Shown: positions 1-64,000 of the stretch, in pieces
Numbering within the stretch: the stretch's first letter is position 1
Layout of the letters: each line of letters opens with the position of its first letter
Assembly (NCBI GenBank): GCA_022842245.1
Contig: JALHPZ010000026.1
Coordinates: 1-64,000 of the forward strand
Reading direction: 5' to 3'
DNA: 64,000 bases
Source of the DNA: Gemmataceae bacterium
Lineage (GTDB): Bacteria; Planctomycetota; Planctomycetia; Gemmatales; Gemmataceae
Notes under the pieces: generated by a model
Seen by the model: the letters and a program-made list of their open reading frames with translations, nothing else
What the model was told of the DNA's origin: nothing
Database searches by the model: none
Translations under genes and position numbers: made by a program

Positions 1-737
1 CCCGCCCCGCCCTGGCCGCCGGTGCCCGTGCCGACTCCACCGTTTGCGAAGCCGCGACCGCCGTTGCCGCCGATCGCCTGATTCCCCAGGAATGTCGAAT
101 TGGACACGCTGGCCGTACCCACGTTTGCGATAGCGCCACCTGCCCCTGCCCCGCCTCCGCCACCGCCGCCGCCGCCGGTCGCACTGCCATCCATCCCATT
201 GCCGCCCTGAGCGACATTGTTTCTGAAAACGCTTCCTGCGATTGTCAGCGTGCCGAAGGAGAGGATCGCGCCGCCGATTACCGCCGAGTTCGAATCGAAA
301 ACCATACCGTTCAACTTTAGAGTACCCTCATTCAGAATGGCTCCGGCTTGCTGCAAGGGCGCGGAGCCATTCCGCAGCGTCAGCCCCGACATTTCGAGGC
401 TCGTACCGCCGTTCACTCCGAGGATTCGCGTCGCGTTGTTGCCGCTGACGGAGATCCGTTCCGCCCCTGGTCCGGTGATCGTCGTTGCGCCGGTGGCATC
501 CGAGATCGTCAACTGGCTTCCCAGCGTGATCGTGCCGGTCAGTCCGGCCTGGAAATTGATCGTGTCGGCACCCACGGTCGAGTTCGCCGAAGCGATCGCG
601 TTCCGCAGCGAGCCGGCACCGGCGTCGTTCAGATTCGTGACCGTGAAAGTCGCCGGCGTCAATCGATCTTCCAACGCGACGAGGCCCAGACGGGTCGGGC
701 GAACGGAGGCGGAGCGGTGGAATGGGCGGCGATTCAT
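1..737 (-). CDS. Secreted beta-helix/autotransporter-like surface protein, 3' end outside the window
   Basis: The minus strand reads open from an ATG at 737 to the left edge, so only the first 245 codons are seen. The N-terminus carries a basic stretch followed by VALEDRLTPATFTVTNL, the LEDR-x-x-P motif shared with two other large proteins in this window. After it come the repeats typical of right-handed beta-helix proteins (TVTNLNDAGAGSLRNAI, then short GGAI...N.GTL and S.F..N turns) and a long Gly-rich run. In planctomycetes such proteins are exported, often huge, and of unknown cell-surface role. The remaining length, and whether a C-terminal anchor exists, cannot be seen here. The family call is firm; any specific function would be a guess. 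Confidence 0.8.
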   Translation of the reverse strand, partial: MNRRPFHRSASVRPTRLGLVALEDRLTPATFTVTNLNDAGAGSLRNAIASANSTVGADTINFQAGLTGTITLGSQLTISDATGATTITGPGAERISVSGNNATRILGVNGGTSLEMSGLTLRNGSAPLQQAGAILNEGTLKLNGMVFDSNSAVIGGAILSFGTLTIAGSVFRNNVAQGGNGMDGSATGGGGGGGGGAGAGGAIANVGTASVSNSTFLGNQAIGGNGGRGFANGGVGTGTGGQGGA

Positions 738-1229
738 GGGACGATCCTAGTGGGAACATCGGAAAGGCAAAGTGTAACCATTCGCGTGGGCGATAGATCG
801 AAAAAAATCACGAAATTCGAAACGTCTTAGATTCGATGCCTCCCATGCGCTGTTTGCTCGGCATCGACGCGTTTCTCAATCTCTCGCTCGCTATGCAATC
901 CGTTTTCGTCGAGTTTGTCGCCTACGACCCTCGTGGTCAAAATCCTTGTCGTGTTGTTCTCGCTGTGATTCCAGACGAAACCGCAGTCGGAGCAAGACAA
1001 GGTATGTCCATCTTCATGACGATTCATGACGCAATTTGTGGACAGTCGCTTACAGAAACGAAGCGATGTACAAGCCGGCGCAGTCCGACGACGCGATCCG
1101 ATCGAGCGGAACTGTCTGCGAATCGGCTGCGTTCACCAAGAGTGCGGAAGACCCTGATTTCGAGGCCGATCACCGCGTGGGGGACTTCTGAAAGGAATTG
1201 CCACTTGCATCAACTATGCGGAAGAACCG
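738..1229. other. Intergenic stretch, no convincing gene
   Basis: This 492-base gap separates two minus-strand genes. The part next to 737 is AT-rich and is the natural place for the promoter of the beta-helix gene, but no clear -35/-10 pair was found. One short minus-strand ORF lies inside and is listed separately with low confidence. Nothing supportable was seen in 1028-1229. Confidence 0.5.
827..1027 (-). CDS. Possible 66-aa hypothetical protein
   Basis: This minus-strand ORF begins with an ATG and contains a single CSDCGF Cys pair near its N-terminus, followed by a charged, mostly helical tail. Its codon use is less GC-biased at third positions than the surrounding genes, and no family was recognised. 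It may be a degenerate end of a zinc-ribbon protein or a chance ORF. It is listed only because it is the single readable frame in an otherwise empty gap. Confidence 0.2.
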   Translation of the reverse strand: MNRHEDGHTLSCSDCGFVWNHSENNTTRILTTRVVGDKLDENGLHSEREIEKRVDAEQTAHGRHRI

Positions 1230-2237
1230 TTATTTCTTCGGCGGTTGTGGCACTGCCGGCGGTTCACCGCCGGCGAGTGTACCGAAGGCGTAGGCTTTGG
1301 CCTGCCATGCCTTCTCGTTCGGGACCGTTTCCCATTTCTCGCCGTCCGCACTGCGGCTGATCTTCATGGGCGAGTTGTATCCGTAGAGCCACCCGTTCAC
1401 GCGACGAACCTGGCGCGGAACCGAGCGTTCGACCTTCGTCCACTCGTTCCCGTCGGCAGATCGCAGACAGCCATTGGCGAAGGTCGCCAGAAACTCTTTT
1501 CCGGTGAACGCAACGCACACGACATCGCCTCGCTCGCCGTTCACCGCGTTGTTGGCCCACTCCTTGCCGTCTTTGCTCACCGCCAACAGCCCCGACTGAC
1601 CACCCACCACGAAGACGCCGTTCCCGAACGCGACCCGGCGGATACCGGGGTTCTTGTCCACCTGCCCGGCCATCTGCGTGACCGTGATCTTTCCCGTCTT
1701 GGGGTCGAACACCGTCACGGGGCCGAAGTCCCCGGACCCGACAATGAGACCGTTGCCCTGGGTGGTCCCGCGAATCCAGTGCGTCTTGCTCGGCATCTCC
1801 GCGCGTGTGACCAGCTCCCACTTCTCGCCGTCGGATGTCTTGAAAACCGCGCCGCGAAGGTCGATCGCGTACATCGTGTTATCCAGCACTTCGAGGCCGA
1901 AGATCGGCGAACTCGCCGGCAGGACTCCGTCCGACCATCGTTCGCCATCGCGAGTCGCCGTGAGTCGACCGCTGAAGTACCCGCCGCCAGCGTAGAATGC
2001 ACCCTTGAAGTTCACGGCCACGTTCAAGTCGTTTTGGTCGTGCTTTGGCTCGCCCCAGGAAGCGTGTTTCTCCCACGTCTTCCCGTCACGCGAAAGCATT
2101 CGGTGCCCACCGTGCCCGACTGCGAGGTACCACTCGTTGCCGCCTGACTTGATGGCCGGCTCAGCGGCAGAAACCGATAGCGCAACAAGTGCCGCCAACG
2201 CAGTCCATGATTGGAGGAGCCATGCGGATCGGCACAT
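1230..2237 (-). CDS. Secreted beta-propeller (BNR/sialidase-like repeat) protein
   Basis: The 335-aa product opens with a signal peptide (hydrophobic core around residues 8-22, SVSAAE cleavage region). It then shows repeated blade-like units built on SRDGKTWE, TRDGERWSDG, TSDGEKWELV, SKDGKEWANN and SADGEKWETV. This S-x-D-G-x-x-W pattern is the Asp-box/BNR motif of beta-propeller proteins. No complete sialidase Arg triad or catalytic set was identified, so a binding or scaffold role outside the cytoplasm is more likely than a glycosidase role. It ends in a Pro/Lys-rich tail. It follows the DUF1552 gene on the same strand after 31 bases and may be the last gene of that operon. Confidence 0.75.
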   Translation of the reverse strand: MCRSAWLLQSWTALAALVALSVSAAEPAIKSGGNEWYLAVGHGGHRMLSRDGKTWEKHASWGEPKHDQNDLNVAVNFKGAFYAGGGYFSGRLTATRDGERWSDGVLPASSPIFGLEVLDNTMYAIDLRGAVFKTSDGEKWELVTRAEMPSKTHWIRGTTQGNGLIVGSGDFGPVTVFDPKTGKITVTQMAGQVDKNPGIRRVAFGNGVFVVGGQSGLLAVSKDGKEWANNAVNGERGDVVCVAFTGKEFLATFANGCLRSADGNEWTKVERSVPRQVRRVNGWLYGYNSPMKISRSADGEKWETVPNEKAWQAKAYAFGTLAGGEPPAVPQPPKK

Positions 2238-2268
2238 TACGGAACCTCGGAATTGTGGAATGGGCCGC

Positions 2269-3528
2269 TCACACTTCGCTTATCACGTTGGTGCTGGCAC
2301 CAAACGACTTCGCTTCAATGCCGAGTTGATGCAGCATCCGCACGTAGAGATTCGAGAGCAGCATGTTGTTCTTGCGGTCGAAGGCAACGTGCCCGGCGTG
2401 TTTGAAACCGCCGCCTGCGAGGAGGATCGGCAAGTTCGTGTTGTCGTGCGACGACGAGTTGCCCAGGTTGCTCGCGTAGAAAATCGCGGTGCGATCGAGC
2501 AGCGTGGAATCGGTCTCGGCAGCGGCTTTCATCTTCGTGAGGAACTCGCCCAGCACTTTCAGTTCCGCTTCCTCGATCATCGCGAGTTGTTCGAGTTTCG
2601 AGGCTTCTTGCCCGTGGTGCGAAGCATCGTGGTGCGGCAGCGTTACGCCGTCGATCTCCGGGCGTTCCTGCGAGCCGAGCCACAGCGAGATGACGCGGGT
2701 GGAATCGGTCTTCAGTGCGAGTTGCACCAACTCGAACCACTGACGGCTGCGTTGCAGGAGTTGCGGGCCGCCGAAGTCCTGCACGGGTGTTGCCGGCTTC
2801 ACTTCCGGCTTCGGTGTCTTGCTCCATTTCTCGTCTTGTTGAAGTCGTTGTTCCGCCTCGCGGAGCGATGCCAGATACAGATCGAGCCGAGCGCGGTCGC
2901 TCTCGCCGAGCTTCGTGTTAAGCGTCTTCAACTGTTCGCGAACACCATCGAGGATGCTCTGGCCATCACGGATGCGGCGCATCTCGCGGGCCTCTTCCTC
3001 GGGCGTTCCACGAACGAAGAGTTGCTTGAAGACCTGCGTGGCGCGCGATTGAGACGGCACTCGCACGCCGCGACGATTCCAGGCGGCATCGCCCCCGCCG
3101 AGTACGAGCGAGGAGAATCGTGTTTGCCCGCCGATGTGCGAGGCCGCTTCTTGGTCGAGCGAGATGCCATTGCGGATTTCGTTCGGGCGAATGTGGTCCG
3201 GGTGAACGCCCGTGAAGAGGCCGACCTCGGCGAAATGGCCCGCCGGGTAGCGGTGCGACATGCCGGAGAAGACGGTGAACTGCCCGCGATGCGGCTGGAG
3301 TAATTTCAGGTAACGGCTCGGCTCGTAGTCCTTGCCTGCTTTTTCCGGGAAGAAGTACGGCGTGTAGAGGCCGAGTGGCCGTCCTACGAGGAGCATCCGA
3401 CGTGGTGCGAGGGCTTTTTTTGTGTCCGCGGCGGCACACGCGGGCAGCATCGCATCCAGAAACGGCAGACCAATCGCGACACCAGCGGCACGCAGCATCG
3501 TGCGACGGTCGAGGGGCTTCAGCGGCAT
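2269..3528 (-). CDS. DUF1552 family Tat-exported protein
   Basis: The 419-aa product starts with a twin-arginine signal (LDRRTMLRAAGVAIGLPF), predicting export in folded form. The body matches the planctomycete DUF1552 family: RRMLLVGRPLGLYTPYFFPE near the start, YLKLLQPHRGQFTVFSG, and an HHDASHHG segment in the C-terminal half. The family is of unknown biochemical role; in planctomycetes its genes are regularly paired with DUF1592-type cytochrome genes, as here, where the partner ends 15 bases upstream on the same strand. Full family length, no frameshift seen. Family assignment is secure, function is not. Confidence 0.9.
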   Translation of the reverse strand: MPLKPLDRRTMLRAAGVAIGLPFLDAMLPACAAADTKKALAPRRMLLVGRPLGLYTPYFFPEKAGKDYEPSRYLKLLQPHRGQFTVFSGMSHRYPAGHFAEVGLFTGVHPDHIRPNEIRNGISLDQEAASHIGGQTRFSSLVLGGGDAAWNRRGVRVPSQSRATQVFKQLFVRGTPEEEAREMRRIRDGQSILDGVREQLKTLNTKLGESDRARLDLYLASLREAEQRLQQDEKWSKTPKPEVKPATPVQDFGGPQLLQRSRQWFELVQLALKTDSTRVISLWLGSQERPEIDGVTLPHHDASHHGQEASKLEQLAMIEEAELKVLGEFLTKMKAAAETDSTLLDRTAIFYASNLGNSSSHDNTNLPILLAGGGFKHAGHVAFDRKNNMLLSNLYVRMLHQLGIEAKSFGASTNVISEV

Positions 3529-3543
3529 GTTGAACTCCGAGGG

Positions 3544-6018
3544 TTATTTGTTCCGAAACACGCGGCTCTGGACGACTTCGTGGAGCAGTGTGCGGAATCC
3601 ATAGTTTTTCGCACGTACAAGGCCGACGATTCGCTCGACTTCTTCACGGTCGGCGAACTGCAGGTCAGCACCAGTCGAATACACGAACAGTTTCTCGACC
3701 AAGTTGCGAGCCAACTGGTCCTTATCGGTGAGCAGCAGCTTCTTGTACTCATCGATACTTGTGAACTTTCGTCCATCATGCATCTCGCCGCCGGTCTCAA
3801 CATCGGGGCCACGGAAGATCGCTCGGCCCGTGTAACCAGGAATGTTCACGATGCCTTTGGGTGTGCGGGTGCTGGCACGGTAGAAGTCGCGCCAGCCGCC
3901 GATGGGGTCGAAGCTCTCCAACGCGAAACCCGGTGGGTCGATGTGAACGTGGCACGATGCACACGAGGCGATGTTACGATGCTTGTCCAGTTGCTGCCGG
4001 ATCGTTGTCGCGCCGCGAATGTCCGGCTCGATGCTCGGCACGTCGGGCGGCGGCGGAGCGGGCGGCTTGCCGACAATCTTTTCGAGAACCCACTTCCCGC
4101 GAAGAACCGGCGACGTTCGCGTTCCGTCGGCGGTGACCTTCAGCACGCTTGCTTGTGTCATCACGCCTCCGCGATGGCTGCCGGGCGGCAGCGCGACCTT
4201 GCGGAAGTTGTTGCCGAGGACGCCGGGAATGCCGTAGTGCTTCGCGAGCCGTTCGTTCAGTATCGTCCAGTCGGAGTCCACGAACTCGAGCAGGCTGCGG
4301 TCGTGGTTCAGAATCTCGTTGAAGAAGTGCGTCGTTTCGCGGGGCATCGCCCAAAGTAGCGTGCCATCGAACTCGCCGTAGAGGTTCGGGTCGGGGATCG
4401 TCGAGGTAATCTTCCGCATCTCCAGCCACTGGCCGACAAAATTTTCGGTGAACCGCTGAGCCAACGGAGACTTCAACATCCGTTCGACTTGCTCACGCAA
4501 GACCGCAGGCTTCGACAACTTGTCGCCAGACGCGAGGGCCAGCAGTTCCGGGTCGGGCATCGTGGACCACAAGAAGTACGACAACCGCGATGCGAGTGCG
4601 AAGTCGTCGAGTTGGCCGGGCTGTTCGGTGAGGAGCAGCATGTCCGGCGACGCGAGAATCGATTTGTAGCCGTAGGTCATCGCGTCGTAGAACGTGTAAC
4701 CGGCCTCGATCTTTTCGTGCACTCGCCGGATGTGCTGTGTCATCACCTCTTCCTGCACCGGGCGGCGGAAAGCCCGTGGCAGGAAGTCGCGGATCAACCG
4801 TTCCGCGTCGGATTTCGGATTCGCGGAGGCCGGCACAAGTGGATCGTTCGCCCAAGAATATTCGGAGCGCGTCTCCGGAATCCTCGGCGGCTTCTTCCCT
4901 TCCGCTTCCGCTTTCGCCACCGATTTCGGCTTCAGCGGCACGCCTTTGAAAAGACTTTCGTATCGCTTCGGCGGGAACTCGCCGACGGGGCCTTCGATCT
5001 TCATCCACTCCAGCAAGAGTCCCGGTCCGGTGTACTCCTCGATCGGCTTCTTGAACGCTCGGATGTCCCAGTTCATCAGTAAATTCACGACGAACGCCTC
5101 ACGGCGTTCGAGATCGACTTCCACCTCGATTGTCGAAGGCTTCCCTGGCGGGATATCGCGCATCTCCCGAAGTACCGGGTCTTCGCGCCCCGTGCCGACG
5201 ACCATGAACGCGGCGGGCACGGCGCGATTGTCCGCCCCGACTGACGCGATGGACATCGTCACCTTGTATCGGCCCGCAGCGGGGACACCTGCGGTCGCAC
5301 ACAATCCGTAACGTGGCAGCTTGCTGTAGAAGATGAGCGTATCGCCGACGAGTTTGCAACTTCGCGTGAGTGTCTGCTGGAAGTTCGATCCCTTCTCCGT
5401 CATCGTGCGACCGGTGCGGCGATCGCTGAACGGAGTGGGCGTCTGTGTTGGCACAACAGACTGCACCGCCTTTTCAGCCGCTTCGAGAAACAGCAACTGG
5501 TGCGTGGCCGAAACATCGAGAGCCGAGCCGATATTGTCGAAGCCCGCCACCGAGTTCTCTTCCGGCAGCATCTCTTTGATCGACACCCGTGAGCCAAGGA
5601 TATCGCGAAGTGTGTTCTCGTACTCCGTGGCATTGAGCCGACGAATCGCAACGCGGCCGTGTTTCTGCTGGCGAGCCAACGAGACCGCGTGCAACTCCTT
5701 CTGGAGTGACGCGGTCGCGGCCTTCAGGTCTGCATCAGCGGGACGCTCACGATTCTTTGGGGGCATCGCGCCAGATGTGAGTTTATCGTGAACGTTAGTC
5801 CAGATTACGGCATTTCGCTCGTTTCGCAGGTCGTCTGACAGATTGTCGAGCCGGAGGTTCGCCTTCTGCGTCTCTGGGCCGTGGCAGCTCACACAATGAG
5901 CCTCGATCAGCGGCTTCACTCTGGCTTGCAATGAGGCCGAGTTGTCCTGTCCCGAGGCAATCGGGGCGGCCAGTGCGAAGCTAACGACCAAGAGCGAAAG
6001 AGGTATGCGGGTCTTCAT
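3544..6018 (-). CDS. Planctomycete cytochrome-like protein (DUF1587/DUF1592/DUF1588/DUF1585 architecture)
   Basis: The 824-aa protein has a signal peptide and then a c-type haem motif, CVSCH, at residues 42-46. The following region (RRLNATEYENTLRDILG, about 125-145) is the DUF1587 block. A beta-sandwich-like insert follows, then the DUF1592/DUF1588 core (FLPRAFRRPV, RLSYFLWSTMPD, RFTENFVGQWL). A second haem-type motif, CASCH, lies in the DUF1588/DUF1585 region close to DPPGFALESFDPIGGWR. These multi-domain proteins are periplasmic and appear to serve redox or scaffold roles specific to planctomycetes; the substrate is unknown. The start codon overlaps the stop of a small upstream ORF (ATGA), and the DUF1552 gene follows at 15 bases. 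Confidence 0.92.
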   Translation of the reverse strand: MKTRIPLSLLVVSFALAAPIASGQDNSASLQARVKPLIEAHCVSCHGPETQKANLRLDNLSDDLRNERNAVIWTNVHDKLTSGAMPPKNRERPADADLKAATASLQKELHAVSLARQQKHGRVAIRRLNATEYENTLRDILGSRVSIKEMLPEENSVAGFDNIGSALDVSATHQLLFLEAAEKAVQSVVPTQTPTPFSDRRTGRTMTEKGSNFQQTLTRSCKLVGDTLIFYSKLPRYGLCATAGVPAAGRYKVTMSIASVGADNRAVPAAFMVVGTGREDPVLREMRDIPPGKPSTIEVEVDLERREAFVVNLLMNWDIRAFKKPIEEYTGPGLLLEWMKIEGPVGEFPPKRYESLFKGVPLKPKSVAKAEAEGKKPPRIPETRSEYSWANDPLVPASANPKSDAERLIRDFLPRAFRRPVQEEVMTQHIRRVHEKIEAGYTFYDAMTYGYKSILASPDMLLLTEQPGQLDDFALASRLSYFLWSTMPDPELLALASGDKLSKPAVLREQVERMLKSPLAQRFTENFVGQWLEMRKITSTIPDPNLYGEFDGTLLWAMPRETTHFFNEILNHDRSLLEFVDSDWTILNERLAKHYGIPGVLGNNFRKVALPPGSHRGGVMTQASVLKVTADGTRTSPVLRGKWVLEKIVGKPPAPPPPDVPSIEPDIRGATTIRQQLDKHRNIASCASCHVHIDPPGFALESFDPIGGWRDFYRASTRTPKGIVNIPGYTGRAIFRGPDVETGGEMHDGRKFTSIDEYKKLLLTDKDQLARNLVEKLFVYSTGADLQFADREEVERIVGLVRAKNYGFRTLLHEVVQSRVFRNK

Positions 6019-6410
6019 GGGCCGGGTGGGGTGGGAAAGATGCCTACTTCAGCAGTGCCGCTGCTCCCGGCCTGCGTTACGACACGCGAGTTACGGTTTT
6101 GCATCGAGTCACTCCAACGGAATGACTCGGTTGGTGTGAAACAATCGGCGTGGGTTTTGGAGTACTGAAGTGTAACATAAAGACCGCCCTGTTCGATGCT
6201 GGAAACCTTCCGCCCGTTCGTCATTTTTTGCAAGGCTCTCGATGCCCGTTCATTGGTCAGCCCGAGATACCGGTCGCGGTAGGACGCGATCGTGCCTTCG
6301 CGGAGCAAACCGTCACAGTGGCTCGCGAGCGCCTTCCAGCGGTTCACGTACGGCATCCGACCTCGGTCGGTCTTCTTGGTAATAAGATCGATTGGCGCAT
6401 GTGATTCCAT
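6015..6410 (-). CDS. Small protein resembling the HTH segment of planctomycete recombinases, probably degenerate
   Basis: The frame from ATG 6410 gives 131 aa. Its central part, ALASHCDGLLREGTIASYRD followed by LGLTNERASRALQKM, has strongly GC-biased third positions, so it looks truly coding. It resembles the helix-turn-helix stretch found in the C-terminal part of planctomycete site-specific recombinases (pattern ALA.R.D.LLR.G.V..YA..A.LGHV.RAR.TQ), known to me as a family, not confirmed by a search. The recombinase catalytic domain is absent. The C-terminal third is compositionally poor, suggesting decay. Its TGA overlaps the ATG of the cytochrome gene, which may couple their translation. 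Confidence 0.45.
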   Translation of the reverse strand: MESHAPIDLITKKTDRGRMPYVNRWKALASHCDGLLREGTIASYRDRYLGLTNERASRALQKMTNGRKVSSIEQGGLYVTLQYSKTHADCFTPTESFRWSDSMQNRNSRVVTQAGSSGTAEVGIFPTPPGP

Positions 6411-6501
6411 TTGCTTGACGCCCCGGCCAACGAGAGAATGTCCGGTACGATAAATCGATCCATAGCCCAGACCGAGTACCCTGTCGAATCGGTAGATCGC
6501 C

Positions 6502-9500
6502 ATGCCCGATTCCACTCGAGCAAGCGAGCCGCACCCGGCCGAACAGGCGACGGGCCATTACGAGCCTGCAGCCCCGTCCACGCTCGGCCATTCCGCCGAA
6601 AGTGCCTCCACCGACCCCGCCGCGCCGTCGGCCGCGCGGCCCGACGCGCCGCCGCCCGGCTACGAATTCCTCCGCGTCCTCGGCCGCGGCGGCATGGGCA
6701 TCGTTTATCGTGCCCACCAGCTCGCTCTCAAGCGCGACGTCGCGATCAAGATGATGCTCGCCCGCCGCGGCGCGACCGCGGAGCAAATCGCCCGTTTCCG
6801 CAGCGAAGCCGAGGCGGTCGCCCGCTTCCAGCACCCGAACATCGTGCAGATCTTCGAGGTGGGCGACGCGGACGGCCAACCGTACTGCGTACTGGAGTTC
6901 GTGGGCGGCGGCACGCTCGCGGAACGGATCAAGCGGCAGCCGCCGACGCCGGTGGAAGCCGCCGCCCTCGCGGAGTGCATCGCCCGCGCCGCGCATTACG
7001 CGCACCAGCGGCAGATCCTGCACCGCGATCTGAAGCCGGGCAACGTCCTGCTCACGGCCGACGGCGCGCCGAAGATCGCCGATTTCGGACTGGCAAAGCA
7101 CCTCGACGACGACGCCGGCCAGACCCGCGAGGGCGACGTGGTCGGCACGCCGCGCTACATGGCGCCGGAGCAGGCGCGCGGCGATCCCGCCGGTCTCGGC
7201 CCGCACACCGACGTCTACGCGATCGGCGTCATGCTCTACGAGATGCTCACCGGCCGCGTGCCGTTCAACGGTTCGAGCACGATTGAACTCCTGCATCGCG
7301 TTCAGCACGCCGAGCCGCCTCCGCCGCGCAGCGTCGCGCCGGGCATCCCCGCGAATCTCGAAACAATCTGCCTGAAGTGCCTGCGGAAGGATCCGAACGA
7401 CCGGTACCGGTCCGCGATGCTGCTGGCGCAGGACTTGGAACGCTTTCAATCCGGCGAGCCGATCCTCGCGCGGCCGGAAGGTGCCGCGCGTCGCGCGCTG
7501 CGCCGCGTGCAACGCCATCGCACGGCGGCGCTCGGCTTCGCCGCGGCCGCGGCCCTGCTGCTCGCCCTCTACACCATCGGCGGTTCCCGGCGCACGCAAC
7601 AGGTCGCCGACATCGAACAGCGTGTTCAGGACTCGTTGGAAACCATCGACTGGACTCCCGAAACCGCCCGCGAACTTGACCGCCGACTGGACGAGTTGGC
7701 CGCGTTGGAACCGGATCGCGCCGCAACCCTGCGCGGCCGGGCGCACCTACGCTACCGACAGGCGATCGTCGCCGACCTCGCGCACCCGCGGATTTCCGAC
7801 GCGGATTGGACGGCGATCGAAGCGCAAACCCGCGACCTCGCCGCGCGCGAACCCGCCTTCGCCGCCGACCTCGAATCGCGAGTGCGGGAACGACGCTCGG
7901 AGTCGATCCGCGTGCTCGACCTCGAGCCGCCGTTCGCCGGCCACGAAGCCGCCTTCGCGAACCCCGACTGGCTGCGGATCGACGGGCCGGCCCTGAAGCG
8001 CGTGTTCCCGGAACCGCGGCCCGTCATGACGAAAGCATCCGCCGCCGGGTCGGTGCGCGTGGAGGCGCACTTTGAGGATTGGCGCCGCGCCACCCGACTG
8101 GGCGTCGTCCTCGGGCCGTCCGCTTCGCCCTATCGCTTCCTCGTCGGCGAGGCGGAGCCGAATGGCGGCCTCGTCGCCATGACGCTGGAGCAGGCCGCCG
8201 CGCGCGGCGCGGCCTTCCTCATCATCCGACGCGACAATGTCGAGCTCCTGCGGCGGCCCGTGCACCTGGCGGGCGACGTCCTCATCCTCCGCGCGACCCG
8301 GAACGGAGACCATCTCGCGATCCACGTGAACGATCAGCCGCCGGCGGAGTGCCACGATCCGTTCCCGCTGCCGGACGGCGGCCCGATCGGCTTCGACTTC
8401 CCGGTCGACGGTCGTCTCCGGCGGGCGCTGGCGGTTCGGGGCGCGGCCCCCGTCGCCGCGAACCCGCTTGAACGCGGCAATCAACTCTTCCTGCAGGCGG
8501 ACTATCAAAGCGCCATCGGCTTCTTCCGGCAGTTCCGCGCCGCCTCGACCGACCCGACCGCCCGCGCCGAGGCCCGCTACAAGATCGCCGCGTCCCTCGC
8601 ACGCTTGAATCGCCTCCCGGAAGCAGCCGCGTTCCTCGAAACGAACGACGATACTCCTCCCGGCCGCTGGCACGCCCTCGGACTCTACCAACTCTGGCGC
8701 ATCCGCTCCGAACAGGGCGATCTCGCTCGCGGCTCGGAACTCTTCCGCATCATGAAAGCGCAGTACCCGCCCGACGAACTGCTGAACCTCGTGCCAAGCC
8801 CGGAACTGATGAGTGTCTGGCTTAAGTACGATTTCCCGCCGACCGACCTCCTGTTCACACCAAACGTCGTCGATCGCGCGCTGACACTCGTTGAGATCGG
8901 CGACCTACTCCGCCGCTCGGGTGCGCTCTCGCTCTCGAACTGGGCGCAATCCGTTCGCCTGGCCGAGCGCGCCTGGCAGTACGAAGGCAAGCTGGACAAG
9001 GCCCTCGATCTGCTCGGCCGCTGCCTGAAGGAACTCGAATTCGCGCCGCCGTCGGACGATCGACTCGTTGCACTTGGGCACCTTCTCGAAGACTACGCCT
9101 GGCTCCTCGGACTGACCGGCGGGCACGACTTCGCTAACACGGAGTTGATCCGGTTCGAGCCGAAGGCCGACTCGATCCCCGTCTTGCGGTTGCGAATCGT
9201 CATTACACTCGCTCGGGCGCGACTTCTCGCACAACGCCGGGACTGGGACGCCGCCGAACGGGAACTCGATTCCTTTCTCGCGATCCTCCGACTGCCCGCG
9301 TTTCAAGACCACGTGCGGGCCGGCCGAATGGGAGGCTATTATCACCACGCCACCGAGCGGATGCTGCGCGGGCTTGTCCGCGAGGAGCGCGGCGACGCCG
9401 CCGGCGCGCTCGAATGCTTCCGTTCCGGCACGCGCCGCGCCTACCTCGAATCGGTACCGCCCAACGAACGCGCCTGGCGCATCGACACCGACAGCAACAC

Positions 9501-10125
9501 CATCCGCGACAACCTCTACATGATGTCACGCACGGGCCGGCTTACCGATGCGGAAGCCATCGAAGAACGTGACAGCATCGTGAAGCTCTTCGCCGGGTCG
9601 CCCGCCGTCGGCTCGATGGCGAACCTATTGCCGCTGCCGCCCGACGCCCTCCGCACGATGTGGGCGTTGCCGTCCGGCCGCGCCGCGATCCGCGCGATCC
9701 ATTTCCGCACCGTGAATCATTCGGAAGCGACGTGGCTGCCGATGCGGCAACTGGCGATCGCGGTCTTCCACGTCGACGCCGTCACGACGCTGACGCCCGC
9801 GCACGAAGCAATACTGGAAATGCTCGCACAGCGATTGCTGGAGATGCTGAAGGCGCGCAAGCTCGGCCGGAGCACCATGGCCATGCTCGCGAACATGTGG
9901 GTCGCGGGGCCCGGTTCGCTCGGACTGTTCGGCTGGCAGGGCGTGAAGCCTCAGATCCCGAAGGACACGTTGCCAGCAATCGCGTGGCTGTTGGGCCACC
10001 GCAGCCAGAAGTTGAAACGACCCGACGACGCCCGGTTCTACTTTCAAGCCGCCATCGACGCTGGAGATCCGAAAATCTCGCCCCTCGCCGCCGCCGAACT
10101 CACCAAGCTCCGCCCTACGAAATGA
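6502..10125 (+). CDS. Transmembrane Ser/Thr protein kinase with large extracytoplasmic TPR-type region
   Basis: The 1207-aa protein begins with a Pro/Ala-rich tail, then a complete Hanks-type kinase domain (about 53-315): Gly-loop LGRGGMGIVYRAH at 60-72, ATP Lys at 83 (AIK), catalytic HRD at 174-176, DFG at 194-196 and the APE-type motif MAPEQ. One hydrophobic span (about 343-361) follows. The outer part of roughly 840 residues holds a beta-rich, concanavalin-like stretch around 500-660 and then helical repeats that look like TPRs (NQLFLQADYQSAIGFFRQF and further units). This is the PknB-like one-span topology with an unusually long putative sensor. It is flanked by recombinase-module remnants and no obvious substrate gene is adjacent. 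Confidence 0.9.
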   Translation: MPDSTRASEPHPAEQATGHYEPAAPSTLGHSAESASTDPAAPSAARPDAPPPGYEFLRVLGRGGMGIVYRAHQLALKRDVAIKMMLARRGATAEQIARFRSEAEAVARFQHPNIVQIFEVGDADGQPYCVLEFVGGGTLAERIKRQPPTPVEAAALAECIARAAHYAHQRQILHRDLKPGNVLLTADGAPKIADFGLAKHLDDDAGQTREGDVVGTPRYMAPEQARGDPAGLGPHTDVYAIGVMLYEMLTGRVPFNGSSTIELLHRVQHAEPPPPRSVAPGIPANLETICLKCLRKDPNDRYRSAMLLAQDLERFQSGEPILARPEGAARRALRRVQRHRTAALGFAAAAALLLALYTIGGSRRTQQVADIEQRVQDSLETIDWTPETARELDRRLDELAALEPDRAATLRGRAHLRYRQAIVADLAHPRISDADWTAIEAQTRDLAAREPAFAADLESRVRERRSESIRVLDLEPPFAGHEAAFANPDWLRIDGPALKRVFPEPRPVMTKASAAGSVRVEAHFEDWRRATRLGVVLGPSASPYRFLVGEAEPNGGLVAMTLEQAAARGAAFLIIRRDNVELLRRPVHLAGDVLILRATRNGDHLAIHVNDQPPAECHDPFPLPDGGPIGFDFPVDGRLRRALAVRGAAPVAANPLERGNQLFLQADYQSAIGFFRQFRAASTDPTARAEARYKIAASLARLNRLPEAAAFLETNDDTPPGRWHALGLYQLWRIRSEQGDLARGSELFRIMKAQYPPDELLNLVPSPELMSVWLKYDFPPTDLLFTPNVVDRALTLVEIGDLLRRSGALSLSNWAQSVRLAERAWQYEGKLDKALDLLGRCLKELEFAPPSDDRLVALGHLLEDYAWLLGLTGGHDFANTELIRFEPKADSIPVLRLRIVITLARARLLAQRRDWDAAERELDSFLAILRLPAFQDHVRAGRMGGYYHHATERMLRGLVREERGDAAGALECFRSGTRRAYLESVPPNERAWRIDTDSNTIRDNLYMMSRTGRLTDAEAIEERDSIVKLFAGSPAVGSMANLLPLPPDALRTMWALPSGRAAIRAIHFRTVNHSEATWLPMRQLAIAVFHVDAVTTLTPAHEAILEMLAQRLLEMLKARKLGRSTMAMLANMWVAGPGSLGLFGWQGVKPQIPKDTLPAIAWLLGHRSQKLKRPDDARFYFQAAIDAGDPKISPLAAAELTKLRPTK

Positions 10126-10188
10126 GCGAGGTTCGGGGAACCGCCACGAGGACGCGAGGAACATCCAGTTTGTGGTGTTGAATCGGTA

Positions 10189-10407
10189 TCATGTGGGGGG
10201 ATAACCGGTGGCGACACGGAGCCATGACTCCGGCTTGAGAGCAACACCAGAATCGAGAATCGTCTCGGAGTCCAAGAGATTCTGCGTGGCAGAAATCGGA
10301 TGAGACGTGAGAAGCGCGGCCCGGTCGCGAAGGCGGGCGAGGAGTTCCGCCAGTTCCTGGCGGCGTTCGTCGGGCGTGAGGTCGGCGGGATTGAGATCGG
10401 GTCGCAT
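10189..10407 (-). CDS. Small (72 aa) hypothetical protein of the kind accompanying recombinase modules
   Basis: The frame from ATG 10407 starts MRPDLNPADLTPDERRQELA and continues with ELLARLRDRAALL. Third codon positions in the first half are strongly G/C, as in genuine genes here. Short planctomycete proteins with this D-L-T-P-x-E-R-R...LA.LR start typically precede a DUF2924-like gene and a serine recombinase; that statement is from memory of the family. Neither partner is present here, so this is probably an orphan left after loss of the mobile module. No signal peptide or membrane span is present. Start chosen by the Met that precedes the recognisable N-terminus. Confidence 0.45.
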   Translation of the reverse strand: MRPDLNPADLTPDERRQELAELLARLRDRAALLTSHPISATQNLLDSETILDSGVALKPESWLRVATGYPPT

Positions 10408-10756
10408 GCGAGCCTCCGGGTGGATGATTCGAGCGACCTTCGCTCCACGCCCAGCCAGCAGACGACGCTGGAGAAATCTCAATACAAGACTGCATGTATA
10501 CCAAAGTAATTCGCCTACGGCGGACAAATTGATGGGGGAAAGAGGAAGAACGCTGGGAGATCGAATTGTGATTGGAGATATTCTCGCTGTAAGATGTCGC
10601 ACCGTTCATGTTGGCTTGGCACGTGGAATTATGAAAATCATTTTCCCCGAGCGCCAAGTCGGATGCGCTCGTTGGTGATGACTACGAGACAATTGCACAT
10701 GTTGGTGACGGTCAATCAGGAATTCTCAACTACCAGAATCGATTTTACCCGGGCGA
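10408..10756. other. Leader region upstream of the Hsp70 operon
   Basis: About 350 bases without a supported gene, clearly more AT-rich than the flanking genes between about 10490 and 10750. The promoter of the downstream operon is expected here. A TTGGCACG element occurs at about 10614-10621 but has no matching -12 element, so it is not called. No heat-shock CIRCE-type inverted repeat was seen. Confidence 0.4.
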
Positions 10757-12502
10757 ATGATGGACTCGATCATCGGTATCGACCTCGGCACCACGAACTC
10801 GGCCGTCGCGTACCTGACGGACGACGGGCCGACGATCATCCCGAACGCCCTCGGCGGGCGGCTGACGCCGTCGGTCGTCGCCCTCGACGAGGGCGGCCGG
10901 GTCCTCGTCGGCGCGGCGGCGAAGGAATACCAAGTCGTCCGCCCGGACCGCTGCGCCTCGCTCTTCAAGCGGTGGATGGGGTCCGACCGCACCGTCACAA
11001 TCGGCGGAAAAACGTTCACACCCGAGGACCTGTCGGGTCTCGTGCTTCGGTCCCTCAAGGCCGACGCGGAAGCCTTCTTTCAGCGTCCCGTGACCCGCGC
11101 GGTCATCACCGTACCCGCGTACTTCAACGACACGCAGCGGAAGGCCACGATCGCCGCCGGGAGGATCGCCGGGCTGACGGTCGAGCGGATCCTGAACGAG
11201 CCGACGGCCGCCGCCATCGCCTACGGGTTCCAGGGAGTCGACGAGAACAAGGTGATCCTCGTGTTCGACCTCGGTGGCGGCACGTTCGACGTGTCCGTCG
11301 TCGAGCAGTTCGACGGAACGCTCGAAGTCCGCTCGTCGGCGGGCGAGACGGCACTCGGCGGGGAGGACTTCACCCGCGCGCTCGCGGCCCGTGTGCTGGA
11401 ATCGGTGGGGCTGCCGTTCGAGCGCGCGGAGGCGACGCTGCCCCTCGTGGTGGCCCGCGTCCTCCAGCAGTGCGAGCGGGCGAAGTGCCAGCTCTCGCGG
11501 GAGGAATCCACGACCGTGCGCGTTCCGGGAGCCGACGGCGAACTGGCCGGCGGGAAGGAAGTCGCGGTCGGCCGGGAGCAACTTCAGAAGTGGATCGCGC
11601 CGATCCTCGGCCGCATCGAGACGCCGATCCGCCGCGTGCTGGCCGACGCCCGGTTGACCCGCGAGAAGATCGACGAGGTGATCCTGGTCGGCGGGGCGAC
11701 GCGGATGCCGCTCGTGGTCCGCCGGGTTCGCGAATTGTTCGGCAAGGAACCGCACGGCCGGCTGAACCCGGACGAGGTGGTCGCCCTCGGCGCGGCGGTG
11801 CAGGCCGGGTTGGTCCAGCGGAACGCGGCCGTCAACGATCTCGTCGTCACCGACGTGTCGCCGTTCACCCTCGGCGTGGAAGTGAGCAAGGAGTACGGCC
11901 AAGAAATCCAGAACGGGTTCTTCGACCCGATCATCGACCGGAACACGGTCATCCCGGTCAGTCGCGTGAAGAGCTACTCCACGATGCAGCCGAACCAGAC
12001 CACGATCAGCATCAAGGTCTACCAGGGTGAGAGCCGCAAGACGCAGGAGAACCTGTTGCTCGGCGAGTTCGACGTGACCGGCATCCCGCCGGGGCCGAAG
12101 GGGCAGGAAGTGGCGATCCGCTTCACTTACGACCTGAACGGCGTGATCGAAGTCGAGGCGACCATCGTGGCCACGAAGAAAACCGTCTCGCACGTCATTG
12201 CCCGCCACGCGAAGGGGCTGTCCGAGGCGGCGATTCGCAAGGCCGTCCGCGACATGGAGAAGCTGAAGACGCACCCGCGGGACGAGGAGAAGAACCACTA
12301 CCTGCTATCGCGGGCGGAGCGGCTGTACAAGGAACTGGCGGCTGCCCCCCGTCGGCACCTGGGGGCCTTGATCGACGGCTTCGAGGCCGCGCTGGAGTCC
12401 CGCGAACCGGACGCCATCGGCCGGCACCGCGAGGCGTTGGAATACTTCGTCGCCGAGTTCGATGCGGACAACGACGACCCGACGGGGAATTCGTATGAAT
12501 AA
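10757..12502 (+). CDS. HscC-like Hsp70 chaperone (DnaK family)
   Basis: The 581-aa product has all actin-like ATPase signatures of Hsp70: IIGIDLGTTNSAVAYL at the N-terminus, VFDLGGGTFDVSVVEQF, and VILVGGATRMPLVVRRV. The linker DVSPFTLGVEVSKEYG and a substrate-binding beta domain (IPVSRVKSYSTMQPNQTTI) follow. At 581 aa it is shorter than housekeeping DnaK (about 640), with a reduced C-terminal lid, a size closer to HscC, the specialised Hsp70 that pairs with dedicated J proteins. The next gene starts inside its last codons (8-base overlap) and a J-domain gene follows, so ATPase and co-chaperone are co-produced. HscC rather than DnaK is an inference from length and gene context. Confidence 0.88.
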   Translation: MMDSIIGIDLGTTNSAVAYLTDDGPTIIPNALGGRLTPSVVALDEGGRVLVGAAAKEYQVVRPDRCASLFKRWMGSDRTVTIGGKTFTPEDLSGLVLRSLKADAEAFFQRPVTRAVITVPAYFNDTQRKATIAAGRIAGLTVERILNEPTAAAIAYGFQGVDENKVILVFDLGGGTFDVSVVEQFDGTLEVRSSAGETALGGEDFTRALAARVLESVGLPFERAEATLPLVVARVLQQCERAKCQLSREESTTVRVPGADGELAGGKEVAVGREQLQKWIAPILGRIETPIRRVLADARLTREKIDEVILVGGATRMPLVVRRVRELFGKEPHGRLNPDEVVALGAAVQAGLVQRNAAVNDLVVTDVSPFTLGVEVSKEYGQEIQNGFFDPIIDRNTVIPVSRVKSYSTMQPNQTTISIKVYQGESRKTQENLLLGEFDVTGIPPGPKGQEVAIRFTYDLNGVIEVEATIVATKKTVSHVIARHAKGLSEAAIRKAVRDMEKLKTHPRDEEKNHYLLSRAERLYKELAAAPRRHLGALIDGFEAALESREPDAIGRHREALEYFVAEFDADNDDPTGNSYE

Positions 12503-13394
12503 CGATCCGTCCCGCCGACAGGCGGCCAAGATGCTCGAACTGGCACCGGATGCCGACGAGGCGGCGGTGCGGACCGCGTTCCTGAAGCAACTCGCCGCTG
12601 CCGATTTCGTGCCGCCGGAGGGCCACGCGGCCGCCGTCAACCGATTGAGCCGGATGCGTCTACCGATGTCCGCCGAGGCGAAGCGGGAATCCGCCGGGTT
12701 CGAGCGTTCCAACCTGGAATTGTTCGTCCAGCACTACTGGCGGCTGGCCCCTGCCGAACGAACGCGGACATGGAATCGCCTCGACCTGCACTGCTCCGAT
12801 CCCGACGTGCGGCAATCGCTTGCCCGGCTCAAGTCCGGTCTCGATGTTCCCGTGATCCGGCACGAGGATTGGAACGCGGACAAGCTGGCCGTCTTCATCC
12901 GCGAGAGTTTCCTGCTGCCGCCCCGCGAGCGGGCCGTGCGGCGAATGGAATGGCTCGCCGAGCAAGAGCCGGGGCCGGCCCTCGTGGAGCGGGTGAGGTA
13001 TCTCCGCCAGCACGACAACGCGACGGCGCTACTGGATCCGCTCTTGTTGCGCGATCTGCAGCAGGCCCGCGCGGGTCCGCTGGCGGTGCCGCCCCTGGAA
13101 TCGGACGTGCTCGAAAAGATCGTAGCCAAGGAAACGCGGAAGGCCGAGAAGGCGCGGCAGAAAGCGGAGCGACAAGCGGCCGAGAGCGAAAGCGGCGGCG
13201 GATGGACGTTCTCGTGGCACTACATTTGGATTTTCGCGCTCGTCGTTCGACTTGTGATGGCGTTGGCCGGCGGAAACCAAAGTACCAGATCGACGCCGAA
13301 CTTCCAGCCGCGCTACGTTCCCCAGTCGGAGATCGACAAACCGAAGCCGGCCTACGACCCGACGATGAATACCCCGTTCCCCGTGAAGCGATGA
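12495..13394 (+). CDS. Membrane-anchored protein with degenerate J-like N-terminus
   Basis: Start chosen at ATG 12495, which overlaps the end of the Hsp70 gene; an in-frame upstream Met at 12462 would lie deeper in that gene. The 299-aa product starts with RQAAKMLELAPDADEAAVRTAF, reminiscent of the first two helices of a J domain, but the HPD tripeptide is absent (DFVPPEGHAAAV at that place). A long helical region follows, then a Lys/Arg/Glu-rich coiled stretch (about 200-233) and one membrane span (about 240-259, SWHYIWIFALVVRLVMALAG). It sits between an Hsp70 and a J protein with ATGA-type overlaps on both sides. It may tether or regulate that chaperone pair at the membrane; this is inference. 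Confidence 0.75.
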   Translation: MNNDPSRRQAAKMLELAPDADEAAVRTAFLKQLAAADFVPPEGHAAAVNRLSRMRLPMSAEAKRESAGFERSNLELFVQHYWRLAPAERTRTWNRLDLHCSDPDVRQSLARLKSGLDVPVIRHEDWNADKLAVFIRESFLLPPRERAVRRMEWLAEQEPGPALVERVRYLRQHDNATALLDPLLLRDLQQARAGPLAVPPLESDVLEKIVAKETRKAEKARQKAERQAAESESGGGWTFSWHYIWIFALVVRLVMALAGGNQSTRSTPNFQPRYVPQSEIDKPKPAYDPTMNTPFPVKR

Positions 13395-14767
13395 CCCCGC
13401 CCGACTTGCCCGACGATCACCGCGAGTGGCCCAGCGACCCGTTCGCCCTCCTCGGCGTCGAGCGTGGGGCTGACGACACGACGATCCGCCGCGCGTACAC
13501 GCAGCTCATTCGCAAGTTCAAACCGGAGCACCACCCGGACCAGTTCTGCCGGATCCGCGAGGCCTACGACACCTGCCGCCAGCAGACGGCGTGGTTCCGC
13601 CCCGCGATCGATTCCCCGCCGAACGACGAAGTCGGAGAACCGACGCCGCCCCTGCCCCGATGGTCCGCGCCGGTGGCCGTGGAGCAGCCGCCGAGCGAGG
13701 CCGACCGGCTTTGGGCCGAGGCCACGGCCGGCAACCTGGAGACCGCTTATCGGGGCCTCGCGGATCTCGCGGCCTCGGCCGACGACGCGGACATCTCGCT
13801 TCGGCTCTACTGGCTGCTGGCGCTCGTTCCCACGCTGGACCGCGAACGCACGCGGCACCACTGGCTGGCCGCCGCGCTCGAGCATTCGCGGCTCGGCCAC
13901 GCAGCGCTCGAACTCTATCGACGCGAACTGGAAGCCGACCCGGATGCGGGGTTGAACGAACCGTACCAGAAATTACTCGCGATCGAGGCTCGGTGGCCGC
14001 AACTGGTCCATGCGGCGCAGATGCGGATCGCGGCGGCGGGCCGGGCTGACCGGCTCTGGGTCGTCGAGTCCGATCTGACGGCCGTAAAGGGGCGCGTCGG
14101 TCTCGACGGCGATGCCGAGTGGCTCAACCTGCTCGCGGCGGCCCTCGACTGGGCATCGTGGGACCAATCGAACCTGGTCGCGGCGTTCTGCCTCGACGAG
14201 TTGCCCGCTTTCAAACACCTCGAAATGCACCACGGCTACCAGTTCGATCGCATCGATCAGGCCCTCTACTGGGGCGGCCTGGCGACGGCCGCGAACCAGC
14301 CGAACCTCGTCGAGTTCTTCCACTTGCTCGGGCATCTCTGGGCGGCACCCGGCGAAGTGGACCGGGCCGACCTGGCCCGCGGGCTGGCGGCGCTGGCGGC
14401 GCAACCGTACCGAGCCCTCGGCTGGTTCGACGCGCTCTTTTCGGACCGCGGCCCGAACCTCGGCATCCTGGCGGCGCGGATGCTTGGCCGCCATTGCGAC
14501 GATCTCGACCCCGCGCATTCCGCCGACCTGCTGCGCGGGTACGTCCGGCGCGTGCCCGGTGTGCGCGTCGACGGTTGGTCCGAACTCCGCAATCGAATGC
14601 TCGACATCATGATTGCGCAGCGCATCCATCCGGACGAACTGGCCGCCGCATGCGCCGCCGATCCGGAGTCCCGGTTCCGCGAAGTGTCGGAGGCGATCTC
14701 CGGGGACCTCAGCCTCCAACTCGCTTGGATGGCCGCGTGCCTGTGTCCGGACAAGGAAACGACCTGA
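13391..14767 (+). CDS. J-domain co-chaperone (DjlB/DjlC-like arrangement)
   Basis: From ATG 13391 (ATGA overlap with the previous gene) the product is 458 aa. A J domain occupies residues 17-62: DPFALLGVERGADDTTIRRA, then YTQLIRKFKPEHHPDQFCRI with the essential HPD at 48-50. There are no Gly/Phe-rich or zinc-finger regions, so this is a class C J protein. The rest is a long alpha-helical repeat-like domain of unknown fold, comparable in layout to the C-terminal parts of E. coli DjlB/DjlC, the J partners of HscC. Its role would be to stimulate ATP hydrolysis by the co-encoded Hsp70 and give it substrate specificity. It is the last gene of the three-gene operon. Confidence 0.82.
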   Translation: MTPPDLPDDHREWPSDPFALLGVERGADDTTIRRAYTQLIRKFKPEHHPDQFCRIREAYDTCRQQTAWFRPAIDSPPNDEVGEPTPPLPRWSAPVAVEQPPSEADRLWAEATAGNLETAYRGLADLAASADDADISLRLYWLLALVPTLDRERTRHHWLAAALEHSRLGHAALELYRRELEADPDAGLNEPYQKLLAIEARWPQLVHAAQMRIAAAGRADRLWVVESDLTAVKGRVGLDGDAEWLNLLAAALDWASWDQSNLVAAFCLDELPAFKHLEMHHGYQFDRIDQALYWGGLATAANQPNLVEFFHLLGHLWAAPGEVDRADLARGLAALAAQPYRALGWFDALFSDRGPNLGILAARMLGRHCDDLDPAHSADLLRGYVRRVPGVRVDGWSELRNRMLDIMIAQRIHPDELAAACAADPESRFREVSEAISGDLSLQLAWMAACLCPDKETT

Positions 14768-14812
14768 CGCCAGGACTCGAAGACGAGGCCGTGCTGATTG
14801 AAGTTTGGGAAG

Positions 14813-15300
14813 CTTAGCAATTGAGGCAAGCATGATGTTGATGGACGCGAGCCAGACGAAGCCGAGGTAGTTGGCGGCTTTTTTGTCGAATCGGGTGGCG
14901 ACACGCCGGTACGGCTTGATGCGGCCGAAGAACCGTTCGATCACGTTCCGCTCTTGCTACAGGTGGCGATCGTACGGCTCCGCGTGCTTGCGGTTCTTAT
15001 TCGGCGGGATGAACGGCTCGGCCCCGTGTCGGCGGATGGCCTCTTGGTTGGCGTCGGAGTCGTAGCCCTTGTCGGCCAGCACGACCTCGGTCTTGGCGAT
15101 GGCGATCAACTCCGGCAGGTGCGGGCTGTCCCCGGCTTCGGCCCCGGTCAACTTCAGCGTCACCGGGTGGCCCAGCGGGGTCACAACGCCGCGGATTTTG
15201 CTGCCGAAGCCACCGCGGCTGCGACCCAACGCCTGGTTCGCTTGACCGCCGGATCCGTCCGTTTTTTTGGCGCCCGCAGCCGCGACGTTGGCGCGGAGGA
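14813..15300 (-). pseudogene. Broken IS5-family transposase
   Basis: The minus strand encodes ANQALGRSRGGFGSKIRGVV, TEVVLADKGYDSDANQEAIR and NVIERFFGRIKPYRRVATRF, the classic C-terminal two thirds of an IS5-family DDE transposase. The second catalytic Asp (LADKGYD) and the Glu (VIERFFGRIK) are present, but the N-terminal part with the first Asp is missing. A TAG codon near 14956 interrupts the frame between DRHL and QERNVIE. No natural stop is reached before the J-domain gene, so the 3' end is truncated too. The right boundary adjoins a cut integrase gene at about 15295-15305. No terminal inverted repeats were identified, and the element is most likely immobile. Confidence 0.82.
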
Positions 15301-15610
15301 CTGCCACGCGCTCTTTGTCCTCGCCGCGACGAGCGGATTCCGCGCCTCCGCCCTCGCGAGCCTCACGCCGACACACTTCGACCTCGCCGCCGGAAAGGTC
15401 ATGCTCGCCGCCCGATCAAACAAGTCCCGGAAGTCGAAGGTTCAACCACTGCCCGGCCAGACGGTTCAACTCTTCGCCGCCTTCCTCGCAGGTCGGGACG
15501 CCTCCCGCCCGATTTGGCCCGGCACCTGGCCCACGGTCGCCGCCGAAATGCTCCGCCTTGATTTGGAATCCAAAAGCAAACCGACTGCCGAGGGGCGCGA
15601 AAAGTTTTCA
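15300..15610 (+). pseudogene. Truncated tyrosine recombinase/integrase fragment
   Basis: The plus strand reads ALFVLAATSGFRASALASLT, PTHFDLAAGKVMLAARSNKS, then RDASRPIWPGTWPTVAAEML. This resembles the catalytic-domain entry of planctomycete phage-type integrases, in which TGFR contains the first catalytic Arg. The N-terminal half is missing, replaced by the IS fragment, and the frame loses similarity after LDLES, before the C-terminal catalytic His and Tyr. It lies immediately 3' of a tRNA gene, the usual target for such enzymes, so it is probably the residue of an integrated element. The family call rests on pattern recognition without alignment. Confidence 0.65.
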
Positions 15611-15766
15611 CTCCAGCTTTCACTGACGGGCCGCGTTCCGATGCATCTAACTGCACCGATTTGCACTATCGTGCCCTATACCGGCCTCCAGTGGAGACCA
15701 ACCGGAATCGCTCGAATTTATCGGGGATTTCACCGATTTGCACCGCGCCGCATCCGTTCGCACGAG

Positions 15767-15839
15767 TGGGGCCTCCCGGATTCGAACCGGGAACCAAGGG
15801 ATTATGAGTCCCCTGCTCTGACCGTTGAGCTAAGGCCCC
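15767..15839 (-). tRNA. tRNA-Ile2 (anticodon CAU, lysidine type)
   Basis: The minus strand folds into a full cloverleaf of 73 nt without encoded CCA. The acceptor stem is GGGGCCT pairing with AGGCCCC, the discriminator is A, the D-arm has TAGCTCA...CAGAGCA, and the T-loop is GGTTCGAATCC. The anticodon arm GGGACTCATAATCCC gives CAU. The body, in particular TTAGCTCA, GACTCATAATC and CTTGGT, is far closer to E. coli tRNA-Ile2 than to elongator or initiator tRNA-Met, so it should be read as Ile (AUA) after TilS modification. Its 3' end faces the integrase remnant. Confidence 0.9.
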
Positions 15840-15938
15840 TATCACCATCCTACGATGAGTCGACCCGACGAGCGAGTGCGGTTGCGTTCCTCAAGTGTGT
15901 CGGTACAATCGCTGCGAACGTCGCTCCCGGATCATCCC

Positions 15939-17138
15939 ATGCCACGCACCGCCCAGGACGGGCCGAACGCCCGGTCGCTTTTCACCGAGCCGGCGTTCGC
16001 CGGGTTCGGGCCGAGCCGGTTCCTGCCCGACGGCAATGACGGCGAATGGCACCTCGCGAAATGGAAATCGACCAAGCAACTCCGCCAGATCGTCCGCGAA
16101 TCGGTGCCGAAACGACCCGGCGTGTACGCCATGCTCGACAGGCACAACCGCGTCATTTATGTGGGGAAAGCCAAGAACCTGCGCTCGCGACTGCTCAGCT
16201 ATTTTCGCCCCGCGAGCCGGCATCCGAAGGCGGGCAAGATCATCGCGCGGACTCGCTGGCTGGTATGGGAACATGCCGCGGACGAACTGGCGGCGCTCCT
16301 GCGCGAGCTGGAACTCATTCGCCGATATCGTCCGCGGTACAACGTGCTGGGCCAGCCGGGGCGCGAGCGTTATCGCTATCTGTGCGTGGGGCGCGGGCCG
16401 GCGGCGTACGCGTATGTCACGCGCGAGCCGACGGGGAAGGAGCCGGCCTGCTACGGCCCGTTCGTCGGGCGCGATCAGCTCTCGGCCGCGGCGCGCCGGC
16501 TGAACGATCATTTCCGCCTGCGCGATTGTTCCTCCGCGCAACGGATGCACTTTGCCGAGGATGCGGGCCTGTTCGACGTACCGCGCGCCCCCGGCTGCCT
16601 CCGCCACGAGCTCGGCCTGTGCCTCGGCCCCTGCGCCGGCTTCACCACCCGCCGCGCCTGCGCGACGGCGGCGCGGTCGCTCCGCAAGTTCCTTGACGGC
16701 GACGACGACACGATCCTGCTTCAGTTGAAGAACGCGATGGCCGAAGCCGCCGCGCTTCAACACTATGAACGGGCCGGGTCGCTTCGCGATCGGCTGGCGG
16801 AAGTCGACTGGCTCGCGCAGCGGCTCGCCACGCTGCGGACCTCGCGCGAGCAGGCGGCGATGGTCTACTCGCTCGCCGGCCATGACGGGAAGCCGGTCTG
16901 GTACCTGATGAACCGCGGGCAGGTCTGGGCGGCCGTGAGCGAACCGACGGACGACGAATCCCGCCGGCGCGTGCGCGACTTGCTCGAAGCGGTGGCCGCG
17001 TCGATCCCGAAGGTCGGCCGCACCTGCGTCGACAGCGTGCTGCTCGTCTCCGCCTGGTTCCGTCGGCGGCCGGACGAACGCGCCCGCCTGCGACCGGCCG
17101 AAGATGTGCTGGCGGAACTCCGCGATCCTTCTCCCTGA
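15939..17138 (+). CDS. Cho-like excinuclease (UvrC homologue without the C-terminal endonuclease half)
   Basis: Start chosen at ATG 15939; the open frame extends further upstream but without recognisable protein sequence. The 399-aa product has a GIY-YIG nuclease domain (GVYAML at 61-66, VIYVGKAKNLRSRLLSYF at 72-89, and the ELELIRRYRPRYN helix with the metal-binding Glu). Four UvrC-type Cys follow (RLRDC and CLRHELGLCLGPC), matching the Fe-S ligands reported for UvrC. A UVR-like helix pair (AAALQHYERAGSLRDRLAEV) would contact UvrB. The RNase H-like and helix-hairpin-helix domains of full UvrC are absent, as in E. coli Cho, so it should make only the 3' incision in nucleotide excision repair. 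Confidence 0.82.
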   Translation: MPRTAQDGPNARSLFTEPAFAGFGPSRFLPDGNDGEWHLAKWKSTKQLRQIVRESVPKRPGVYAMLDRHNRVIYVGKAKNLRSRLLSYFRPASRHPKAGKIIARTRWLVWEHAADELAALLRELELIRRYRPRYNVLGQPGRERYRYLCVGRGPAAYAYVTREPTGKEPACYGPFVGRDQLSAAARRLNDHFRLRDCSSAQRMHFAEDAGLFDVPRAPGCLRHELGLCLGPCAGFTTRRACATAARSLRKFLDGDDDTILLQLKNAMAEAAALQHYERAGSLRDRLAEVDWLAQRLATLRTSREQAAMVYSLAGHDGKPVWYLMNRGQVWAAVSEPTDDESRRRVRDLLEAVAASIPKVGRTCVDSVLLVSAWFRRRPDERARLRPAEDVLAELRDPSP

Positions 17139-17150
17139 CCGGACCGCATC

Positions 17151-18434
17151 ATGACCGCTCCCGCCCCTCCGCTCTCGCCGATCCGGTGGTGGATCTGCGG
17201 ACTCCTCCTGCTCGCCACCACGCTCAACTACATGGACCGCGTCGCCCTCAACCAGACGTCGGTCGAGGTGAAAAAGGCGTTTCAACTCACGGCCGAGGAC
17301 TGGGGCAACGTCGAGGCCGCCTTCTCCGTCGCCTTCGCCATCGGCACCATCTCCGCCGGCTGGCTCGTCGATCGCGTCGGCGTCTACTTCGTCTACCCGA
17401 CCCTCGTCGTCGGCTGGTCCGTCGCCGGCTTCCTCACCGGCTTCTCGAACGGCTACCTCTCCCTCCTCGGCTTCCGCTTCCTCCTTGGCCTCTTCGAAGC
17501 CGGCAACTGGCCCTGCGGCATCCGCACCACGCGCCAGGTCCTCCCGCCGGAAGAACGCCCCTTCGGCAACTCCCTCTTCCAGAGCGGAACCGCCATCGGC
17601 GCCATCGTCACGCCCTTCGTCGTCCTCGCTTGCATTCAGATACTCGGTCCGACGGACCCCGAATGGTGGCGCTGGCCCTTCCGCGTCATCGGCGTGCTCG
17701 GCCTGCTCTGGGTCGCGGCCTGGTTCGCCATCGCCCCGCGCGCCCTCGTCGACCGCCCGCCCGACGAATCGAAGACTCCGGCCCCCTTCTCCGCCATCTT
17801 CTCCGACGTGCGCTTCTGGCTCACCGTCGCCGTCGTCATCGCCGTCAACACCAGCTGGCACACCTTCCGCGCCTGGATGCCCTTCTTCCTCCGGGAAACC
17901 CGCGGCTACACCCCCGAAGAACTGCAATACTTCACCGTCGCGTATTACCTCTGCGCCGACGTCGGCACCTGGACCGTCGGCCTCGCCGTCGTCGCCATGA
18001 CGAAGCGCGGCCGCGAACTGCACCACGCCCGCCTGCTCGGCTTCGCCGCCTGTGTCGGCCTCGTGCTCGTCTCGCTCGCCATCCCGTTCGCCACCGACGG
18101 CTACCTGCTCGCCGCGGTCTTCTTCCTCTTCGCCTTCGGCGCCCTCGGCCTCTTCACTGCCTACTTCTCGCTCAGCCAGGAACTCTCCGGCGCCCACCAG
18201 GGCAAGGTGACGGGCACGCTCGGCTTCATCAACGCCATCTACCTCGCCGGCATGTACCGCGTGGAAGGGTTGATCGCGCACCAGCTCGGCCGCTACGAGC
18301 CGATCCTCGCCTGTGCCGGCCTGCCGGCGCTCGTCGCGTTCCTGCTCGTGTGGAAGTTCTGGAAGGCACCGGCGAAGGTCGAAGCTCAGCCGACGAATAC
18401 GCCGCCCGAGAATTCGACCTCGAACGCGGAGTGA
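17151..18434 (+). CDS. MFS transporter of the anion:cation symporter (ACS/hexuronate-type) family
   Basis: The 427-aa protein shows about twelve hydrophobic spans. The first loop carries LNYMDRVALNQTSVEVKKAF, the sequence around the first helix typical of ExuT/GudP-like sugar-acid carriers, and the helix 2-3 loop has GWLVDRVG. The family imports hexuronates, aldarates or galactonate with protons across the inner membrane. It starts 13 bases after the Cho-like gene. Its last 49 bases overlap the end of the convergent FG-GAP gene. Other enzymes in the window (YjhG-type dehydratase, enolase-superfamily enzyme) would suit a sugar-acid substrate, but they lie 20 kb away, so the link is speculative. 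Confidence 0.88.
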   Translation: MTAPAPPLSPIRWWICGLLLLATTLNYMDRVALNQTSVEVKKAFQLTAEDWGNVEAAFSVAFAIGTISAGWLVDRVGVYFVYPTLVVGWSVAGFLTGFSNGYLSLLGFRFLLGLFEAGNWPCGIRTTRQVLPPEERPFGNSLFQSGTAIGAIVTPFVVLACIQILGPTDPEWWRWPFRVIGVLGLLWVAAWFAIAPRALVDRPPDESKTPAPFSAIFSDVRFWLTVAVVIAVNTSWHTFRAWMPFFLRETRGYTPEELQYFTVAYYLCADVGTWTVGLAVVAMTKRGRELHHARLLGFAACVGLVLVSLAIPFATDGYLLAAVFFLFAFGALGLFTAYFSLSQELSGAHQGKVTGTLGFINAIYLAGMYRVEGLIAHQLGRYEPILACAGLPALVAFLLVWKFWKAPAKVEAQPTNTPPENSTSNAE

Positions 18435-21334
18435 AGCCGGAACGGCGACGGGATCGGTTCGAAGACCAGGTCGATGCCGCGATAGACGGCGAGATGCGCG
18501 GATTGCCCGGCCGCGGTGCCGACCACCACGTCGGCGTTCGTATCGCCTTCCAGATCGGTCACGCCGACGCGCACGCCGTTGCGCGCGGTCTCGTCGCCGG
18601 CGAAGAAATTCGCGAGCGGCCGGTATTCGTTCGATTGAATCAGGTTCGCCCCCGAGAGGACGAGCACGCGCGGCCCGCCGCCCGGCCCGCCCCCCGCGAT
18701 CAGGTCCGCGAAGCCGTCGGCGTCCACATCGCCCACCGCAATCACCGCGCCGTTCCGCAACGTCTCCTCGAAGACGAAGAAGTCGGCGAAGATGCGCGCG
18801 GGGTTCCCGGCCGCGACCGATGCGCCGTCGTACCCGGCCACGCGCGGGCCGCCGCCGATCCCGGCCGCGACGAGCAGGTCGGCGCGCCCGTCGCCCGACA
18901 GGTCGCCCAGGCTCGCGCGGGCACCGCCGCGGAAGTTCGGGTCGTCGATGCCGAAGAAATCGAGCAGCACGTTCGCCGCATCCCCGTTGCGGAACACGCG
19001 GACGCGCGGCCCGCCGCCCGTGTCCGGCGACACCACGATCTCGGCCACGCCGTCGCCGTCGAGATCCCCTGCCGCCACCAGCACGCCGCCCGTGAACGAC
19101 GGCTCGAACGCGGCAATCTCGCTGAGCAGTCCGCCCGTCGCCCCGTCGAACACCAGCACGATCGGCGCTCCGCCCGGCCCGTTGCCGGCGACCACGTCCG
19201 CCACGCCGTCGCCCGTCACGTCGCCGCGCGCGACGCGCACTTCGGTGAAGCCGTACGCGGACAGATCGAACGCCGCCGTCTCGTTCCCGCTCACCGCGTC
19301 GATCGTCCGAACCGCCGGTGCCCGGCCCGGTCCGCTGCCGACGGCGACGATCGAATTCACGACGCCGACCGGCTCCCCTTCGTAGATCGCCGTGAAGGTC
19401 GCATCCTGCGCGGGCGTCGGGATCGTGCGCACGCGATCCGTGGAACCGTCCGACCAGCGGCTGAAGGGAATCAGCAACCCGTTGACGCCGATCGTCTCCG
19501 ACGCGGCGAGATCTCGCTCGATTCCGACGACGCCGACGAACGAGACCGGCGTCGCCCGCGGCTGGCCGTCGAGCGCGATGGTCGCGCCGGGCGGATCGCT
19601 CGCCAGCGTCACGCCCGCCGTTTCCGGCAGGATGTCCCGCGTCGTCGTCACCGCGTGCCCGAACGAATCCCGCACCGTCAGGCTCACGCGATAGAACACG
19701 TTCGGCAGCGTGAACGGCGTCCGCGTCGGTATGACCACCGACCCGTCCGCGATGCCGCTCGTTTCCGGGAAGAACGGCCGTTGCACCGTCGGACCCGTGA
19801 AGTAGTCGATCCGCCACGTGAACGCGCTCGCCGGCAGCGCGCCGTCCTCGGCATCGGTGGCGCTCCCCGAGAATGCGATCGTCTGCCCCGCAAAGAACGT
19901 CGATCCCACCAGCGGCGTCTCGATCGTCGGCACCGGCCGCTGGTTCGTCGTCACCGTCAGCACCGCCGTCTCGCTCGTCACCGACCCGGCCGGGTTGCTC
20001 ACGATCACGCGAAACCGCGCCCCGTCGTCCGCCAGTTGCGGGTTCGCCAGCGTGTAGCTCGGCCCCGTTGCGCCCGGAATGTCCTGCTCGTTACGCTGCC
20101 ACTGGTAGCTTGGCGCGACCGTGCTGCTCGCCTCCACGCGGAATGTGACCTCTTCGCCCGGCAGTCGAATCGCGCTCGCCGGCTGGTCCGCGATCTGCGG
20201 CGCAGTCGTGAACGCGATCCGGTAGACCTTCCCGTCCCCGAACTGGATGTAATCGCGCCGCGCGAGCAGCAGCAGGCTGCCGTCCCGCGCCGGGTCGAGG
20301 TCGACGGTGCCGAACAGGCTCAGGCCGCTGGCGAACAGCGAGACCGCGCCGGTGTCCGGGTCGTACGTGCGGATCCAGTCGTTCACGAAGTCGGCGAAGA
20401 AGTAATCGCCCTGATAGTCCGCCGGGAACCGTGGCTCGTCCGTGCGGAAGAACGCGCCGCCGGTGATGGCGAAGCCGGCGTCCAGCCCCGGCCCGTGCGG
20501 GTACGCGAAGAGCGGGCGCGTGAAGTTGGGGAACGCCGCCGGGTTGAAATCCCCTTCCGTCTGCGGCCAGCCGTAGTTGCCGCCCGGTACCACCGCGTTG
20601 AACTCCTCGAAGCGGTCCTGCCCCACGTCGTTCACGAACAGCCGGTTCGTGTTCGGATCGATGTCGAAGTTGAACGGGTTGCGGAACCCGGCCGCGATGA
20701 TCGCGCGGTATTTACCCTGCGTCGCGGCGCTCAGCCCGCGGATGGACGCCGGATTGTCCGGCGGGATCGAGCCATCCGGGTTGATGCGCAGGATCTTGCC
20801 GAAGTAGGTCGTGGGGGATTGCGCGAGTTCGGGGCGGGCGTTGTCGCCGACGGAAACGTACAACTTGCCGTCGGGGCCGAACCGCATCGTGCCGCCGTTA
20901 TGGATCGTGAAGTCGGGTTCGAGCGGATCGAGCGTGAGGATGACGACTTCGGTCGCGGGGTTGATCGTGTCGCCGGCGGCGACGAACCGGCTGATGCGGT
21001 TGACGAACCCGCCGCCGGGCACGATGCGCGTGTAGTAGAGGTAGACGAACCCGTTGGCGGCGAAGTTGGGATCGAGCGCGAGGCCGACCAGCCCGCGCTC
21101 GCCGCGGAAGTCGACGGCGAGTTGCAATGCCAGCGACGTGTTCCGTCCGTCGGCGGAGACGATCTTCACCGTGCCCGCCTGCTCCGCGATGAACAGCCGC
21201 CCGTCCGGCGCCTCTTCCAGCACGGTCGCCTGCACGAGATCGCCGACGACTTCGGAGACGGTGAACCCCGGCGGCAGCGTGACGGGCACGCATCGGTCTT
21301 CGAGTTCGAACGCGGACGATCCCAATCGGGGCAT
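18386..21334 (-). CDS. Secreted glucose/sorbosone dehydrogenase-like protein with Ig/PKD-like and FG-GAP repeats
   Basis: The 982-aa product begins FELEDRCVPVTLPPGFTV, the surface-protein LEDR motif running directly into a PQQ-type glucose/sorbosone dehydrogenase propeller (GRLFIAEQAGTVKIV, GERGLVGLALDPNF, GTMRFGPDGKLYVSVGDN, roughly residues 20-360). An Ig-like domain (SYQWQRNEQDIPGATGPSYT) and a PKD-like region follow. The last third is a run of FG-GAP/VCBS repeats with Ca-binding-type D-x-D-x-D-G cores (ARGDVTGDGVADVVAGNGPG, AAGDLDGDGVAEIVV, ALGDLSGDGRADLLVA-like units). It ends GGVFVG exactly as the giant protein at 43960-49719 does. Extracellular or cell-surface sugar oxidation or carbohydrate binding is plausible; catalysis is unproven. 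Confidence 0.88.
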   Translation of the reverse strand: MPRLGSSAFELEDRCVPVTLPPGFTVSEVVGDLVQATVLEEAPDGRLFIAEQAGTVKIVSADGRNTSLALQLAVDFRGERGLVGLALDPNFAANGFVYLYYTRIVPGGGFVNRISRFVAAGDTINPATEVVILTLDPLEPDFTIHNGGTMRFGPDGKLYVSVGDNARPELAQSPTTYFGKILRINPDGSIPPDNPASIRGLSAATQGKYRAIIAAGFRNPFNFDIDPNTNRLFVNDVGQDRFEEFNAVVPGGNYGWPQTEGDFNPAAFPNFTRPLFAYPHGPGLDAGFAITGGAFFRTDEPRFPADYQGDYFFADFVNDWIRTYDPDTGAVSLFASGLSLFGTVDLDPARDGSLLLLARRDYIQFGDGKVYRIAFTTAPQIADQPASAIRLPGEEVTFRVEASSTVAPSYQWQRNEQDIPGATGPSYTLANPQLADDGARFRVIVSNPAGSVTSETAVLTVTTNQRPVPTIETPLVGSTFFAGQTIAFSGSATDAEDGALPASAFTWRIDYFTGPTVQRPFFPETSGIADGSVVIPTRTPFTLPNVFYRVSLTVRDSFGHAVTTTRDILPETAGVTLASDPPGATIALDGQPRATPVSFVGVVGIERDLAASETIGVNGLLIPFSRWSDGSTDRVRTIPTPAQDATFTAIYEGEPVGVVNSIVAVGSGPGRAPAVRTIDAVSGNETAAFDLSAYGFTEVRVARGDVTGDGVADVVAGNGPGGAPIVLVFDGATGGLLSEIAAFEPSFTGGVLVAAGDLDGDGVAEIVVSPDTGGGPRVRVFRNGDAANVLLDFFGIDDPNFRGGARASLGDLSGDGRADLLVAAGIGGGPRVAGYDGASVAAGNPARIFADFFVFEETLRNGAVIAVGDVDADGFADLIAGGGPGGGPRVLVLSGANLIQSNEYRPLANFFAGDETARNGVRVGVTDLEGDTNADVVVGTAAGQSAHLAVYRGIDLVFEPIPSPFRLHSAFEVEFSGGVFVG

Positions 21335-21439
21335 GGACGCACTCGCAGGCGGACGAATTCCGCCAACTTAACAAGCGGAATCGGAGGTCGGAAGCCCCGA
21401 CGGATTGAAATCGACCTGCACGATTGTGCCGAACGAGTA

Positions 21440-24148
21440 TCAGTCCCGACGACGTCGCTTACGGGGGCGTTCGTCCTCGTCCGCTTCGTCATCATCGTTA
21501 CGATCGCGCCTCCGTTCCGAACGGCGTCCGGGTCGTTCGGCCCGTTCCGTTCTGCGAGGGGTTTTCGATCTGCGGGATCCCTTCCGGAGCAACGCGAGTA
21601 CCGCGATCCCGATCGCGCTCAATAGCGCGACGATGAACGACCCGATCACCCAATTCGAATAAGGCTGTGGGGCAACCTCCTTCTCCACATACTCATGGAA
21701 CGGCTTCAGCGGCACCTGCGGGATACTGCCGGTCTGATCGATCGGAATGTCCGGATAAACGTCCCCCTCCATCCAGCGGAGTTTTCCGCCGTATTGATCC
21801 AGTTCCTCGACGATGTTGATCGCGCAATCCGCCATCTTGTCCTTGCCGACCCTCATGACCTTGAAATGGACGTATCCGCGGAACGGCTTCGATTCCGATT
21901 CCTTCATCCGGGCGAGGGCTTTGGACGCCAGTTCCGGCTTGGAGTAAAATTTGATTTTGAGCGATTGGCCTTCGAGATCGGTCAATGTCCATTGGCTGAC
22001 CTCGATGGTTCCCGCGTTCGTTTCGACCCGTGCGGGTTCAATCGCATGGATCAACACCTTCCATTTCCACTCACGACGGATGTTGTTACCGGGAGCATTC
22101 GAAACCGTACGGACCTCGGCTTTCTGATAGATCAGTTCCTGCTTGTACTGGTTCTTGAGCCGGACATCGGGTTCCGGAACTCCGATCTGCTTGAAATCCG
22201 GAGCCTCCGATTTGAAACGGGCTCCGGCGGTGTGGCCGTCGTGCTGAACGAAATCCGTCACGGCACAGACCACGGTCCTGCCATCGAGGCAGATCGGACG
22301 AAAGGTAATCTGACCCGGAACGCCTTCGGCTGGTTTGCGGGCGAGCAACTCTTCGATCTGAACTCCCAATTCCGGCCGGGCGAGCAAGCGAATCGACGTC
22401 AGCCGTTCACCGAGGAGATTCTTGACGATGAGATTCTTCAACGTCTGGGGTTTCCCCTGATCGCGTATCACCTCGTCCTTGATCTCCGCCACGATCAGCA
22501 ATCGCTCGGACGTGCCCCATAAGACCGAATGGGGCTTGGTTCGGAACGGCTCTTCGAATTTCCTCTCCTCGTCCTCGTCGACAGGGCGGGATAACCCCGG
22601 CTGCGGTGCGACGTAAATCTTCGCTTTCTTTTCCCGCTGGAACGTCGTTGCGGCATTCCCGTCGAGTTCGATCAAACTCACTTCGTCAACGACGAACTGT
22701 TTCTGTTTGGCGTACGGTGACCATTGAACCGAGCCTTTGAGCCGCAGCGCCAGTCGGCAATCGGTGACGCCGGCTGCGCGCAGCCGCGAGTGCAGCGCCT
22801 TGTCGACCATGAACTTGAGCCCGCCGAGGAACAAGCCATCGCCATCGCACGCCCGCAATTCGTATTCGTCGGGCGATCGACCGAGCAGAAAGTTGACCAA
22901 CAGCACATCCGTGGTGAAGGTCTTCCCGACGTTGGCGTCGGCGGTTCGATTGAGAATCTCGGCGTCGATATTGCCTTCCGGAGTCGGGCCGAGCAACGTC
23001 GCGACGGGCGGCAGGGGAAGCCCTTTCACGGACTTGAGGCCGTAATAACCCGGATCCCGCCAGGTCGGGGAGATGTTCGTCGTCCCTCCGGTCGAACGCG
23101 TCACGGCGATCCGAACCGGTGCCGTGGCTTTCTTCGCACCCGTCTTCGGTTCGATGGTCGCCTGATACCAGATATGAGTCCCCTTCGGCTTCGGAATTTC
23201 CGCGCGGTACGTCTCGTCCTCCGGGTGGTAAACGAGTTTCAATTCGACGGCATCGGTCATCTCCGAGACGCGGCGCGCCAGCCGCCGATCGGGGGCCGGC
23301 GCGAAGTGCGCGGTCAGCGTCCGCAACCGGGCGGACGGGTCCGCGAGCGGAATCGTCAATCGCAGGACCGGCGGGTCGCCGGGCGGCAGTTCGATTTTCG
23401 GCAGCGCCGCATGGATGTCTTCGACGACAGCGCGAACCTTGACCGGCGGGATGGCAAAACCGATCCCGGCACCGAGAACCGAACTTACGGCAACACCGAC
23501 CAACTTGCCATCGGCAGAAACGACCGGTCCGCCGCTGTTGCCCGGATTGAGCGCCCCGTTGATCTGAACGGCCGCAAGTTCACCCGAGTCGTCGACCCGG
23601 TTGCTGGCGACGCTGCCGATCCCGATCGAATGTTCCGGGTTGCGCTTCGAGGCCGCGAGCGCGTCGCCGAAGGGAAACCCGCAGACGTAGACCGGTGCGG
23701 TTTCGGGCAGCCGGTCGGCCCCTTTCAGTTCGAGGGGCTTGGGCAGGGGGCGGACGGCCTTCACCTTGAGCAGCGCCAGGTCCGCGATCGGATCGGCATG
23801 GATGATCTCGGCCCGCGTCGACCATTCGGTCGGGGCTCCGCTGTCGAAGACCACATTGACGTTGAACGTCGGTCCGCGCATCATCCCGAATCCGCCGAAA
23901 ATGATGCTGCCTTCCTCCAATTGCGGTTCGACGACGTGCTGGTTCGTGACGATGTAGCCGTAATCCTTCCCCGCCTGGACCACTAAACCCGTACCGGAAA
24001 AGTTGTAGCCCTGTGCGCCAACCTTCACGAAAACGGTCGCCGACTTGAGCGATTTGAGAACTTCGGGTTTCAACCCGTTGCCTTGAGCCGCGAGATTTCC
24101 ACCAAAGACGAAACCGAGCAGGGCCAGGGCCGCAAGTGAACGAATCAT
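21440..24148 (-). CDS. Membrane-tethered trypsin-like serine protease
   Basis: The 902-aa protein has a signal peptide, then an S1C/DegP-like protease domain (about 30-240). The catalytic triad is visible as His71 (TNQHVVEP), Asp123 (ADLALLKV) and Ser205 (NPGNSGGPVV). No PDZ domain was recognised after it; instead about 550 residues of beta-rich sequence of unknown type follow. Near the C-terminus lies one membrane span (NWVIGSFIVALLSAIGIAVL) and a highly basic tail rich in Arg/Asp, which by the positive-inside rule is cytoplasmic. The protease would thus face the periplasm, anchored at its C-terminal end. It converges with no gene and is divergent from aroDE. Confidence 0.85.
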   Translation of the reverse strand: MIRSLAALALLGFVFGGNLAAQGNGLKPEVLKSLKSATVFVKVGAQGYNFSGTGLVVQAGKDYGYIVTNQHVVEPQLEEGSIIFGGFGMMRGPTFNVNVVFDSGAPTEWSTRAEIIHADPIADLALLKVKAVRPLPKPLELKGADRLPETAPVYVCGFPFGDALAASKRNPEHSIGIGSVASNRVDDSGELAAVQINGALNPGNSGGPVVSADGKLVGVAVSSVLGAGIGFAIPPVKVRAVVEDIHAALPKIELPPGDPPVLRLTIPLADPSARLRTLTAHFAPAPDRRLARRVSEMTDAVELKLVYHPEDETYRAEIPKPKGTHIWYQATIEPKTGAKKATAPVRIAVTRSTGGTTNISPTWRDPGYYGLKSVKGLPLPPVATLLGPTPEGNIDAEILNRTADANVGKTFTTDVLLVNFLLGRSPDEYELRACDGDGLFLGGLKFMVDKALHSRLRAAGVTDCRLALRLKGSVQWSPYAKQKQFVVDEVSLIELDGNAATTFQREKKAKIYVAPQPGLSRPVDEDEERKFEEPFRTKPHSVLWGTSERLLIVAEIKDEVIRDQGKPQTLKNLIVKNLLGERLTSIRLLARPELGVQIEELLARKPAEGVPGQITFRPICLDGRTVVCAVTDFVQHDGHTAGARFKSEAPDFKQIGVPEPDVRLKNQYKQELIYQKAEVRTVSNAPGNNIRREWKWKVLIHAIEPARVETNAGTIEVSQWTLTDLEGQSLKIKFYSKPELASKALARMKESESKPFRGYVHFKVMRVGKDKMADCAINIVEELDQYGGKLRWMEGDVYPDIPIDQTGSIPQVPLKPFHEYVEKEVAPQPYSNWVIGSFIVALLSAIGIAVLALLRKGSRRSKTPRRTERAERPGRRSERRRDRNDDDEADEDERPRKRRRRD

Positions 24149-24318
24149 GGCCGTGCATCCGATGGTTCGTGTAACCGCGATCGATGCCCGCCAGCGTACC
24201 GGTTCGCTCTGCGATTCGCTATTGAAAAACGTTTCGACCCGTTCGCGGCACGGGATCGCGTACGATCGGAACCTGACTCGACGAAGTGCTCCGGGTCGCG
24301 ATAAACAAACAAATGTAC

Positions 24319-24324
24319 ATTATA
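24319..24324 (-). promoter_or_regulatory. Possible -10 box upstream of the protease gene
   Basis: The minus strand reads GGATATAATGTAC, a perfect TATAAT within an AT-rich patch that stands out in this GC-rich region, about 170 bases before the protease ATG. No good -35 hexamer lies 16-18 bases upstream of it, so the call is tentative. Confidence 0.3.
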
Positions 24325-24441
24325 TCCGGTCCCGCAAACCGGGTGGCCGGAACGATCCGTTTGGGGTCGTCCCGAACACGTTGAATTCGCCGTAAGCCCT
24401 TGCAGGGTCCGTGTCGGCCGGAGTGGGTCCGGAAAAACGGG

Positions 24442-24483
24442 AGTGGGTCCGCCGGGGGGTGGCGCGGGAGCGGCGGACCCACT
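24442..24483. repeat. 42-bp hairpin repeat, copy 1 (upstream of aroDE)
   Basis: Arms AGTGGGTCCGCC and GGCGGACCCACT are perfect 12-base inverted repeats around an 18-base G-rich loop. The whole 42 bases occur again without a mismatch at 54663-54704. A partial arm, GGAGTGGGTCCGGA, precedes it by about 20 bases in both copies. It lies 105 bases before the aroDE start, so it would be in the leader or promoter region. It could be an REP/MITE-type element or a structural RNA or regulatory hairpin. Confidence 0.85.
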
Positions 24484-24588
24484 CGGGGGCACGGATCGCG
24501 GGTATCGCGGCGGCGGCGTCTTGTTGGGGCGGCCTGGCGGCTGTACCGTAAAGGCGTTCGCTCCTTTCCCACCCGTCGAGTCGTCGCC

Positions 24589-26145
24589 ATGGCATTGCCG
24601 GACGTGGATCGCGTCGCCGTCGTCATCGGCCGTACGCGGCACAAGATGGTCGTCGTCGAACTCGAGGAGGCGGTCCGCCGCGGGGCGCAGTTCATCGAAC
24701 TGCGCCTGGACTTCCTCTCGAAGGCGGTCGACTTCACGCGGCTGTCGCCGCACAAGCGCTGCCCGTGGCTGGCGACGTTCCGGCGCGTGGACGAGGGCGG
24801 CCGGCACCCGTGCAAGGAAGACGAGCGCATCGCCGTGCTGCGGCAGGCGATCGTGTCGGGACACTTCGAGTGGGTGGACCTCGAGACGGACATCGCCGAC
24901 GGCGTGCGGCGCTTCGGCAAGGTGAAGCGCGTCATCAGCTACCACAACATGAAGGAGACGCCCGAGGACCTCGATTCGATCTACGAGCGGATGCTGCGGC
25001 AGGACGGCGACGTGTACAAGCTGGCGGTGATGGCGAACAGCGTGGCGGACCTGGAGAAGATCCTGCGCATCCAGCGGACGGCCCCGAAACCGACGATCGC
25101 GTTCGCCATGGGGGACCTGGGGCTGCCGACGCGCTACACGGCGCTCAAGTACGGCGCGCCATGGATCTACGCGGCGTTCAACCGCGAGCGCGGCATCGCC
25201 CCCGGCCTGCCCGCGCTCGACGACTTCAAGACCACCTATCCCGTCCGCTCCATCAATTCGCAGACGGAGGTGTTCGGCCTGCTTGGCGATCCCGTCGGGC
25301 ACAGCTTCAGTCCGATCCTGCACAACCACATGTACCTGCGGACGAAGACGAACGCGATCTACCTGCCGTTCCGCGTGCCGCGCGGGATGCTCTCCGACGC
25401 GCTCAAGGTCTTCGAGGCGATTCCCGTGAGCGGGTACAGCGTGACGATCCCGCACAAGGAGGACGCGGCGGCGCTGGCGACCGAGAAGGAGTCGTTCGTG
25501 AAGCTCTCCGGCTCGGCGAACACGCTCGTGCGACGGCCGAACGGCGAGTTCTTCGCCGCGAACTCCGACAACTCCGCCGCCGTGGATTCGCTGAAAGCGC
25601 ACCTGACGGAGTGGTACCCGGACGGCGACGCGCCGCAGCTCAACCAACTCGCAATCCTGATCCTCGGCAGCGGCGGCGTGGCGCGCGCCATCGCCCACGC
25701 GCTGCACAAGGAAGGCGCGAACCTGACGATCTCGGCGCGGAATATCGATAAAGGCGCCGCCATCGCCGACGAGGTGCATTGCAAGGTGATCGACTGGCAG
25801 GGCCGGCACAACGTCCACCACGATGTCGTCGTGAACTGCACGCCGGTGGGCATGCACCCGAACGTGAACGAGACGCCGTTCCACCGCAGCGCCATCGTGC
25901 CGGGCCGGATCGTGTTCGACACGATCTACAACCCCGAGACGACGCTTCTTATTCGCGAAGCGAAGGAGACCGGTTGCAAGGTCATCACGGGCGTGGACAT
26001 GTTCGTGCGACAGGCGGCGAGGCAGATCGAGCTGTTCACCGGCGCCACACCGAAGCTCGAAACGATGCGCGAGATCATGCGCAAGGCGCTGTCGCCCATC
26101 TCGCGGGCGCTCGAAGAGGAAGCCGAAAAGTCGGCATCATCATGA
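24589..26145 (+). CDS. aroDE: Bifunctional 3-dehydroquinate dehydratase (type I) / shikimate dehydrogenase
   Basis: Start chosen at ATG 24589, since the upstream open frame runs through the hairpin repeat. The 518-aa protein joins two shikimate-pathway enzymes. The first half is an AroD type I barrel with FIELRLDFLS, the catalytic His in VISYHNM and the Schiff-base Lys in VYKLAVMANS. From about residue 225 (EVFGLLGDPVGHSFSPILHN) it is AroE, with the catalytic Lys in GYSVTIPHKE and the NADP-binding GSGGVARAIA. It converts 3-dehydroquinate to shikimate, in two steps. The layout mirrors plant DHQ-SDH and some planctomycete and chlamydial fusions. The next gene, aroK, begins within its stop codon, so consecutive pathway steps are translationally coupled. 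Confidence 0.93.
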   Translation: MALPDVDRVAVVIGRTRHKMVVVELEEAVRRGAQFIELRLDFLSKAVDFTRLSPHKRCPWLATFRRVDEGGRHPCKEDERIAVLRQAIVSGHFEWVDLETDIADGVRRFGKVKRVISYHNMKETPEDLDSIYERMLRQDGDVYKLAVMANSVADLEKILRIQRTAPKPTIAFAMGDLGLPTRYTALKYGAPWIYAAFNRERGIAPGLPALDDFKTTYPVRSINSQTEVFGLLGDPVGHSFSPILHNHMYLRTKTNAIYLPFRVPRGMLSDALKVFEAIPVSGYSVTIPHKEDAAALATEKESFVKLSGSANTLVRRPNGEFFAANSDNSAAVDSLKAHLTEWYPDGDAPQLNQLAILILGSGGVARAIAHALHKEGANLTISARNIDKGAAIADEVHCKVIDWQGRHNVHHDVVVNCTPVGMHPNVNETPFHRSAIVPGRIVFDTIYNPETTLLIREAKETGCKVITGVDMFVRQAARQIELFTGATPKLETMREIMRKALSPISRALEEEAEKSASS

Positions 26146-26681
26146 ACCCGGCTCGCATTTTCCTGATCGGCTATCGTGGTTCCGGCAAGACGACCGTCGG
26201 CCCGCTGGTGGCGCGGCGGCTGAGTTGGGAGTTCGTGGACGCCGACGTTCTTCTCGAATCGCGCGCCGGGCGCAGCATTGCCGCGATTTTCGCGACCGAC
26301 GGCGAACGCGCGTTCCGCGACCTCGAATCCGCGACACTGGCCGAACTCGCCGATCGCGAGAACGTGGTCGTCTCGACCGGCGGCGGCGTCATCCTTCGCC
26401 CCGAGAATCGCGAGCGGTTGACCATGCGCGGCTTCGTGGCGTGGCTGGACGCCCCCGCCGAACTGCTCTGGCAGCGAATGCAGGCGGATCCGAAAACCGC
26501 GAACAATCGACCGAACCTGACCGCGGCCGGCGGCCTCCACGAGGTGAAGGAACTGCTCGCCGCGCGCGAACCGCTCTATCGTGCCACCGCGCATGCGTCT
26601 TTCCCGGCGGATCGGTCGCCGGAATGGCTCGCGGACGCTATCGTTCAGGTATGCAATGGTGGTTCCAGATCCCACTCGTGA
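26142..26681 (+). CDS. aroK: Shikimate kinase
   Basis: From ATG 26142 (ATGA overlap with aroDE) the product is 179 aa, the usual size. It has the Walker A loop GYRGSGKTTVG, the shikimate-binding DAD region (FVDADVLLE), the GGG motif VVSTGGGVIL, and a lid containing R...NNRPNL. The enzyme phosphorylates shikimate to shikimate 3-phosphate in the cytoplasm, directly following the product of aroDE. Its 3' end overlaps the prepilin peptidase gene by 31 bases. Confidence 0.93.
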   Translation: MNPARIFLIGYRGSGKTTVGPLVARRLSWEFVDADVLLESRAGRSIAAIFATDGERAFRDLESATLAELADRENVVVSTGGGVILRPENRERLTMRGFVAWLDAPAELLWQRMQADPKTANNRPNLTAAGGLHEVKELLAAREPLYRATAHASFPADRSPEWLADAIVQVCNGGSRSHS

Positions 26682-27805
26682 CCTGCCTCTTGTTCGCGTT
26701 CCTTTTCGGACTCGGCATCGGCAGTTTCCTCAACGTGCTGATTGCCCGCCTCCCGTTCGACAAGAGCGTCATCTGGCCCGGCTCGCGTTGCGGCGCGTGC
26801 TTCCGCTCGCTCCGCTTTTCGGACAATCTCCCGATCCTCGGCTACCTGCGCCTGCGCGGCCGCTGCCGTTTCTGCGGCACGACATTCTCCAGCCGCTATC
26901 TCTGGATCGAACTGGGTACCGGGTTGCTGTTCGTCGCGCTCTTCGTGATGGAGTTGGTGTTCAACTGGCACGGTATTCCCGGCCTGGCGAACCCGAACTG
27001 GCAATGGGGCCAATTCCCGCCGTTGCGAGCCTGGGGCTACTTCGCCGCGCTCGCCTTCCTGTTCTCGGCCCTCTTGGCCAGCGCCGCGATCGACCTGAAC
27101 TATCGCGTGATCCCCGGCCACCTCACGTACGTCGGCACGGTGGTCGGCTTGATCGTCTCGACGATCGCGCCGTGGCCGTGGCCGAGCGAGGCATCGGCCG
27201 TCCCCGTCGTTCCGCCAGGCGATTTCGGGTGGATGGATCCGCGTTTGCAGGGCCTGATCCCGACCGGCCTCGCGGTCTGGCCGTTCTGGGGTCCGCCGCC
27301 GGACTGGGTACCGGCGGGAAGCTGGCAACTCGGATTGTTGACGGGCGTGATCGGCGCAACTGTGGGCCAGTTCACCGGACGGACGGTGAAATGGCTTTTC
27401 GAATCCGGCATCGGCCGCGAAGCGCTTGGACTTGGCGATGCCGACCTCATGATGATGATCGGCGCGTTTCTCGGGTGGCAGATCGCGGTGCTCGCACTCC
27501 CGGCCGGGGCCTTCGTGCTGCTGCCTCTACTGATTCCCTGGATGATATTCCGTGCGATCCGCGATTGGCTGCGCGGCCGGCAGGCGGGCGAGGACCGTGC
27601 GGAGCCGGGCGTGCCGTTCGGACCGGGCATCGCGGCCGGCGCCGTAGCGTGTTGGGTGGTCTGGCCCACACTCGGTGAAGCGGCCCGGTTCTTCTTCTTC
27701 TCGCCGCTGACGCTCGGCCTCGCCGCCGCGATCCTCGGTGGCGGACTCCTGCTCTTCGGCGCGCTGTTGCGGCGCGAACCCGACCCGGTGGACGCGAAAC
27801 CATGA
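26651..27805 (+). CDS. Prepilin peptidase / N-methyltransferase (A24 family)
   Basis: Start chosen at ATG 26651, inside aroK, because GLGIGSFLNVLIARLP, the hallmark N-terminus, begins soon after it. The 384-aa protein has the two CxxC pairs of the PilD cytoplasmic loop (CGACFRSL and CRFCGTTF). The two catalytic Asp lie in AAIDLNYRVIPGHLTYVG and in GLGDADLMMMIGAFLGW, the GxGD motif. Several membrane spans are present. It cleaves and methylates type IV pilin or type II secretion pseudopilin precursors at the inner membrane. An insert of about 100 residues separates the two Asp segments, longer than in PilD. No pilin genes lie nearby; hisH follows with an ATGA overlap. Confidence 0.9.
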   Translation: MQWWFQIPLVTCLLFAFLFGLGIGSFLNVLIARLPFDKSVIWPGSRCGACFRSLRFSDNLPILGYLRLRGRCRFCGTTFSSRYLWIELGTGLLFVALFVMELVFNWHGIPGLANPNWQWGQFPPLRAWGYFAALAFLFSALLASAAIDLNYRVIPGHLTYVGTVVGLIVSTIAPWPWPSEASAVPVVPPGDFGWMDPRLQGLIPTGLAVWPFWGPPPDWVPAGSWQLGLLTGVIGATVGQFTGRTVKWLFESGIGREALGLGDADLMMMIGAFLGWQIAVLALPAGAFVLLPLLIPWMIFRAIRDWLRGRQAGEDRAEPGVPFGPGIAAGAVACWVVWPTLGEAARFFFFSPLTLGLAAAILGGGLLLFGALLRREPDPVDAKP

Positions 27806-28419
27806 AGCCCGCGATCGCGATCGTCGACTACGGAATGGCCAACCTTCGCAGCGTGCAGAAGGCGTTCGAATCCCGCGGCGCCACCGCCGAAATCACGGCC
27901 GATCCAAACCGCGTCGCCGAAGCCGACAAGATTGTTCTCCCCGGCGTCGGCGCGTTCCAAGACGCCATCGCCCGACTAAGGGAAACGCGACTCTCGGAGG
28001 TGATCCTCGATCGCATCCGTGCCGGCCGGCCGTTCCTGGGGATCTGTCTCGGCCTGCAGATGCTGTTCACCCGTAGCCACGAAGACGGCGAACATGCGGG
28101 ATTGGACTATTTCGCCGGGGAGGTCGTGCGATTTCGTTCGAGCCCCGGGCTAAAGATCCCGCAGATGGGTTGGAACACGCTGACACTGACGAAGCCGGAC
28201 TGCCCGCTCTTCCGTGAGTTGCCGCCGCAGCCGTCGGTGTACTTCGTCCACAGCTACTACCCGCAGCCGACCGATGCCGGCATCGTCGCCGCGACGGCGG
28301 ATTACCCCGACGCGTTTCCGTGCGCGGTCTGGCAGGACAACGTGATGGCCACGCAGTTCCACCCGGAGAAGAGCCAGGCGATCGGCCTGCGGATGCTGAA
28401 GAACTTTGCGGAATTGTGA
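27802..28419 (+). CDS. hisH: Imidazole glycerol phosphate synthase, glutamine amidotransferase subunit
   Basis: The 205-aa product is a class I glutaminase with the full triad: nucleophile Cys in FLGICLGLQMLF, and His and Glu in TQFHPEKSQ. The N-terminus IAIVDYGMANLRSVQKAF and the KIPQMGWNTL segment identify HisH rather than other amidotransferases. It supplies ammonia to HisF for the fifth step of histidine synthesis, giving IGP and AICAR. HisF is not in the window. The gene is the fourth member of the overlapping aroDE-aroK-prepilin peptidase-hisH chain and converges with the Uma2 gene. Confidence 0.93.
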   Translation: MKPAIAIVDYGMANLRSVQKAFESRGATAEITADPNRVAEADKIVLPGVGAFQDAIARLRETRLSEVILDRIRAGRPFLGICLGLQMLFTRSHEDGEHAGLDYFAGEVVRFRSSPGLKIPQMGWNTLTLTKPDCPLFRELPPQPSVYFVHSYYPQPTDAGIVAATADYPDAFPCAVWQDNVMATQFHPEKSQAIGLRMLKNFAEL

Positions 28420-28420
28420 G

Positions 28421-28987
28421 TCAGTCGAAGATTAGCGATACGGGCGCGGAGAAACCGGGGAGCACGGTGCCGCCTTCGAGTTTCTGGCGGGAATTCACGA
28501 GCGACGGTTCTTCGCCAGGTCGGTAGATCGTGACGGTGCGGTCCGTCGGGTCGACGAGCCAAACGAGCGGCACGCCGACCTTCAAATAAGTTTCAATCAT
28601 TTCGTCGATTTCTTCCTGCGTGTCGTTGGGCGAAAGAATCTCGACGACAAGTGTGGGGATCCCCTCAATGATGGTCGAATGATTCGACTGCCGAACAAGC
28701 ACATCCGGAGAAACATAAGCGACATCCACGCCGATGGTCGTATCCGGTTCGACACCGGGGAGGCGAACGCCGGCTTCTCCGCAAATGACGTCGCCTCGCG
28801 GCGCGGGCTGACTCGACCTCCAAACGAAGAGCAGACCGGACAGGTTCGCCATAGTCTTGGAGTGGAATCGGATCCGGACCGTCATTTCCTGCTCCCGCAA
28901 TTCTCCCCGGATGAGCCACCTCCGCTTGCCGTCGTCCGGCATGGCAAGCAACTCGGCGGTCGTCATCGGCATCGTTGCGGTCGACAT
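28421..28987 (-). CDS. Uma2 family (DUF820) putative endonuclease
   Basis: From ATG 28987 the product is 188 aa. It shows the DUF820/Uma2 pattern, a PD-(D/E)xK-like fold: LLAMPDDGKRRWLIRGELRE at the N-terminus, VDVAYVSPDVLV in the middle, then the core PTLVVEILSPNDTQEEIDEM and Y..VGVPLVWLVDP. The VVEILSP strand normally carries the metal-binding Glu. These proteins are very abundant in cyanobacteria and planctomycetes and their role is unknown. It starts 26 bases after the sigma-factor gene and may be co-transcribed with it. Confidence 0.88.
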   Translation of the reverse strand: MSTATMPMTTAELLAMPDDGKRRWLIRGELREQEMTVRIRFHSKTMANLSGLLFVWRSSQPAPRGDVICGEAGVRLPGVEPDTTIGVDVAYVSPDVLVRQSNHSTIIEGIPTLVVEILSPNDTQEEIDEMIETYLKVGVPLVWLVDPTDRTVTIYRPGEEPSLVNSRQKLEGGTVLPGFSAPVSLIFD

Positions 28988-29013
28988 CGCGGGGTCTCCG
29001 TCCGTGCCCTTCC

Positions 29014-29616
29014 TCACGCCATTCCGAAGTGCGATCGCAGCTTGCGGATGGCCTTGTACTTTTCGTCGCTGACGCGCTCGACGGTCGTGCCGAGTTGGGC
29101 GGCGATTTCCGGCACCCCGTAGCCGCCGGTCGTCAGTTCGACGATCGTGCGCTGTCGGTCGTTCAGCACCGCTCCGGCGGCGCGGTTCAGGGTTTCCCGT
29201 TCGTGTCGTAGGTCGCTCGCCAGCTCGTTCCGAGAGTCGGCGTGGTCGTCCGCCAGGGACGTGAACTTCCTCGCCCGCTGCGTCCGCTTCTTGACCGCGT
29301 CGATTGCCCGCAGAAACTCGCGGCGTTCGTTCGTTTCCTCCGCGAAGATGCTCCCCCAGCGATCCCGTTCGACGCGTTCGAGCAACCGAACCATCACCTC
29401 CTGCGTACAGTCGTTCCATCGGTCTTCCGGCAGCCGCGCGTTGCGCCAGCAAACCGTGCAGTATTTCCCGATATCAGTGATGGCTTGCGGATCGGCAGTC
29501 GCGGCTCGTGTATCCGAGCCGAGAGCGCCGAGCGCGGTACCGATCACCATGGCCGCCATCATGGTGCGGGCCGAACGTATCGTCTTCGAACCGGTGCCGT
29601 TTGCGTCCGTTTCCAT
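29014..29616 (-). CDS. ECF-like sigma factor with N-terminal hydrophobic segment
   Basis: Start chosen at ATG 29616; a longer frame to 29715 exists but reads through low-quality sequence. The 200-aa product has a sigma region 2-like stretch (NDCTQEVMVRLLERV, about 68-82) and a clear region 4 helix-turn-helix (LNDRQRTIVELTTGGYGVPE then IAAQLGTTVERVSDEKYKAI). Oddly, residues 17-34 (RTMMAAMVIGTALGALGS) form a hydrophobic span followed by DTRAATADP, like a signal peptide or anchor. A start after this segment would give a more ordinary sigma factor of about 160 aa. No anti-sigma gene is adjacent; Uma2 follows downstream. Confidence 0.75.
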   Translation of the reverse strand: METDANGTGSKTIRSARTMMAAMVIGTALGALGSDTRAATADPQAITDIGKYCTVCWRNARLPEDRWNDCTQEVMVRLLERVERDRWGSIFAEETNERREFLRAIDAVKKRTQRARKFTSLADDHADSRNELASDLRHERETLNRAAGAVLNDRQRTIVELTTGGYGVPEIAAQLGTTVERVSDEKYKAIRKLRSHFGMA

Positions 29617-29848
29617 TGTGGAATGCCCTCCGTTGAACACGATTATACCGGACAGAGGTCGTTTCGGTTCTCGTTGGAATCCCTTTGTCGGAAAAACCGT
29701 CGGAAAATCTCGCACCGCCGAAAAACGATTCGTTCCGCCCGGATCAAAATTGATTTTACGACCGGCAAAGTATGGTCTAAGTTACCGCATCGACCGGGAG
29801 GGTTCGATTCCGCTCCCGACTCCGACCGACCTAATTCCAGGGCCGGAA

Positions 29849-30739
29849 ATGACTACCGTCGACGACCCTCTGCCGGCCCTGATCGCGGATACGCACCATC
29901 AGAACCCTTCGATTCGCCTCGGCGCCCTGCGTTCGATCACGAAACTCGGTTCTCAGGCCCGCGAGGCACTTCCGGATTTGACGGAAGCGCTCAACGATTC
30001 CGACCCTCGCGTTCGGGAAGGCGCGGCCCAAGCGATCGGGCAGTTGGGGCGCGACGCGATCCCAGTACTGGTCAGCATGCTATCCCATTCGGACAAATAC
30101 ATCCGACGGAATGCCGTTTGGGGACTGGGCAAACTGGGGTCCCAAGCGAAAAGCGTCCTCTTCGACCTTTGCAAATCGTTGAAGGATGAAGACGCCCGCA
30201 CCGCCTCCGGGGCGGCGCAAGCCCTCGGAAACATGGGCGAGGACGCGGCCACGGCCGTACCCAATCTGGCCGAAGCGATGCGGGGCACCAATATCGTGCT
30301 GTGCCGACTGGCCGCCAAAGCGCTCAGCCAGATCGGTCGGCCGGCTCTTTCGACTCTGATCGTGCACCTCAAGCACCACGATCCGTTCGTCTGTGGCGAG
30401 GCCGCTGTCGCCTTGGGTTGGATGGGTCCGAAGGCCGCTCCCGCGGTCACTCATCTGATTGATATTCTTCGCAAATCGAAGCCCAAGACCGGCGCGGCGG
30501 TGGCACAGGAGTTGCTCGGCCATCCGACTCCCGTGACACCGATCGCTCCGATCCATGGGACGACCGGCGAGCAATCGCCGGAGGAAGCGGGTCGCGCCAG
30601 CGTCATCACGGCGCTCGGCCGGATCGGGCCGGACGCCATGACCGCCCTGCCCTATCTGCAGGACGCCCTGCTCGATCCGGCCGATCCGATCCGCCGTGCG
30701 GCCGAGATCGCCATCCGCCAGGTGCAGGGCGTCGAGTAA
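29849..30739 (+). CDS. HEAT-repeat protein
   Basis: Start at ATG 29849, the first Met before the repeats. The 296-aa product is built almost wholly of HEAT/PBS-lyase-like units of about 36 residues: NPSIRLGALRSITKLGSQAR, DPRVREGAAQAIGQLGRDAI, DKYIRRNAVWGLGKLGSQAK, TASGAAQALGNMGEDA and so on to DPIRRAAEIAIRQV. There is no signal peptide or membrane span, so a cytoplasmic protein-protein interaction scaffold is likely. It is divergent from the sigma-factor gene across about 230 bases that must hold both promoters, and converges closely with the kinase gene. Confidence 0.85.
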   Translation: MTTVDDPLPALIADTHHQNPSIRLGALRSITKLGSQAREALPDLTEALNDSDPRVREGAAQAIGQLGRDAIPVLVSMLSHSDKYIRRNAVWGLGKLGSQAKSVLFDLCKSLKDEDARTASGAAQALGNMGEDAATAVPNLAEAMRGTNIVLCRLAAKALSQIGRPALSTLIVHLKHHDPFVCGEAAVALGWMGPKAAPAVTHLIDILRKSKPKTGAAVAQELLGHPTPVTPIAPIHGTTGEQSPEEAGRASVITALGRIGPDAMTALPYLQDALLDPADPIRRAAEIAIRQVQGVE

Positions 30740-30742
30740 GTC

Positions 30743-33592
30743 TCAACTCCGCAAGAATCTCGATACGCCGAGTATCAAGACCGCTCCAATTAGCGTGCTG
30801 ATCATCCACGCCTTGATCGGATCGGCATCCGGAATGCCGAGCATCGGCCCCATCGATCCGATGATGACGCCGGGAATGGCGACGACGCTCGGTTTCCAGC
30901 CGTGCCACGCGAGCGCGGTCAGCATCAACAGAAACCCGCAGATCGGCGTACCATAGTGGCTGACGCCCTTGGCGACGCCATCCGGCAGGATCGCCAGCGA
31001 GAGCGGCCGCATGACGCCGACCGCCTTGCCCGCCGTCTTGCCCGCTTCCCCGGCCGCGTCCAGCGTCCCCTTCTCCGCCGCCTTCTCCACGACGGCCGCC
31101 AGACCCTTCAGCACGTCCCGGTTCTGGTTCAGCCATAGCAATCCGACCGCGAAAACGGCCGCGCCGACCAGGAACCGGAGGCGTCGGCCACCCCAATCGT
31201 TCAGCAAATGCTTCATTCGCAGGCTGCGCCTTTTCACGCCCGCAATGTTGTACCCTTCCGGCGGCTTCCGCGACCTGGCCGCCTTCACGACCGCGCGGAG
31301 GTCGACCTTTTTCCCGGCCTTCTCGGCCGCCTTCACCTCGTTCGCCCCGTCCACAAGCGCATCCGCGAGCGCCGCCGCCTGGTCCTGCGCCTCGCTCGCC
31401 GACACGCCTTTCGCTTCGAGCGCCTTCGCCTGGACCTTCTCCAACAGGCGACGTTCCTTCGCTTCCTGCCGGGCTCGCAGCCGGGCATCCAGGCCCGCGA
31501 TGACGGGATCCCGCCATGCCGCGAACGTCCGCGACGATTCCGCGATCGCCCCTTTGCGATACGCCCGCGCCGCGATCTTCGCCTCGTAGCCAAACAACGC
31601 TTCGTAGATTTCCTCCCAGTCGTCGCCGGCGTACTTGCAGACGAACTGCCGGAGATTTTCCTCGTCCAGCCCCTGCAGGCGCATCGACTTGAACAGCACC
31701 TTGGCGTCGTTGATTGGTTCTTCGCGGGCGGTGTCCTGCGCGCGGTCAGTGAGGAACCAGAGGATGAAGGCGAGTCCGACACCGAGGATTGCGAATCCGA
31801 GGAAGTGCCAGAGGATGCCGAAGATCCAGAGGGCGAGCACGAAGAGGAGCGAGCCGAAGGTCCATTGGATCCAGTCGATGATCCGGGAACCGAATATCAG
31901 TTCCCGGACTTTTCCGAAGACGACGGATTGGGAATAAACGCCGTTGACGACGAAGTAGGCGACCGGCGTGGCGAGCAGCAGGCCGAGGAAGCCGCCTGCC
32001 CAAGAGTATGCTCCGGCGATCCCGCAGCCGAGGATCCCGAAGAGGCAGACGGCCATGAAGCCGAGCGTGGCGAGTTTCTTCAACCCGCGCTTCGAAGCTC
32101 CGTTGAACTTGAGCGTTGCCTTCTCCAGTTGATCGGCGTGTTCTTCTTTCGGCGTGAACGGCCCCGAATCCTTCACGCCGAGATAGCCCTCGAGCGCCGC
32201 GATCACCGCGTCCATGTCCGGGTAGCGGTCGTCCGGGTTCTTCGCCAGCATCTTGAGCAGGATGACCGAGAGCGCCTTCGGTACGCGCTTCACGATCACC
32301 TCCGGCGGCACCACCGGATCAGTCTGGTGCTTGGTCATCACCTCCAGTGCCGTCTTGCCCTGGAACGGCGGCTTGCCCGTCAGCATCACGTAGAGCGAGC
32401 AACCGAGCGAGTAAATGTCCGCGCGCTGATCCACGTTCGCGGAGTCCACCGCCTGTTCGGGCGGCATGTACGTCGGCGTGCCCATGACCACGCCCGCGCG
32501 CGTCAGCCGGCCTTCGCCGTCGTCTTCGTCCTCGATCTCCGTATCGATATCGGCTTCGGTTCCCTTTGCCTGGGCCACTTCGGCGTTCGGCAGCTTGACG
32601 AGGCCGAGGTCCGCCACCTTCACGATGCCGTCGGTGTTCAACATCAGGTTGTCGGGCTTGATGTCCCGGTGCACCATCCCCTGGTTATGCCCGTAGCGCA
32701 GTCCGCGGGCCGCCTGCAGGATGTACCCGACCGCCTCTTCCGGGTCGAGCTTGCCCTTGTCCTTGATGAGATCCATCAGCGATTGACCGGCGACGAACTC
32801 CATGCTGAAGAAGTGCGTGCCCTTCTCTTCGCCAATGTCGTAGATCTGAACGACGTTGTGGTGCGTGAGTTGTGCCGCCGCGTACGCCTCGCGCGTGAAC
32901 CGGGCCACGAAGCCCGGGTTCTGCGAGAGGTTCTTGTGCATGATCTTGATGGCGACCTTGCGATCGAGCGAGACCTGCCGGCCGAGCAGCACGGCGCCCA
33001 TGCCCCCCTTGCCCAGCACCTTGATGACCTCGTAGCCGCCCAACTTGTCCGGGATGTTGCCGAGGTCGACCTTCGGTTCGGATTTCTTCACCGGCTTCTT
33101 TTTTGGGGCCGGCGGTTCGCTCGGCTCGAACTGCTGAGTACCTACGGGTGCGTCGTCCTCATCCACGCCCGACGCCGCGAACGCGCCGGTTTTGTCCACG
33201 TTGCGCTCCACTTCGGTGAACGCGCCGGTCGCGTCCGGGCCTGGCTCGTCGGCGGGATCGAACGCCCCCGTGCGATCCGGCGATCCTCGATCGACTTCGG
33301 TGAACGCACCCGTTGAATTCGGATCGCCGGCACCGGACGGTTCGTAAACATTCGACGGCGGGGCCGCCTCGGTGAAGGCCCCGGTCACGTCCGGCCCGGC
33401 CTCCGCGACCGTCGGCGCGGCCTTCGGTGCCGGCTTCTCCGGCAACAACTTCGCCAGAATCGTACCTTCGGCGGAATCCGGTACCGTCAACTGAAATACG
33501 ATCCCGCACTTCGGGCACTTCGGCTTGAACTGGCCCGGTTTCAGGCCCTTCACATTCAATGCGCTGCGGCATTTCGGACAGGCGACACTCAT
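30743..33592 (-). CDS. Polytopic Ser/Thr protein kinase with N-terminal zinc ribbon and TGAF repeats
   Basis: Start at ATG 33592, directly before MSVACPKCRSALNVKGLKPG. In 949 aa the order is: zinc ribbon (Cys 5, 8, 26, 29), an acidic disordered linker with five TGAF units (70-73, 94-97, 108-111, 122-125, 135-138), and a kinase domain from about 187 (GKGGMGAVLLG). The kinase has ATP Lys216, HRD at 308-310, and DLG in place of DFG at 328-330; MPPEQ replaces the usual APE context. An acidic insert (DIDTEIEDEDDGEG) lies in the activation segment. After it come about four membrane spans, a charged Ala/Glu/Lys-rich region (about 690-830), and further spans to the C-terminus. The multi-span tail is unusual for PknB-type kinases. 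Confidence 0.9.
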   Translation of the reverse strand: MSVACPKCRSALNVKGLKPGQFKPKCPKCGIVFQLTVPDSAEGTILAKLLPEKPAPKAAPTVAEAGPDVTGAFTEAAPPSNVYEPSGAGDPNSTGAFTEVDRGSPDRTGAFDPADEPGPDATGAFTEVERNVDKTGAFAASGVDEDDAPVGTQQFEPSEPPAPKKKPVKKSEPKVDLGNIPDKLGGYEVIKVLGKGGMGAVLLGRQVSLDRKVAIKIMHKNLSQNPGFVARFTREAYAAAQLTHHNVVQIYDIGEEKGTHFFSMEFVAGQSLMDLIKDKGKLDPEEAVGYILQAARGLRYGHNQGMVHRDIKPDNLMLNTDGIVKVADLGLVKLPNAEVAQAKGTEADIDTEIEDEDDGEGRLTRAGVVMGTPTYMPPEQAVDSANVDQRADIYSLGCSLYVMLTGKPPFQGKTALEVMTKHQTDPVVPPEVIVKRVPKALSVILLKMLAKNPDDRYPDMDAVIAALEGYLGVKDSGPFTPKEEHADQLEKATLKFNGASKRGLKKLATLGFMAVCLFGILGCGIAGAYSWAGGFLGLLLATPVAYFVVNGVYSQSVVFGKVRELIFGSRIIDWIQWTFGSLLFVLALWIFGILWHFLGFAILGVGLAFILWFLTDRAQDTAREEPINDAKVLFKSMRLQGLDEENLRQFVCKYAGDDWEEIYEALFGYEAKIAARAYRKGAIAESSRTFAAWRDPVIAGLDARLRARQEAKERRLLEKVQAKALEAKGVSASEAQDQAAALADALVDGANEVKAAEKAGKKVDLRAVVKAARSRKPPEGYNIAGVKRRSLRMKHLLNDWGGRRLRFLVGAAVFAVGLLWLNQNRDVLKGLAAVVEKAAEKGTLDAAGEAGKTAGKAVGVMRPLSLAILPDGVAKGVSHYGTPICGFLLMLTALAWHGWKPSVVAIPGVIIGSMGPMLGIPDADPIKAWMISTLIGAVLILGVSRFLRS

Positions 33593-33795
33593 GGCGGATG
33601 AATCCCTGGCGGCGGCCCGCGCACACGACGGTTCCGACGAACGATGAATAAACGTAACCGTTGGCCGGGGCTTGGCCGGAGGCGATTGTACCGGGGACGA
33701 CCGACCGACGAAAGCAAACGACCACGATGACACGCGATTTTCACAAGCGACCCGGCTAGACTGTACGCATCGTCGCACCCCTCGGAAGTCCGCCG

Positions 33796-36486
33796 ATGAA
33801 ACGAATGCTCGTCGCCGCCATGCTCGCCATCTTCGCGATGCCGGCACTCGCCGACCCGCCTCTCAAGGTGCCGGCCGGCTTCACGATCCAGAAGGTTGCC
33901 GGGTTGCCACTGGTGAAGTACCCGGTGGCGATGGACTTCGATGATAAAGGTCGGCTCTACGTCACCGAGATGGCCGGTCCGATCTCCCGTGAGGATGTGG
34001 CCGCCCAAAAGCCGCTGCACCGGATCGTCCGGCTCGAAGACACCGATGGCGACGGCACGTACGACAAGGCGATCCCTTATGCCGACGGGCTCCCCTTCCC
34101 CGAAGGGATCTTGTTCCTGAATGGCAGTATCTACTCCGCCTGCCCGCCGAAGATCTGGAAGTTCACCGACAATGACGGCGACGGCGAGTCGGACCAACGC
34201 GAAGTCTGGTTCGACGGCAAGACGCTCACCGGCTGCGCCAACGACATGCACGGCCCGTTCAAAGGGCCGGACGGCTACATCTACTGGACGAAGGGCGCCT
34301 TCGCGAAGCAGGAGATGACGCTCGGCAACGGAAAGAAGTTCAGCACGCGCGCCTCGCACGTCTTCCGCGCCAAGCCCGACGGCCGCGGCCTCGAAGTGAT
34401 GATGACCGGCGGCATGGACAACCCCGTCGGCCTCGCGTTTACCTCCACCGGCGACATCATCGTCAGCAACACGTTCCTCCAGCACCCCGCCGACGGCAAA
34501 CGCGATGGATTGATTCACGCCATCCCCGGCGGCGTCTGGGGCAAGGACCACGACCCGATCTACGAGCACCCGTGGACCTCGCCGCATACGATGCCGATCA
34601 TGACGCACATGGGCCCGGCCGCCCCGGCGGGGATCAACCGCTACGATTCGAACGCCTTCGGCGAAGACTACCGCGGCAACCTCTTCTGCTCGCAGTTCAA
34701 CCTCCGCAAGATCAGCCGGCACATCATGGTACCGAAAGGCGCGACGTACGTAACGAAGGACAGTGACTTCGTCTGGAGCGAGGACCCGGACTTCCACCCG
34801 ACCGATGTGCGCGAAGCGCCGGACGGCTCGCTGCTCGTCATCGACACCGGGGGCTGGTACAAGCTCTGCTGCCCGAGTTCGCAGCTCGTGAAGGCGGAAT
34901 CGCTCGGCGGGATCTATCGGGTTCGCAAGGTCGGCGGAACACTGACCTATGGCAAGCCGCCGCCACAACATCTTGAATTGAATCCCGAGCACGAGAATCG
35001 TCGCTGGGCCGAGCAAGCCACGAAGGCAGGCATCCCGCGCCTGCTGGAACTGGCCGGGACCGCGACCGATCAACACCTGGACCATGCCCTGACGTTCGCC
35101 CTGATTCGCATTGGCGACTTCGACGCGACACATCGTGGTTTGTCGTCGGCGAATCCGCGAACCCAACGGGCCGCACTCGCCGCGCTCGAAGCCATCGACG
35201 CGAAACGGCTAAAGCCGACCGACGTACTCCCCTACCTTCCCAGCGATTCGGAGCCGCTCCGCGAAACGGGGTGGTGGATCGCGGCGAAGCACCCCGAATG
35301 GGGCGGCGAACTACTCGATTACTTCCGCGATCGATTGAAAGCAACACACACCGACACGGAGCGGGAGGCGCTGGCGTATCGACTGGCGAAGTTCGCCAAG
35401 AACGAATTCGTCCAGACGCTGCTCGCCGAGTCGGTCGCGAATCCGATTGCGTTGAAGGCCATGGCGCGGAGTGGCTTGAAGGCCGTGCCGTCGAGTTGGC
35501 CCCCCGCGCTGGCGAAGGAAGTCGGCGGACCACGGACGATCGAGGCGCTCGCCACGGTGCGGGCGCTGCCGTTCAAGAGCTTCGGCCGCTCGCTCGCCGA
35601 CGCCATTGGCGCCATCGCGAGCGATCCGAAACGTTCCATCGACGAACGCCTCGCGGCGCTCGGTGTCTTCCCGGACTGGGCTGATGCGAAGGAGAACTTT
35701 CCATTCGTCTTGAGCGAACTGAAGACCGGTCATCGCGCAGCCGCCGCGGACATCCTCGCACGCGGTTTGTCGTCGCCGGAACGGCTTCAACAACTCACGG
35801 CGATTCTACCTGCCGTCGGCCCCGTCGAGATCGCGAAGCTCCTTCTGGCCTTCGCGAAATCGCAGGACGAAGCCGTCGGCCTCGCGCTCGTCGCCGCGCT
35901 GAACGAACCGAAGGTTCGCGCCGCCATCCGCACGGAGCAGGTGAAACCGATTCTCGACAAGTACCCCGCGAAGGTGAAGGACGAGGCCGCGAAGCTCTAC
36001 GCCATCCTCGATGCCGAGATCGCCAAGCAGCGCGAGAAACTGGAGGCGCTTATCAAGGAACTGCCGGCCGGCGACGTGGGGCGCGGTCACAAGGTCTTCA
36101 ACGGCGTGAAGGCCGCGTGCGCCGCGTGCCACAAGATCGGCTATGTTGGCGGCCTGGTCGGCCCGGACCTGACGCGCATCGGCTCCATCCGCACCGAGCG
36201 CGACCTGCTGGAGTCGATCGTCTTCCCGAGCCTGAGCTTCGTCCGCAGCTACGAACCGGTGCGCGTGGACACGCTCGACGGCCGGCAGTTCAACGGCATC
36301 CTGAAGAAGGACGCCCCGGACGAGGTCGTGCTCGTCGTCGACGCGACGAAGGAGGAGAGGATCGCACGCGACAACATTGAATCGTTGAAGCCCGGGACGG
36401 TGTCGGTGATGCCGGCGGGACTGGACCAGCAGTTGACGAAGCAGGACCTGGCCGACCTGGTGGCGTTCCTGAGGGCGGCGAAATGA
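33796..36486 (+). CDS. PVC-type membrane-bound dehydrogenase with C-terminal haem-binding CxxCH domain
   Basis: The 896-aa protein has a signal peptide (MLVAAMLAIFAMPALAD). Its N-terminal beta-propeller (VPAGFTIQKVAGLPLVKYPV, FPEGILFLNGSIYSACPPKI, MHGPFKGPDGYIYWTKGAF, roughly 25-390) corresponds to the planctomycete dehydrogenase-type domain often called Piru_Ver N-terminal. A HEAT-like helical stretch (about 400-740) links it to a cytochrome-like domain with CAACH (FNGVKAACAACHKIGYVGGL), ending in a [19 protein letters not shown] helix. Such proteins are abundant in PVC bacteria and thought to be periplasmic oxidoreductases with unidentified substrates. The next gene starts within its stop codon. 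Confidence 0.9.
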   Translation: MKRMLVAAMLAIFAMPALADPPLKVPAGFTIQKVAGLPLVKYPVAMDFDDKGRLYVTEMAGPISREDVAAQKPLHRIVRLEDTDGDGTYDKAIPYADGLPFPEGILFLNGSIYSACPPKIWKFTDNDGDGESDQREVWFDGKTLTGCANDMHGPFKGPDGYIYWTKGAFAKQEMTLGNGKKFSTRASHVFRAKPDGRGLEVMMTGGMDNPVGLAFTSTGDIIVSNTFLQHPADGKRDGLIHAIPGGVWGKDHDPIYEHPWTSPHTMPIMTHMGPAAPAGINRYDSNAFGEDYRGNLFCSQFNLRKISRHIMVPKGATYVTKDSDFVWSEDPDFHPTDVREAPDGSLLVIDTGGWYKLCCPSSQLVKAESLGGIYRVRKVGGTLTYGKPPPQHLELNPEHENRRWAEQATKAGIPRLLELAGTATDQHLDHALTFALIRIGDFDATHRGLSSANPRTQRAALAALEAIDAKRLKPTDVLPYLPSDSEPLRETGWWIAAKHPEWGGELLDYFRDRLKATHTDTEREALAYRLAKFAKNEFVQTLLAESVANPIALKAMARSGLKAVPSSWPPALAKEVGGPRTIEALATVRALPFKSFGRSLADAIGAIASDPKRSIDERLAALGVFPDWADAKENFPFVLSELKTGHRAAAADILARGLSSPERLQQLTAILPAVGPVEIAKLLLAFAKSQDEAVGLALVAALNEPKVRAAIRTEQVKPILDKYPAKVKDEAAKLYAILDAEIAKQREKLEALIKELPAGDVGRGHKVFNGVKAACAACHKIGYVGGLVGPDLTRIGSIRTERDLLESIVFPSLSFVRSYEPVRVDTLDGRQFNGILKKDAPDEVVLVVDATKEERIARDNIESLKPGTVSVMPAGLDQQLTKQDLADLVAFLRAAK

Positions 36487-37555
36487 AAGCATCTATCGCA
36501 TTTTTCTTTCTCTCGCTATCGGCCCCGATCGCCACGGCATCGCCGCCGAAGTACATCGCCAACGCGGATGGCACGACCGCCGCCGTGATCGTCGAAGAGG
36601 AGCTTCTCATTCACGGCCCACAGATCTTCCCCGAGGACCTGGAGTCTTCGTTGAAGAAGATCCCCAAGAATATCCGTCCCGTGAAACTGAACGTCGTCGC
36701 GGTCGATCAAACCGCGGCCGACGAGGTGCGCGCGATCGTTCGCCGGGCATTTCCCGAGAACGCACCGGCCACTTCGTTCGTCGTCGGCAAACTCACGAAA
36801 CTGGGCGCGAAATACGGCGTGGACCTGATCATGGCCGGACACGACGGGCCGCCGGAGTTCGGTGCGGAACGAAATCTGAAACCCGGCCCTAGCGTCTATG
36901 TGTCAGGCCAGGCCGAGAAGGGGGCGACGCCGGCCGAGGCGGCGAAGAACACGCTCGCGAGCTTGATGAAGACGCTCGATTGGCTCGGCTGCAAGCCGGA
37001 GGACGTCGTGCAATGCAAGTCGTTTCTCAAGCCGATCTCGGCCGCGGACGAAGTCCGGAAGGAATTCGAGGTCGCTTTCGGAAAAGGCAAGGTGCCGCCG
37101 CTCGTGTTCGTCGAATGGGACTCGACCCTGCCGATCGAGATCGAACTGATCGCGAACGCGCCGAAGCCGAAGGACGCAAACCCGCCGCCGATCGAGTACC
37201 TGACCCCGCCGGGCATGACGGCATCGCCGGTCTACTGCCGCGTGGCACGCATCAATGTTCCCGAGACGATCTACCTATCGGGCCTCTACTCCGAGAAACC
37301 CGGCACGGGCGCGGAGGAAGTCGAATCCGTCTTCGCCCAACTGCGGGACACCTTAAAAAAGTCCGGTAGCGACCTGAAGCACCTCGCGAAGGCGACCTAC
37401 TACGTGTCCGGCGACGATTCGAGTAAGCAGCTCAACGTCCTGCGGCCGAAGTTCTACGATCCGAAGCGCCCGCCGGCTGCGTCGAAGGCGACCGTGGCGG
37501 GCGTCGGCATGAAGAACCGCACGCTGACGATGGACATGATCGCGGTGAAGGCTCG

Positions 37556-37559
<4 letters not shown>
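36483..37559 (+). CDS. Exported protein with three RidA/YjgF-like domains
   Basis: From ATG 36483 (ATGA overlap with the cytochrome gene) the product is 358 aa with a signal peptide ([20 protein letters not shown]). Two clear RidA-type units are visible: [10 protein letters not shown]...[20 protein letters not shown]...[10 protein letters not shown] (about 135-225), and [12 protein letters not shown]...[19 protein letters not shown]...TLTMDMIAV (about 255-355). A weaker first unit spans about 25-125. RidA is normally a trimer of single domains that deaminates reactive imines, using an Arg in the P-x-R-x-x-V-E-V strand. That Arg is replaced in both clear units ([16 protein letters not shown]), so deaminase activity is doubtful. 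Extracytoplasmic location is also unusual for the family. Confidence 0.78.
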
Positions 37560-39469
<1,910 letters not shown>

Positions 39470-39575
39470 CGTGTGTTCCAATCGGATGGGTCGGGTGATT
39501 GTAGGCGATCCGCTCGCCGCATCGAAGACCCACCGCTAGCATGTCTTCGCAACCCTTTTCTCAGGAATCCGGATT

Positions 39576-40703
39576 ATGCGATTCTCCCTCTCCCTCCTGC
39601 TCCTTGTCCTCGCGTTGCCGCTCGTCGCGGCGGAGCCAAAAGTGGACCACGCACCCTTCGGTAAACTCGCCGACGGCACGGCCGTCACCGCGCACACGCT
39701 CACGAACGCGGCCGGCGCCAAAGTGAAGATCATCGACTACGGCGCCATTGTCACCGAGATCCACGTGCCCGATGCCAATGGCAAGCTCGGCGACGTCGCC
39801 CTCGGCTTCTCGAACATGGACGGCTACCTGAAGGGCCACCCGTACTTCGGCTCGAATGCCGGTCGCTGCGCCAATCGCATCGCGAAGGGCAAGTTCAAGC
39901 TCGACGGCAAGGAGTACACCCTCGCAACCAATAACGCACCAAACCACCTGCACGGCGGCAAGGAAGGCTTCGACAAGAAGATGTGGAAGGCCGACAAGCC
40001 CGTTGTCGGCGCCGACGGACCAAGCCTCTCGCTGAGCTACACGAGCAAAGACGGCGAGGAAGGTTATCCTGGCAATCTCAAGGTGAAGGTGACCTACACG
40101 CTGACGAACGATAACGCCCTGAAGGTGCAGTACCATGCGACGACCGACAAGGCGACCGTCTGCAACGTGGCGCACCACAGCTACTTCAACCTCGGCGGCC
40201 ACGCCAGCGGCGACATCCTCGGGCACGAAGTCGAGATCATGGCGAAGAACTACACGCCGACCGACGAGACGCTGATTCCGACCGGCAAGATCGCGCCGGT
40301 AGCCGGCACGCCGTTCGACTTCACGAAGGCCGCGACCATCGGCTCCCGGATCAAGCAGATCGACGCGAAGCCACAAGGCTACGACCTGAACTACGCGCTC
40401 GACGGCAAGGCCGGCGACAAGCCGTTCCTCGCGGCCCGCGTGACGGAGCCGAAGAGCGGCCGCGTGATGGAAGTCTTCACCGACGAGCCGGGCCTGCAGT
40501 TCTACAGCGGCAACTTCCTCGACGGCACCAACACCGGCAAGGGCGGCCACGTCTACCAGCAGTACAACGGTTTCTGCATGGAAGCCCAGAAGTTCCCGGA
40601 CGCGATCAACAAGATCGGCACGGACGGCTGGGCCTCGCCGGTGCTGAAGCCGGGCGAGGAGTACAAGACGGTCACGATCTACAAGTTCGGCGTGAAGAAG
40701 TAA
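39576..40703 (+). CDS. galM: Aldose 1-epimerase (galactose mutarotase), exported
   Basis: The 375-aa product has a signal peptide (FSLSLLLLVLALPLVAAEPK) and so is probably periplasmic. The mutarotase fold is shown by IIDYGAIVTEIHVPDANGKL, RCANRIAKGKFKLDGKEY, NNAPNHLHGGKEGFDKKMW with the first catalytic His, and VAHHSYFNLGGHASGDI with the second. The C-terminal FCMEAQKFPDAIN segment carries the base Glu. It interconverts alpha and beta anomers of aldoses. It is divergent from the YjhG gene across 106 bases, and a perfect inverted repeat begins 9 bases after its stop. Confidence 0.92.
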   Translation: MRFSLSLLLLVLALPLVAAEPKVDHAPFGKLADGTAVTAHTLTNAAGAKVKIIDYGAIVTEIHVPDANGKLGDVALGFSNMDGYLKGHPYFGSNAGRCANRIAKGKFKLDGKEYTLATNNAPNHLHGGKEGFDKKMWKADKPVVGADGPSLSLSYTSKDGEEGYPGNLKVKVTYTLTNDNALKVQYHATTDKATVCNVAHHSYFNLGGHASGDILGHEVEIMAKNYTPTDETLIPTGKIAPVAGTPFDFTKAATIGSRIKQIDAKPQGYDLNYALDGKAGDKPFLAARVTEPKSGRVMEVFTDEPGLQFYSGNFLDGTNTGKGGHVYQQYNGFCMEAQKFPDAINKIGTDGWASPVLKPGEEYKTVTIYKFGVKK

Positions 40704-40711
40704 CGGTTCGG

Positions 40712-40782
40712 AACGATGAACGGTGAATGATGAACGATGAATTTGTCCTCTATTCATCGTTCATCATTCACCGTTCATCGTT
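40712..40782. terminator. Perfect inverted repeat with 30-base arms, candidate bidirectional terminator
   Basis: Arms at 40712-40741 and 40753-40782 are exact reverse complements of each other around an 11-base loop (TTTGTCCTCTA). Each arm is made of near-repeated units (AACGATGAA, CGGTGAATGATG, AACGATGAA), so it is AT-richer than the flanking genes. It sits between convergent galM and the enolase-superfamily gene and overlaps the first bases of the latter's stop codon. A hairpin with this stem would stop transcription from both sides; a U-tract is not obvious. Confidence 0.8.
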
Positions 40783-42115
40783 ACTTGGCCCCTAATCCGA
40801 GACCATTCAAAATGGCCGTGTTCATCGTGCCGTCGCGGATGGTGAAGACGCCGGGGAAGCGTTTGTCCCAGGGTTCGTTCGCCACGGGGCAGTACTGGCG
40901 GCCGTTCGATTCGATGGCGGCAACGCCGGGGATGTGGGCGGCGATCGCGGCCGAGTGGATGAGCGACGCGCCGACGCACGTCAGGTCCTGCACGCAACGG
41001 AAGAGCTGGAAGTGTTGGGCAGCGGCGGCGAGCAGCAGTGTTTGCGTCTGCCCCTTGCACGCCTTGAAGGCGACACCGGTGTAGCCCATCTCGCGGGCCA
41101 AGAGTAGCGATTCCAGATCGAGCAGCGATTCGTCGATCACGACCGGCTTCACCTTCGCGGCGTCGTGCATCCGGTTCGCGGGGTTCGCCTTCAGGTCGCG
41201 GGCCGTCGGTTGTTCCACATACTGGATGCGGTCGAAGGCCCGCGGCGATTCCGCCTTCACTCTCAATAACACGTCGAGCAGGTACGCTACGTTCTGGCAG
41301 CGTTCGTTGAAGTCGAGCGAGTAGTAGAAAGTCCGATCGGGCGCCGTCTCTTCCGCGACGCGGTTCACGCCGAGGACCCGGGCCACGTCCCAGCCGGCGT
41401 CGTCGCCGTTGAGCTTGATCTTCAAGTGCGTCAGCCCGTCGCGGCGGATCCACTCGCCGAGCGTTTCCGGCAGGCCGTCGCCGACGGGCGACTTCACATC
41501 GGCTGTCGTCAGCGGGTCGAGCGCGCCGACAAGGTGATAAAGCGGCATCCTCGCCTGCGGCTTCGACGCGATGAACTGCGACAGGTGCAATCCTGTGAAT
41601 TCCGAACCGAGGAAGTGGTCGAGATTCTGCGGCAGGAAGTCGCGGCCGCAGGTCTGGAAGCTGTTCCGACCGTGGACCTTGCCAAACGCGTCGTGCAGAG
41701 CCGCGTCGAACGGCGACGCGACGACGAGCGCCGCCAGCGCCGGCATCGGCTCCGGCAGGTCGGGCTGTTCCGCCGCGAGCCGAAGGATACGCGGCTCCAG
41801 ATCGTGGCCGATCGCGACCGGGTGCGCGGCTTCACCGTGATTCACGTACACACCGACAAGCGACTCCGCCAACCGCCTCATCGCCGCGAGCGTCTGGTCG
41901 TACTTCAGCACCTTGCTCGGCCACGCCCAGACATTGCCGAGCGGCATCGAACCGAAGCCGGTCGCCGTCTTGCCGGCGGACGTCTCTACGTCCATCTCGG
42001 CGTTGAGCAGCGTCGCGCGGTCGAGCGCGACGCCACCGAACTTGATCGGCGTGCGGTAGAGGAAGTCCTCGTACCCGATGCGGACGTGCTTGATGCGGAT
42101 GTCGGTGGCGGGCAT
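40781..42115 (-). CDS. Mandelate racemase/enolase superfamily enzyme
   Basis: Start chosen at ATG 42115; the open frame continues upstream without protein-like sequence. The 444-aa product shows the enolase-superfamily barrel: THLKIKLNG with the first Lys, metal ligands in YSLDFNE, YVEQPTAR and VIDESLLD, and a second base Lys in GVAFKACKGQTQ. The N-terminal capping domain begins IKHVRIGYEDFLYRTPIKFG. This layout (Lys, D/E/D, Lys) is that of the muconate-lactonizing/dipeptide-epimerase/sugar-acid branches. The exact reaction cannot be read from motifs. Context with a sugar-acid dehydratase and mutarotase suggests a sugar-acid substrate. It is divergent from the methyltransferase, with only 35 bases between start codons. 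Confidence 0.85.
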   Translation of the reverse strand: MPATDIRIKHVRIGYEDFLYRTPIKFGGVALDRATLLNAEMDVETSAGKTATGFGSMPLGNVWAWPSKVLKYDQTLAAMRRLAESLVGVYVNHGEAAHPVAIGHDLEPRILRLAAEQPDLPEPMPALAALVVASPFDAALHDAFGKVHGRNSFQTCGRDFLPQNLDHFLGSEFTGLHLSQFIASKPQARMPLYHLVGALDPLTTADVKSPVGDGLPETLGEWIRRDGLTHLKIKLNGDDAGWDVARVLGVNRVAEETAPDRTFYYSLDFNERCQNVAYLLDVLLRVKAESPRAFDRIQYVEQPTARDLKANPANRMHDAAKVKPVVIDESLLDLESLLLAREMGYTGVAFKACKGQTQTLLLAAAAQHFQLFRCVQDLTCVGASLIHSAAIAAHIPGVAAIESNGRQYCPVANEPWDKRFPGVFTIRDGTMNTAILNGLGLGAK

Positions 42116-42150
42116 GGCGTCCCCGGTGCGTGGAACCGTACAACAGGGAC

Positions 42151-42885
42151 ATGATACCGGATTGGCAACTTCCGCCCGGCGTCGATCGCGGGTTGTGGGA
42201 CTACCTTCACAGCGACGACATGGTCGCGAACTACGATGCCCAGATGGCGATCGCGCCGCTCGCCGCGGCCGACGTGCGGTTCTGCGAACGGATCTTCGAC
42301 GCGCCCGGCCGCGTCGTCGACCTCGGCTGCGGCACCGGACGACTCGCCAAGCCGATGATCGCACGCGGCCACCGATACGTCGGCGTCGATCTCTCGGACG
42401 AAATGCTCGCAACCGCCCGCGCGGCCCACCCGGAGGCCGAATTCCTCCACGGCAACCTCGTGGACCTCGTAGGCATTCCGGACGCCAGCTTCGATTGGGC
42501 CGCGTGTCTCTTCAGCACCCTCGGCATGATCCGCGGCGACGAAAATCGGCGAGCCGCACTTCGCTCATGCAACCGAATCCTGAAGCCCGGCGGCGCGATC
42601 GTGCTGCACGTCCACAACCGCTGGTTCCATGGGCTGGGCCTGCGCCTGCTCTCGAACGCCGACAAAACCATGCCCCAAGCCTACGGCGGCGCTCCGCTCA
42701 CGCTCCGCCACTACGCGAGGCGCGAGATCGTTCGGCATCTGGCGAACGCCGGCTTCATCGTGGAAACGATCGTGCCCGTCGGTCGCGGGACGGACGGGCA
42801 CCTCGGATCGCCTTGGTTCCTGCCCGGTCTCCGCGCCTACGGCTACCTGATCGCAGCGCGGAAGCCTTCGCTCAGGGCGACGTGA
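42151..42885 (+). CDS. SAM-dependent class I methyltransferase
   Basis: Start chosen at ATG 42151 (MIPDWQLPPG); a GTG at 42130 would add seven residues. The 244-aa protein has the SAM-binding motif I VVDLGCGTGRLAKPM, the acidic loop YVGVDLSDEMLATAR, motif II region SFDWAACLFSTLGMI and post-motif RILKPGGAIVLHVHNRW. The fold belongs to the Methyltransf_11/25 type. The substrate is not evident. Its promoter must lie within or very near the start of the divergent enolase-superfamily gene. Its last 14 bases overlap the Cys-rich gene on the other strand. Confidence 0.88.
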   Translation: MIPDWQLPPGVDRGLWDYLHSDDMVANYDAQMAIAPLAAADVRFCERIFDAPGRVVDLGCGTGRLAKPMIARGHRYVGVDLSDEMLATARAAHPEAEFLHGNLVDLVGIPDASFDWAACLFSTLGMIRGDENRRAALRSCNRILKPGGAIVLHVHNRWFHGLGLRLLSNADKTMPQAYGGAPLTLRHYARREIVRHLANAGFIVETIVPVGRGTDGHLGSPWFLPGLRAYGYLIAARKPSLRAT

Positions 42886-43756
42886 ACGGCCGGGCGAGCG
42901 GGTTCGCCGCCGGTTCGACCGCCTTCGCCGGGACGACCGTGCCCGGAGCCGGCGGGTAGTTCGCGTAGATCGGCGTCCAGCCGCCCATTACGGGGTGCGG
43001 CTTCGAGCCGACCACCGGCCCCACCGCCGGGGTTTCCCCGCTCGGGCAGGTTCCCGTTTCGCATTTCGCCTTGACCGTCTTCCGGCACGTCCCGCACGCC
43101 AGACCCGGCACCGGTTCGTGGTTCGGCCCGAGGTACGCCGTCGCCGGTGCCTGATACGGGGCGGGGCAAAGGATCGGCAGGATCTGTTCGTTGCACGGCT
43201 TCCAGCACAGTAGCGCCTTCACTTTGTCGCACGCGGTCCCGACGCACGCGAACCGTTTCGTCGGCATCGCATCCACCTTCGGGCACTCGAACGTCGGCCG
43301 CGTCGGGAGCAACTTCGAGATGTTGGGCTTCGGATACGAGGTCGGCGCCGGGCAGACGACGGATGTCGGGCACGCCACGGGTGCCGGGCACGGCATCGCG
43401 ACCGGGTTCACCGCCGGAGCGGGGCATGGCTCGTGAACGACGACGCGCACCATCGGCGTCGGGCAGGTCGCGTCGCACGCCACGTTCGGCGTCGAACCGC
43501 ACAGCCAGTTCTTCAAACCCGATAGCACGCCCGGCTTCTTCACGCGGACCGCCGCGCACGGATCGGCACACGCCGACGCCGGCTGGCAACTCACCGCCCA
43601 GACAGTGGCCGCCGGCGCATACGACGGCACCGGCACGGCGGGCTGCGGTGTGGCCGGCACCTCTTCGATCGGTTGCGGAGCGACGATCGGCAGTTCCGCG
43701 GCGACCAGGAGCGACGGCAGGGCGAAGAGCAATCCGAAGGCGATCCAGCGCGGCAT
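42872..43756 (-). CDS. Cys- and Pro-rich secreted protein of unknown function
   Basis: The 294-aa protein starts with a signal peptide (IAFGLLFALPSLLVAAEL) and then is dominated by Pro and Cys. By count there are 20 Cys, often in CPAP or C-x2-3-C arrangements (EPCPAPAVNPVAMPCPAPVA, CGTCRKTVKAKCETGTCPSG). Residues Pro, Ala and Val make up much of the rest. No domain was recognised. Exported Cys-rich proteins of this kind are common in planctomycetes, whose cell envelope contains much disulfide-linked protein, so an envelope or matrix role is possible (inference). Third-position GC bias and a clean signal peptide argue that the frame is real. Confidence 0.7.
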   Translation of the reverse strand: MPRWIAFGLLFALPSLLVAAELPIVAPQPIEEVPATPQPAVPVPSYAPAATVWAVSCQPASACADPCAAVRVKKPGVLSGLKNWLCGSTPNVACDATCPTPMVRVVVHEPCPAPAVNPVAMPCPAPVACPTSVVCPAPTSYPKPNISKLLPTRPTFECPKVDAMPTKRFACVGTACDKVKALLCWKPCNEQILPILCPAPYQAPATAYLGPNHEPVPGLACGTCRKTVKAKCETGTCPSGETPAVGPVVGSKPHPVMGGWTPIYANYPPAPGTVVPAKAVEPAANPLARPFTSP

Positions 43757-43913
43757 GGCGGCTCCCCGGTAGGCGAAGTCTCGTGTATGCCCCCTACTTC
43801 GGACGTTCCGCCAGCCGAGCCGCGCCGATTCTCCGGCCGCGACAACCCGAACGCCGCGACGAAGCCGGACGACCGGCAGACTTTTCCCGGCTTGCCGGGA
43901 TTACCAAACGAAA

Positions 43914-43939
43914 CGGCCCGCGGCGAGCGCCGCGGGCCG
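43914..43939 (-). terminator. Rho-independent terminator of the giant surface-protein gene
   Basis: Perfect 12-base arms CGGCCCGCGGCG and CGCCGCGGGCCG with a two-base centre lie 21 bases after the stop of the 1919-aa gene. On the minus strand the stem is followed by TTTCGTTTGG, a moderately T-rich tract. Confidence 0.7.
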
Positions 43940-43959
43940 GAAGTCGAGGCGAACTCGAA

Positions 43960-46900
43960 TTAGCCGACGAACACGCCGCCGTTGAAGTCGGGCAGGCCGT
44001 CCATCCCGATGAATTGCGGTTCCGACACGGTCGGCGAGAGATTCTTGCCGAGGTACGTGCGGATTTCGTCGCTGCCACCGACCACCGTGCGGATGTCGGC
44101 GAGGTTGTCGCCGTCGATGTCCTTCACCGCGACGCGGACGCCCGTGCGGGAGTTCGGGTCGCCGGCGAAGAAGTTCGCGAGCGGGCTGAGCGTGGCACCC
44201 TTCGAGGTGATCAGGGTTTGGGCGTCGAAGACCGTGACGCGCGGGCCGCCGCTGGGGCCGCCGCTGGCGACGATGTCCGCGAAGCCATCGCCGTTCACAT
44301 CGCCGACGGCGACGAACACGCCGTCGCGGAGGGTCTGCTCGAAGGCGAAGAAATCGTTGAACAACGTGGTGCGGGTGGTCTTGAGCGTGGCGCCGTCGAT
44401 GGCGGAGACGCGCGGCCCGCCGTCGCGGCCCGCGGCAACGACAAGGTCTCCGGTACCGTCGCCGTTCACATCGCCGACGGCCGTCCGGGCGCCGCCGCGG
44501 AAGTTCGGATCGTCGATGCCGAAGAAGTCGGCGATCTGGGTGAACGTCGCCCCGTCGAAGACGCGGACGCGCGGGCCGCCGCCGACGTCGGGGCTGATGA
44601 CGATGTCGGCCTTGCCGTCGCCGTTCAGGTCGCCGGTGGAGACGAACACGCCGCCGGTGAAGCTGGCTTCGAACGGGGCGACGCTGAACAGTTCGCTGCC
44701 GTCCTTGCCGCTGAGGACGCGCACGAGGCTCGCCCCGCCGGGGCCGGAGCCGACCACGACGTCTTCGATGCCGTCGCCATCCACGTCGCCGGAGGCCACG
44801 CGGACGCCGCCGTTGAACGCGGCGGAGAGTGCCGTGGACGACACCTGATTGCCGTTCGCGTCCACGACGCGAACGACCGGGGGTACGCCATCGGAGCCGA
44901 TCGCGCCGTTCGGGGTGCCGACGAGCAGCGGGTTCTGCGGTGGGGCCACGTCGTCGTTGAGAATGGTCGCGACGCCTTGGGCCGTCGCGATCGTCGCGTT
45001 CACTGCCGCCGAGAGTTGCACGAAGATCGTCTCGTCGCCCTCGACGACGGTATCGCCGACAACGTTCACGGTCACGGTCTTCGTCGTTTCGCCGGGGGCG
45101 AACGTGACGGTTTGCATCACGGCGGCGTAATCGTCGGGCGCCGTCGCCGTGTTATCGACCGTGGCGACATTCACGGTCACCGTCTTCTCGGTCGCGCCGG
45201 TCAGGGTGATCGTGAAGGTGACGGCCGTCGTGCCGGAGTTGCCTTCCGTCACGACCACGTTGTCGATGGCGAGCGAGGGCAGCGGGTCGTCGTTCGTGAT
45301 CGAGCCGGTGCCGGTATCGGTCAGGAGCGTCGCGCCGTCCACGCCCGACAGCACGACCGTAAAGGTCTCGTCGTCCTCGTTGGCGAGGTCGCCGTTCACC
45401 GTCACGACGACCGTCTTGGTCGTTTCGCCCGGCAGGAACGAGAGGACGTCGCTCACGGCGGTGTAGTCGCTCCCCGCGGTCGCGGTGCCGTCGACGGTGT
45501 CGACGGCCGCGGTGACGGTCAGACCGCTCGGTGCCGAGAGCGTGACGGTGAACGTGAAGATCGTGCCGCCGGAGTCGCCTTCGGCGAGAGTCACATTGTC
45601 GATCGAGAGCGTCGGCATGGCGTCGTCGTTGGCAACGGTCACCTGCGCGCTCGAAGCCGCCCCGATGACGCCACCGTTGGTTGCGCCGCCCAGGATGGCG
45701 GTGAACATCTCGTCGTCTTCGAAGGTCGCGTCCTGCGTCACGGGCACAGACGCGGTCGCGGTCGTCTGGCCGTCGGCGAAGGTGACGGTGACGGGGGTGC
45801 CGTCGAAGTCCGAACCGGCGGTCGCGGTGCCGTCGGCAAACGTGACCGTGACGGACAGTTCGCCGGCGGTGCCGCCGGTGCGGACGAGCGTCAGTTCGGC
45901 CGTCGGGCCAGTTTCCGAGACCGAGAAGTTCAGGTCGCCGAATTCGACGATGCCCGTCGGCGTATTCGCCGTTGTCAGGCCGCCCAATGCTGCGGGGCTA
46001 TCGCCAAGCAGGGTCGCTTCGCCGGTGGCGAGATTGATCGCATACAGGCTGGAAACGCCGCCGACCGTGAGCGCGGCGAATCCCGTGCCGGACGATACGG
46101 GTGCGCTGCCCGCGGTCACGCGCACGTTGGAGGGGATGTTGAAGCCGTTGACATCGAGAATATCGAGCGGCGATCCCCCCAGGGTAATCGGTATCGGGTT
46201 GGCCTGGGTACCGTTGTTCGGCGGGTTTTGGATATTCAAGGTATCCGTATCGGCGCTGATGGTGTACTGCGTGGTGACGCCGCCGCTGAGGGGCTGTCCG
46301 AACGCGTTCGTATACGCCGTGCCGCTTGCTCCCGTGACACCGGAACCGTTAATGAACCCGTCGGGTTGGGTTCCTGCGACGCCCTTGTTGCCGTCGAGCG
46401 GTAGTCCGTCGTTGGGATTCGCTCGGGCGTTAAAACCGTCACTGTTCGTGATCCGGATCCGGTCCACGGTCGGGTTGAAGTCGAAGCCGTACCCGGCAGT
46501 CGAGGTATCCGGCAAATCGATCTTCGATCCCATGTCATCGACGTAGGAGATCGCGCTTGGCGCGATAGCGGTCGCAACGCCGGTTTGGGGATCGATCCGG
46601 TAAATCGTCCCGGTGTCGGCCGTGCCGTCGATGCCGAGTCCGAATAGTTGGCCAGTCTGCGGACGGAAGTCGATGCCGACGAGCGTCTCGCCCGCGACAA
46701 TCCCGGAAATGGAAACCGAGAACGGATTCGCCACGTTGTTACTGAGGGTTCGGCCCAGGAATTTACCCGTGTTGTCCAGCGCGATCACCGGCGTCGCGCC
46801 GAGGTCGCTCTGGAACGCCACGCTCGTCACGGTCGCCGGCGTCGTGCCGATCGGGCCGACGGACGTCGCTTCGCCGGTAACGAGGTCGATGCGGTACAGG

Positions 46901-49719
46901 CCGTCGACGCCGCCGACCGTCAGGACGGCGAGGCCGGTGCCGGCCGTCACGGGCTGATTCGATCCGGGAGCGTTGACGTCCGCGAGAATGTCGAAGCCCT
47001 TCACGGCCGTGAAATCCAGGGGCGATCCGCCAAGCGTGATGCCGGCGATGAGAACCTGCGTTCCGGCGTTCGGCGGGTTCTGAATGAAGAGGCTATCGGT
47101 CGCCGCGTCCAACGTGTGCTGCGTCGTGACGCCGCCGTTGTTCGGGAAGGAGTTCGAGTACGCGGTGCCGCCGACCGTCGAGGTGCCGCCGTTGATCACG
47201 CCGTCGGGTTGTATGCCCGAGACGCCCGCGTTGCCGTCGGCAGGTAGACCGGTGTTCGGATCGGCGCGCCCGTTGAACGAACCCGCGATGATGCGCAGGC
47301 GGTCGACGGCCGGGTTGATGTCGATGTCGTAATTGACCGTCGCCGGGTCGGGCAGGTCGATCGGGTTACCGGCGCCGTCCACGTAGGCGATCGCGCCGAT
47401 CGGCCCGACGGGCGTTGCGAGGCCGGTGGCGATCGAGATCGCGTAAAGGGTCGCGGTGTTCGCCCCGTGATTCACGCCGAGGCCGTACAGCTGGCCGTTC
47501 TGCGGGCGGAAGTCGATGCCGACGAGCGTCTCGCTGACGTCGACGCCGCTGATCGCGATCGGCGTGCCGGCCGAGTCGGGGTTCGTGCTGGCGAACGGCA
47601 CCAGCGTCGCGCCCACGAGGGCGAAGCCGGTGGCGGCGTTCACCGTGAACGTTTGCTGAGGATCGTTCTCCGTGATCGTCAGCGTCGCGACGTTCGGCGA
47701 ACCGATGACGGCTCCGTTGCTTACCGAAGTGATGGTGAGCGTGACGGTTTCGTTGCCCTCAAAAATCAAATCCTCGAGTATCGGAATGGTCAAGAACGTC
47801 GACAGACTGTTGTTCTCGAACGTCGCCGTAAATGGTCCGGCGCTGAAATCCAATCCGGCCGTGGCGGTACTGCCGGTCGAGTTGACGGTCACCGTGACCG
47901 GTCCGCTCGACCCTCCCGTCCGCTGGAAGCTGAGCAACGCGACGCTGTCGCCTTCGTTCACGGTGATGGAAGTGGAAACCAGCGCCACCGTGCCGGCCGG
48001 CGCATCGGCCAGCGTGAACCCGGAAAGGGCCGTCGGGGCCGCACCGATATCCGTGGCTTCTCCGGTCGTCAGATTGATGCGGTACAAGCGATTCACGCCA
48101 CCGACGACCAGCGAAGCGACGCCGTGACCGGTTGCCGGCGTGGACGACGTCGCGACTCGTATGCCCGCGGGAATATCGAAACCGTTGACGTCCGTGAAGA
48201 CGAGCGGACCGCCACCCAGCGTGATCGGCACCGACTGCGATTGGACTCCGTTGTTCGGCGGGTTCTGGATCGAAAGCGAACCGGTCGCGGCGTCAATGGT
48301 GTACTGCGACGTGACGCCGCCACTGAGCGATTGACCAAAGGCGTTCGTGTACGCCGTCGCGCTGACGCCCGTGATTCCACCCCCGTTGATGACACCATCG
48401 GGGTTGATCCCGTTGCCGGCGTTCTTGTCGTTATCGACCGGCATCCCATTGTCTGGATTAGCCCGGCCGTTGAAGCCCGCGCTGTTCGTGATGCGGATCC
48501 GGTCGACCGTCGGATTGAAATCGAAGCCGTAACCCGTCGTCGCCGGGTCGGCGAAATCGATCTTGCCCCCCATCGTGTCGACGAACGCGATGGCGCTGGC
48601 CGCGACCGCGGTCGCGACCGCGGTTTGCGGATCGATCAGGTAAAGCGTCGCCGTATCGCTCGTGGCGTTGACGCCCAACCCGTAGAGTTGGCCGGTCTGC
48701 GGGCGGAAGTCGATGCCGACTAGCGTCTCCCCGGCGTCCACCCCGGAGATGGTGGGCGACGTCACCGACGTGCCGGGAATCGCGGTATTGAAGCGGACCA
48801 GCGCGTTCGCGGCCTTGTTCAACGCCACCACCGGCAACCCGCCGAGATCGCTCTGCACCGCCAAGCCTTGCACCGCGGTCGCGCCGTTGCCCACGTTGCC
48901 CACCAGCGTCGCCGTCGCGTCCACCAGATTGATCGAATACAGCCCCGTCGTGCCGCCGACGTTCAGCACCGCAAACGCCGAACCCGTCGTCACCGGCATG
49001 TTGCTGGCCGGCGCGTTCACGCCCGCCGGGATGTCGAAGCCGTTCACATTCGTGAAATCCAGCGTGTTCCCGCCGAGCGTCACCGTCTGACCCATCGTCT
49101 GCGTACCGGAATTCGGCAGGTTCTGGATGAACAGCGAATTGCTGGACGCATCGAGCGTGTACTGCGTCGTAATCGGCGTGACGACATACTGCGGCTGACT
49201 ATTCGTATACGCCGCCCCGTCGACGGTCGTCGAACCGCCATTGATGGCCGAATCGGAACCGGCGAGCGTGCCCGTGTTCGGGTTCACCCGGAAATTCAAG
49301 CTCCCGGCCACCACGCGCACCCGGTCGACGGCCGGATTGAAATCCACGCCGTAGCCCACCGTCGCCGGATCGGGCAGGTCGCCGGCGCCCGTGATGCCGC
49401 CCGCCGTGCCGACGGCGGTCGCGAACCCCGTGCGCGTCGAAATGGAATACAGCGTCGCCGTGTCCGCCGTCGCGTTCACGCCCAGCCCGTACAACTGGCC
49501 GTTCTGCGGGCGGAAGTCGATGCCGACGAGTGTCTCGCCCCCCGCCAGATTCGCGATCGCCGTCGTCTGCGTGATCGTCGGACTCGCCGTATCGAAGCTC
49601 AGCAGGTTCGTGCCGGAGAGCGCGAACGCCACCGCCGGCGTCGAGCGGTCCTCCAACTGCTCGATCCCCACCAGCGGCTTGCGAACCAACGGACGCTTCG
49701 TTTTCGTTCGACGACTCAT
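43960..49719 (-). CDS. Giant surface protein: DUF4394 repeats, Calx-beta repeats, FG-GAP domain
   Basis: The 1919-aa protein begins KPLVGIEQLEDRSTPAVAFA, the LEDR motif. Four DUF4394-type beta-propeller units follow, each marked by GETLVGIDFRPQNGQLYGLG or a close variant, F(N/D)P..DR.R(I/V) and AYTN. They are arranged as two pairs, each pair followed by Calx-beta units. Four Calx-beta domains are visible (VNEGDSVALLSFQRTGGSSG, then others ending TENDP, VANDD, TNDD and LNDD); Asp/Glu there suit Ca binding. The last about 300 residues are FG-GAP repeats (ASGDVDGDGIEDVVVGSGPG and similar) ending GGVFVG. It is probably Ca-stabilised and displayed outside the cell, in adhesion or matrix. No catalytic domain was seen. 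Confidence 0.92.
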   Translation of the reverse strand: MSRRTKTKRPLVRKPLVGIEQLEDRSTPAVAFALSGTNLLSFDTASPTITQTTAIANLAGGETLVGIDFRPQNGQLYGLGVNATADTATLYSISTRTGFATAVGTAGGITGAGDLPDPATVGYGVDFNPAVDRVRVVAGSLNFRVNPNTGTLAGSDSAINGGSTTVDGAAYTNSQPQYVVTPITTQYTLDASSNSLFIQNLPNSGTQTMGQTVTLGGNTLDFTNVNGFDIPAGVNAPASNMPVTTGSAFAVLNVGGTTGLYSINLVDATATLVGNVGNGATAVQGLAVQSDLGGLPVVALNKAANALVRFNTAIPGTSVTSPTISGVDAGETLVGIDFRPQTGQLYGLGVNATSDTATLYLIDPQTAVATAVAASAIAFVDTMGGKIDFADPATTGYGFDFNPTVDRIRITNSAGFNGRANPDNGMPVDNDKNAGNGINPDGVINGGGITGVSATAYTNAFGQSLSGGVTSQYTIDAATGSLSIQNPPNNGVQSQSVPITLGGGPLVFTDVNGFDIPAGIRVATSSTPATGHGVASLVVGGVNRLYRINLTTGEATDIGAAPTALSGFTLADAPAGTVALVSTSITVNEGDSVALLSFQRTGGSSGPVTVTVNSTGSTATAGLDFSAGPFTATFENNSLSTFLTIPILEDLIFEGNETVTLTITSVSNGAVIGSPNVATLTITENDPQQTFTVNAATGFALVGATLVPFASTNPDSAGTPIAISGVDVSETLVGIDFRPQNGQLYGLGVNHGANTATLYAISIATGLATPVGPIGAIAYVDGAGNPIDLPDPATVNYDIDINPAVDRLRIIAGSFNGRADPNTGLPADGNAGVSGIQPDGVINGGTSTVGGTAYSNSFPNNGGVTTQHTLDAATDSLFIQNPPNAGTQVLIAGITLGGSPLDFTAVKGFDILADVNAPGSNQPVTAGTGLAVLTVGGVDGLYRIDLVTGEATSVGPIGTTPATVTSVAFQSDLGATPVIALDNTGKFLGRTLSNNVANPFSVSISGIVAGETLVGIDFRPQTGQLFGLGIDGTADTGTIYRIDPQTGVATAIAPSAISYVDDMGSKIDLPDTSTAGYGFDFNPTVDRIRITNSDGFNARANPNDGLPLDGNKGVAGTQPDGFINGSGVTGASGTAYTNAFGQPLSGGVTTQYTISADTDTLNIQNPPNNGTQANPIPITLGGSPLDILDVNGFNIPSNVRVTAGSAPVSSGTGFAALTVGGVSSLYAINLATGEATLLGDSPAALGGLTTANTPTGIVEFGDLNFSVSETGPTAELTLVRTGGTAGELSVTVTFADGTATAGSDFDGTPVTVTFADGQTTATASVPVTQDATFEDDEMFTAILGGATNGGVIGAASSAQVTVANDDAMPTLSIDNVTLAEGDSGGTIFTFTVTLSAPSGLTVTAAVDTVDGTATAGSDYTAVSDVLSFLPGETTKTVVVTVNGDLANEDDETFTVVLSGVDGATLLTDTGTGSITNDDPLPSLAIDNVVVTEGNSGTTAVTFTITLTGATEKTVTVNVATVDNTATAPDDYAAVMQTVTFAPGETTKTVTVNVVGDTVVEGDETIFVQLSAAVNATIATAQGVATILNDDVAPPQNPLLVGTPNGAIGSDGVPPVVRVVDANGNQVSSTALSAAFNGGVRVASGDVDGDGIEDVVVGSGPGGASLVRVLSGKDGSELFSVAPFEASFTGGVFVSTGDLNGDGKADIVISPDVGGGPRVRVFDGATFTQIADFFGIDDPNFRGGARTAVGDVNGDGTGDLVVAAGRDGGPRVSAIDGATLKTTRTTLFNDFFAFEQTLRDGVFVAVGDVNGDGFADIVASGGPSGGPRVTVFDAQTLITSKGATLSPLANFFAGDPNSRTGVRVAVKDIDGDNLADIRTVVGGSDEIRTYLGKNLSPTVSEPQFIGMDGLPDFNGGVFVG

Positions 49720-49926
49720 GTGCAGACTCCAGGTGCGAAGAGGTAATCGATACTCACCGGGCGAGTTGATCCGGTTGCCGGCGACAGTCCATTACCCCGA
49801 CGAGTCTACCGAAACAATTGCACGGCGAAAAGAATAATCAGGGACAAATGAGAAAGTTGGACAAATTGGGGTATTTGCCGACACGAATATCCGAAATGAG
49901 TCGACATTCTTAGAACGCAAACGGCA

Positions 49927-49963
49927 GCGGGCGGGATCTCGAAAAAATCGAAATCCCGCCCGC
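49927..49963 (-). terminator. Terminator hairpin downstream of recA
   Basis: Arms GCGGGCGGGATCTCGA and TCGAAATCCCGCCCGC pair over 16 positions with one mismatch, around a five-A loop. It lies 18 bases after the recA stop and before the start of the giant surface-protein gene. The T-tract after it is weak (TGCCGTTTGCG). Confidence 0.65.
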
Positions 49964-49981
49964 CGTCGCCAGGCCCGCCGA

Positions 49982-51088
49982 TCACTCCGCCACGGCTTTG
50001 CTCTTCTTCTTCGGTGCCGGCGCCGGTTCGTCCTCGAGCGCCGTCTCGTCGTCCGCCCCCTCGAGCGCGGCCGCTTCCAGGATCTTCGGGGCACGCTTCG
50101 CCAGAATCTCCTTGATGATCGCGTCCCGGATCTCCGGGTTCTCCCGCAGGAACTTCCGCGCGTTCTCCTTCCCCTGCCCCAGCCGCGTGTCGCCGTAGCT
50201 CCAGAACGCCCCGCTCTTCGACACGATCTCCTCCTCCTCGCCGATCTTCAGCACGTCGTTCTCCAGGTCCACGCCGTGGCTGTAATACAGTTCCATCTCG
50301 GCCGTGTGGAACGGTGCGGCGATCTTGTTCTTCACCACCTTCACCTTCATCTCCGCCCCGATCGGCTCGTCGCCGTCCTTGATCTGCGCCGCCTTCCGCA
50401 CCTCCAGCCGTACCGAGGCGTAGAACTTCAGCGCCAGCCCGCCCGTCGTCGTCTCCGGGTTGCCGTACATCACGCCGATCTTCTGCCGGATCTGATTGAT
50501 GAAGATCACGCACGTCTTCGTCTTGTTGATCACCGGATTCAAAATCCGCAGCGCCTGGCTCATCAATCGAGCCTGCACGCCGACCGACGAATCGCCGATC
50601 TCGTTGTTCAACTCCGCCTTTGGCACCAGCGCCGCCACCGAATCGATGACAATGATATCCACCGCGTTCGACTTCACAAGCATCTCGGCGATCCGCAGCG
50701 CCTCCTCGCCGTAGCTCGGCTGGCTGACCAGCAGGCTCTCGAGGTCCACGCCGATCTTCCGCGCCCAGGTCGGGTCGAGCGCGTGCTCGGCGTCGATGAA
50801 CGCCGCCACGCCCCCCTGCTTCTGCGCGTTCGCGATGGTGTGCAGTGCGATCGTCGTCTTCCCGCTCGATTCCGCGCCGTAGATCTCGATCACGCGGCCG
50901 CGCGGCAGCCCCTTCCCGCCGAGCGCGAGGTCGAGCGCCAACGAGCCGGTACTGATGCCGACGATGTCCTTGAGCGACGTCTCGACATCGCCGAGCGACA
51001 TGATCGAGCCTTCGCCGAACTCCTTGTTGATTTCGGACTGGACTTTGACGATTTCCTTGCTGAATTTCGGCTCGTTTTTGGCGGCCAT
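49982..51088 (-). CDS. recA: Recombinase RecA
   Basis: Start chosen at ATG 51088 ([20 protein letters not shown]); a Met 15 codons upstream is unlikely. The 368-aa product has the Walker A loop [14 protein letters not shown], Walker [16 protein letters not shown], loop L1 [18 protein letters not shown], and the L2 region [20 protein letters not shown], all canonical. The C-terminus is acidic then basic ([20 protein letters not shown]). RecA forms filaments on single-stranded DNA, drives strand exchange and triggers LexA self-cleavage. It appears monocistronic, with a terminator after it and a LexA-like palindrome before it. Confidence 0.97.
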
Positions 51089-51141
51089 CGGGCGGCCCTC
51101 GCGGATGGTGAACGGATGTCGCAACGGGGCCACTCTATCCG

Positions 51142-51155
51142 CGAACTAGTGTACA
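51142..51155. promoter_or_regulatory. Possible LexA (SOS) operator upstream of recA
   Basis: The sequence CGAACTAGTGTACA resembles the Gram-positive-type LexA box CGAAC-N4-GTTYG with one change in the core of the right half (GTAC for GTTC). It is centred about 60 bases before the recA start, a normal operator position. The LexA site of this lineage is not known to me, so this is a candidate only. Confidence 0.35.
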
Positions 51156-51323
51156 AGTGAAGGGCCGTAGGCAGAGAATTTTCAAAAATCTCCCATCCTA
51201 CTTCTAACTCGACCCGACATAGTGCCAACCGCACAGCTTCCAAAAAAGCCCTGCTTACCGAAAAGCAAAAGGGGAGGCAACTAAATCAAAGTGAACGGCG
51301 CCCCTTTTGCCCCCTCCTCCGCT

Positions 51324-52136
51324 CTATAGGATGTCGAACGCCGTTACGATCCCAAGTAGCTCCTTTGACTGTTTCGCAGTTTCCGCCTTATCAAGCACTA
51401 GGATAAAGGGACTTGCATTCGGCTTTGCGAATGCCTTTGCAACCTCGCCGATTGGCCTGTCCGGTTTCTCGACCGCTGCCTTCTCCAACAACGAATTCCA
51501 CTGCCGTTTCGCATCCTTGACGGACATGCCGAGACGTTTGGGTCGATTGCCGGGATCGTCTCGAAGAAAGGCGGCGACCTGGGCATCGGTAATGACCCAC
51601 CACTCTCCCTCGAAGTAGATCGGAAGAGTCGAGAACGAATTGGTAAGCATCACTTGCCGAACGAAGCTGATGGGCTGCCAAGGCTCGGCGACGATTGGCG
51701 ACCGGACCATTATCTCTCGCAGTTTGGTCATGGGGTCGTCATTGTCGTTCATAAGGGCATCCTCAAAGAGTAGAGCAAGTTCGATAGCGTGTTCGGTCAA
51801 GTGCCGTGCGCCGGCACCCTGATGAAACGCATCGTTCCGGGCATGGTTCACCAACTTGTAAAGGGCGGCCTTGTCTGAGTGCCAGTTAGCGAATTGCGCG
51901 TCCAAGTCGCCGCCCAACGCCGACTTCCCGGCGAGGGCAAGAAGTCGATCCTTGTACCTTCCAAGGGTCGCCGCCTCCTTCAAGAGGTAACAGCCAAGCC
52001 GCTCGAATACGAAGAGGAGCTCATCGAACGCCTCGGCATCTTTCTGGGCCGACAGACGAGCATTACGAAGTTCTTGTAGGAAGTTCTGCTTTGCTTCGGC
52101 TAAGCGAGACCACCAATCATCAGACGCATACGCCAC
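51324..52136 (-). CDS. HEPN-like domain fused to a CBS-domain pair
   Basis: Translation starts at GTG 52136. In 270 aa the first half (about 1-130) is all-helical and contains HARNDAFHQG, with Arg100 and His105 forming the R-x4-H catalytic motif of HEPN ribonucleases, including the typical Asn after Arg. The second half reads as two CBS units: IMVRSPIVAEPWQPISFVRQ...STLPIYFEGEWWVITDAQVA, and RPIGEVAKAFAKPNASPFIL...LLGIVTAFDIL at the very C-terminus. CBS pairs bind adenosyl ligands (AMP, ATP, SAM, c-di-AMP), so an RNase or RNA-binding domain gated by a nucleotide is suggested. It may be a solo toxin-like or defence protein. No antitoxin gene was recognised. Function is inference. Confidence 0.6.
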   Translation of the reverse strand: MAYASDDWWSRLAEAKQNFLQELRNARLSAQKDAEAFDELLFVFERLGCYLLKEAATLGRYKDRLLALAGKSALGGDLDAQFANWHSDKAALYKLVNHARNDAFHQGAGARHLTEHAIELALLFEDALMNDNDDPMTKLREIMVRSPIVAEPWQPISFVRQVMLTNSFSTLPIYFEGEWWVITDAQVAAFLRDDPGNRPKRLGMSVKDAKRQWNSLLEKAAVEKPDRPIGEVAKAFAKPNASPFILVLDKAETAKQSKELLGIVTAFDIL

Positions 52137-52206
52137 GCTTTATCTCCGGCATGAAGACCGACCGTATGTTCGGCAAGAAAAAGGGACAGGCACGCAAAGT
52201 GAACGC

Positions 52207-52425
52207 AACTCATTTTACTCGCGGCAGTCACTTCTCTCCCATTCTCGTCATCGATCTCGGCCGTTTCAACGAAGAAATGCCCCCCCGGCGAACTGAGCGG
52301 CGGCCGCACGCCAATGTCGACATGAGTAACCACAGGCGGAATGACGTCGCGCCGCTCGCCGATGCCGGCAAGCAGAGAGTCGCAAGACTATACGCCGCCA
52401 CCCTCGGCACGCTGATCGTCACGCC
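52207..52425. repeat. Dispersed palindromic repeat, decayed copy A
   Basis: This stretch matches 53865-54066 in the same orientation over about 200 bases, with clear blocks ACTCGCGGCAG, CTCGTC-TCG-TCTCGGCCG, TTCAA-GAAGAA and CGCCG-TCGCCGATGC. Its internal palindrome is more degraded than in copy B. It occupies the gap between the HEPN-CBS gene and the ORF at 52587, for which no gene is supported. Confidence 0.65.
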
Positions 52426-52586
52426 TGCGAGCCTAAAGAAGGACGAGAAGAAGAAGGGATCACGATCTCGCAAAAAAGCAAGCGATAAGGCCACGGCATT
52501 TCGCAGTGGCACGAATGTGTTTGCAGCCACACCGGCAATTGATAGAATTCTTACGATTTGGACGCACTCGTAACGCGAGGGCCGTC

Positions 52587-52889
52587 ATGGCGCAATTAGT
52601 GGAAGACATCTTGGAACGGAACAGCGAATTTAGGCTCTTGGAACCGCTGACTGTCACAAATCGAGCTCGCTTGCCGGTGACGGCAGTACCAGTGGACTCC
52701 CTGGTCGACCTTTACAAGGATAGCAAGGAGACGGCTGATCATTTACTACAAAAGCCTCCTGAATCCATCAGTCTACCAATCTCGGGCGAGTACCTAACGA
52801 ATCCTATTCGCGATGCATTTCGGCATGGAATACGAAGAGTCCGCCGAGGAGATCATCGCGAATATAACCGACACGCGACACTGTCTTAA
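52587..52889 (+). CDS. Hypothetical protein, possibly the first part of a frameshifted gene
   Basis: From ATG 52587 the frame gives 100 aa (MAQLVEDILERNSEFRLLEP at the start, PPESISLPISGEYLTNPIRD later). No domain was recognised. Codon use is less GC-biased than in the flanking core genes. After about residue 75 the frame becomes Arg-rich (FRHGIRRVRRGDHREYNRH), typical of out-of-frame reading, while the +1 frame at the same place reads like normal protein (see next entry). The authentic product may therefore continue in the other frame. Confidence 0.45.
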   Translation: MAQLVEDILERNSEFRLLEPLTVTNRARLPVTAVPVDSLVDLYKDSKETADHLLQKPPESISLPISGEYLTNPIRDAFRHGIRRVRRGDHREYNRHATLS

Positions 52890-52953
52890 GGTAATATCGA
52901 TTTTAGAAACACAGCATAGCTTGCAATTCCTTAGTAATGGATCACACCCATGA
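52813..52953 (+). CDS. Short ORF in +1 frame, probable continuation of the preceding ORF
   Basis: From ATG 52813 this frame encodes 46 aa (MHFGMEYEESAEEIIANITD, then HCLKVISILETQHSLQFL). It looks more protein-like than the overlapping frame and its TGA overlaps the ATG of the zinc-ribbon gene (ATGA), the coupling pattern seen throughout this window. A single-base indel between about 52797 and 52860 would fuse it to the preceding ORF into one protein of about 120 aa. Alternatively it is an independent small ORF. Confidence 0.4.
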   Translation: MHFGMEYEESAEEIIANITDTRHCLKVISILETQHSLQFLSNGSHP

Positions 52954-53801
52954 TACGACTACATTGCCCAGCGTGCGGCAAACGGCTCAAAGCACCCGAG
53001 GACGCTAGAGGCAAATCGGTACAATGCCCTAAATGCTCCGCCAACTTGGTCGTGCCCCCAGTAAAAATGGCTATTCCAATTCTTCCAGTTATTGCTCCAG
53101 ACCAACCAAGTACCTTAATAGAAGATGATGATCCGGAGGAACAATTATCATCTAATACGAAGGCCCACCCGCCAAAAAAGCGGGAAAATGACGATCACGT
53201 CAGCCAAACAAAAACTTATGGCAATAAATCACGCTGTCAATCTTGCGGAAAAACGATCAAACCCGGAGTCGGGCATTGCCCACGATGTGGCGTGAGCAAT
53301 CGAAAAACCACAAACAATGACGACAAAGACGAATCATATATAGAGTTCCGCCTGAAACGAGATCGGGCAACGCATGATCAAGTCCGCACACTCCGTTGGC
53401 TTGTGATAATTGACGCTGTGATCTCGTTTTTATTGTTTCCAGCATATATGTTTGAGGGCGCGATAATTGAAGCCTTGGCCCCACGCCAAGGGGTTGAAAA
53501 TATAATTGCGCCTCGGGCGAATGCCCCTTTGCTTATGTTTTTGTGCTCAATATTGTTGATATTCATGGCACTCTCTTTGGTTGCTTGGGTAGGACTATAT
53601 AACCTGAAACCCTGGTCAAGATGGCTATTTCTTGGCATTACATTTGCAGGATTTGCTTTGCAAGTTATTTTTGGATTGTTCGATTTTTCCTACCGTTGGG
53701 GACTTATAAGTGCAATTGATTCATCGAGTCAATTATTAGTAGGGGCGATTCTTGCCATGGTTTTTGCCTCACCTTTACGTGAAAAATTCGATGCTAAATA
53801 A
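52950..53801 (+). CDS. Zinc-ribbon membrane protein of unknown function
   Basis: The 283-aa protein starts with a zinc ribbon (MIRLHCPACGKRLKAPEDAR, Cys 6, 9, 26, 29). After a charged linker there is a second ribbon (CQSCGKTIKPGVGHCPRCG), then about four hydrophobic spans (LVIIDAVISFLLFPAYMF, LLMFLCSILLIFMALSLVAW, WLFLGITFAGFALQVIF, LLVGAILAMVFASP). The N-terminal ribbon is shared with the kinase at 30743-33592 and the propeller protein at 56833-58710. The gene is plainly AT-richer than its neighbours, especially in the 3' half, suggesting recent acquisition or relaxed codon use. Role unknown. Confidence 0.75.
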   Translation: MIRLHCPACGKRLKAPEDARGKSVQCPKCSANLVVPPVKMAIPILPVIAPDQPSTLIEDDDPEEQLSSNTKAHPPKKRENDDHVSQTKTYGNKSRCQSCGKTIKPGVGHCPRCGVSNRKTTNNDDKDESYIEFRLKRDRATHDQVRTLRWLVIIDAVISFLLFPAYMFEGAIIEALAPRQGVENIIAPRANAPLLMFLCSILLIFMALSLVAWVGLYNLKPWSRWLFLGITFAGFALQVIFGLFDFSYRWGLISAIDSSSQLLVGAILAMVFASPLREKFDAK

Positions 53802-53864
53802 CTCCTCCACTTGGGTGGATCGCGGTCAGGCGGCGGCGGAGGGGCATTGATATCAAGAGAAGGG

Positions 53865-54066
53865 AACGCGGCTCATTTATTACTCGCGGCAGATAGTTTG
53901 CTCCCCACTCTCGTCGTCGGTCTCGGCCGGTTCAAAGAAGAACTTCCCGGCGAACGGCGCGGCGTCAGTTCGCAGGTGTCGGACACGTCAAGCCACCGGC
54001 GGACTGACGCCACGCCGTTCGCCGATGCAAACGAGCCTAGTTTCACACGACTACTCACCGCCGCTC
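53865..54066. repeat. Dispersed palindromic repeat, copy B
   Basis: Related to 52207-52425 (direct orientation). It contains an inverted repeat with 31-base arms at 53948-53978 and 53994-54024 matching at 28 positions. On the minus strand the right arm reads as GERRGVSPPV, a peptide I associate with spurious small ORFs in planctomycete genomes, which points to a widespread repeat family. It separates the zinc-ribbon gene from the convergent membrane-protein gene and could also act as a terminator. Confidence 0.7.
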
Positions 54067-54517
54067 ACTTCCTGCCGCCGAATTCCTTGTTCGCCACGAA
54101 GATCGGGAAGACGATGTTCACGACGATGCCCAGCCCGATGCCGATGCGCGAGCTCCACAACGCCCAGCCGCCGCGATAGCGGTTCGCGTGATAGCAATGG
54201 ATCGACCAGACTAGGCCGAAGATCGGCGCCCAGAAGGCGACGACGCCGAGGATCGGGAACAGCCGCGAGAGCAACGGCGTTTCGGCCGAGTCGTAGTGGA
54301 TGCGGTCGTCCACGATCCGTGCGTGGCGTTGCCGGGGCATTTCCAGCAGCATGATCAGCAGCCCCAGCACGAACCCGAACGCGACGGCGATGCCCAGTAT
54401 CGCCGGGTTGAGCGGCGGACGCTCGAACGCCACCGCCGCGCCGACCAGTCCGAAGAAGGCCGCGAGCGCGAACGGGATCGCCCAGCATTCGAATCGCAAG
54501 TTCGATATTGCAATCAT
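54065..54517 (-). CDS. Small integral membrane protein, unknown
   Basis: The 150-aa product has about four hydrophobic spans: CWAIPFALAAFFGLVGAAVA, LGIAVAFGFVLGLLIMLLEM, LFPILGVVAFWAPIFGLVW and IGIGLGIVVNIVFPIFV. Between spans 2 and 3 is a short cytoplasmic-type stretch (PRQRHARIVDDRIHYDSAET). The GC-rich codon pattern matches core genes, unlike the adjacent island. No family recognised. Confidence 0.72.
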   Translation of the reverse strand: MIAISNLRFECWAIPFALAAFFGLVGAAVAFERPPLNPAILGIAVAFGFVLGLLIMLLEMPRQRHARIVDDRIHYDSAETPLLSRLFPILGVVAFWAPIFGLVWSIHCYHANRYRGGWALWSSRIGIGLGIVVNIVFPIFVANKEFGGRK

Positions 54518-54662
54518 CAGACCATGCTACCAATAACGGGGCCGCAAGGTTTCGGCCAGCCGAGAGGTATCAACACGCACCGGCTCGTCGGCAGCGGAAT
54601 CGGCGCAAGTCCTTGCGGGTCCACTCGCTTGACCGGCCATCGGGAGTGGGTCCGGAATTCTG

Positions 54663-54704
54663 AGTGGGTCCGCCGGGGGGTGGCGCGGGAGCGGCGGACC
54701 CACT
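54663..54704. repeat. 42-bp hairpin repeat, copy 2 (upstream of the FAD oxidoreductase)
   Basis: Identical over all 42 bases to 24442-24483: 12-base perfect arms and an 18-base loop. The shared partial arm GGAGTGGGTCCGGA again lies about 20 bases before it, and CTTGC-GGGTCC is found further upstream in both. It ends 88 bases before the chosen start of the downstream gene. Confidence 0.85.
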
Positions 54705-54792
54705 TTTGCGGGCACGGCGTCGATGGCCGGCCGCCGCCATATGCTTGACCATGCAGCGCGCTGCCTTCCTCTTCCCTCTTCGGGACCCTCCC

Positions 54793-56832
54793 ATGCTCCG
54801 CCTCGCACTCCTCGCGATCGCGCTACCCTTCACACCGACCCTCCGCGCGGCGGATATCGTCGTCTACGGCGGCACGTCCGCGGGCGTCACGGCCGCCATC
54901 CAGGCGAAGCGGATGGGCAAGACCGTCGTGCTCGTCGAGCCGACGAAGCACGTCGGCGGCCTCACGACCGGCGGCCTCGGCTGGACCGACAGCGGCAACA
55001 AGGCCGTCGTCGGCGGCATCAGCCGCGAGTTCTACCGATGGGTGAAGAAGTATTACGACGACCCGACGGTGTGGAAGTACGAGAAGCAAGCCGACTACAA
55101 GAACTACCGCAAGGACGAGGACGCGATGTGGACCTTCGAGCCGAAGGTCGCCGAGATGATCCTGCGCGAGATGCTGGCCGAGGCGAAGGTGGACCTCGTC
55201 GAGGGCGAACGGCTCGACCGCGCGAAGGGCGTGACGCTCGACGGCAAGCGGATCGTGTCGATCGCGATGGAGTCGGGCAAGACCTACGAGGGGAAGATGT
55301 TCATCGACGCCACCTACGAAGGCGACCTGATGGCGGCGGCGAAGGTGAGCTACACGGTGGGCCGCGAGGCGAACGCGAAGTACGACGAGACGCTCAACGG
55401 CATCGCCCGCGCGTGGAACAAGCACAACCACCGGTTCGTCGTGAAGGTCGATCCGTACGTGAAGCCCGGCGACCCGTCGAGCGGCCTGTTGCACGGCATC
55501 GACAAGGACCTCGGCCGCGAGGGCGACGGCGACCACCGGTTGCAGGCGTTCTGCTTCCGCATGTGCATGAGCAACGTGGCCGCGAACCGCATCCCGTTCC
55601 CGAAGCCCGAGGGCTATGACGAGGCGAAGTACGAGTTGCTCTTTCGCAACTTCGAGGCCGGCGACCTGCGCTTCCCGATGAAGCCCGACATGATGCCGAA
55701 CGGCAAGACCGATACGAACAACAACTGCGCCGTGAGCACCGACTACATCGGCCAGAACCATGCGTATCCCGAAGCGAGCTACGCGGAGCGCGAGAAGATC
55801 ATCAAGGAGCACGAGGTCTATCAGAAGGGGCTGATGTGGAGCCTGGCGAACCATCCGCGCGTGCCGAAGACGATCCGGGACCAGATGGCGAAGTGGGGCC
55901 TGCCGAAGGACGAGTTCGAGGCGACCGGCGGCTGGCCGCACCAGATCTACGTGCGCGAGGCGCGGCGGATGGTGAGCGATTACGTGCACACCGAATCCGA
56001 CTGCCGCCGTCGCAAGCCGACGCCGCAGTCGGTCGGGATGGGGTCTTACAACATGGACTCGCACAACTGCGCCCGGTACGTCACGCCCGAGGGCTTCGTG
56101 CAGAACGAAGGGGACGTGCAGGTCAGCCCCGGCGGGCCGTACCAGATCAGCTATCTGTCGATCGTGCCGAAGGCGGCGGAGTGCCCGAACCTGCTGGTGC
56201 CGGTGTGCGTGAGCAGTTCGCACATCGCGTATGGCTCGATTCGCATGGAGCCGGTGTTCATGGTGCTGGGCCAGAGCGCCGCGACGGGGGCCGCCCTTGC
56301 CATCGATGACGGCGTGCCGGTGCAGAAGGTTAGCTACGAGAAGCTGAAGAAGCAACTCCTCGCGGACAAGCAAGTGCTGGAGTACCAGGGCGGCCCCGGC
56401 GCGAAAGGGGTCGACGCGAAGAAGCTCGCCGGGATCGTGCTGGACGACAACGACGGCAAGCCGACCGGCGACTGGGCTTTCTCCGCCAGCACGGGGCACT
56501 TCATCGGCAACGGCTACCTGCACGACGGCAACGAGGCGAAAGGGAAGAAGTCGATGCGGTACACGCCGAAGTTCGACGCGGCCGGGAAATACGAGGTCTT
56601 CCTGCACTTCAGCGCCAACGCGAACCGGGCGACGAACGTGCCGGTGATGGTTAAGTCGGCCGATGGCGAGAAGACGATAACGGTGAACCAGCGGAAGGCG
56701 CACGGCGACACCGGCTTCTCGCTTGGCACGTTCGCGTTCGAGAAGGGTGTCGCGGGTTACGTCGAGATCCGCACGACCGGCACCGACGGCCACGTCATCG
56801 CCGACGCCGTTCGGTTCGTGGAGAAGAAGTGA
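54793..56832 (+). CDS. Exported FAD-dependent oxidoreductase with golvesin-like C-terminal domain
   Basis: Start chosen at ATG 54793, giving a good signal peptide (MLRLALLAIALPFTPTLRA); an ATG at 54751 is also in frame. The 679-aa protein follows with an FAD-binding Rossmann start, ADIVVYGGTSAGVTAAIQAK, the second motif HVGGLTTGGLGWTD and the MFIDATYEGDLMAAA segment, matching the FAD_oxidored family of planctomycetes. The C-terminal about 130 residues (GHFIGNGYLHDGNEAKGKKS to HVIADAVRFV) look like a golvesin-type beta-sandwich carbohydrate-binding domain. A periplasmic oxidase or dehydrogenase acting on a glycan is plausible; the substrate is unknown. Confidence 0.87.
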   Translation: MLRLALLAIALPFTPTLRAADIVVYGGTSAGVTAAIQAKRMGKTVVLVEPTKHVGGLTTGGLGWTDSGNKAVVGGISREFYRWVKKYYDDPTVWKYEKQADYKNYRKDEDAMWTFEPKVAEMILREMLAEAKVDLVEGERLDRAKGVTLDGKRIVSIAMESGKTYEGKMFIDATYEGDLMAAAKVSYTVGREANAKYDETLNGIARAWNKHNHRFVVKVDPYVKPGDPSSGLLHGIDKDLGREGDGDHRLQAFCFRMCMSNVAANRIPFPKPEGYDEAKYELLFRNFEAGDLRFPMKPDMMPNGKTDTNNNCAVSTDYIGQNHAYPEASYAEREKIIKEHEVYQKGLMWSLANHPRVPKTIRDQMAKWGLPKDEFEATGGWPHQIYVREARRMVSDYVHTESDCRRRKPTPQSVGMGSYNMDSHNCARYVTPEGFVQNEGDVQVSPGGPYQISYLSIVPKAAECPNLLVPVCVSSSHIAYGSIRMEPVFMVLGQSAATGAALAIDDGVPVQKVSYEKLKKQLLADKQVLEYQGGPGAKGVDAKKLAGIVLDDNDGKPTGDWAFSASTGHFIGNGYLHDGNEAKGKKSMRYTPKFDAAGKYEVFLHFSANANRATNVPVMVKSADGEKTITVNQRKAHGDTGFSLGTFAFEKGVAGYVEIRTTGTDGHVIADAVRFVEKK

Positions 56833-58710
56833 CTATTTCGCCGTGCCGTCGGCGGTGATGGTTAGCGCCATCGCCTTCCATTTGTCGCCCGTCAGCGATG
56901 GCGAGTAATCCTCGGGCGGCACGGTCACGTTCACCAGAACCGCCTTCTTGGCGTCCTTTGCGTCGGGCAGCAGGCACCAGTGCTTCGCACCGTCGGCCGC
57001 CACGATCGTCGGCTTCGCGGTGCGGAAGCCGGCGATCAACTGGTTGGTATCGGCGTCCCAAGCCAGGCCCTGTCCCTTATCGGTGAAGATCGAGAAGGCT
57101 TCCGGCCGCGTCCACTCCGCGGATCGGGGCACACCGACCTCGGCGTCGAGCGGTTGGTCGCTACCAGGCTTGGGATCGCCGATACGTGCGTGGAGGAAAC
57201 GAACGTGTTCGCCAGGTTCGGACGCGCGGTAGGCGACTGCGAGCCGGTTGCCGCCGCCGTCGACCGCGAGCGCGAGGCAATCCGTCGGACCATTGGGCAC
57301 GCTCAGCGCGAGTTGCGGTTTGCCACCCGGCGCGACCGAATAGATCGCGCCGCCGCCGTAGGCGAAGACAAGGCTTTTGTTCGGATCACGATCGCGATGG
57401 AATGCGAGCGATTGCCGCTCGACCAGGTTCGTCGCCCCGGGAAAGGGTTCGCTCGCGCCGACCTTTTTTTTGCCGACGAGGTCCCAGCTTTCCACGACGC
57501 CAGCCTTGGAAACGATGACGAGTTTTTCGTCGGTGAGGAAGTGGATCGACGCGATGCCAGGATGGGCCGATTTGTCCTTGCCGTTCATTTCGCCTGAGAG
57601 GTCGAGTCCGTCCACGAGCACGGTCTTCGTGCCGAGTTGGACGACGGTGAGCTTGCCGGCGGGATGTTCGAACGCGAAGCGGTCGCCCCCGGGACCGACA
57701 TCGCCGATGCGCGGATAGGCCTTCACGGCGTCCGCCGGTACTTCGGTCTGATCGATCCGGCGCAAGGTGTTCAAGGCGTACCGGTCGATCGTGTCCTTCA
57801 TCCCCTTTCCACCAAGCCCGTCGAAGGTGCGTCTCGTCACGAGCACCACAGGTCCCTCGGAGCCGCCGACCATCACTTGTTTCACCGAGGCGAGGTCGTG
57901 ATCGAGCGCGATGGTCGCCGTCGGCTTCTCGTAGGCTTTGGGTTTGTCGGCGAATGGCGGCAGTTTCAGCCCTCCCGACACCTTCGGCCCGCCTCGCGGC
58001 GCTTTGGGATTAGTGCGACGGTCCGGGGCCGACTGGCCGGCGACCGGTGCCGGCTTCGGGTCCACGGCCGATTTCGCCTTTTCCTCGACCGGCTTCGAAG
58101 GTTCGGGGGTCGGTGCCGAATCGGTCGGAGAGGCATTCGCGACCGCGGGTTGGGGCGATTGCGATTTCTGGTATTCCATGAGGGCATAGAATCCGCCGGC
58201 CCCGCCCCCGGCACAGAGCAGCGCCGCTAACAAGAGCTTGACCGTGCGCCCACGCCCTGCAGCCGGCGCGGGCGCCTTGGTTCGATACGAAGGCGAACGC
58301 GCCGAACTTTTCGCGGCCGATTCAGCTTTATCCGGCTTCGTCTTGTATTTGGATTTCGATTTGGGTTCCGGCGCCGGCTCGGCCTCGGTCGGCCCGGCCG
58401 TCGGAATTGCGAAGGGATTGTCGTCCGCGACCGGCTCCGTCTTCGGTTCGGATTTCGGTGCCGGCTTGGGTTCCGCTTTCTTCACAACAGGAGGAGCCGG
58501 TGGCGTCGGCGGCTGGTCGAACGCGAACGGGGCATCGGCGATCACGCTCAGATGTTCGGAATCGCCCGTGCTATCCATCTCGGAGTTCGTGTCGCCTCCG
58601 GGAATCCGAAACGCATGCTGGCACCGTTTGCAGCGGGCTTTTTTTCCGGCCATGCCCGGAGGCGCTTTCAGTATCCCCTTGCATTGCGGACAGGCAATCT
58701 CAACGGACAT
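56833..58710 (-). CDS. Zinc-ribbon, single-span protein with extracytoplasmic beta-propeller
   Basis: Start at ATG 58710, right before MSVEIACPQCKGILKAPPGM. The 625-aa protein has an N-terminal zinc ribbon (Cys 7, 10, 27, 30), a Pro/Lys/Glu-rich linker (about 60-155), and a membrane span (VKLLLAALLCAGGGAGGFYAL). After a second disordered Pro-rich stretch comes a WD40/YVTN-like propeller (TIALDHDLASVKQVMVGGSE, GIASIHFLTDEKLVIVSKAG, CLALAVDGGGNRLAVAYRAS). The layout is zinc ribbon inside, propeller outside. It converges with the FAD oxidoreductase gene, adjacent without a gap. Function unknown. Confidence 0.8.
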   Translation of the reverse strand: MSVEIACPQCKGILKAPPGMAGKKARCKRCQHAFRIPGGDTNSEMDSTGDSEHLSVIADAPFAFDQPPTPPAPPVVKKAEPKPAPKSEPKTEPVADDNPFAIPTAGPTEAEPAPEPKSKSKYKTKPDKAESAAKSSARSPSYRTKAPAPAAGRGRTVKLLLAALLCAGGGAGGFYALMEYQKSQSPQPAVANASPTDSAPTPEPSKPVEEKAKSAVDPKPAPVAGQSAPDRRTNPKAPRGGPKVSGGLKLPPFADKPKAYEKPTATIALDHDLASVKQVMVGGSEGPVVLVTRRTFDGLGGKGMKDTIDRYALNTLRRIDQTEVPADAVKAYPRIGDVGPGGDRFAFEHPAGKLTVVQLGTKTVLVDGLDLSGEMNGKDKSAHPGIASIHFLTDEKLVIVSKAGVVESWDLVGKKKVGASEPFPGATNLVERQSLAFHRDRDPNKSLVFAYGGGAIYSVAPGGKPQLALSVPNGPTDCLALAVDGGGNRLAVAYRASEPGEHVRFLHARIGDPKPGSDQPLDAEVGVPRSAEWTRPEAFSIFTDKGQGLAWDADTNQLIAGFRTAKPTIVAADGAKHWCLLPDAKDAKKAVLVNVTVPPEDYSPSLTGDKWKAMALTITADGTAK

Positions 58711-58817
58711 GGAGCGGTTCTCAATGGGGCGCAAACGGATATCGACGAGTCTGGCTTCCACTCTAGCCGGCGGGTTCCCTTGTGTAAAGGACACGACGGC
58801 TTTGACAATCGTCCGGA

Positions 58818-60230
58818 ATGGCCATAGGCTCTCGTACCATGTACGACCGTCAGAACGCGATCGCTCTCATCGCCGTCGGCGCGATCGCCGCGTTTGTCGG
58901 CGCAAACACCCTGCGGCCCACCCTTGATGCCGATACTGGCTGGCATCTTCGCATCGGGCAGTTCATCGACAATCAAGGCACCGTACCCGCAACCGATCCG
59001 ATCTCGCGCATCGGCATTGATGACGCGGTCCGCTGGCAGGCGTACAGCTGGCTCCACGAATGGATAATGCACCGCTGGTATGTCGCACGCGGCGACGCGG
59101 GAATTCTGGAAATGCGGACCGCGCTCGTCGGCTTATCCACCGGCTCCGTATTCGCGTTCGTATTCGGCCGATTCGGATTTCGCCCTGTCTCGTTTCTGCT
59201 TTCCCTCGGTTTCGCGTTCACCCTGACTCCCATGACAACTGAACGGCCCTGGCATTACACGATCGCGTTCACGGCAATCACGTTGCGGTCCGTTCTGATC
59301 GCCCGCGAATCGGGTTCAGCCCAACCTGTCTACGTGCTGATCCCGCTCTTTGCACTTTGGGCGAACCTTCACATCCAATTCGTTCTCGGCTGGCTCATCC
59401 TTGGGCTTTGGTGCGTCGATCCGGGCCGGTCGAGCTGCCGCCCGGCTGTGGTCATAAGTATCGGTTGCATCCTCGCGACTTTCGCGAATCCCTATCACAT
59501 CCGACTTCTCGAAGTGATCCTGGATTACGCGACTCAAAGCGCTCCGCGAGAACTGATTCAGGAACTCGCCCCCCCAAGCGTTCGTAGTCTCCCGTTTCTC
59601 GCCGCGGCCTCGCTCGTCCTCGGCGCCGTCCACGGAATCGCGAGGCGGCGAACGATTGGTTTCTTCGAATTCGGACTGTTACTCGCCGCCGGACTCGTGG
59701 GAATGCGCATGAATCGCGATCTGTGGTTTGCCGCGCTGTTGGCAATCGCGGCGATCCGCCAACCTTTCCCAGCCAGCTCGACGGTACGCTCGGTGTCCGT
59801 TCTGCTGACGGTCCTGACCGTCCTCATCGGTATGCGAATTCTCAACTCATCCGGGTTGTTGGGCAACACCGACATCGCCGCCGCGCAAGCCCGGGCGTAC
59901 CCGGTGCATGCCGTCGAGTTCCTCAAGGCCGAACGGCCACCCGGTCCGCTGTTCAACGATATCAGTTGGGGCGGACACCTTGCGTGGGCACTTCCGGAGT
60001 ACCCGGTGACGATCGACGGGCGCACGAACCTCTACGGCAACACTCGGCTGCTGCAATCGTCTCGGACCTGGTCGACGCCGGACGGATGGATGACGGATGT
60101 CGAGTTCGCGAAGTGCAAGGTCATAATCGCCCGCGTCGGAAGGCCGCTTACGGACGCCCTGCGCGGGATGCCGGACGAATGGCGCATCCTTCATCAAGAT
60201 GCTGTCGCCGTCGTGTTCGTCCGGAAATGA
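58818..60230 (+). CDS. Polytopic membrane protein, possible glycosyltransferase-C-like
   Basis: Start at ATG 58818 or, equally possible, ATG 58839. The product of up to 470 aa has roughly ten to twelve hydrophobic spans and, near the N-terminus, TLDADTGWHLRIGQFIDNQG. A D-x-D pattern in the first loop after span one and a soluble C-terminal part (WGGHLAWALPEYPVTIDGRT) resemble membrane mannosyltransferase-like proteins (GT-C fold). The family is not certain. It is divergent from the zinc-ribbon propeller gene over about 107 bases. Confidence 0.72.
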   Translation: MAIGSRTMYDRQNAIALIAVGAIAAFVGANTLRPTLDADTGWHLRIGQFIDNQGTVPATDPISRIGIDDAVRWQAYSWLHEWIMHRWYVARGDAGILEMRTALVGLSTGSVFAFVFGRFGFRPVSFLLSLGFAFTLTPMTTERPWHYTIAFTAITLRSVLIARESGSAQPVYVLIPLFALWANLHIQFVLGWLILGLWCVDPGRSSCRPAVVISIGCILATFANPYHIRLLEVILDYATQSAPRELIQELAPPSVRSLPFLAAASLVLGAVHGIARRRTIGFFEFGLLLAAGLVGMRMNRDLWFAALLAIAAIRQPFPASSTVRSVSVLLTVLTVLIGMRILNSSGLLGNTDIAAAQARAYPVHAVEFLKAERPPGPLFNDISWGGHLAWALPEYPVTIDGRTNLYGNTRLLQSSRTWSTPDGWMTDVEFAKCKVIIARVGRPLTDALRGMPDEWRILHQDAVAVVFVRK

Positions 60231-60236
60231 TCGGCC

Positions 60237-61070
60237 TCAATTCCCAAAGGCCCACGACGCCGCTTGCTGAATGAAGTTGGGCTCCGCGACGACGGGTGCC
60301 TGACCGTTTCGCACGGCGAGGTCCCACTGCTGCGGATCGTCCGGCAGGTTCTGTCCCGTGAGCGCGACCAATCCTTCGTGGGCGCGATCCGCCATGGCCG
60401 GGTCTCGCGTCTTTTCCATCGCCAGGACTTTCGCCAGGGCCGCGACCGAGTCCTGGCTGCGCATCGACTTCAACCCGCGGACCGCGGCCAATCGCGTGTC
60501 GCGGTCGGAGCCGCCGGTCTTCTCCACGCCCGTCGCGATCTGGACCAGGACCGGAACGGCTTCCGGGTTGTTCGATTTCGCCAGCGACTCCACGGCCCGG
60601 CTTCGGATTACGCTGGCCACTTCCGGCGCGAACCCGACCGGTCCCGCGAGGGATCGAGTCGCCGTAGGAGCCGGATTCAGCGGATCGACCGGCGTACCGC
60701 CCGCCTGATAATAGGCCGCTGTCAGGCTCTTCGTGGCGCGCGGATCGCGGAACCGTCCCAGGGCGTCGATCGCCGCAACGCGAACCACCGGGCTGGGATC
60801 GTTGATGGCAGCGTCGGTCAGCAAACGAAGGGCTTCTTCTTGTTCCGGTTCGCCGCGACCGTTGGCTAGCGGTTCCTTGAGCTTCCTCATCGCGGTCGCG
60901 CGATCGTCCCCTTCCGAACTCTTCCGCATCGCCTCCAACGGATCGCGACGATCGAACATCGTCCCGACGGGATCGTCGCGGAACCTTCGGCTGCTGACCT
61001 TATCCCAAGTGCCGGTGCAGCCCGTCAGACCGACCACGAGAACCAAGACGGCGAAGATCGGTCGAGACAT
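60237..61070 (-). CDS. HEAT-repeat lipoprotein
   Basis: The 277-aa product starts with a lipoprotein signal (IFAVLVLVVGLTGCTGTW, lipobox LTGC). It then has HEAT-like units (DPSPVVRVAAIDALGRFRDP, VIRSRAVESLAKSNNPEA, DTRLAAVRGLKSMRSQDS, ADRAHEGLVALTG). It would be lipid-anchored at the periplasmic or outer-membrane face and serve as an interaction scaffold. It converges with the polytopic membrane protein gene, 6 bases apart. Confidence 0.82.
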   Translation of the reverse strand: MSRPIFAVLVLVVGLTGCTGTWDKVSSRRFRDDPVGTMFDRRDPLEAMRKSSEGDDRATAMRKLKEPLANGRGEPEQEEALRLLTDAAINDPSPVVRVAAIDALGRFRDPRATKSLTAAYYQAGGTPVDPLNPAPTATRSLAGPVGFAPEVASVIRSRAVESLAKSNNPEAVPVLVQIATGVEKTGGSDRDTRLAAVRGLKSMRSQDSVAALAKVLAMEKTRDPAMADRAHEGLVALTGQNLPDDPQQWDLAVRNGQAPVVAEPNFIQQAASWAFGN

Positions 61071-61137
61071 GGGCGACGGCTCCGATGCGCGGCAACTACC
61101 CCGAATCGGAGCGGAATAGCGTCGCGGAAACCGTTCG

Positions 61138-61737
61138 TCAATCGGAACCAGGGTTGGCCGTGGGTTCCGGATCGGGAAGGCCCGGAATCGGCGGCATGGA
61201 TCGATTCGCCAGCCCCGGCATCGATAGGATCGACTCGCCGGGTTTCGCGGCGGTCGGAATGATGATTGGCTTGAATTCGCCGCTCACGAGGTCCAGCACC
61301 ATGCACGTCTTCGGATTCGCCCGGAACAGAGCGCCGGGATTCGCGACCAGCGTCTTGCCCGTGCGGTGTTGTTCCCGGACATGTGTGTGGCCGTAGAAAA
61401 GGTAGTCGAAATAGTTGCAGTGTTCGAGTTCGTAGAACTGGTGGCGGTCGTGCGAATGGCACCAGGCGATGCGTCGACCGGCCAGTTCCATCGCCCCGAA
61501 GGCGTCGTGCGCCTGTCCGCCGATATCGCGGATCGCCGCCAGCAGTTTTCCCTTGTCCTTGTCCCAGTTCCCGAAAACGAAGTGGGTCGGCAGCGGTTTG
61601 AAGAGCGTGACGGTGTCCGGCGTTTCGATGTCGCCGCAATGGAGGACCAGTTCGACCTTCTGCTCGCCGAGCAGGCGGACGGCGTCGGCGACCACTTCGT
61701 GCCGGTCGTGCGTATCGCTGATAACCCCGATCCGCAT
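61138..61737 (-). CDS. YfcE-type metallophosphoesterase
   Basis: The 199-aa enzyme carries the full calcineurin-like metal set: MRIGVISDTHDRHEV, LVLHCGDIETPD, FVFGNWDKDKG (Asn/Asp of the GNHD-type motif), WCHSHD and FYGHTHVREQ, with LVANPGALF. The family includes YfcE/MJ0936 phosphodiesterases that act on phosphodiester bonds with Mn or similar metals. The C-terminal about 30 residues are an extra Pro-rich tail. Same strand as the HEAT lipoprotein gene, 67 bases upstream of it. Confidence 0.9.
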   Translation of the reverse strand: MRIGVISDTHDRHEVVADAVRLLGEQKVELVLHCGDIETPDTVTLFKPLPTHFVFGNWDKDKGKLLAAIRDIGGQAHDAFGAMELAGRRIAWCHSHDRHQFYELEHCNYFDYLFYGHTHVREQHRTGKTLVANPGALFRANPKTCMVLDLVSGEFKPIIIPTAAKPGESILSMPGLANRSMPPIPGLPDPEPTANPGSD

Positions 61738-61834
61738 GTCGTCCTCGTCGCTGCCGCGCGGTGCCCCGTTCGCATTACGATACCAGACCGGGGCGGTCGC
61801 GGGGAGTCGAACTGCGCAGGCGATAACCGGAGAG

Positions 61835-63154
61835 CTACTTTTTTGGCGTCATTTCAACCGCGGCGACCAACGCGGCATCGCGCGTGCCGAGTTTCTCCGC
61901 CATCCCGACGTTGCAGACCGTGGCGATCGCGAGGTGACGGCCGCCGCCGTCCAGCAAATGGAAGGCTTGCACGACGTCGACTCCGTCCTGCTTGCCCCGC
62001 GCGCACAACCGGTAGACGCTTCGCCCCTCGCCAACGGGCATCGGGCCGTTCTCCAGAACCTTTTCCGGCGCCCAGCCCGGCGATTTGCGCGTCGCCTCGA
62101 CAAACTCGGCGAGCGCGGTTTTCTCGTCGGCCCCCGCCGACGGTTTCCACGTGGCGAAGGTCGCCTGCGCCACGTACTCGCCACGATCCAGCAGCCGCAG
62201 CACCAGATGCTTGTCGTTGCGAACGACGACGTGCCAGTCGCGTCCGTAAACGAACTCGTAGCCGTTCGGATCGACATGCCGGAGTTGGGTCCAGAGTTCC
62301 GGCGGCTTGGGCCCCGCCGGCCGTTTCGCCAGCAGCGTTTCAAGGTCCTTGCCCAGCGAGTCTTCCCGCGAACGCGTCAGGACGATCGAGACCTTGGCGT
62401 CCATCGCCGGGCTGACCGGACCGGCCTCGCGTTCGTCTGTTTGCGACCATTCCAACCGATCGAAGAACGACTTGTCGCGATCGAACTCGCCCCGCGCCGC
62501 GATGGTCACTTTCACTTTCGCACCCTGTTCGACCCCTTCGGCCGTGCCTTCGATCGCAATCCTCGCCCGTTTCTCCGTTGCGGAGACGAGACGACCGACG
62601 AGTCCCGCCTTGATCAATCCGTCGAAATGGCTGATCGACTGCACGACATCATTCGGAATCGTCCAGCTACCCCCGACCGAAACAGCCTGCCCCGGCAACA
62701 GGCTCGCGAGCGCAATCGTGTCGAAATGCTCCGCCACCAATTCGAGTTCCTCGCGCGCCAGCGGCCCCGCGGGTGCGACGGGTATGAGGCCTTCCTCATT
62801 GCGGTACACGAAAATCCCGCGGCGGTCCTCGGCGAGTTTCTTGACCGCCCGTTCCCCGGCCACGGTGCTTTCCGAAACGGCCTCGGCATAGTATCGTGCC
62901 GCCGCGGGCTTCGCCGCGATGTCCAATCGTTCACGGTAACGGTGCTTCGCCTTCGCCTCGATGGGGATCAGTTCGGGTTTGTCGTCCCGGTCGACTTTCA
63001 AACGGCCGGCGAGCACGAGTTGCAATTCCACCTGAAAAACATCGCCGGCTTTCGTCGTCTCGGCCAACACGATGGGCGTTTCGGCTGCGCGGACCCCGCT
63101 GCCCACAGCCACGGCCAACACTCCGGACATCATTTCCCGCCGCGTCATGCGCAT
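61835..63154 (-). CDS. Tat-type exported protein of unknown function
   Basis: The 439-aa product begins MRMTRREMMSGVLAVAVGSG, a short twin-arginine-like signal. The rest is soluble and beta-rich, without a recognised domain; EFVYGRDWHVVVRNDKHLVL and VAAVEMTPKK are near its end. Codon pattern and the signal sequence support a real gene. It lies between the molybdopterin oxidoreductase and the phosphoesterase on the same strand. It could be a periplasmic partner of either, but no evidence ties them. Confidence 0.75.
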   Translation of the reverse strand: MRMTRREMMSGVLAVAVGSGVRAAETPIVLAETTKAGDVFQVELQLVLAGRLKVDRDDKPELIPIEAKAKHRYRERLDIAAKPAAARYYAEAVSESTVAGERAVKKLAEDRRGIFVYRNEEGLIPVAPAGPLAREELELVAEHFDTIALASLLPGQAVSVGGSWTIPNDVVQSISHFDGLIKAGLVGRLVSATEKRARIAIEGTAEGVEQGAKVKVTIAARGEFDRDKSFFDRLEWSQTDEREAGPVSPAMDAKVSIVLTRSREDSLGKDLETLLAKRPAGPKPPELWTQLRHVDPNGYEFVYGRDWHVVVRNDKHLVLRLLDRGEYVAQATFATWKPSAGADEKTALAEFVEATRKSPGWAPEKVLENGPMPVGEGRSVYRLCARGKQDGVDVVQAFHLLDGGGRHLAIATVCNVGMAEKLGTRDAALVAAVEMTPKK

Positions 63155-63230
63155 GGAGTTCCCCTATCCGTTCCTTATTTCGGCGCGGGAATACCCTCGC
63201 GCGGTTCGGAATGTCAAGGACAACCCCGGT

Positions 63231-64000
63231 TCACCCCGCAATCGCCTCGACTTGCACGAGATTGTCGAAGAACGTCGCACCGCCACCGAAGTCGGTGAGG
63301 GCGGTACTCGTGAGGGTGTTGTGATTGAGGCCGTCCACAGTGAATCGGCTCCACCAGCATCCCTGCGTGACAACCACGCCGGGCCGGACGGTCTCGCCGA
63401 CCTTCGCTTTGGCGCGGAATCGACCGCGACCATTGAAGACCGCCACCGCCGCGCCGTCGGCGATACCTCGCGCGGCCGCGTCCTGGGGGTGCAGGTCCAC
63501 CGTCGGCTCGGCCGCTTGCGATCGCAGGTGTTCGATCTCGACAAACGTCGAGTTCAAAAACGCCGGGTCCGGCGGCGTGACGAGTTGCAAGGGGTACTTC
63601 GCCGCCAGTTCGGGTCGCGTCTGCGGATCTTCGTGCGGGGGGACGTACCGCGGCAGCGGATCACGCCCCGCTGCTAGTTCCGTTGGGCTGAAGAGATGAC
63701 ACTTCCCACTCGGTGTGCCGAAATTCCCCTCGGCATAGGGTGCCCAATCCTCTGGCAGGTTCAATCGCGTCGGCGTACCATCACGTAGATCCTCGAACGT
63801 GATCCCCTGGAACCCGCCGGTCGATTTCATCGATAGTCGGCAAAGTTCCTCGTCGGTCGGCGCGAACATCTCGGGTTCCAGGCCCATCGCCTTCGCGAGC
63901 AACCGGAAGATCTCGGTGTTGGGCTTCGTCTCGCCCGGCGGCGGGATCGCGGGCGGATTAGCTTGCACGTACAAATGCCCATAGCTGCTGTGGATGTCCC
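63231..64000 (-). CDS. Molybdopterin oxidoreductase, C-terminal part (5' end outside the window)
   Basis: The minus strand is open from the right edge down to the stop at 63231, so about 256 C-terminal codons are seen. The segment NFGTPSGKCHLFSPTELAAG and the domain PLQLVTPPDPAFLNSTFVEI, through VDLHPQDAAARGIADGAAVA and VVVTQGCWW, are the molybdopterin-dinucleotide-binding domain of the DMSO reductase/formate dehydrogenase superfamily. The catalytic N-terminal part, Fe-S motif and export signal lie beyond the window. The substrate is not evident. Confidence 0.88.
   Translation of the reverse strand, partial: DIHSSYGHLYVQANPPAIPPPGETKPNTEIFRLLAKAMGLEPEMFAPTDEELCRLSMKSTGGFQGITFEDLRDGTPTRLNLPEDWAPYAEGNFGTPSGKCHLFSPTELAAGRDPLPRYVPPHEDPQTRPELAAKYPLQLVTPPDPAFLNSTFVEIEHLRSQAAEPTVDLHPQDAAARGIADGAAVAVFNGRGRFRAKAKVGETVRPGVVVTQGCWWSRFTVDGLNHNTLTSTALTDFGGGATFFDNLVQVEAIAG

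Follow-up and report, generated by a model that had tools for sequence, protein, structure and literature searches.

The locus upstream of recA in this Gemmataceae genome raises the question of what a single protein that joins a HEPN-type domain to a CBS pair does for its host, and how its gene came to lie there. The window, i.e., the whole stretch of DNA analysed, comprises 64,000 nucleotides (positions 1 to 64,000 of contig JALHPZ010000026.1). A sequence-only reading had marked a reading frame with a GTG start at 51324-52136 without giving its strand; the frame was found as described and lies on the minus strand. It encodes 270 aa and was delineated as a HEPN-CBS fusion from a 38-member family alignment and a structural model with a pLDDT of 89. 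By eye, a GGAG lies 7 nt upstream of the GTG, and an in-frame TAA directly precedes the start. The gene is single-copy in its own genome. When the window protein was searched alone, the Pfam CBS match fell below the cut-off (E 0.0027, 18.5 vs 24 bits), NCBIfam gave a weak match to IMP dehydrogenase in the CBS region, and PADLOC gave no match.

The N-terminal part (51741-52136, minus strand) had been proposed to be of HEPN type, and its modelled structure agrees with this. In the full-length model, residues 8-130 form a HEPN four-helix fold and residues 136-270 a CBS pair. The N-terminal half modelled alone from 27 sequences (pLDDT 88, pTM 0.83) has helices at residues 8-32, 34-52, 58-69, 89-102, and 108-130. 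In a VIA-align comparison of this model, ranks 1 to 12 were all HEPN or HEPN-type entries, with Z values of 9.5 to 6.9 and an rmsd of 2.3 to 4.1 Å over 91 to 110 residues; for helical bundles, a Z below about 13 may reflect merely a common arrangement, and these values lie within the range reachable by chance. The best entry was 8xeh (Z 9.5, 2.4 Å over 100 residues) and the twelfth was sacsin (3o10, Z 6.9), with which the first non-HEPN entry, the four-helix bundle 1tqg, was tied. About 8 of the 12 top structure titles name HEPN or a HepT pair, and 1wty, 1wwp, and AbiV were counted as HEPN-type, in part on the basis of PMC3710099.

Other searches with this half gave little. The best Foldseek E value was 0.35, a PDB profile search with the N-terminal alignment produced chance-level matches only, and a comparison of the N-terminal profile with four HepT sequences by hhalign found nothing. 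The Pfam HEPN matches were weak (E 0.018 for HEPN_Apea and E 0.029 for DUF4145, each in 1 of 38 members), as were the matches to CARF-HEPN/Csx1 (1 to 3 of 38 members). The HEPN RNase layout, as set out in PMC3710099, has an Rx4-6H motif at the end of helix 3, a polar residue after the arginine, and an acidic residue in helix 2 in many HEPN families, not all. The window protein has this layout, with R100-N101-x3-H105 at a helix end and E45. The motif lies in HARNDAFHQG (residues 98-107; codons at 51816-51845, minus strand), and Arg100 and His105 are numbered as the sequence-only reading had them. In the N-terminal model, R100 is near the end of helix 89-102, H105 is in a loop, and E45 is in the second helix (34-52). 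Since the sequence profiles gave no firm HEPN match, the assignment was deduced from the fold ranking together with four invariant and correctly placed active-site residues.

Conservation was assessed in alignment A2 (38 rows), in which E45, R100, N101, H105, G107, R111, and E125 are invariant in all 38 intact members; a lack of conservation of the arginine and histidine had been named earlier as evidence against a HEPN nuclease, and both residues are present in every row. Because the other 37 members share only 24-40% identity with the window protein, the invariance of R-N-x3-H was judged to be more than chance. The motif is also present in 46 of the 47 ORF pieces and is missing only from the 3' portion of one broken gene. 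In A2 the window protein replaces L001, and nine of the 47 pieces were omitted: L009, L010, L017, L021, and L038 as identical or nearly identical to retained rows, the two pieces of L039, a broken gene, and L043 and L044 because of their shortness. The locus scan relied on three patterns, one of which contains ARND-x-x-H and thus favours motif-bearing members. The plasmid members found by tblastn, as well as L041 and L042, which carry RNAEVH and fall outside that pattern, are free of this bias and retain R-N-x3-H nonetheless. L097, which was found last and is outside A2, carries RNDKSH. The structure alignments A3 and A4 (27 rows) comprised the window protein and 26 of 32 intact related loci, with the plasmid rows and L024, L030, L034, L035, L036, and L038 omitted.

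The C-terminal half (residues 136-270 plus stop; 51324-51731, minus strand), formerly read as two CBS units, was indeed modelled as a CBS pair and matched CBS-pair structures with Z values up to 14.5 (AcuB, CBS-CP12, and MtCorB with ATP). The matched structures include complexes with AMP, ATP, ADP, Ap4A, and SAM. Foldseek gave E values down to 1.2e-5, and Pfam recognised CBS in 37 of the 38 members (best E 5.1e-8). Within this half R160, L164, S167, P172, and G262 are invariant (38/38), W153 is kept in 36 rows, T or S occupies position 265 in 37, and D or E occupies position 268 in all 38. Position 186 in CBS1, where an acidic residue is usual, is Q in the window protein and is D or E in only 4 of 38 rows, and position 268 in CBS2 is E instead of D in 28 of 38. 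In the alignment, the residues typical of a ligand site are partly conserved, and binding of an adenosine-type ligand is put forward as a prediction.

The family is widely scattered. Relatives were detected by tblastn on 13 plasmid records (Cupriavidus, Burkholderia, Acidovorax, and Deinococcus), with a 14th found via another query, and a pattern scan derived from the first alignment, A1, yielded 34 genome loci and one viral contig. The genome loci, many of them in metagenome-assembled genomes, belong to Burkholderiales and other proteobacteria, Binatota, Verrucomicrobiota, Acidobacteriota, and Latescibacterota; L044 is a fragment labelled Gemmatimonadetes. Together with the window's own phylum and the Deinococcus plasmids, the intact members represent seven phyla. 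Two different members occur about 4 kb apart on Burkholderia glumae plasmid p86s5p (L004; 7983-8759 and 12235-13014), and the copy in a Rhodocyclaceae metagenome-assembled genome (L039; 700-1487) is split into two overlapping frames. First scans with the single protein returned nothing from genome contigs, viral contigs, or phages, and a single-protein scan gave no match in 58 of 59 relatives and 391 of 392 genomes of the phylum (overlapping sets), the lone match being the own genome. With A2, a search of 294 genomes of the window's phylum gave matches in 34 genomes besides the own one, all within the CBS half; a few started up to about 30 positions before it, and none spanned the whole HEPN domain. 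The 293 other genomes of the phylum contained no full-length match. These matches agree with the CBS identity of the C-terminal half and confine the full protein to its own genome in the sample. PADLOC gave weak matches in a few members (MkoB at E 1e-4 in 2 of 38). In a tree of 39 rows, the window protein sits on a long branch (1.8), closest to rows from Acidobacteriota, Verrucomicrobiota, and Binatota, and the deep forks are unresolved; this topology fits horizontal spread and points to no donor.

The gene lies on an acquired island, as supported by comparison with the sister species. An insertion of 2,870 bp (51188-54057) is absent from the latter, in which both flanks align nearly back to back: window positions 49474-51187 correspond to positions 6-1720 of the sister locus L075 (93.8%) and 54058-54548 to positions 1724-2216 (90.3%). 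In the sister species (G001), recA is 98% identical, and 68 bases separate it from the next gene. The GC content of the insertion is 51.9%, compared with 64.8% in the rest of the window, and the GC3 of the HEPN-CBS gene is 64.9%, compared with 91-92% for the two flanking genes (recA, 91.1%); in 596 stretches of the same size from the rest of the window, the GC content was always higher than in this gene. The insertion holds two genes, the HEPN-CBS gene, which is upstream of recA on the same strand, and a gene at 52950-53801 (plus strand, 44.7% GC) for a 283-aa zinc-ribbon protein with a hydrophobic, membrane-like C-terminal half. This second product has two zinc ribbons, the N-terminal one being of a type that is widespread in relatives. 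Pfam showed no integrase or transposase in either gene. The zinc-ribbon part gave weak matches in 28 of 31 genomes, the own genome included; among the matches listed in the 31 genomes, there was no close full-length relative of the product other than itself.

The sequence-only reading had placed the gene next to a repeat-bracketed island beside recA. The island and recA are both there, but the gene is inside 51188-54057 rather than adjoining it, and the supposed brackets, direct copies of a dispersed repeat at 52215-52399 and 53880-54062, flank the neighbouring gene at 52950-53801 and not the HEPN-CBS gene. The repeat has 17 matches in the genome, including these two, and measures about 125-185 bases; one copy contains a 31-nt inverted repeat (90% complementary). 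The insertion starts about 100 bases upstream of the likely recA ATG (51088-51187) and parts recA from the gene that adjoins it in the sister species, and the upstream promoter region of recA may have been lost or altered through it. A candidate terminator between the HEPN-CBS gene and recA was rejected, its hairpin being no stronger than those of shuffled sequences (z -0.22). Downstream of recA is a 1,919-aa repeat protein (43960-49719, minus strand), whose internal repeats match the sister locus in short pieces.

In an all-against-all comparison of the neighbours of the family's genes, no gene family was common to more than four loci, those being mostly closely related, and therefore no obligate partner gene was seen. 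Shedu, an AAA ATPase, and a UvrD helicase were found near the copies on Cupriavidus plasmids. On plasmid unnamed5 of Deinococcus sp. QL22 (L097; 2504-6474) the HEPN-CBS gene and hsdR share 13 bp, and 3.7 kb downstream on the same strand there is an N-6 DNA methylase; this copy thus seems to belong to a type I restriction locus. An N-6 methylase is also near the other Deinococcus copy, a type IIG enzyme adjoins the gene at L023 and L034, and HipA-type genes are near it at L006. Ordinary neighbours at other copies include HpaB, a MutS-like gene, and DnaG. PADLOC was run on 93 pooled neighbour proteins, of which 91 were picked by hand from 213 candidate ORFs and two came from L097, and gave 224 families at E 1e-10 for the set as a whole. 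When ten neighbours were searched with PADLOC one by one, two were clear restriction-modification proteins, two were other or partial matches, and six gave none; Pfam, likewise applied to ten, recognised no defence family in any. The named defence genes beside some copies are suggestive only and amount to no claim of enrichment.

The two folds, the active-site conservation, the scattered distribution, and the insertion in the window genome were established by computation; how the window protein acts, i.e., its RNase activity, its dimer, its ligand and trigger, and its part in defence, is inferred as follows. The C-terminal CBS pair would bind an adenine-type nucleotide, and infection or stress would change this ligand and thereby alter the pairing of two protomers. 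The N-terminal HEPN domains would then form a common R-N-x3-H active site and cut RNA, and the ensuing arrest of growth or suicide of the cell would serve as a defence against phages. RNase activity with gating by an adenine-type ligand is plausible, and we consider it probable that the protein as a whole is a ligand-gated HEPN RNase, a horizontally spread one-protein system most likely directed against phages through growth arrest or suicide. The anti-phage reading is favoured because of the precedent of DS-11, the defence neighbours of some copies, and the signs of mobility (single copy, empty site, GC3, and plasmid copies). DS-11, described in the DefensePredictor paper (2026, PMC13092281), is a one-protein CBS+HEPN system that blocks phages in E. 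coli. According to that paper, both domains are required, as either HEPN catalytic mutations or the CBS substitution Y157A abolish phage defence.

The CBS pair could instead read the energy state of the cell in the service of general stress or RNA turnover, with the HEPN domain adjusting RNA stability, as PMC3710099 proposes for HEPN-CBS fusions. Ordinary genes surround several copies, and the window gene is upstream of recA on the same strand, as might be expected for such a role. The patchy distribution, the plasmid copies, and the insertion are more in keeping with an accessory gene than with a core regulator, and DS-11, of the same make-up, blocks phage (PMC13092281); this role was accordingly considered unlikely. 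The nearest solved folds, those of HEPN toxins from HEPN-MNT pairs, would suit a toxin restrained by a separate antitoxin gene. Such a pairing was judged highly improbable given that no neighbour family recurs beyond a few, mostly closely related loci, and that the neighbours in the window are recA and the zinc-ribbon membrane-like gene, with no nucleotidyltransferase. An equally small probability was allowed for a CBS pair that merely dimerises and senses nothing, the HEPN domain being constitutive or triggered by another factor. The Q at position 186 (D or E in 4 of 38) and the replacement of D by E at position 268 in 28 of 38 rows speak for this, but all rows share R160, S167, P172, and G262, nearly all have W153, and DS-11 requires a CBS tyrosine predicted to touch adenine (PMC13092281).

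If the preferred reading of a ligand-gated anti-phage RNase is true, a CBS pair can itself serve as an immune sensor. We raise more tentatively, as a possibility that falls short of likely, that the family comprises phylum-crossing immune effectors complete in themselves, each a HEPN RNase over which an adenine nucleotide of the host would have direct control via the CBS pair. No dedicated signal-making enzyme would be needed, and infection would be sensed as a change in ordinary metabolites, unlike in CBASS or type III CRISPR, where a dedicated messenger serves this purpose; the lineage would be separate from DS-11 and has no clear match in the 2023 PADLOC catalogue. A family with the make-up of DS-11 offers many natural variants and invariant residues for finding the CBS ligand. 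Natural material is available in Burkholderiales, Deinococcus, Acidobacteriota, Verrucomicrobiota, Latescibacterota, and the window genome, with its insertion and empty site.

Among known systems, the N-terminal fold is like that of the HepT toxins of HEPN-MNT systems (8xeh, 8yuf, 7ae6, 5yep, and 7bxo; Z 7.9-9.5), which pair with a separate MNT antitoxin, whereas the window protein has a fused CBS pair and no such partner. The C-terminal fold is like that of the CBS pairs of AcuB and CorC/CorB-type proteins (Z up to 14.5), whose role is the control of acetoin use or metal transport and not of a HEPN domain. The sequence-only reading named no described system of exactly this layout, but precedents exist. 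HEPN-CBS fusions with ligand-controlled RNA degradation, i.e., the same gating idea, were proposed by Anantharaman et al. in 2013 (PMC3710099), and DS-11 (PMC13092281) is a second precedent. The 2013 HEPN-CBS and HEPN-CBS-HD fusions (alr3009 and a Pelobacter propionicus protein), compared here by description, likewise combine HEPN with CBS and a proposed ligand-regulated RNA cleavage; some carry an extra HD domain, unlike the window protein (PMC3710099). Besides DS-11, our search of the available literature found no paper describing such a CBS+HEPN defence protein. The kind is thus already described, and what appears to be new is the family as delineated, its conserved residues, and the insertion with its empty site.

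DS-11 may represent a diverged or a distinct lineage, because no family relative was found on enterobacterial plasmids (tblastn with four different queries) or in E. coli genomes (blastn with two genes of the family, a search too insensitive to exclude homology to DS-11). Its make-up, compared by description only, is the same, with HEPN and CBS in one protein, and the position of Y157 within its CBS region suggests that the HEPN domain comes first, as in the window protein. Y157 is the CBS tyrosine predicted to contact adenine, and PMC13092281 leaves open which adenine derivative is read. Where DS-11 needs this aromatic CBS residue, the window family has the near-invariant W153 in its CBS half, and by analogy the window protein probably resembles DS-11 in its working.
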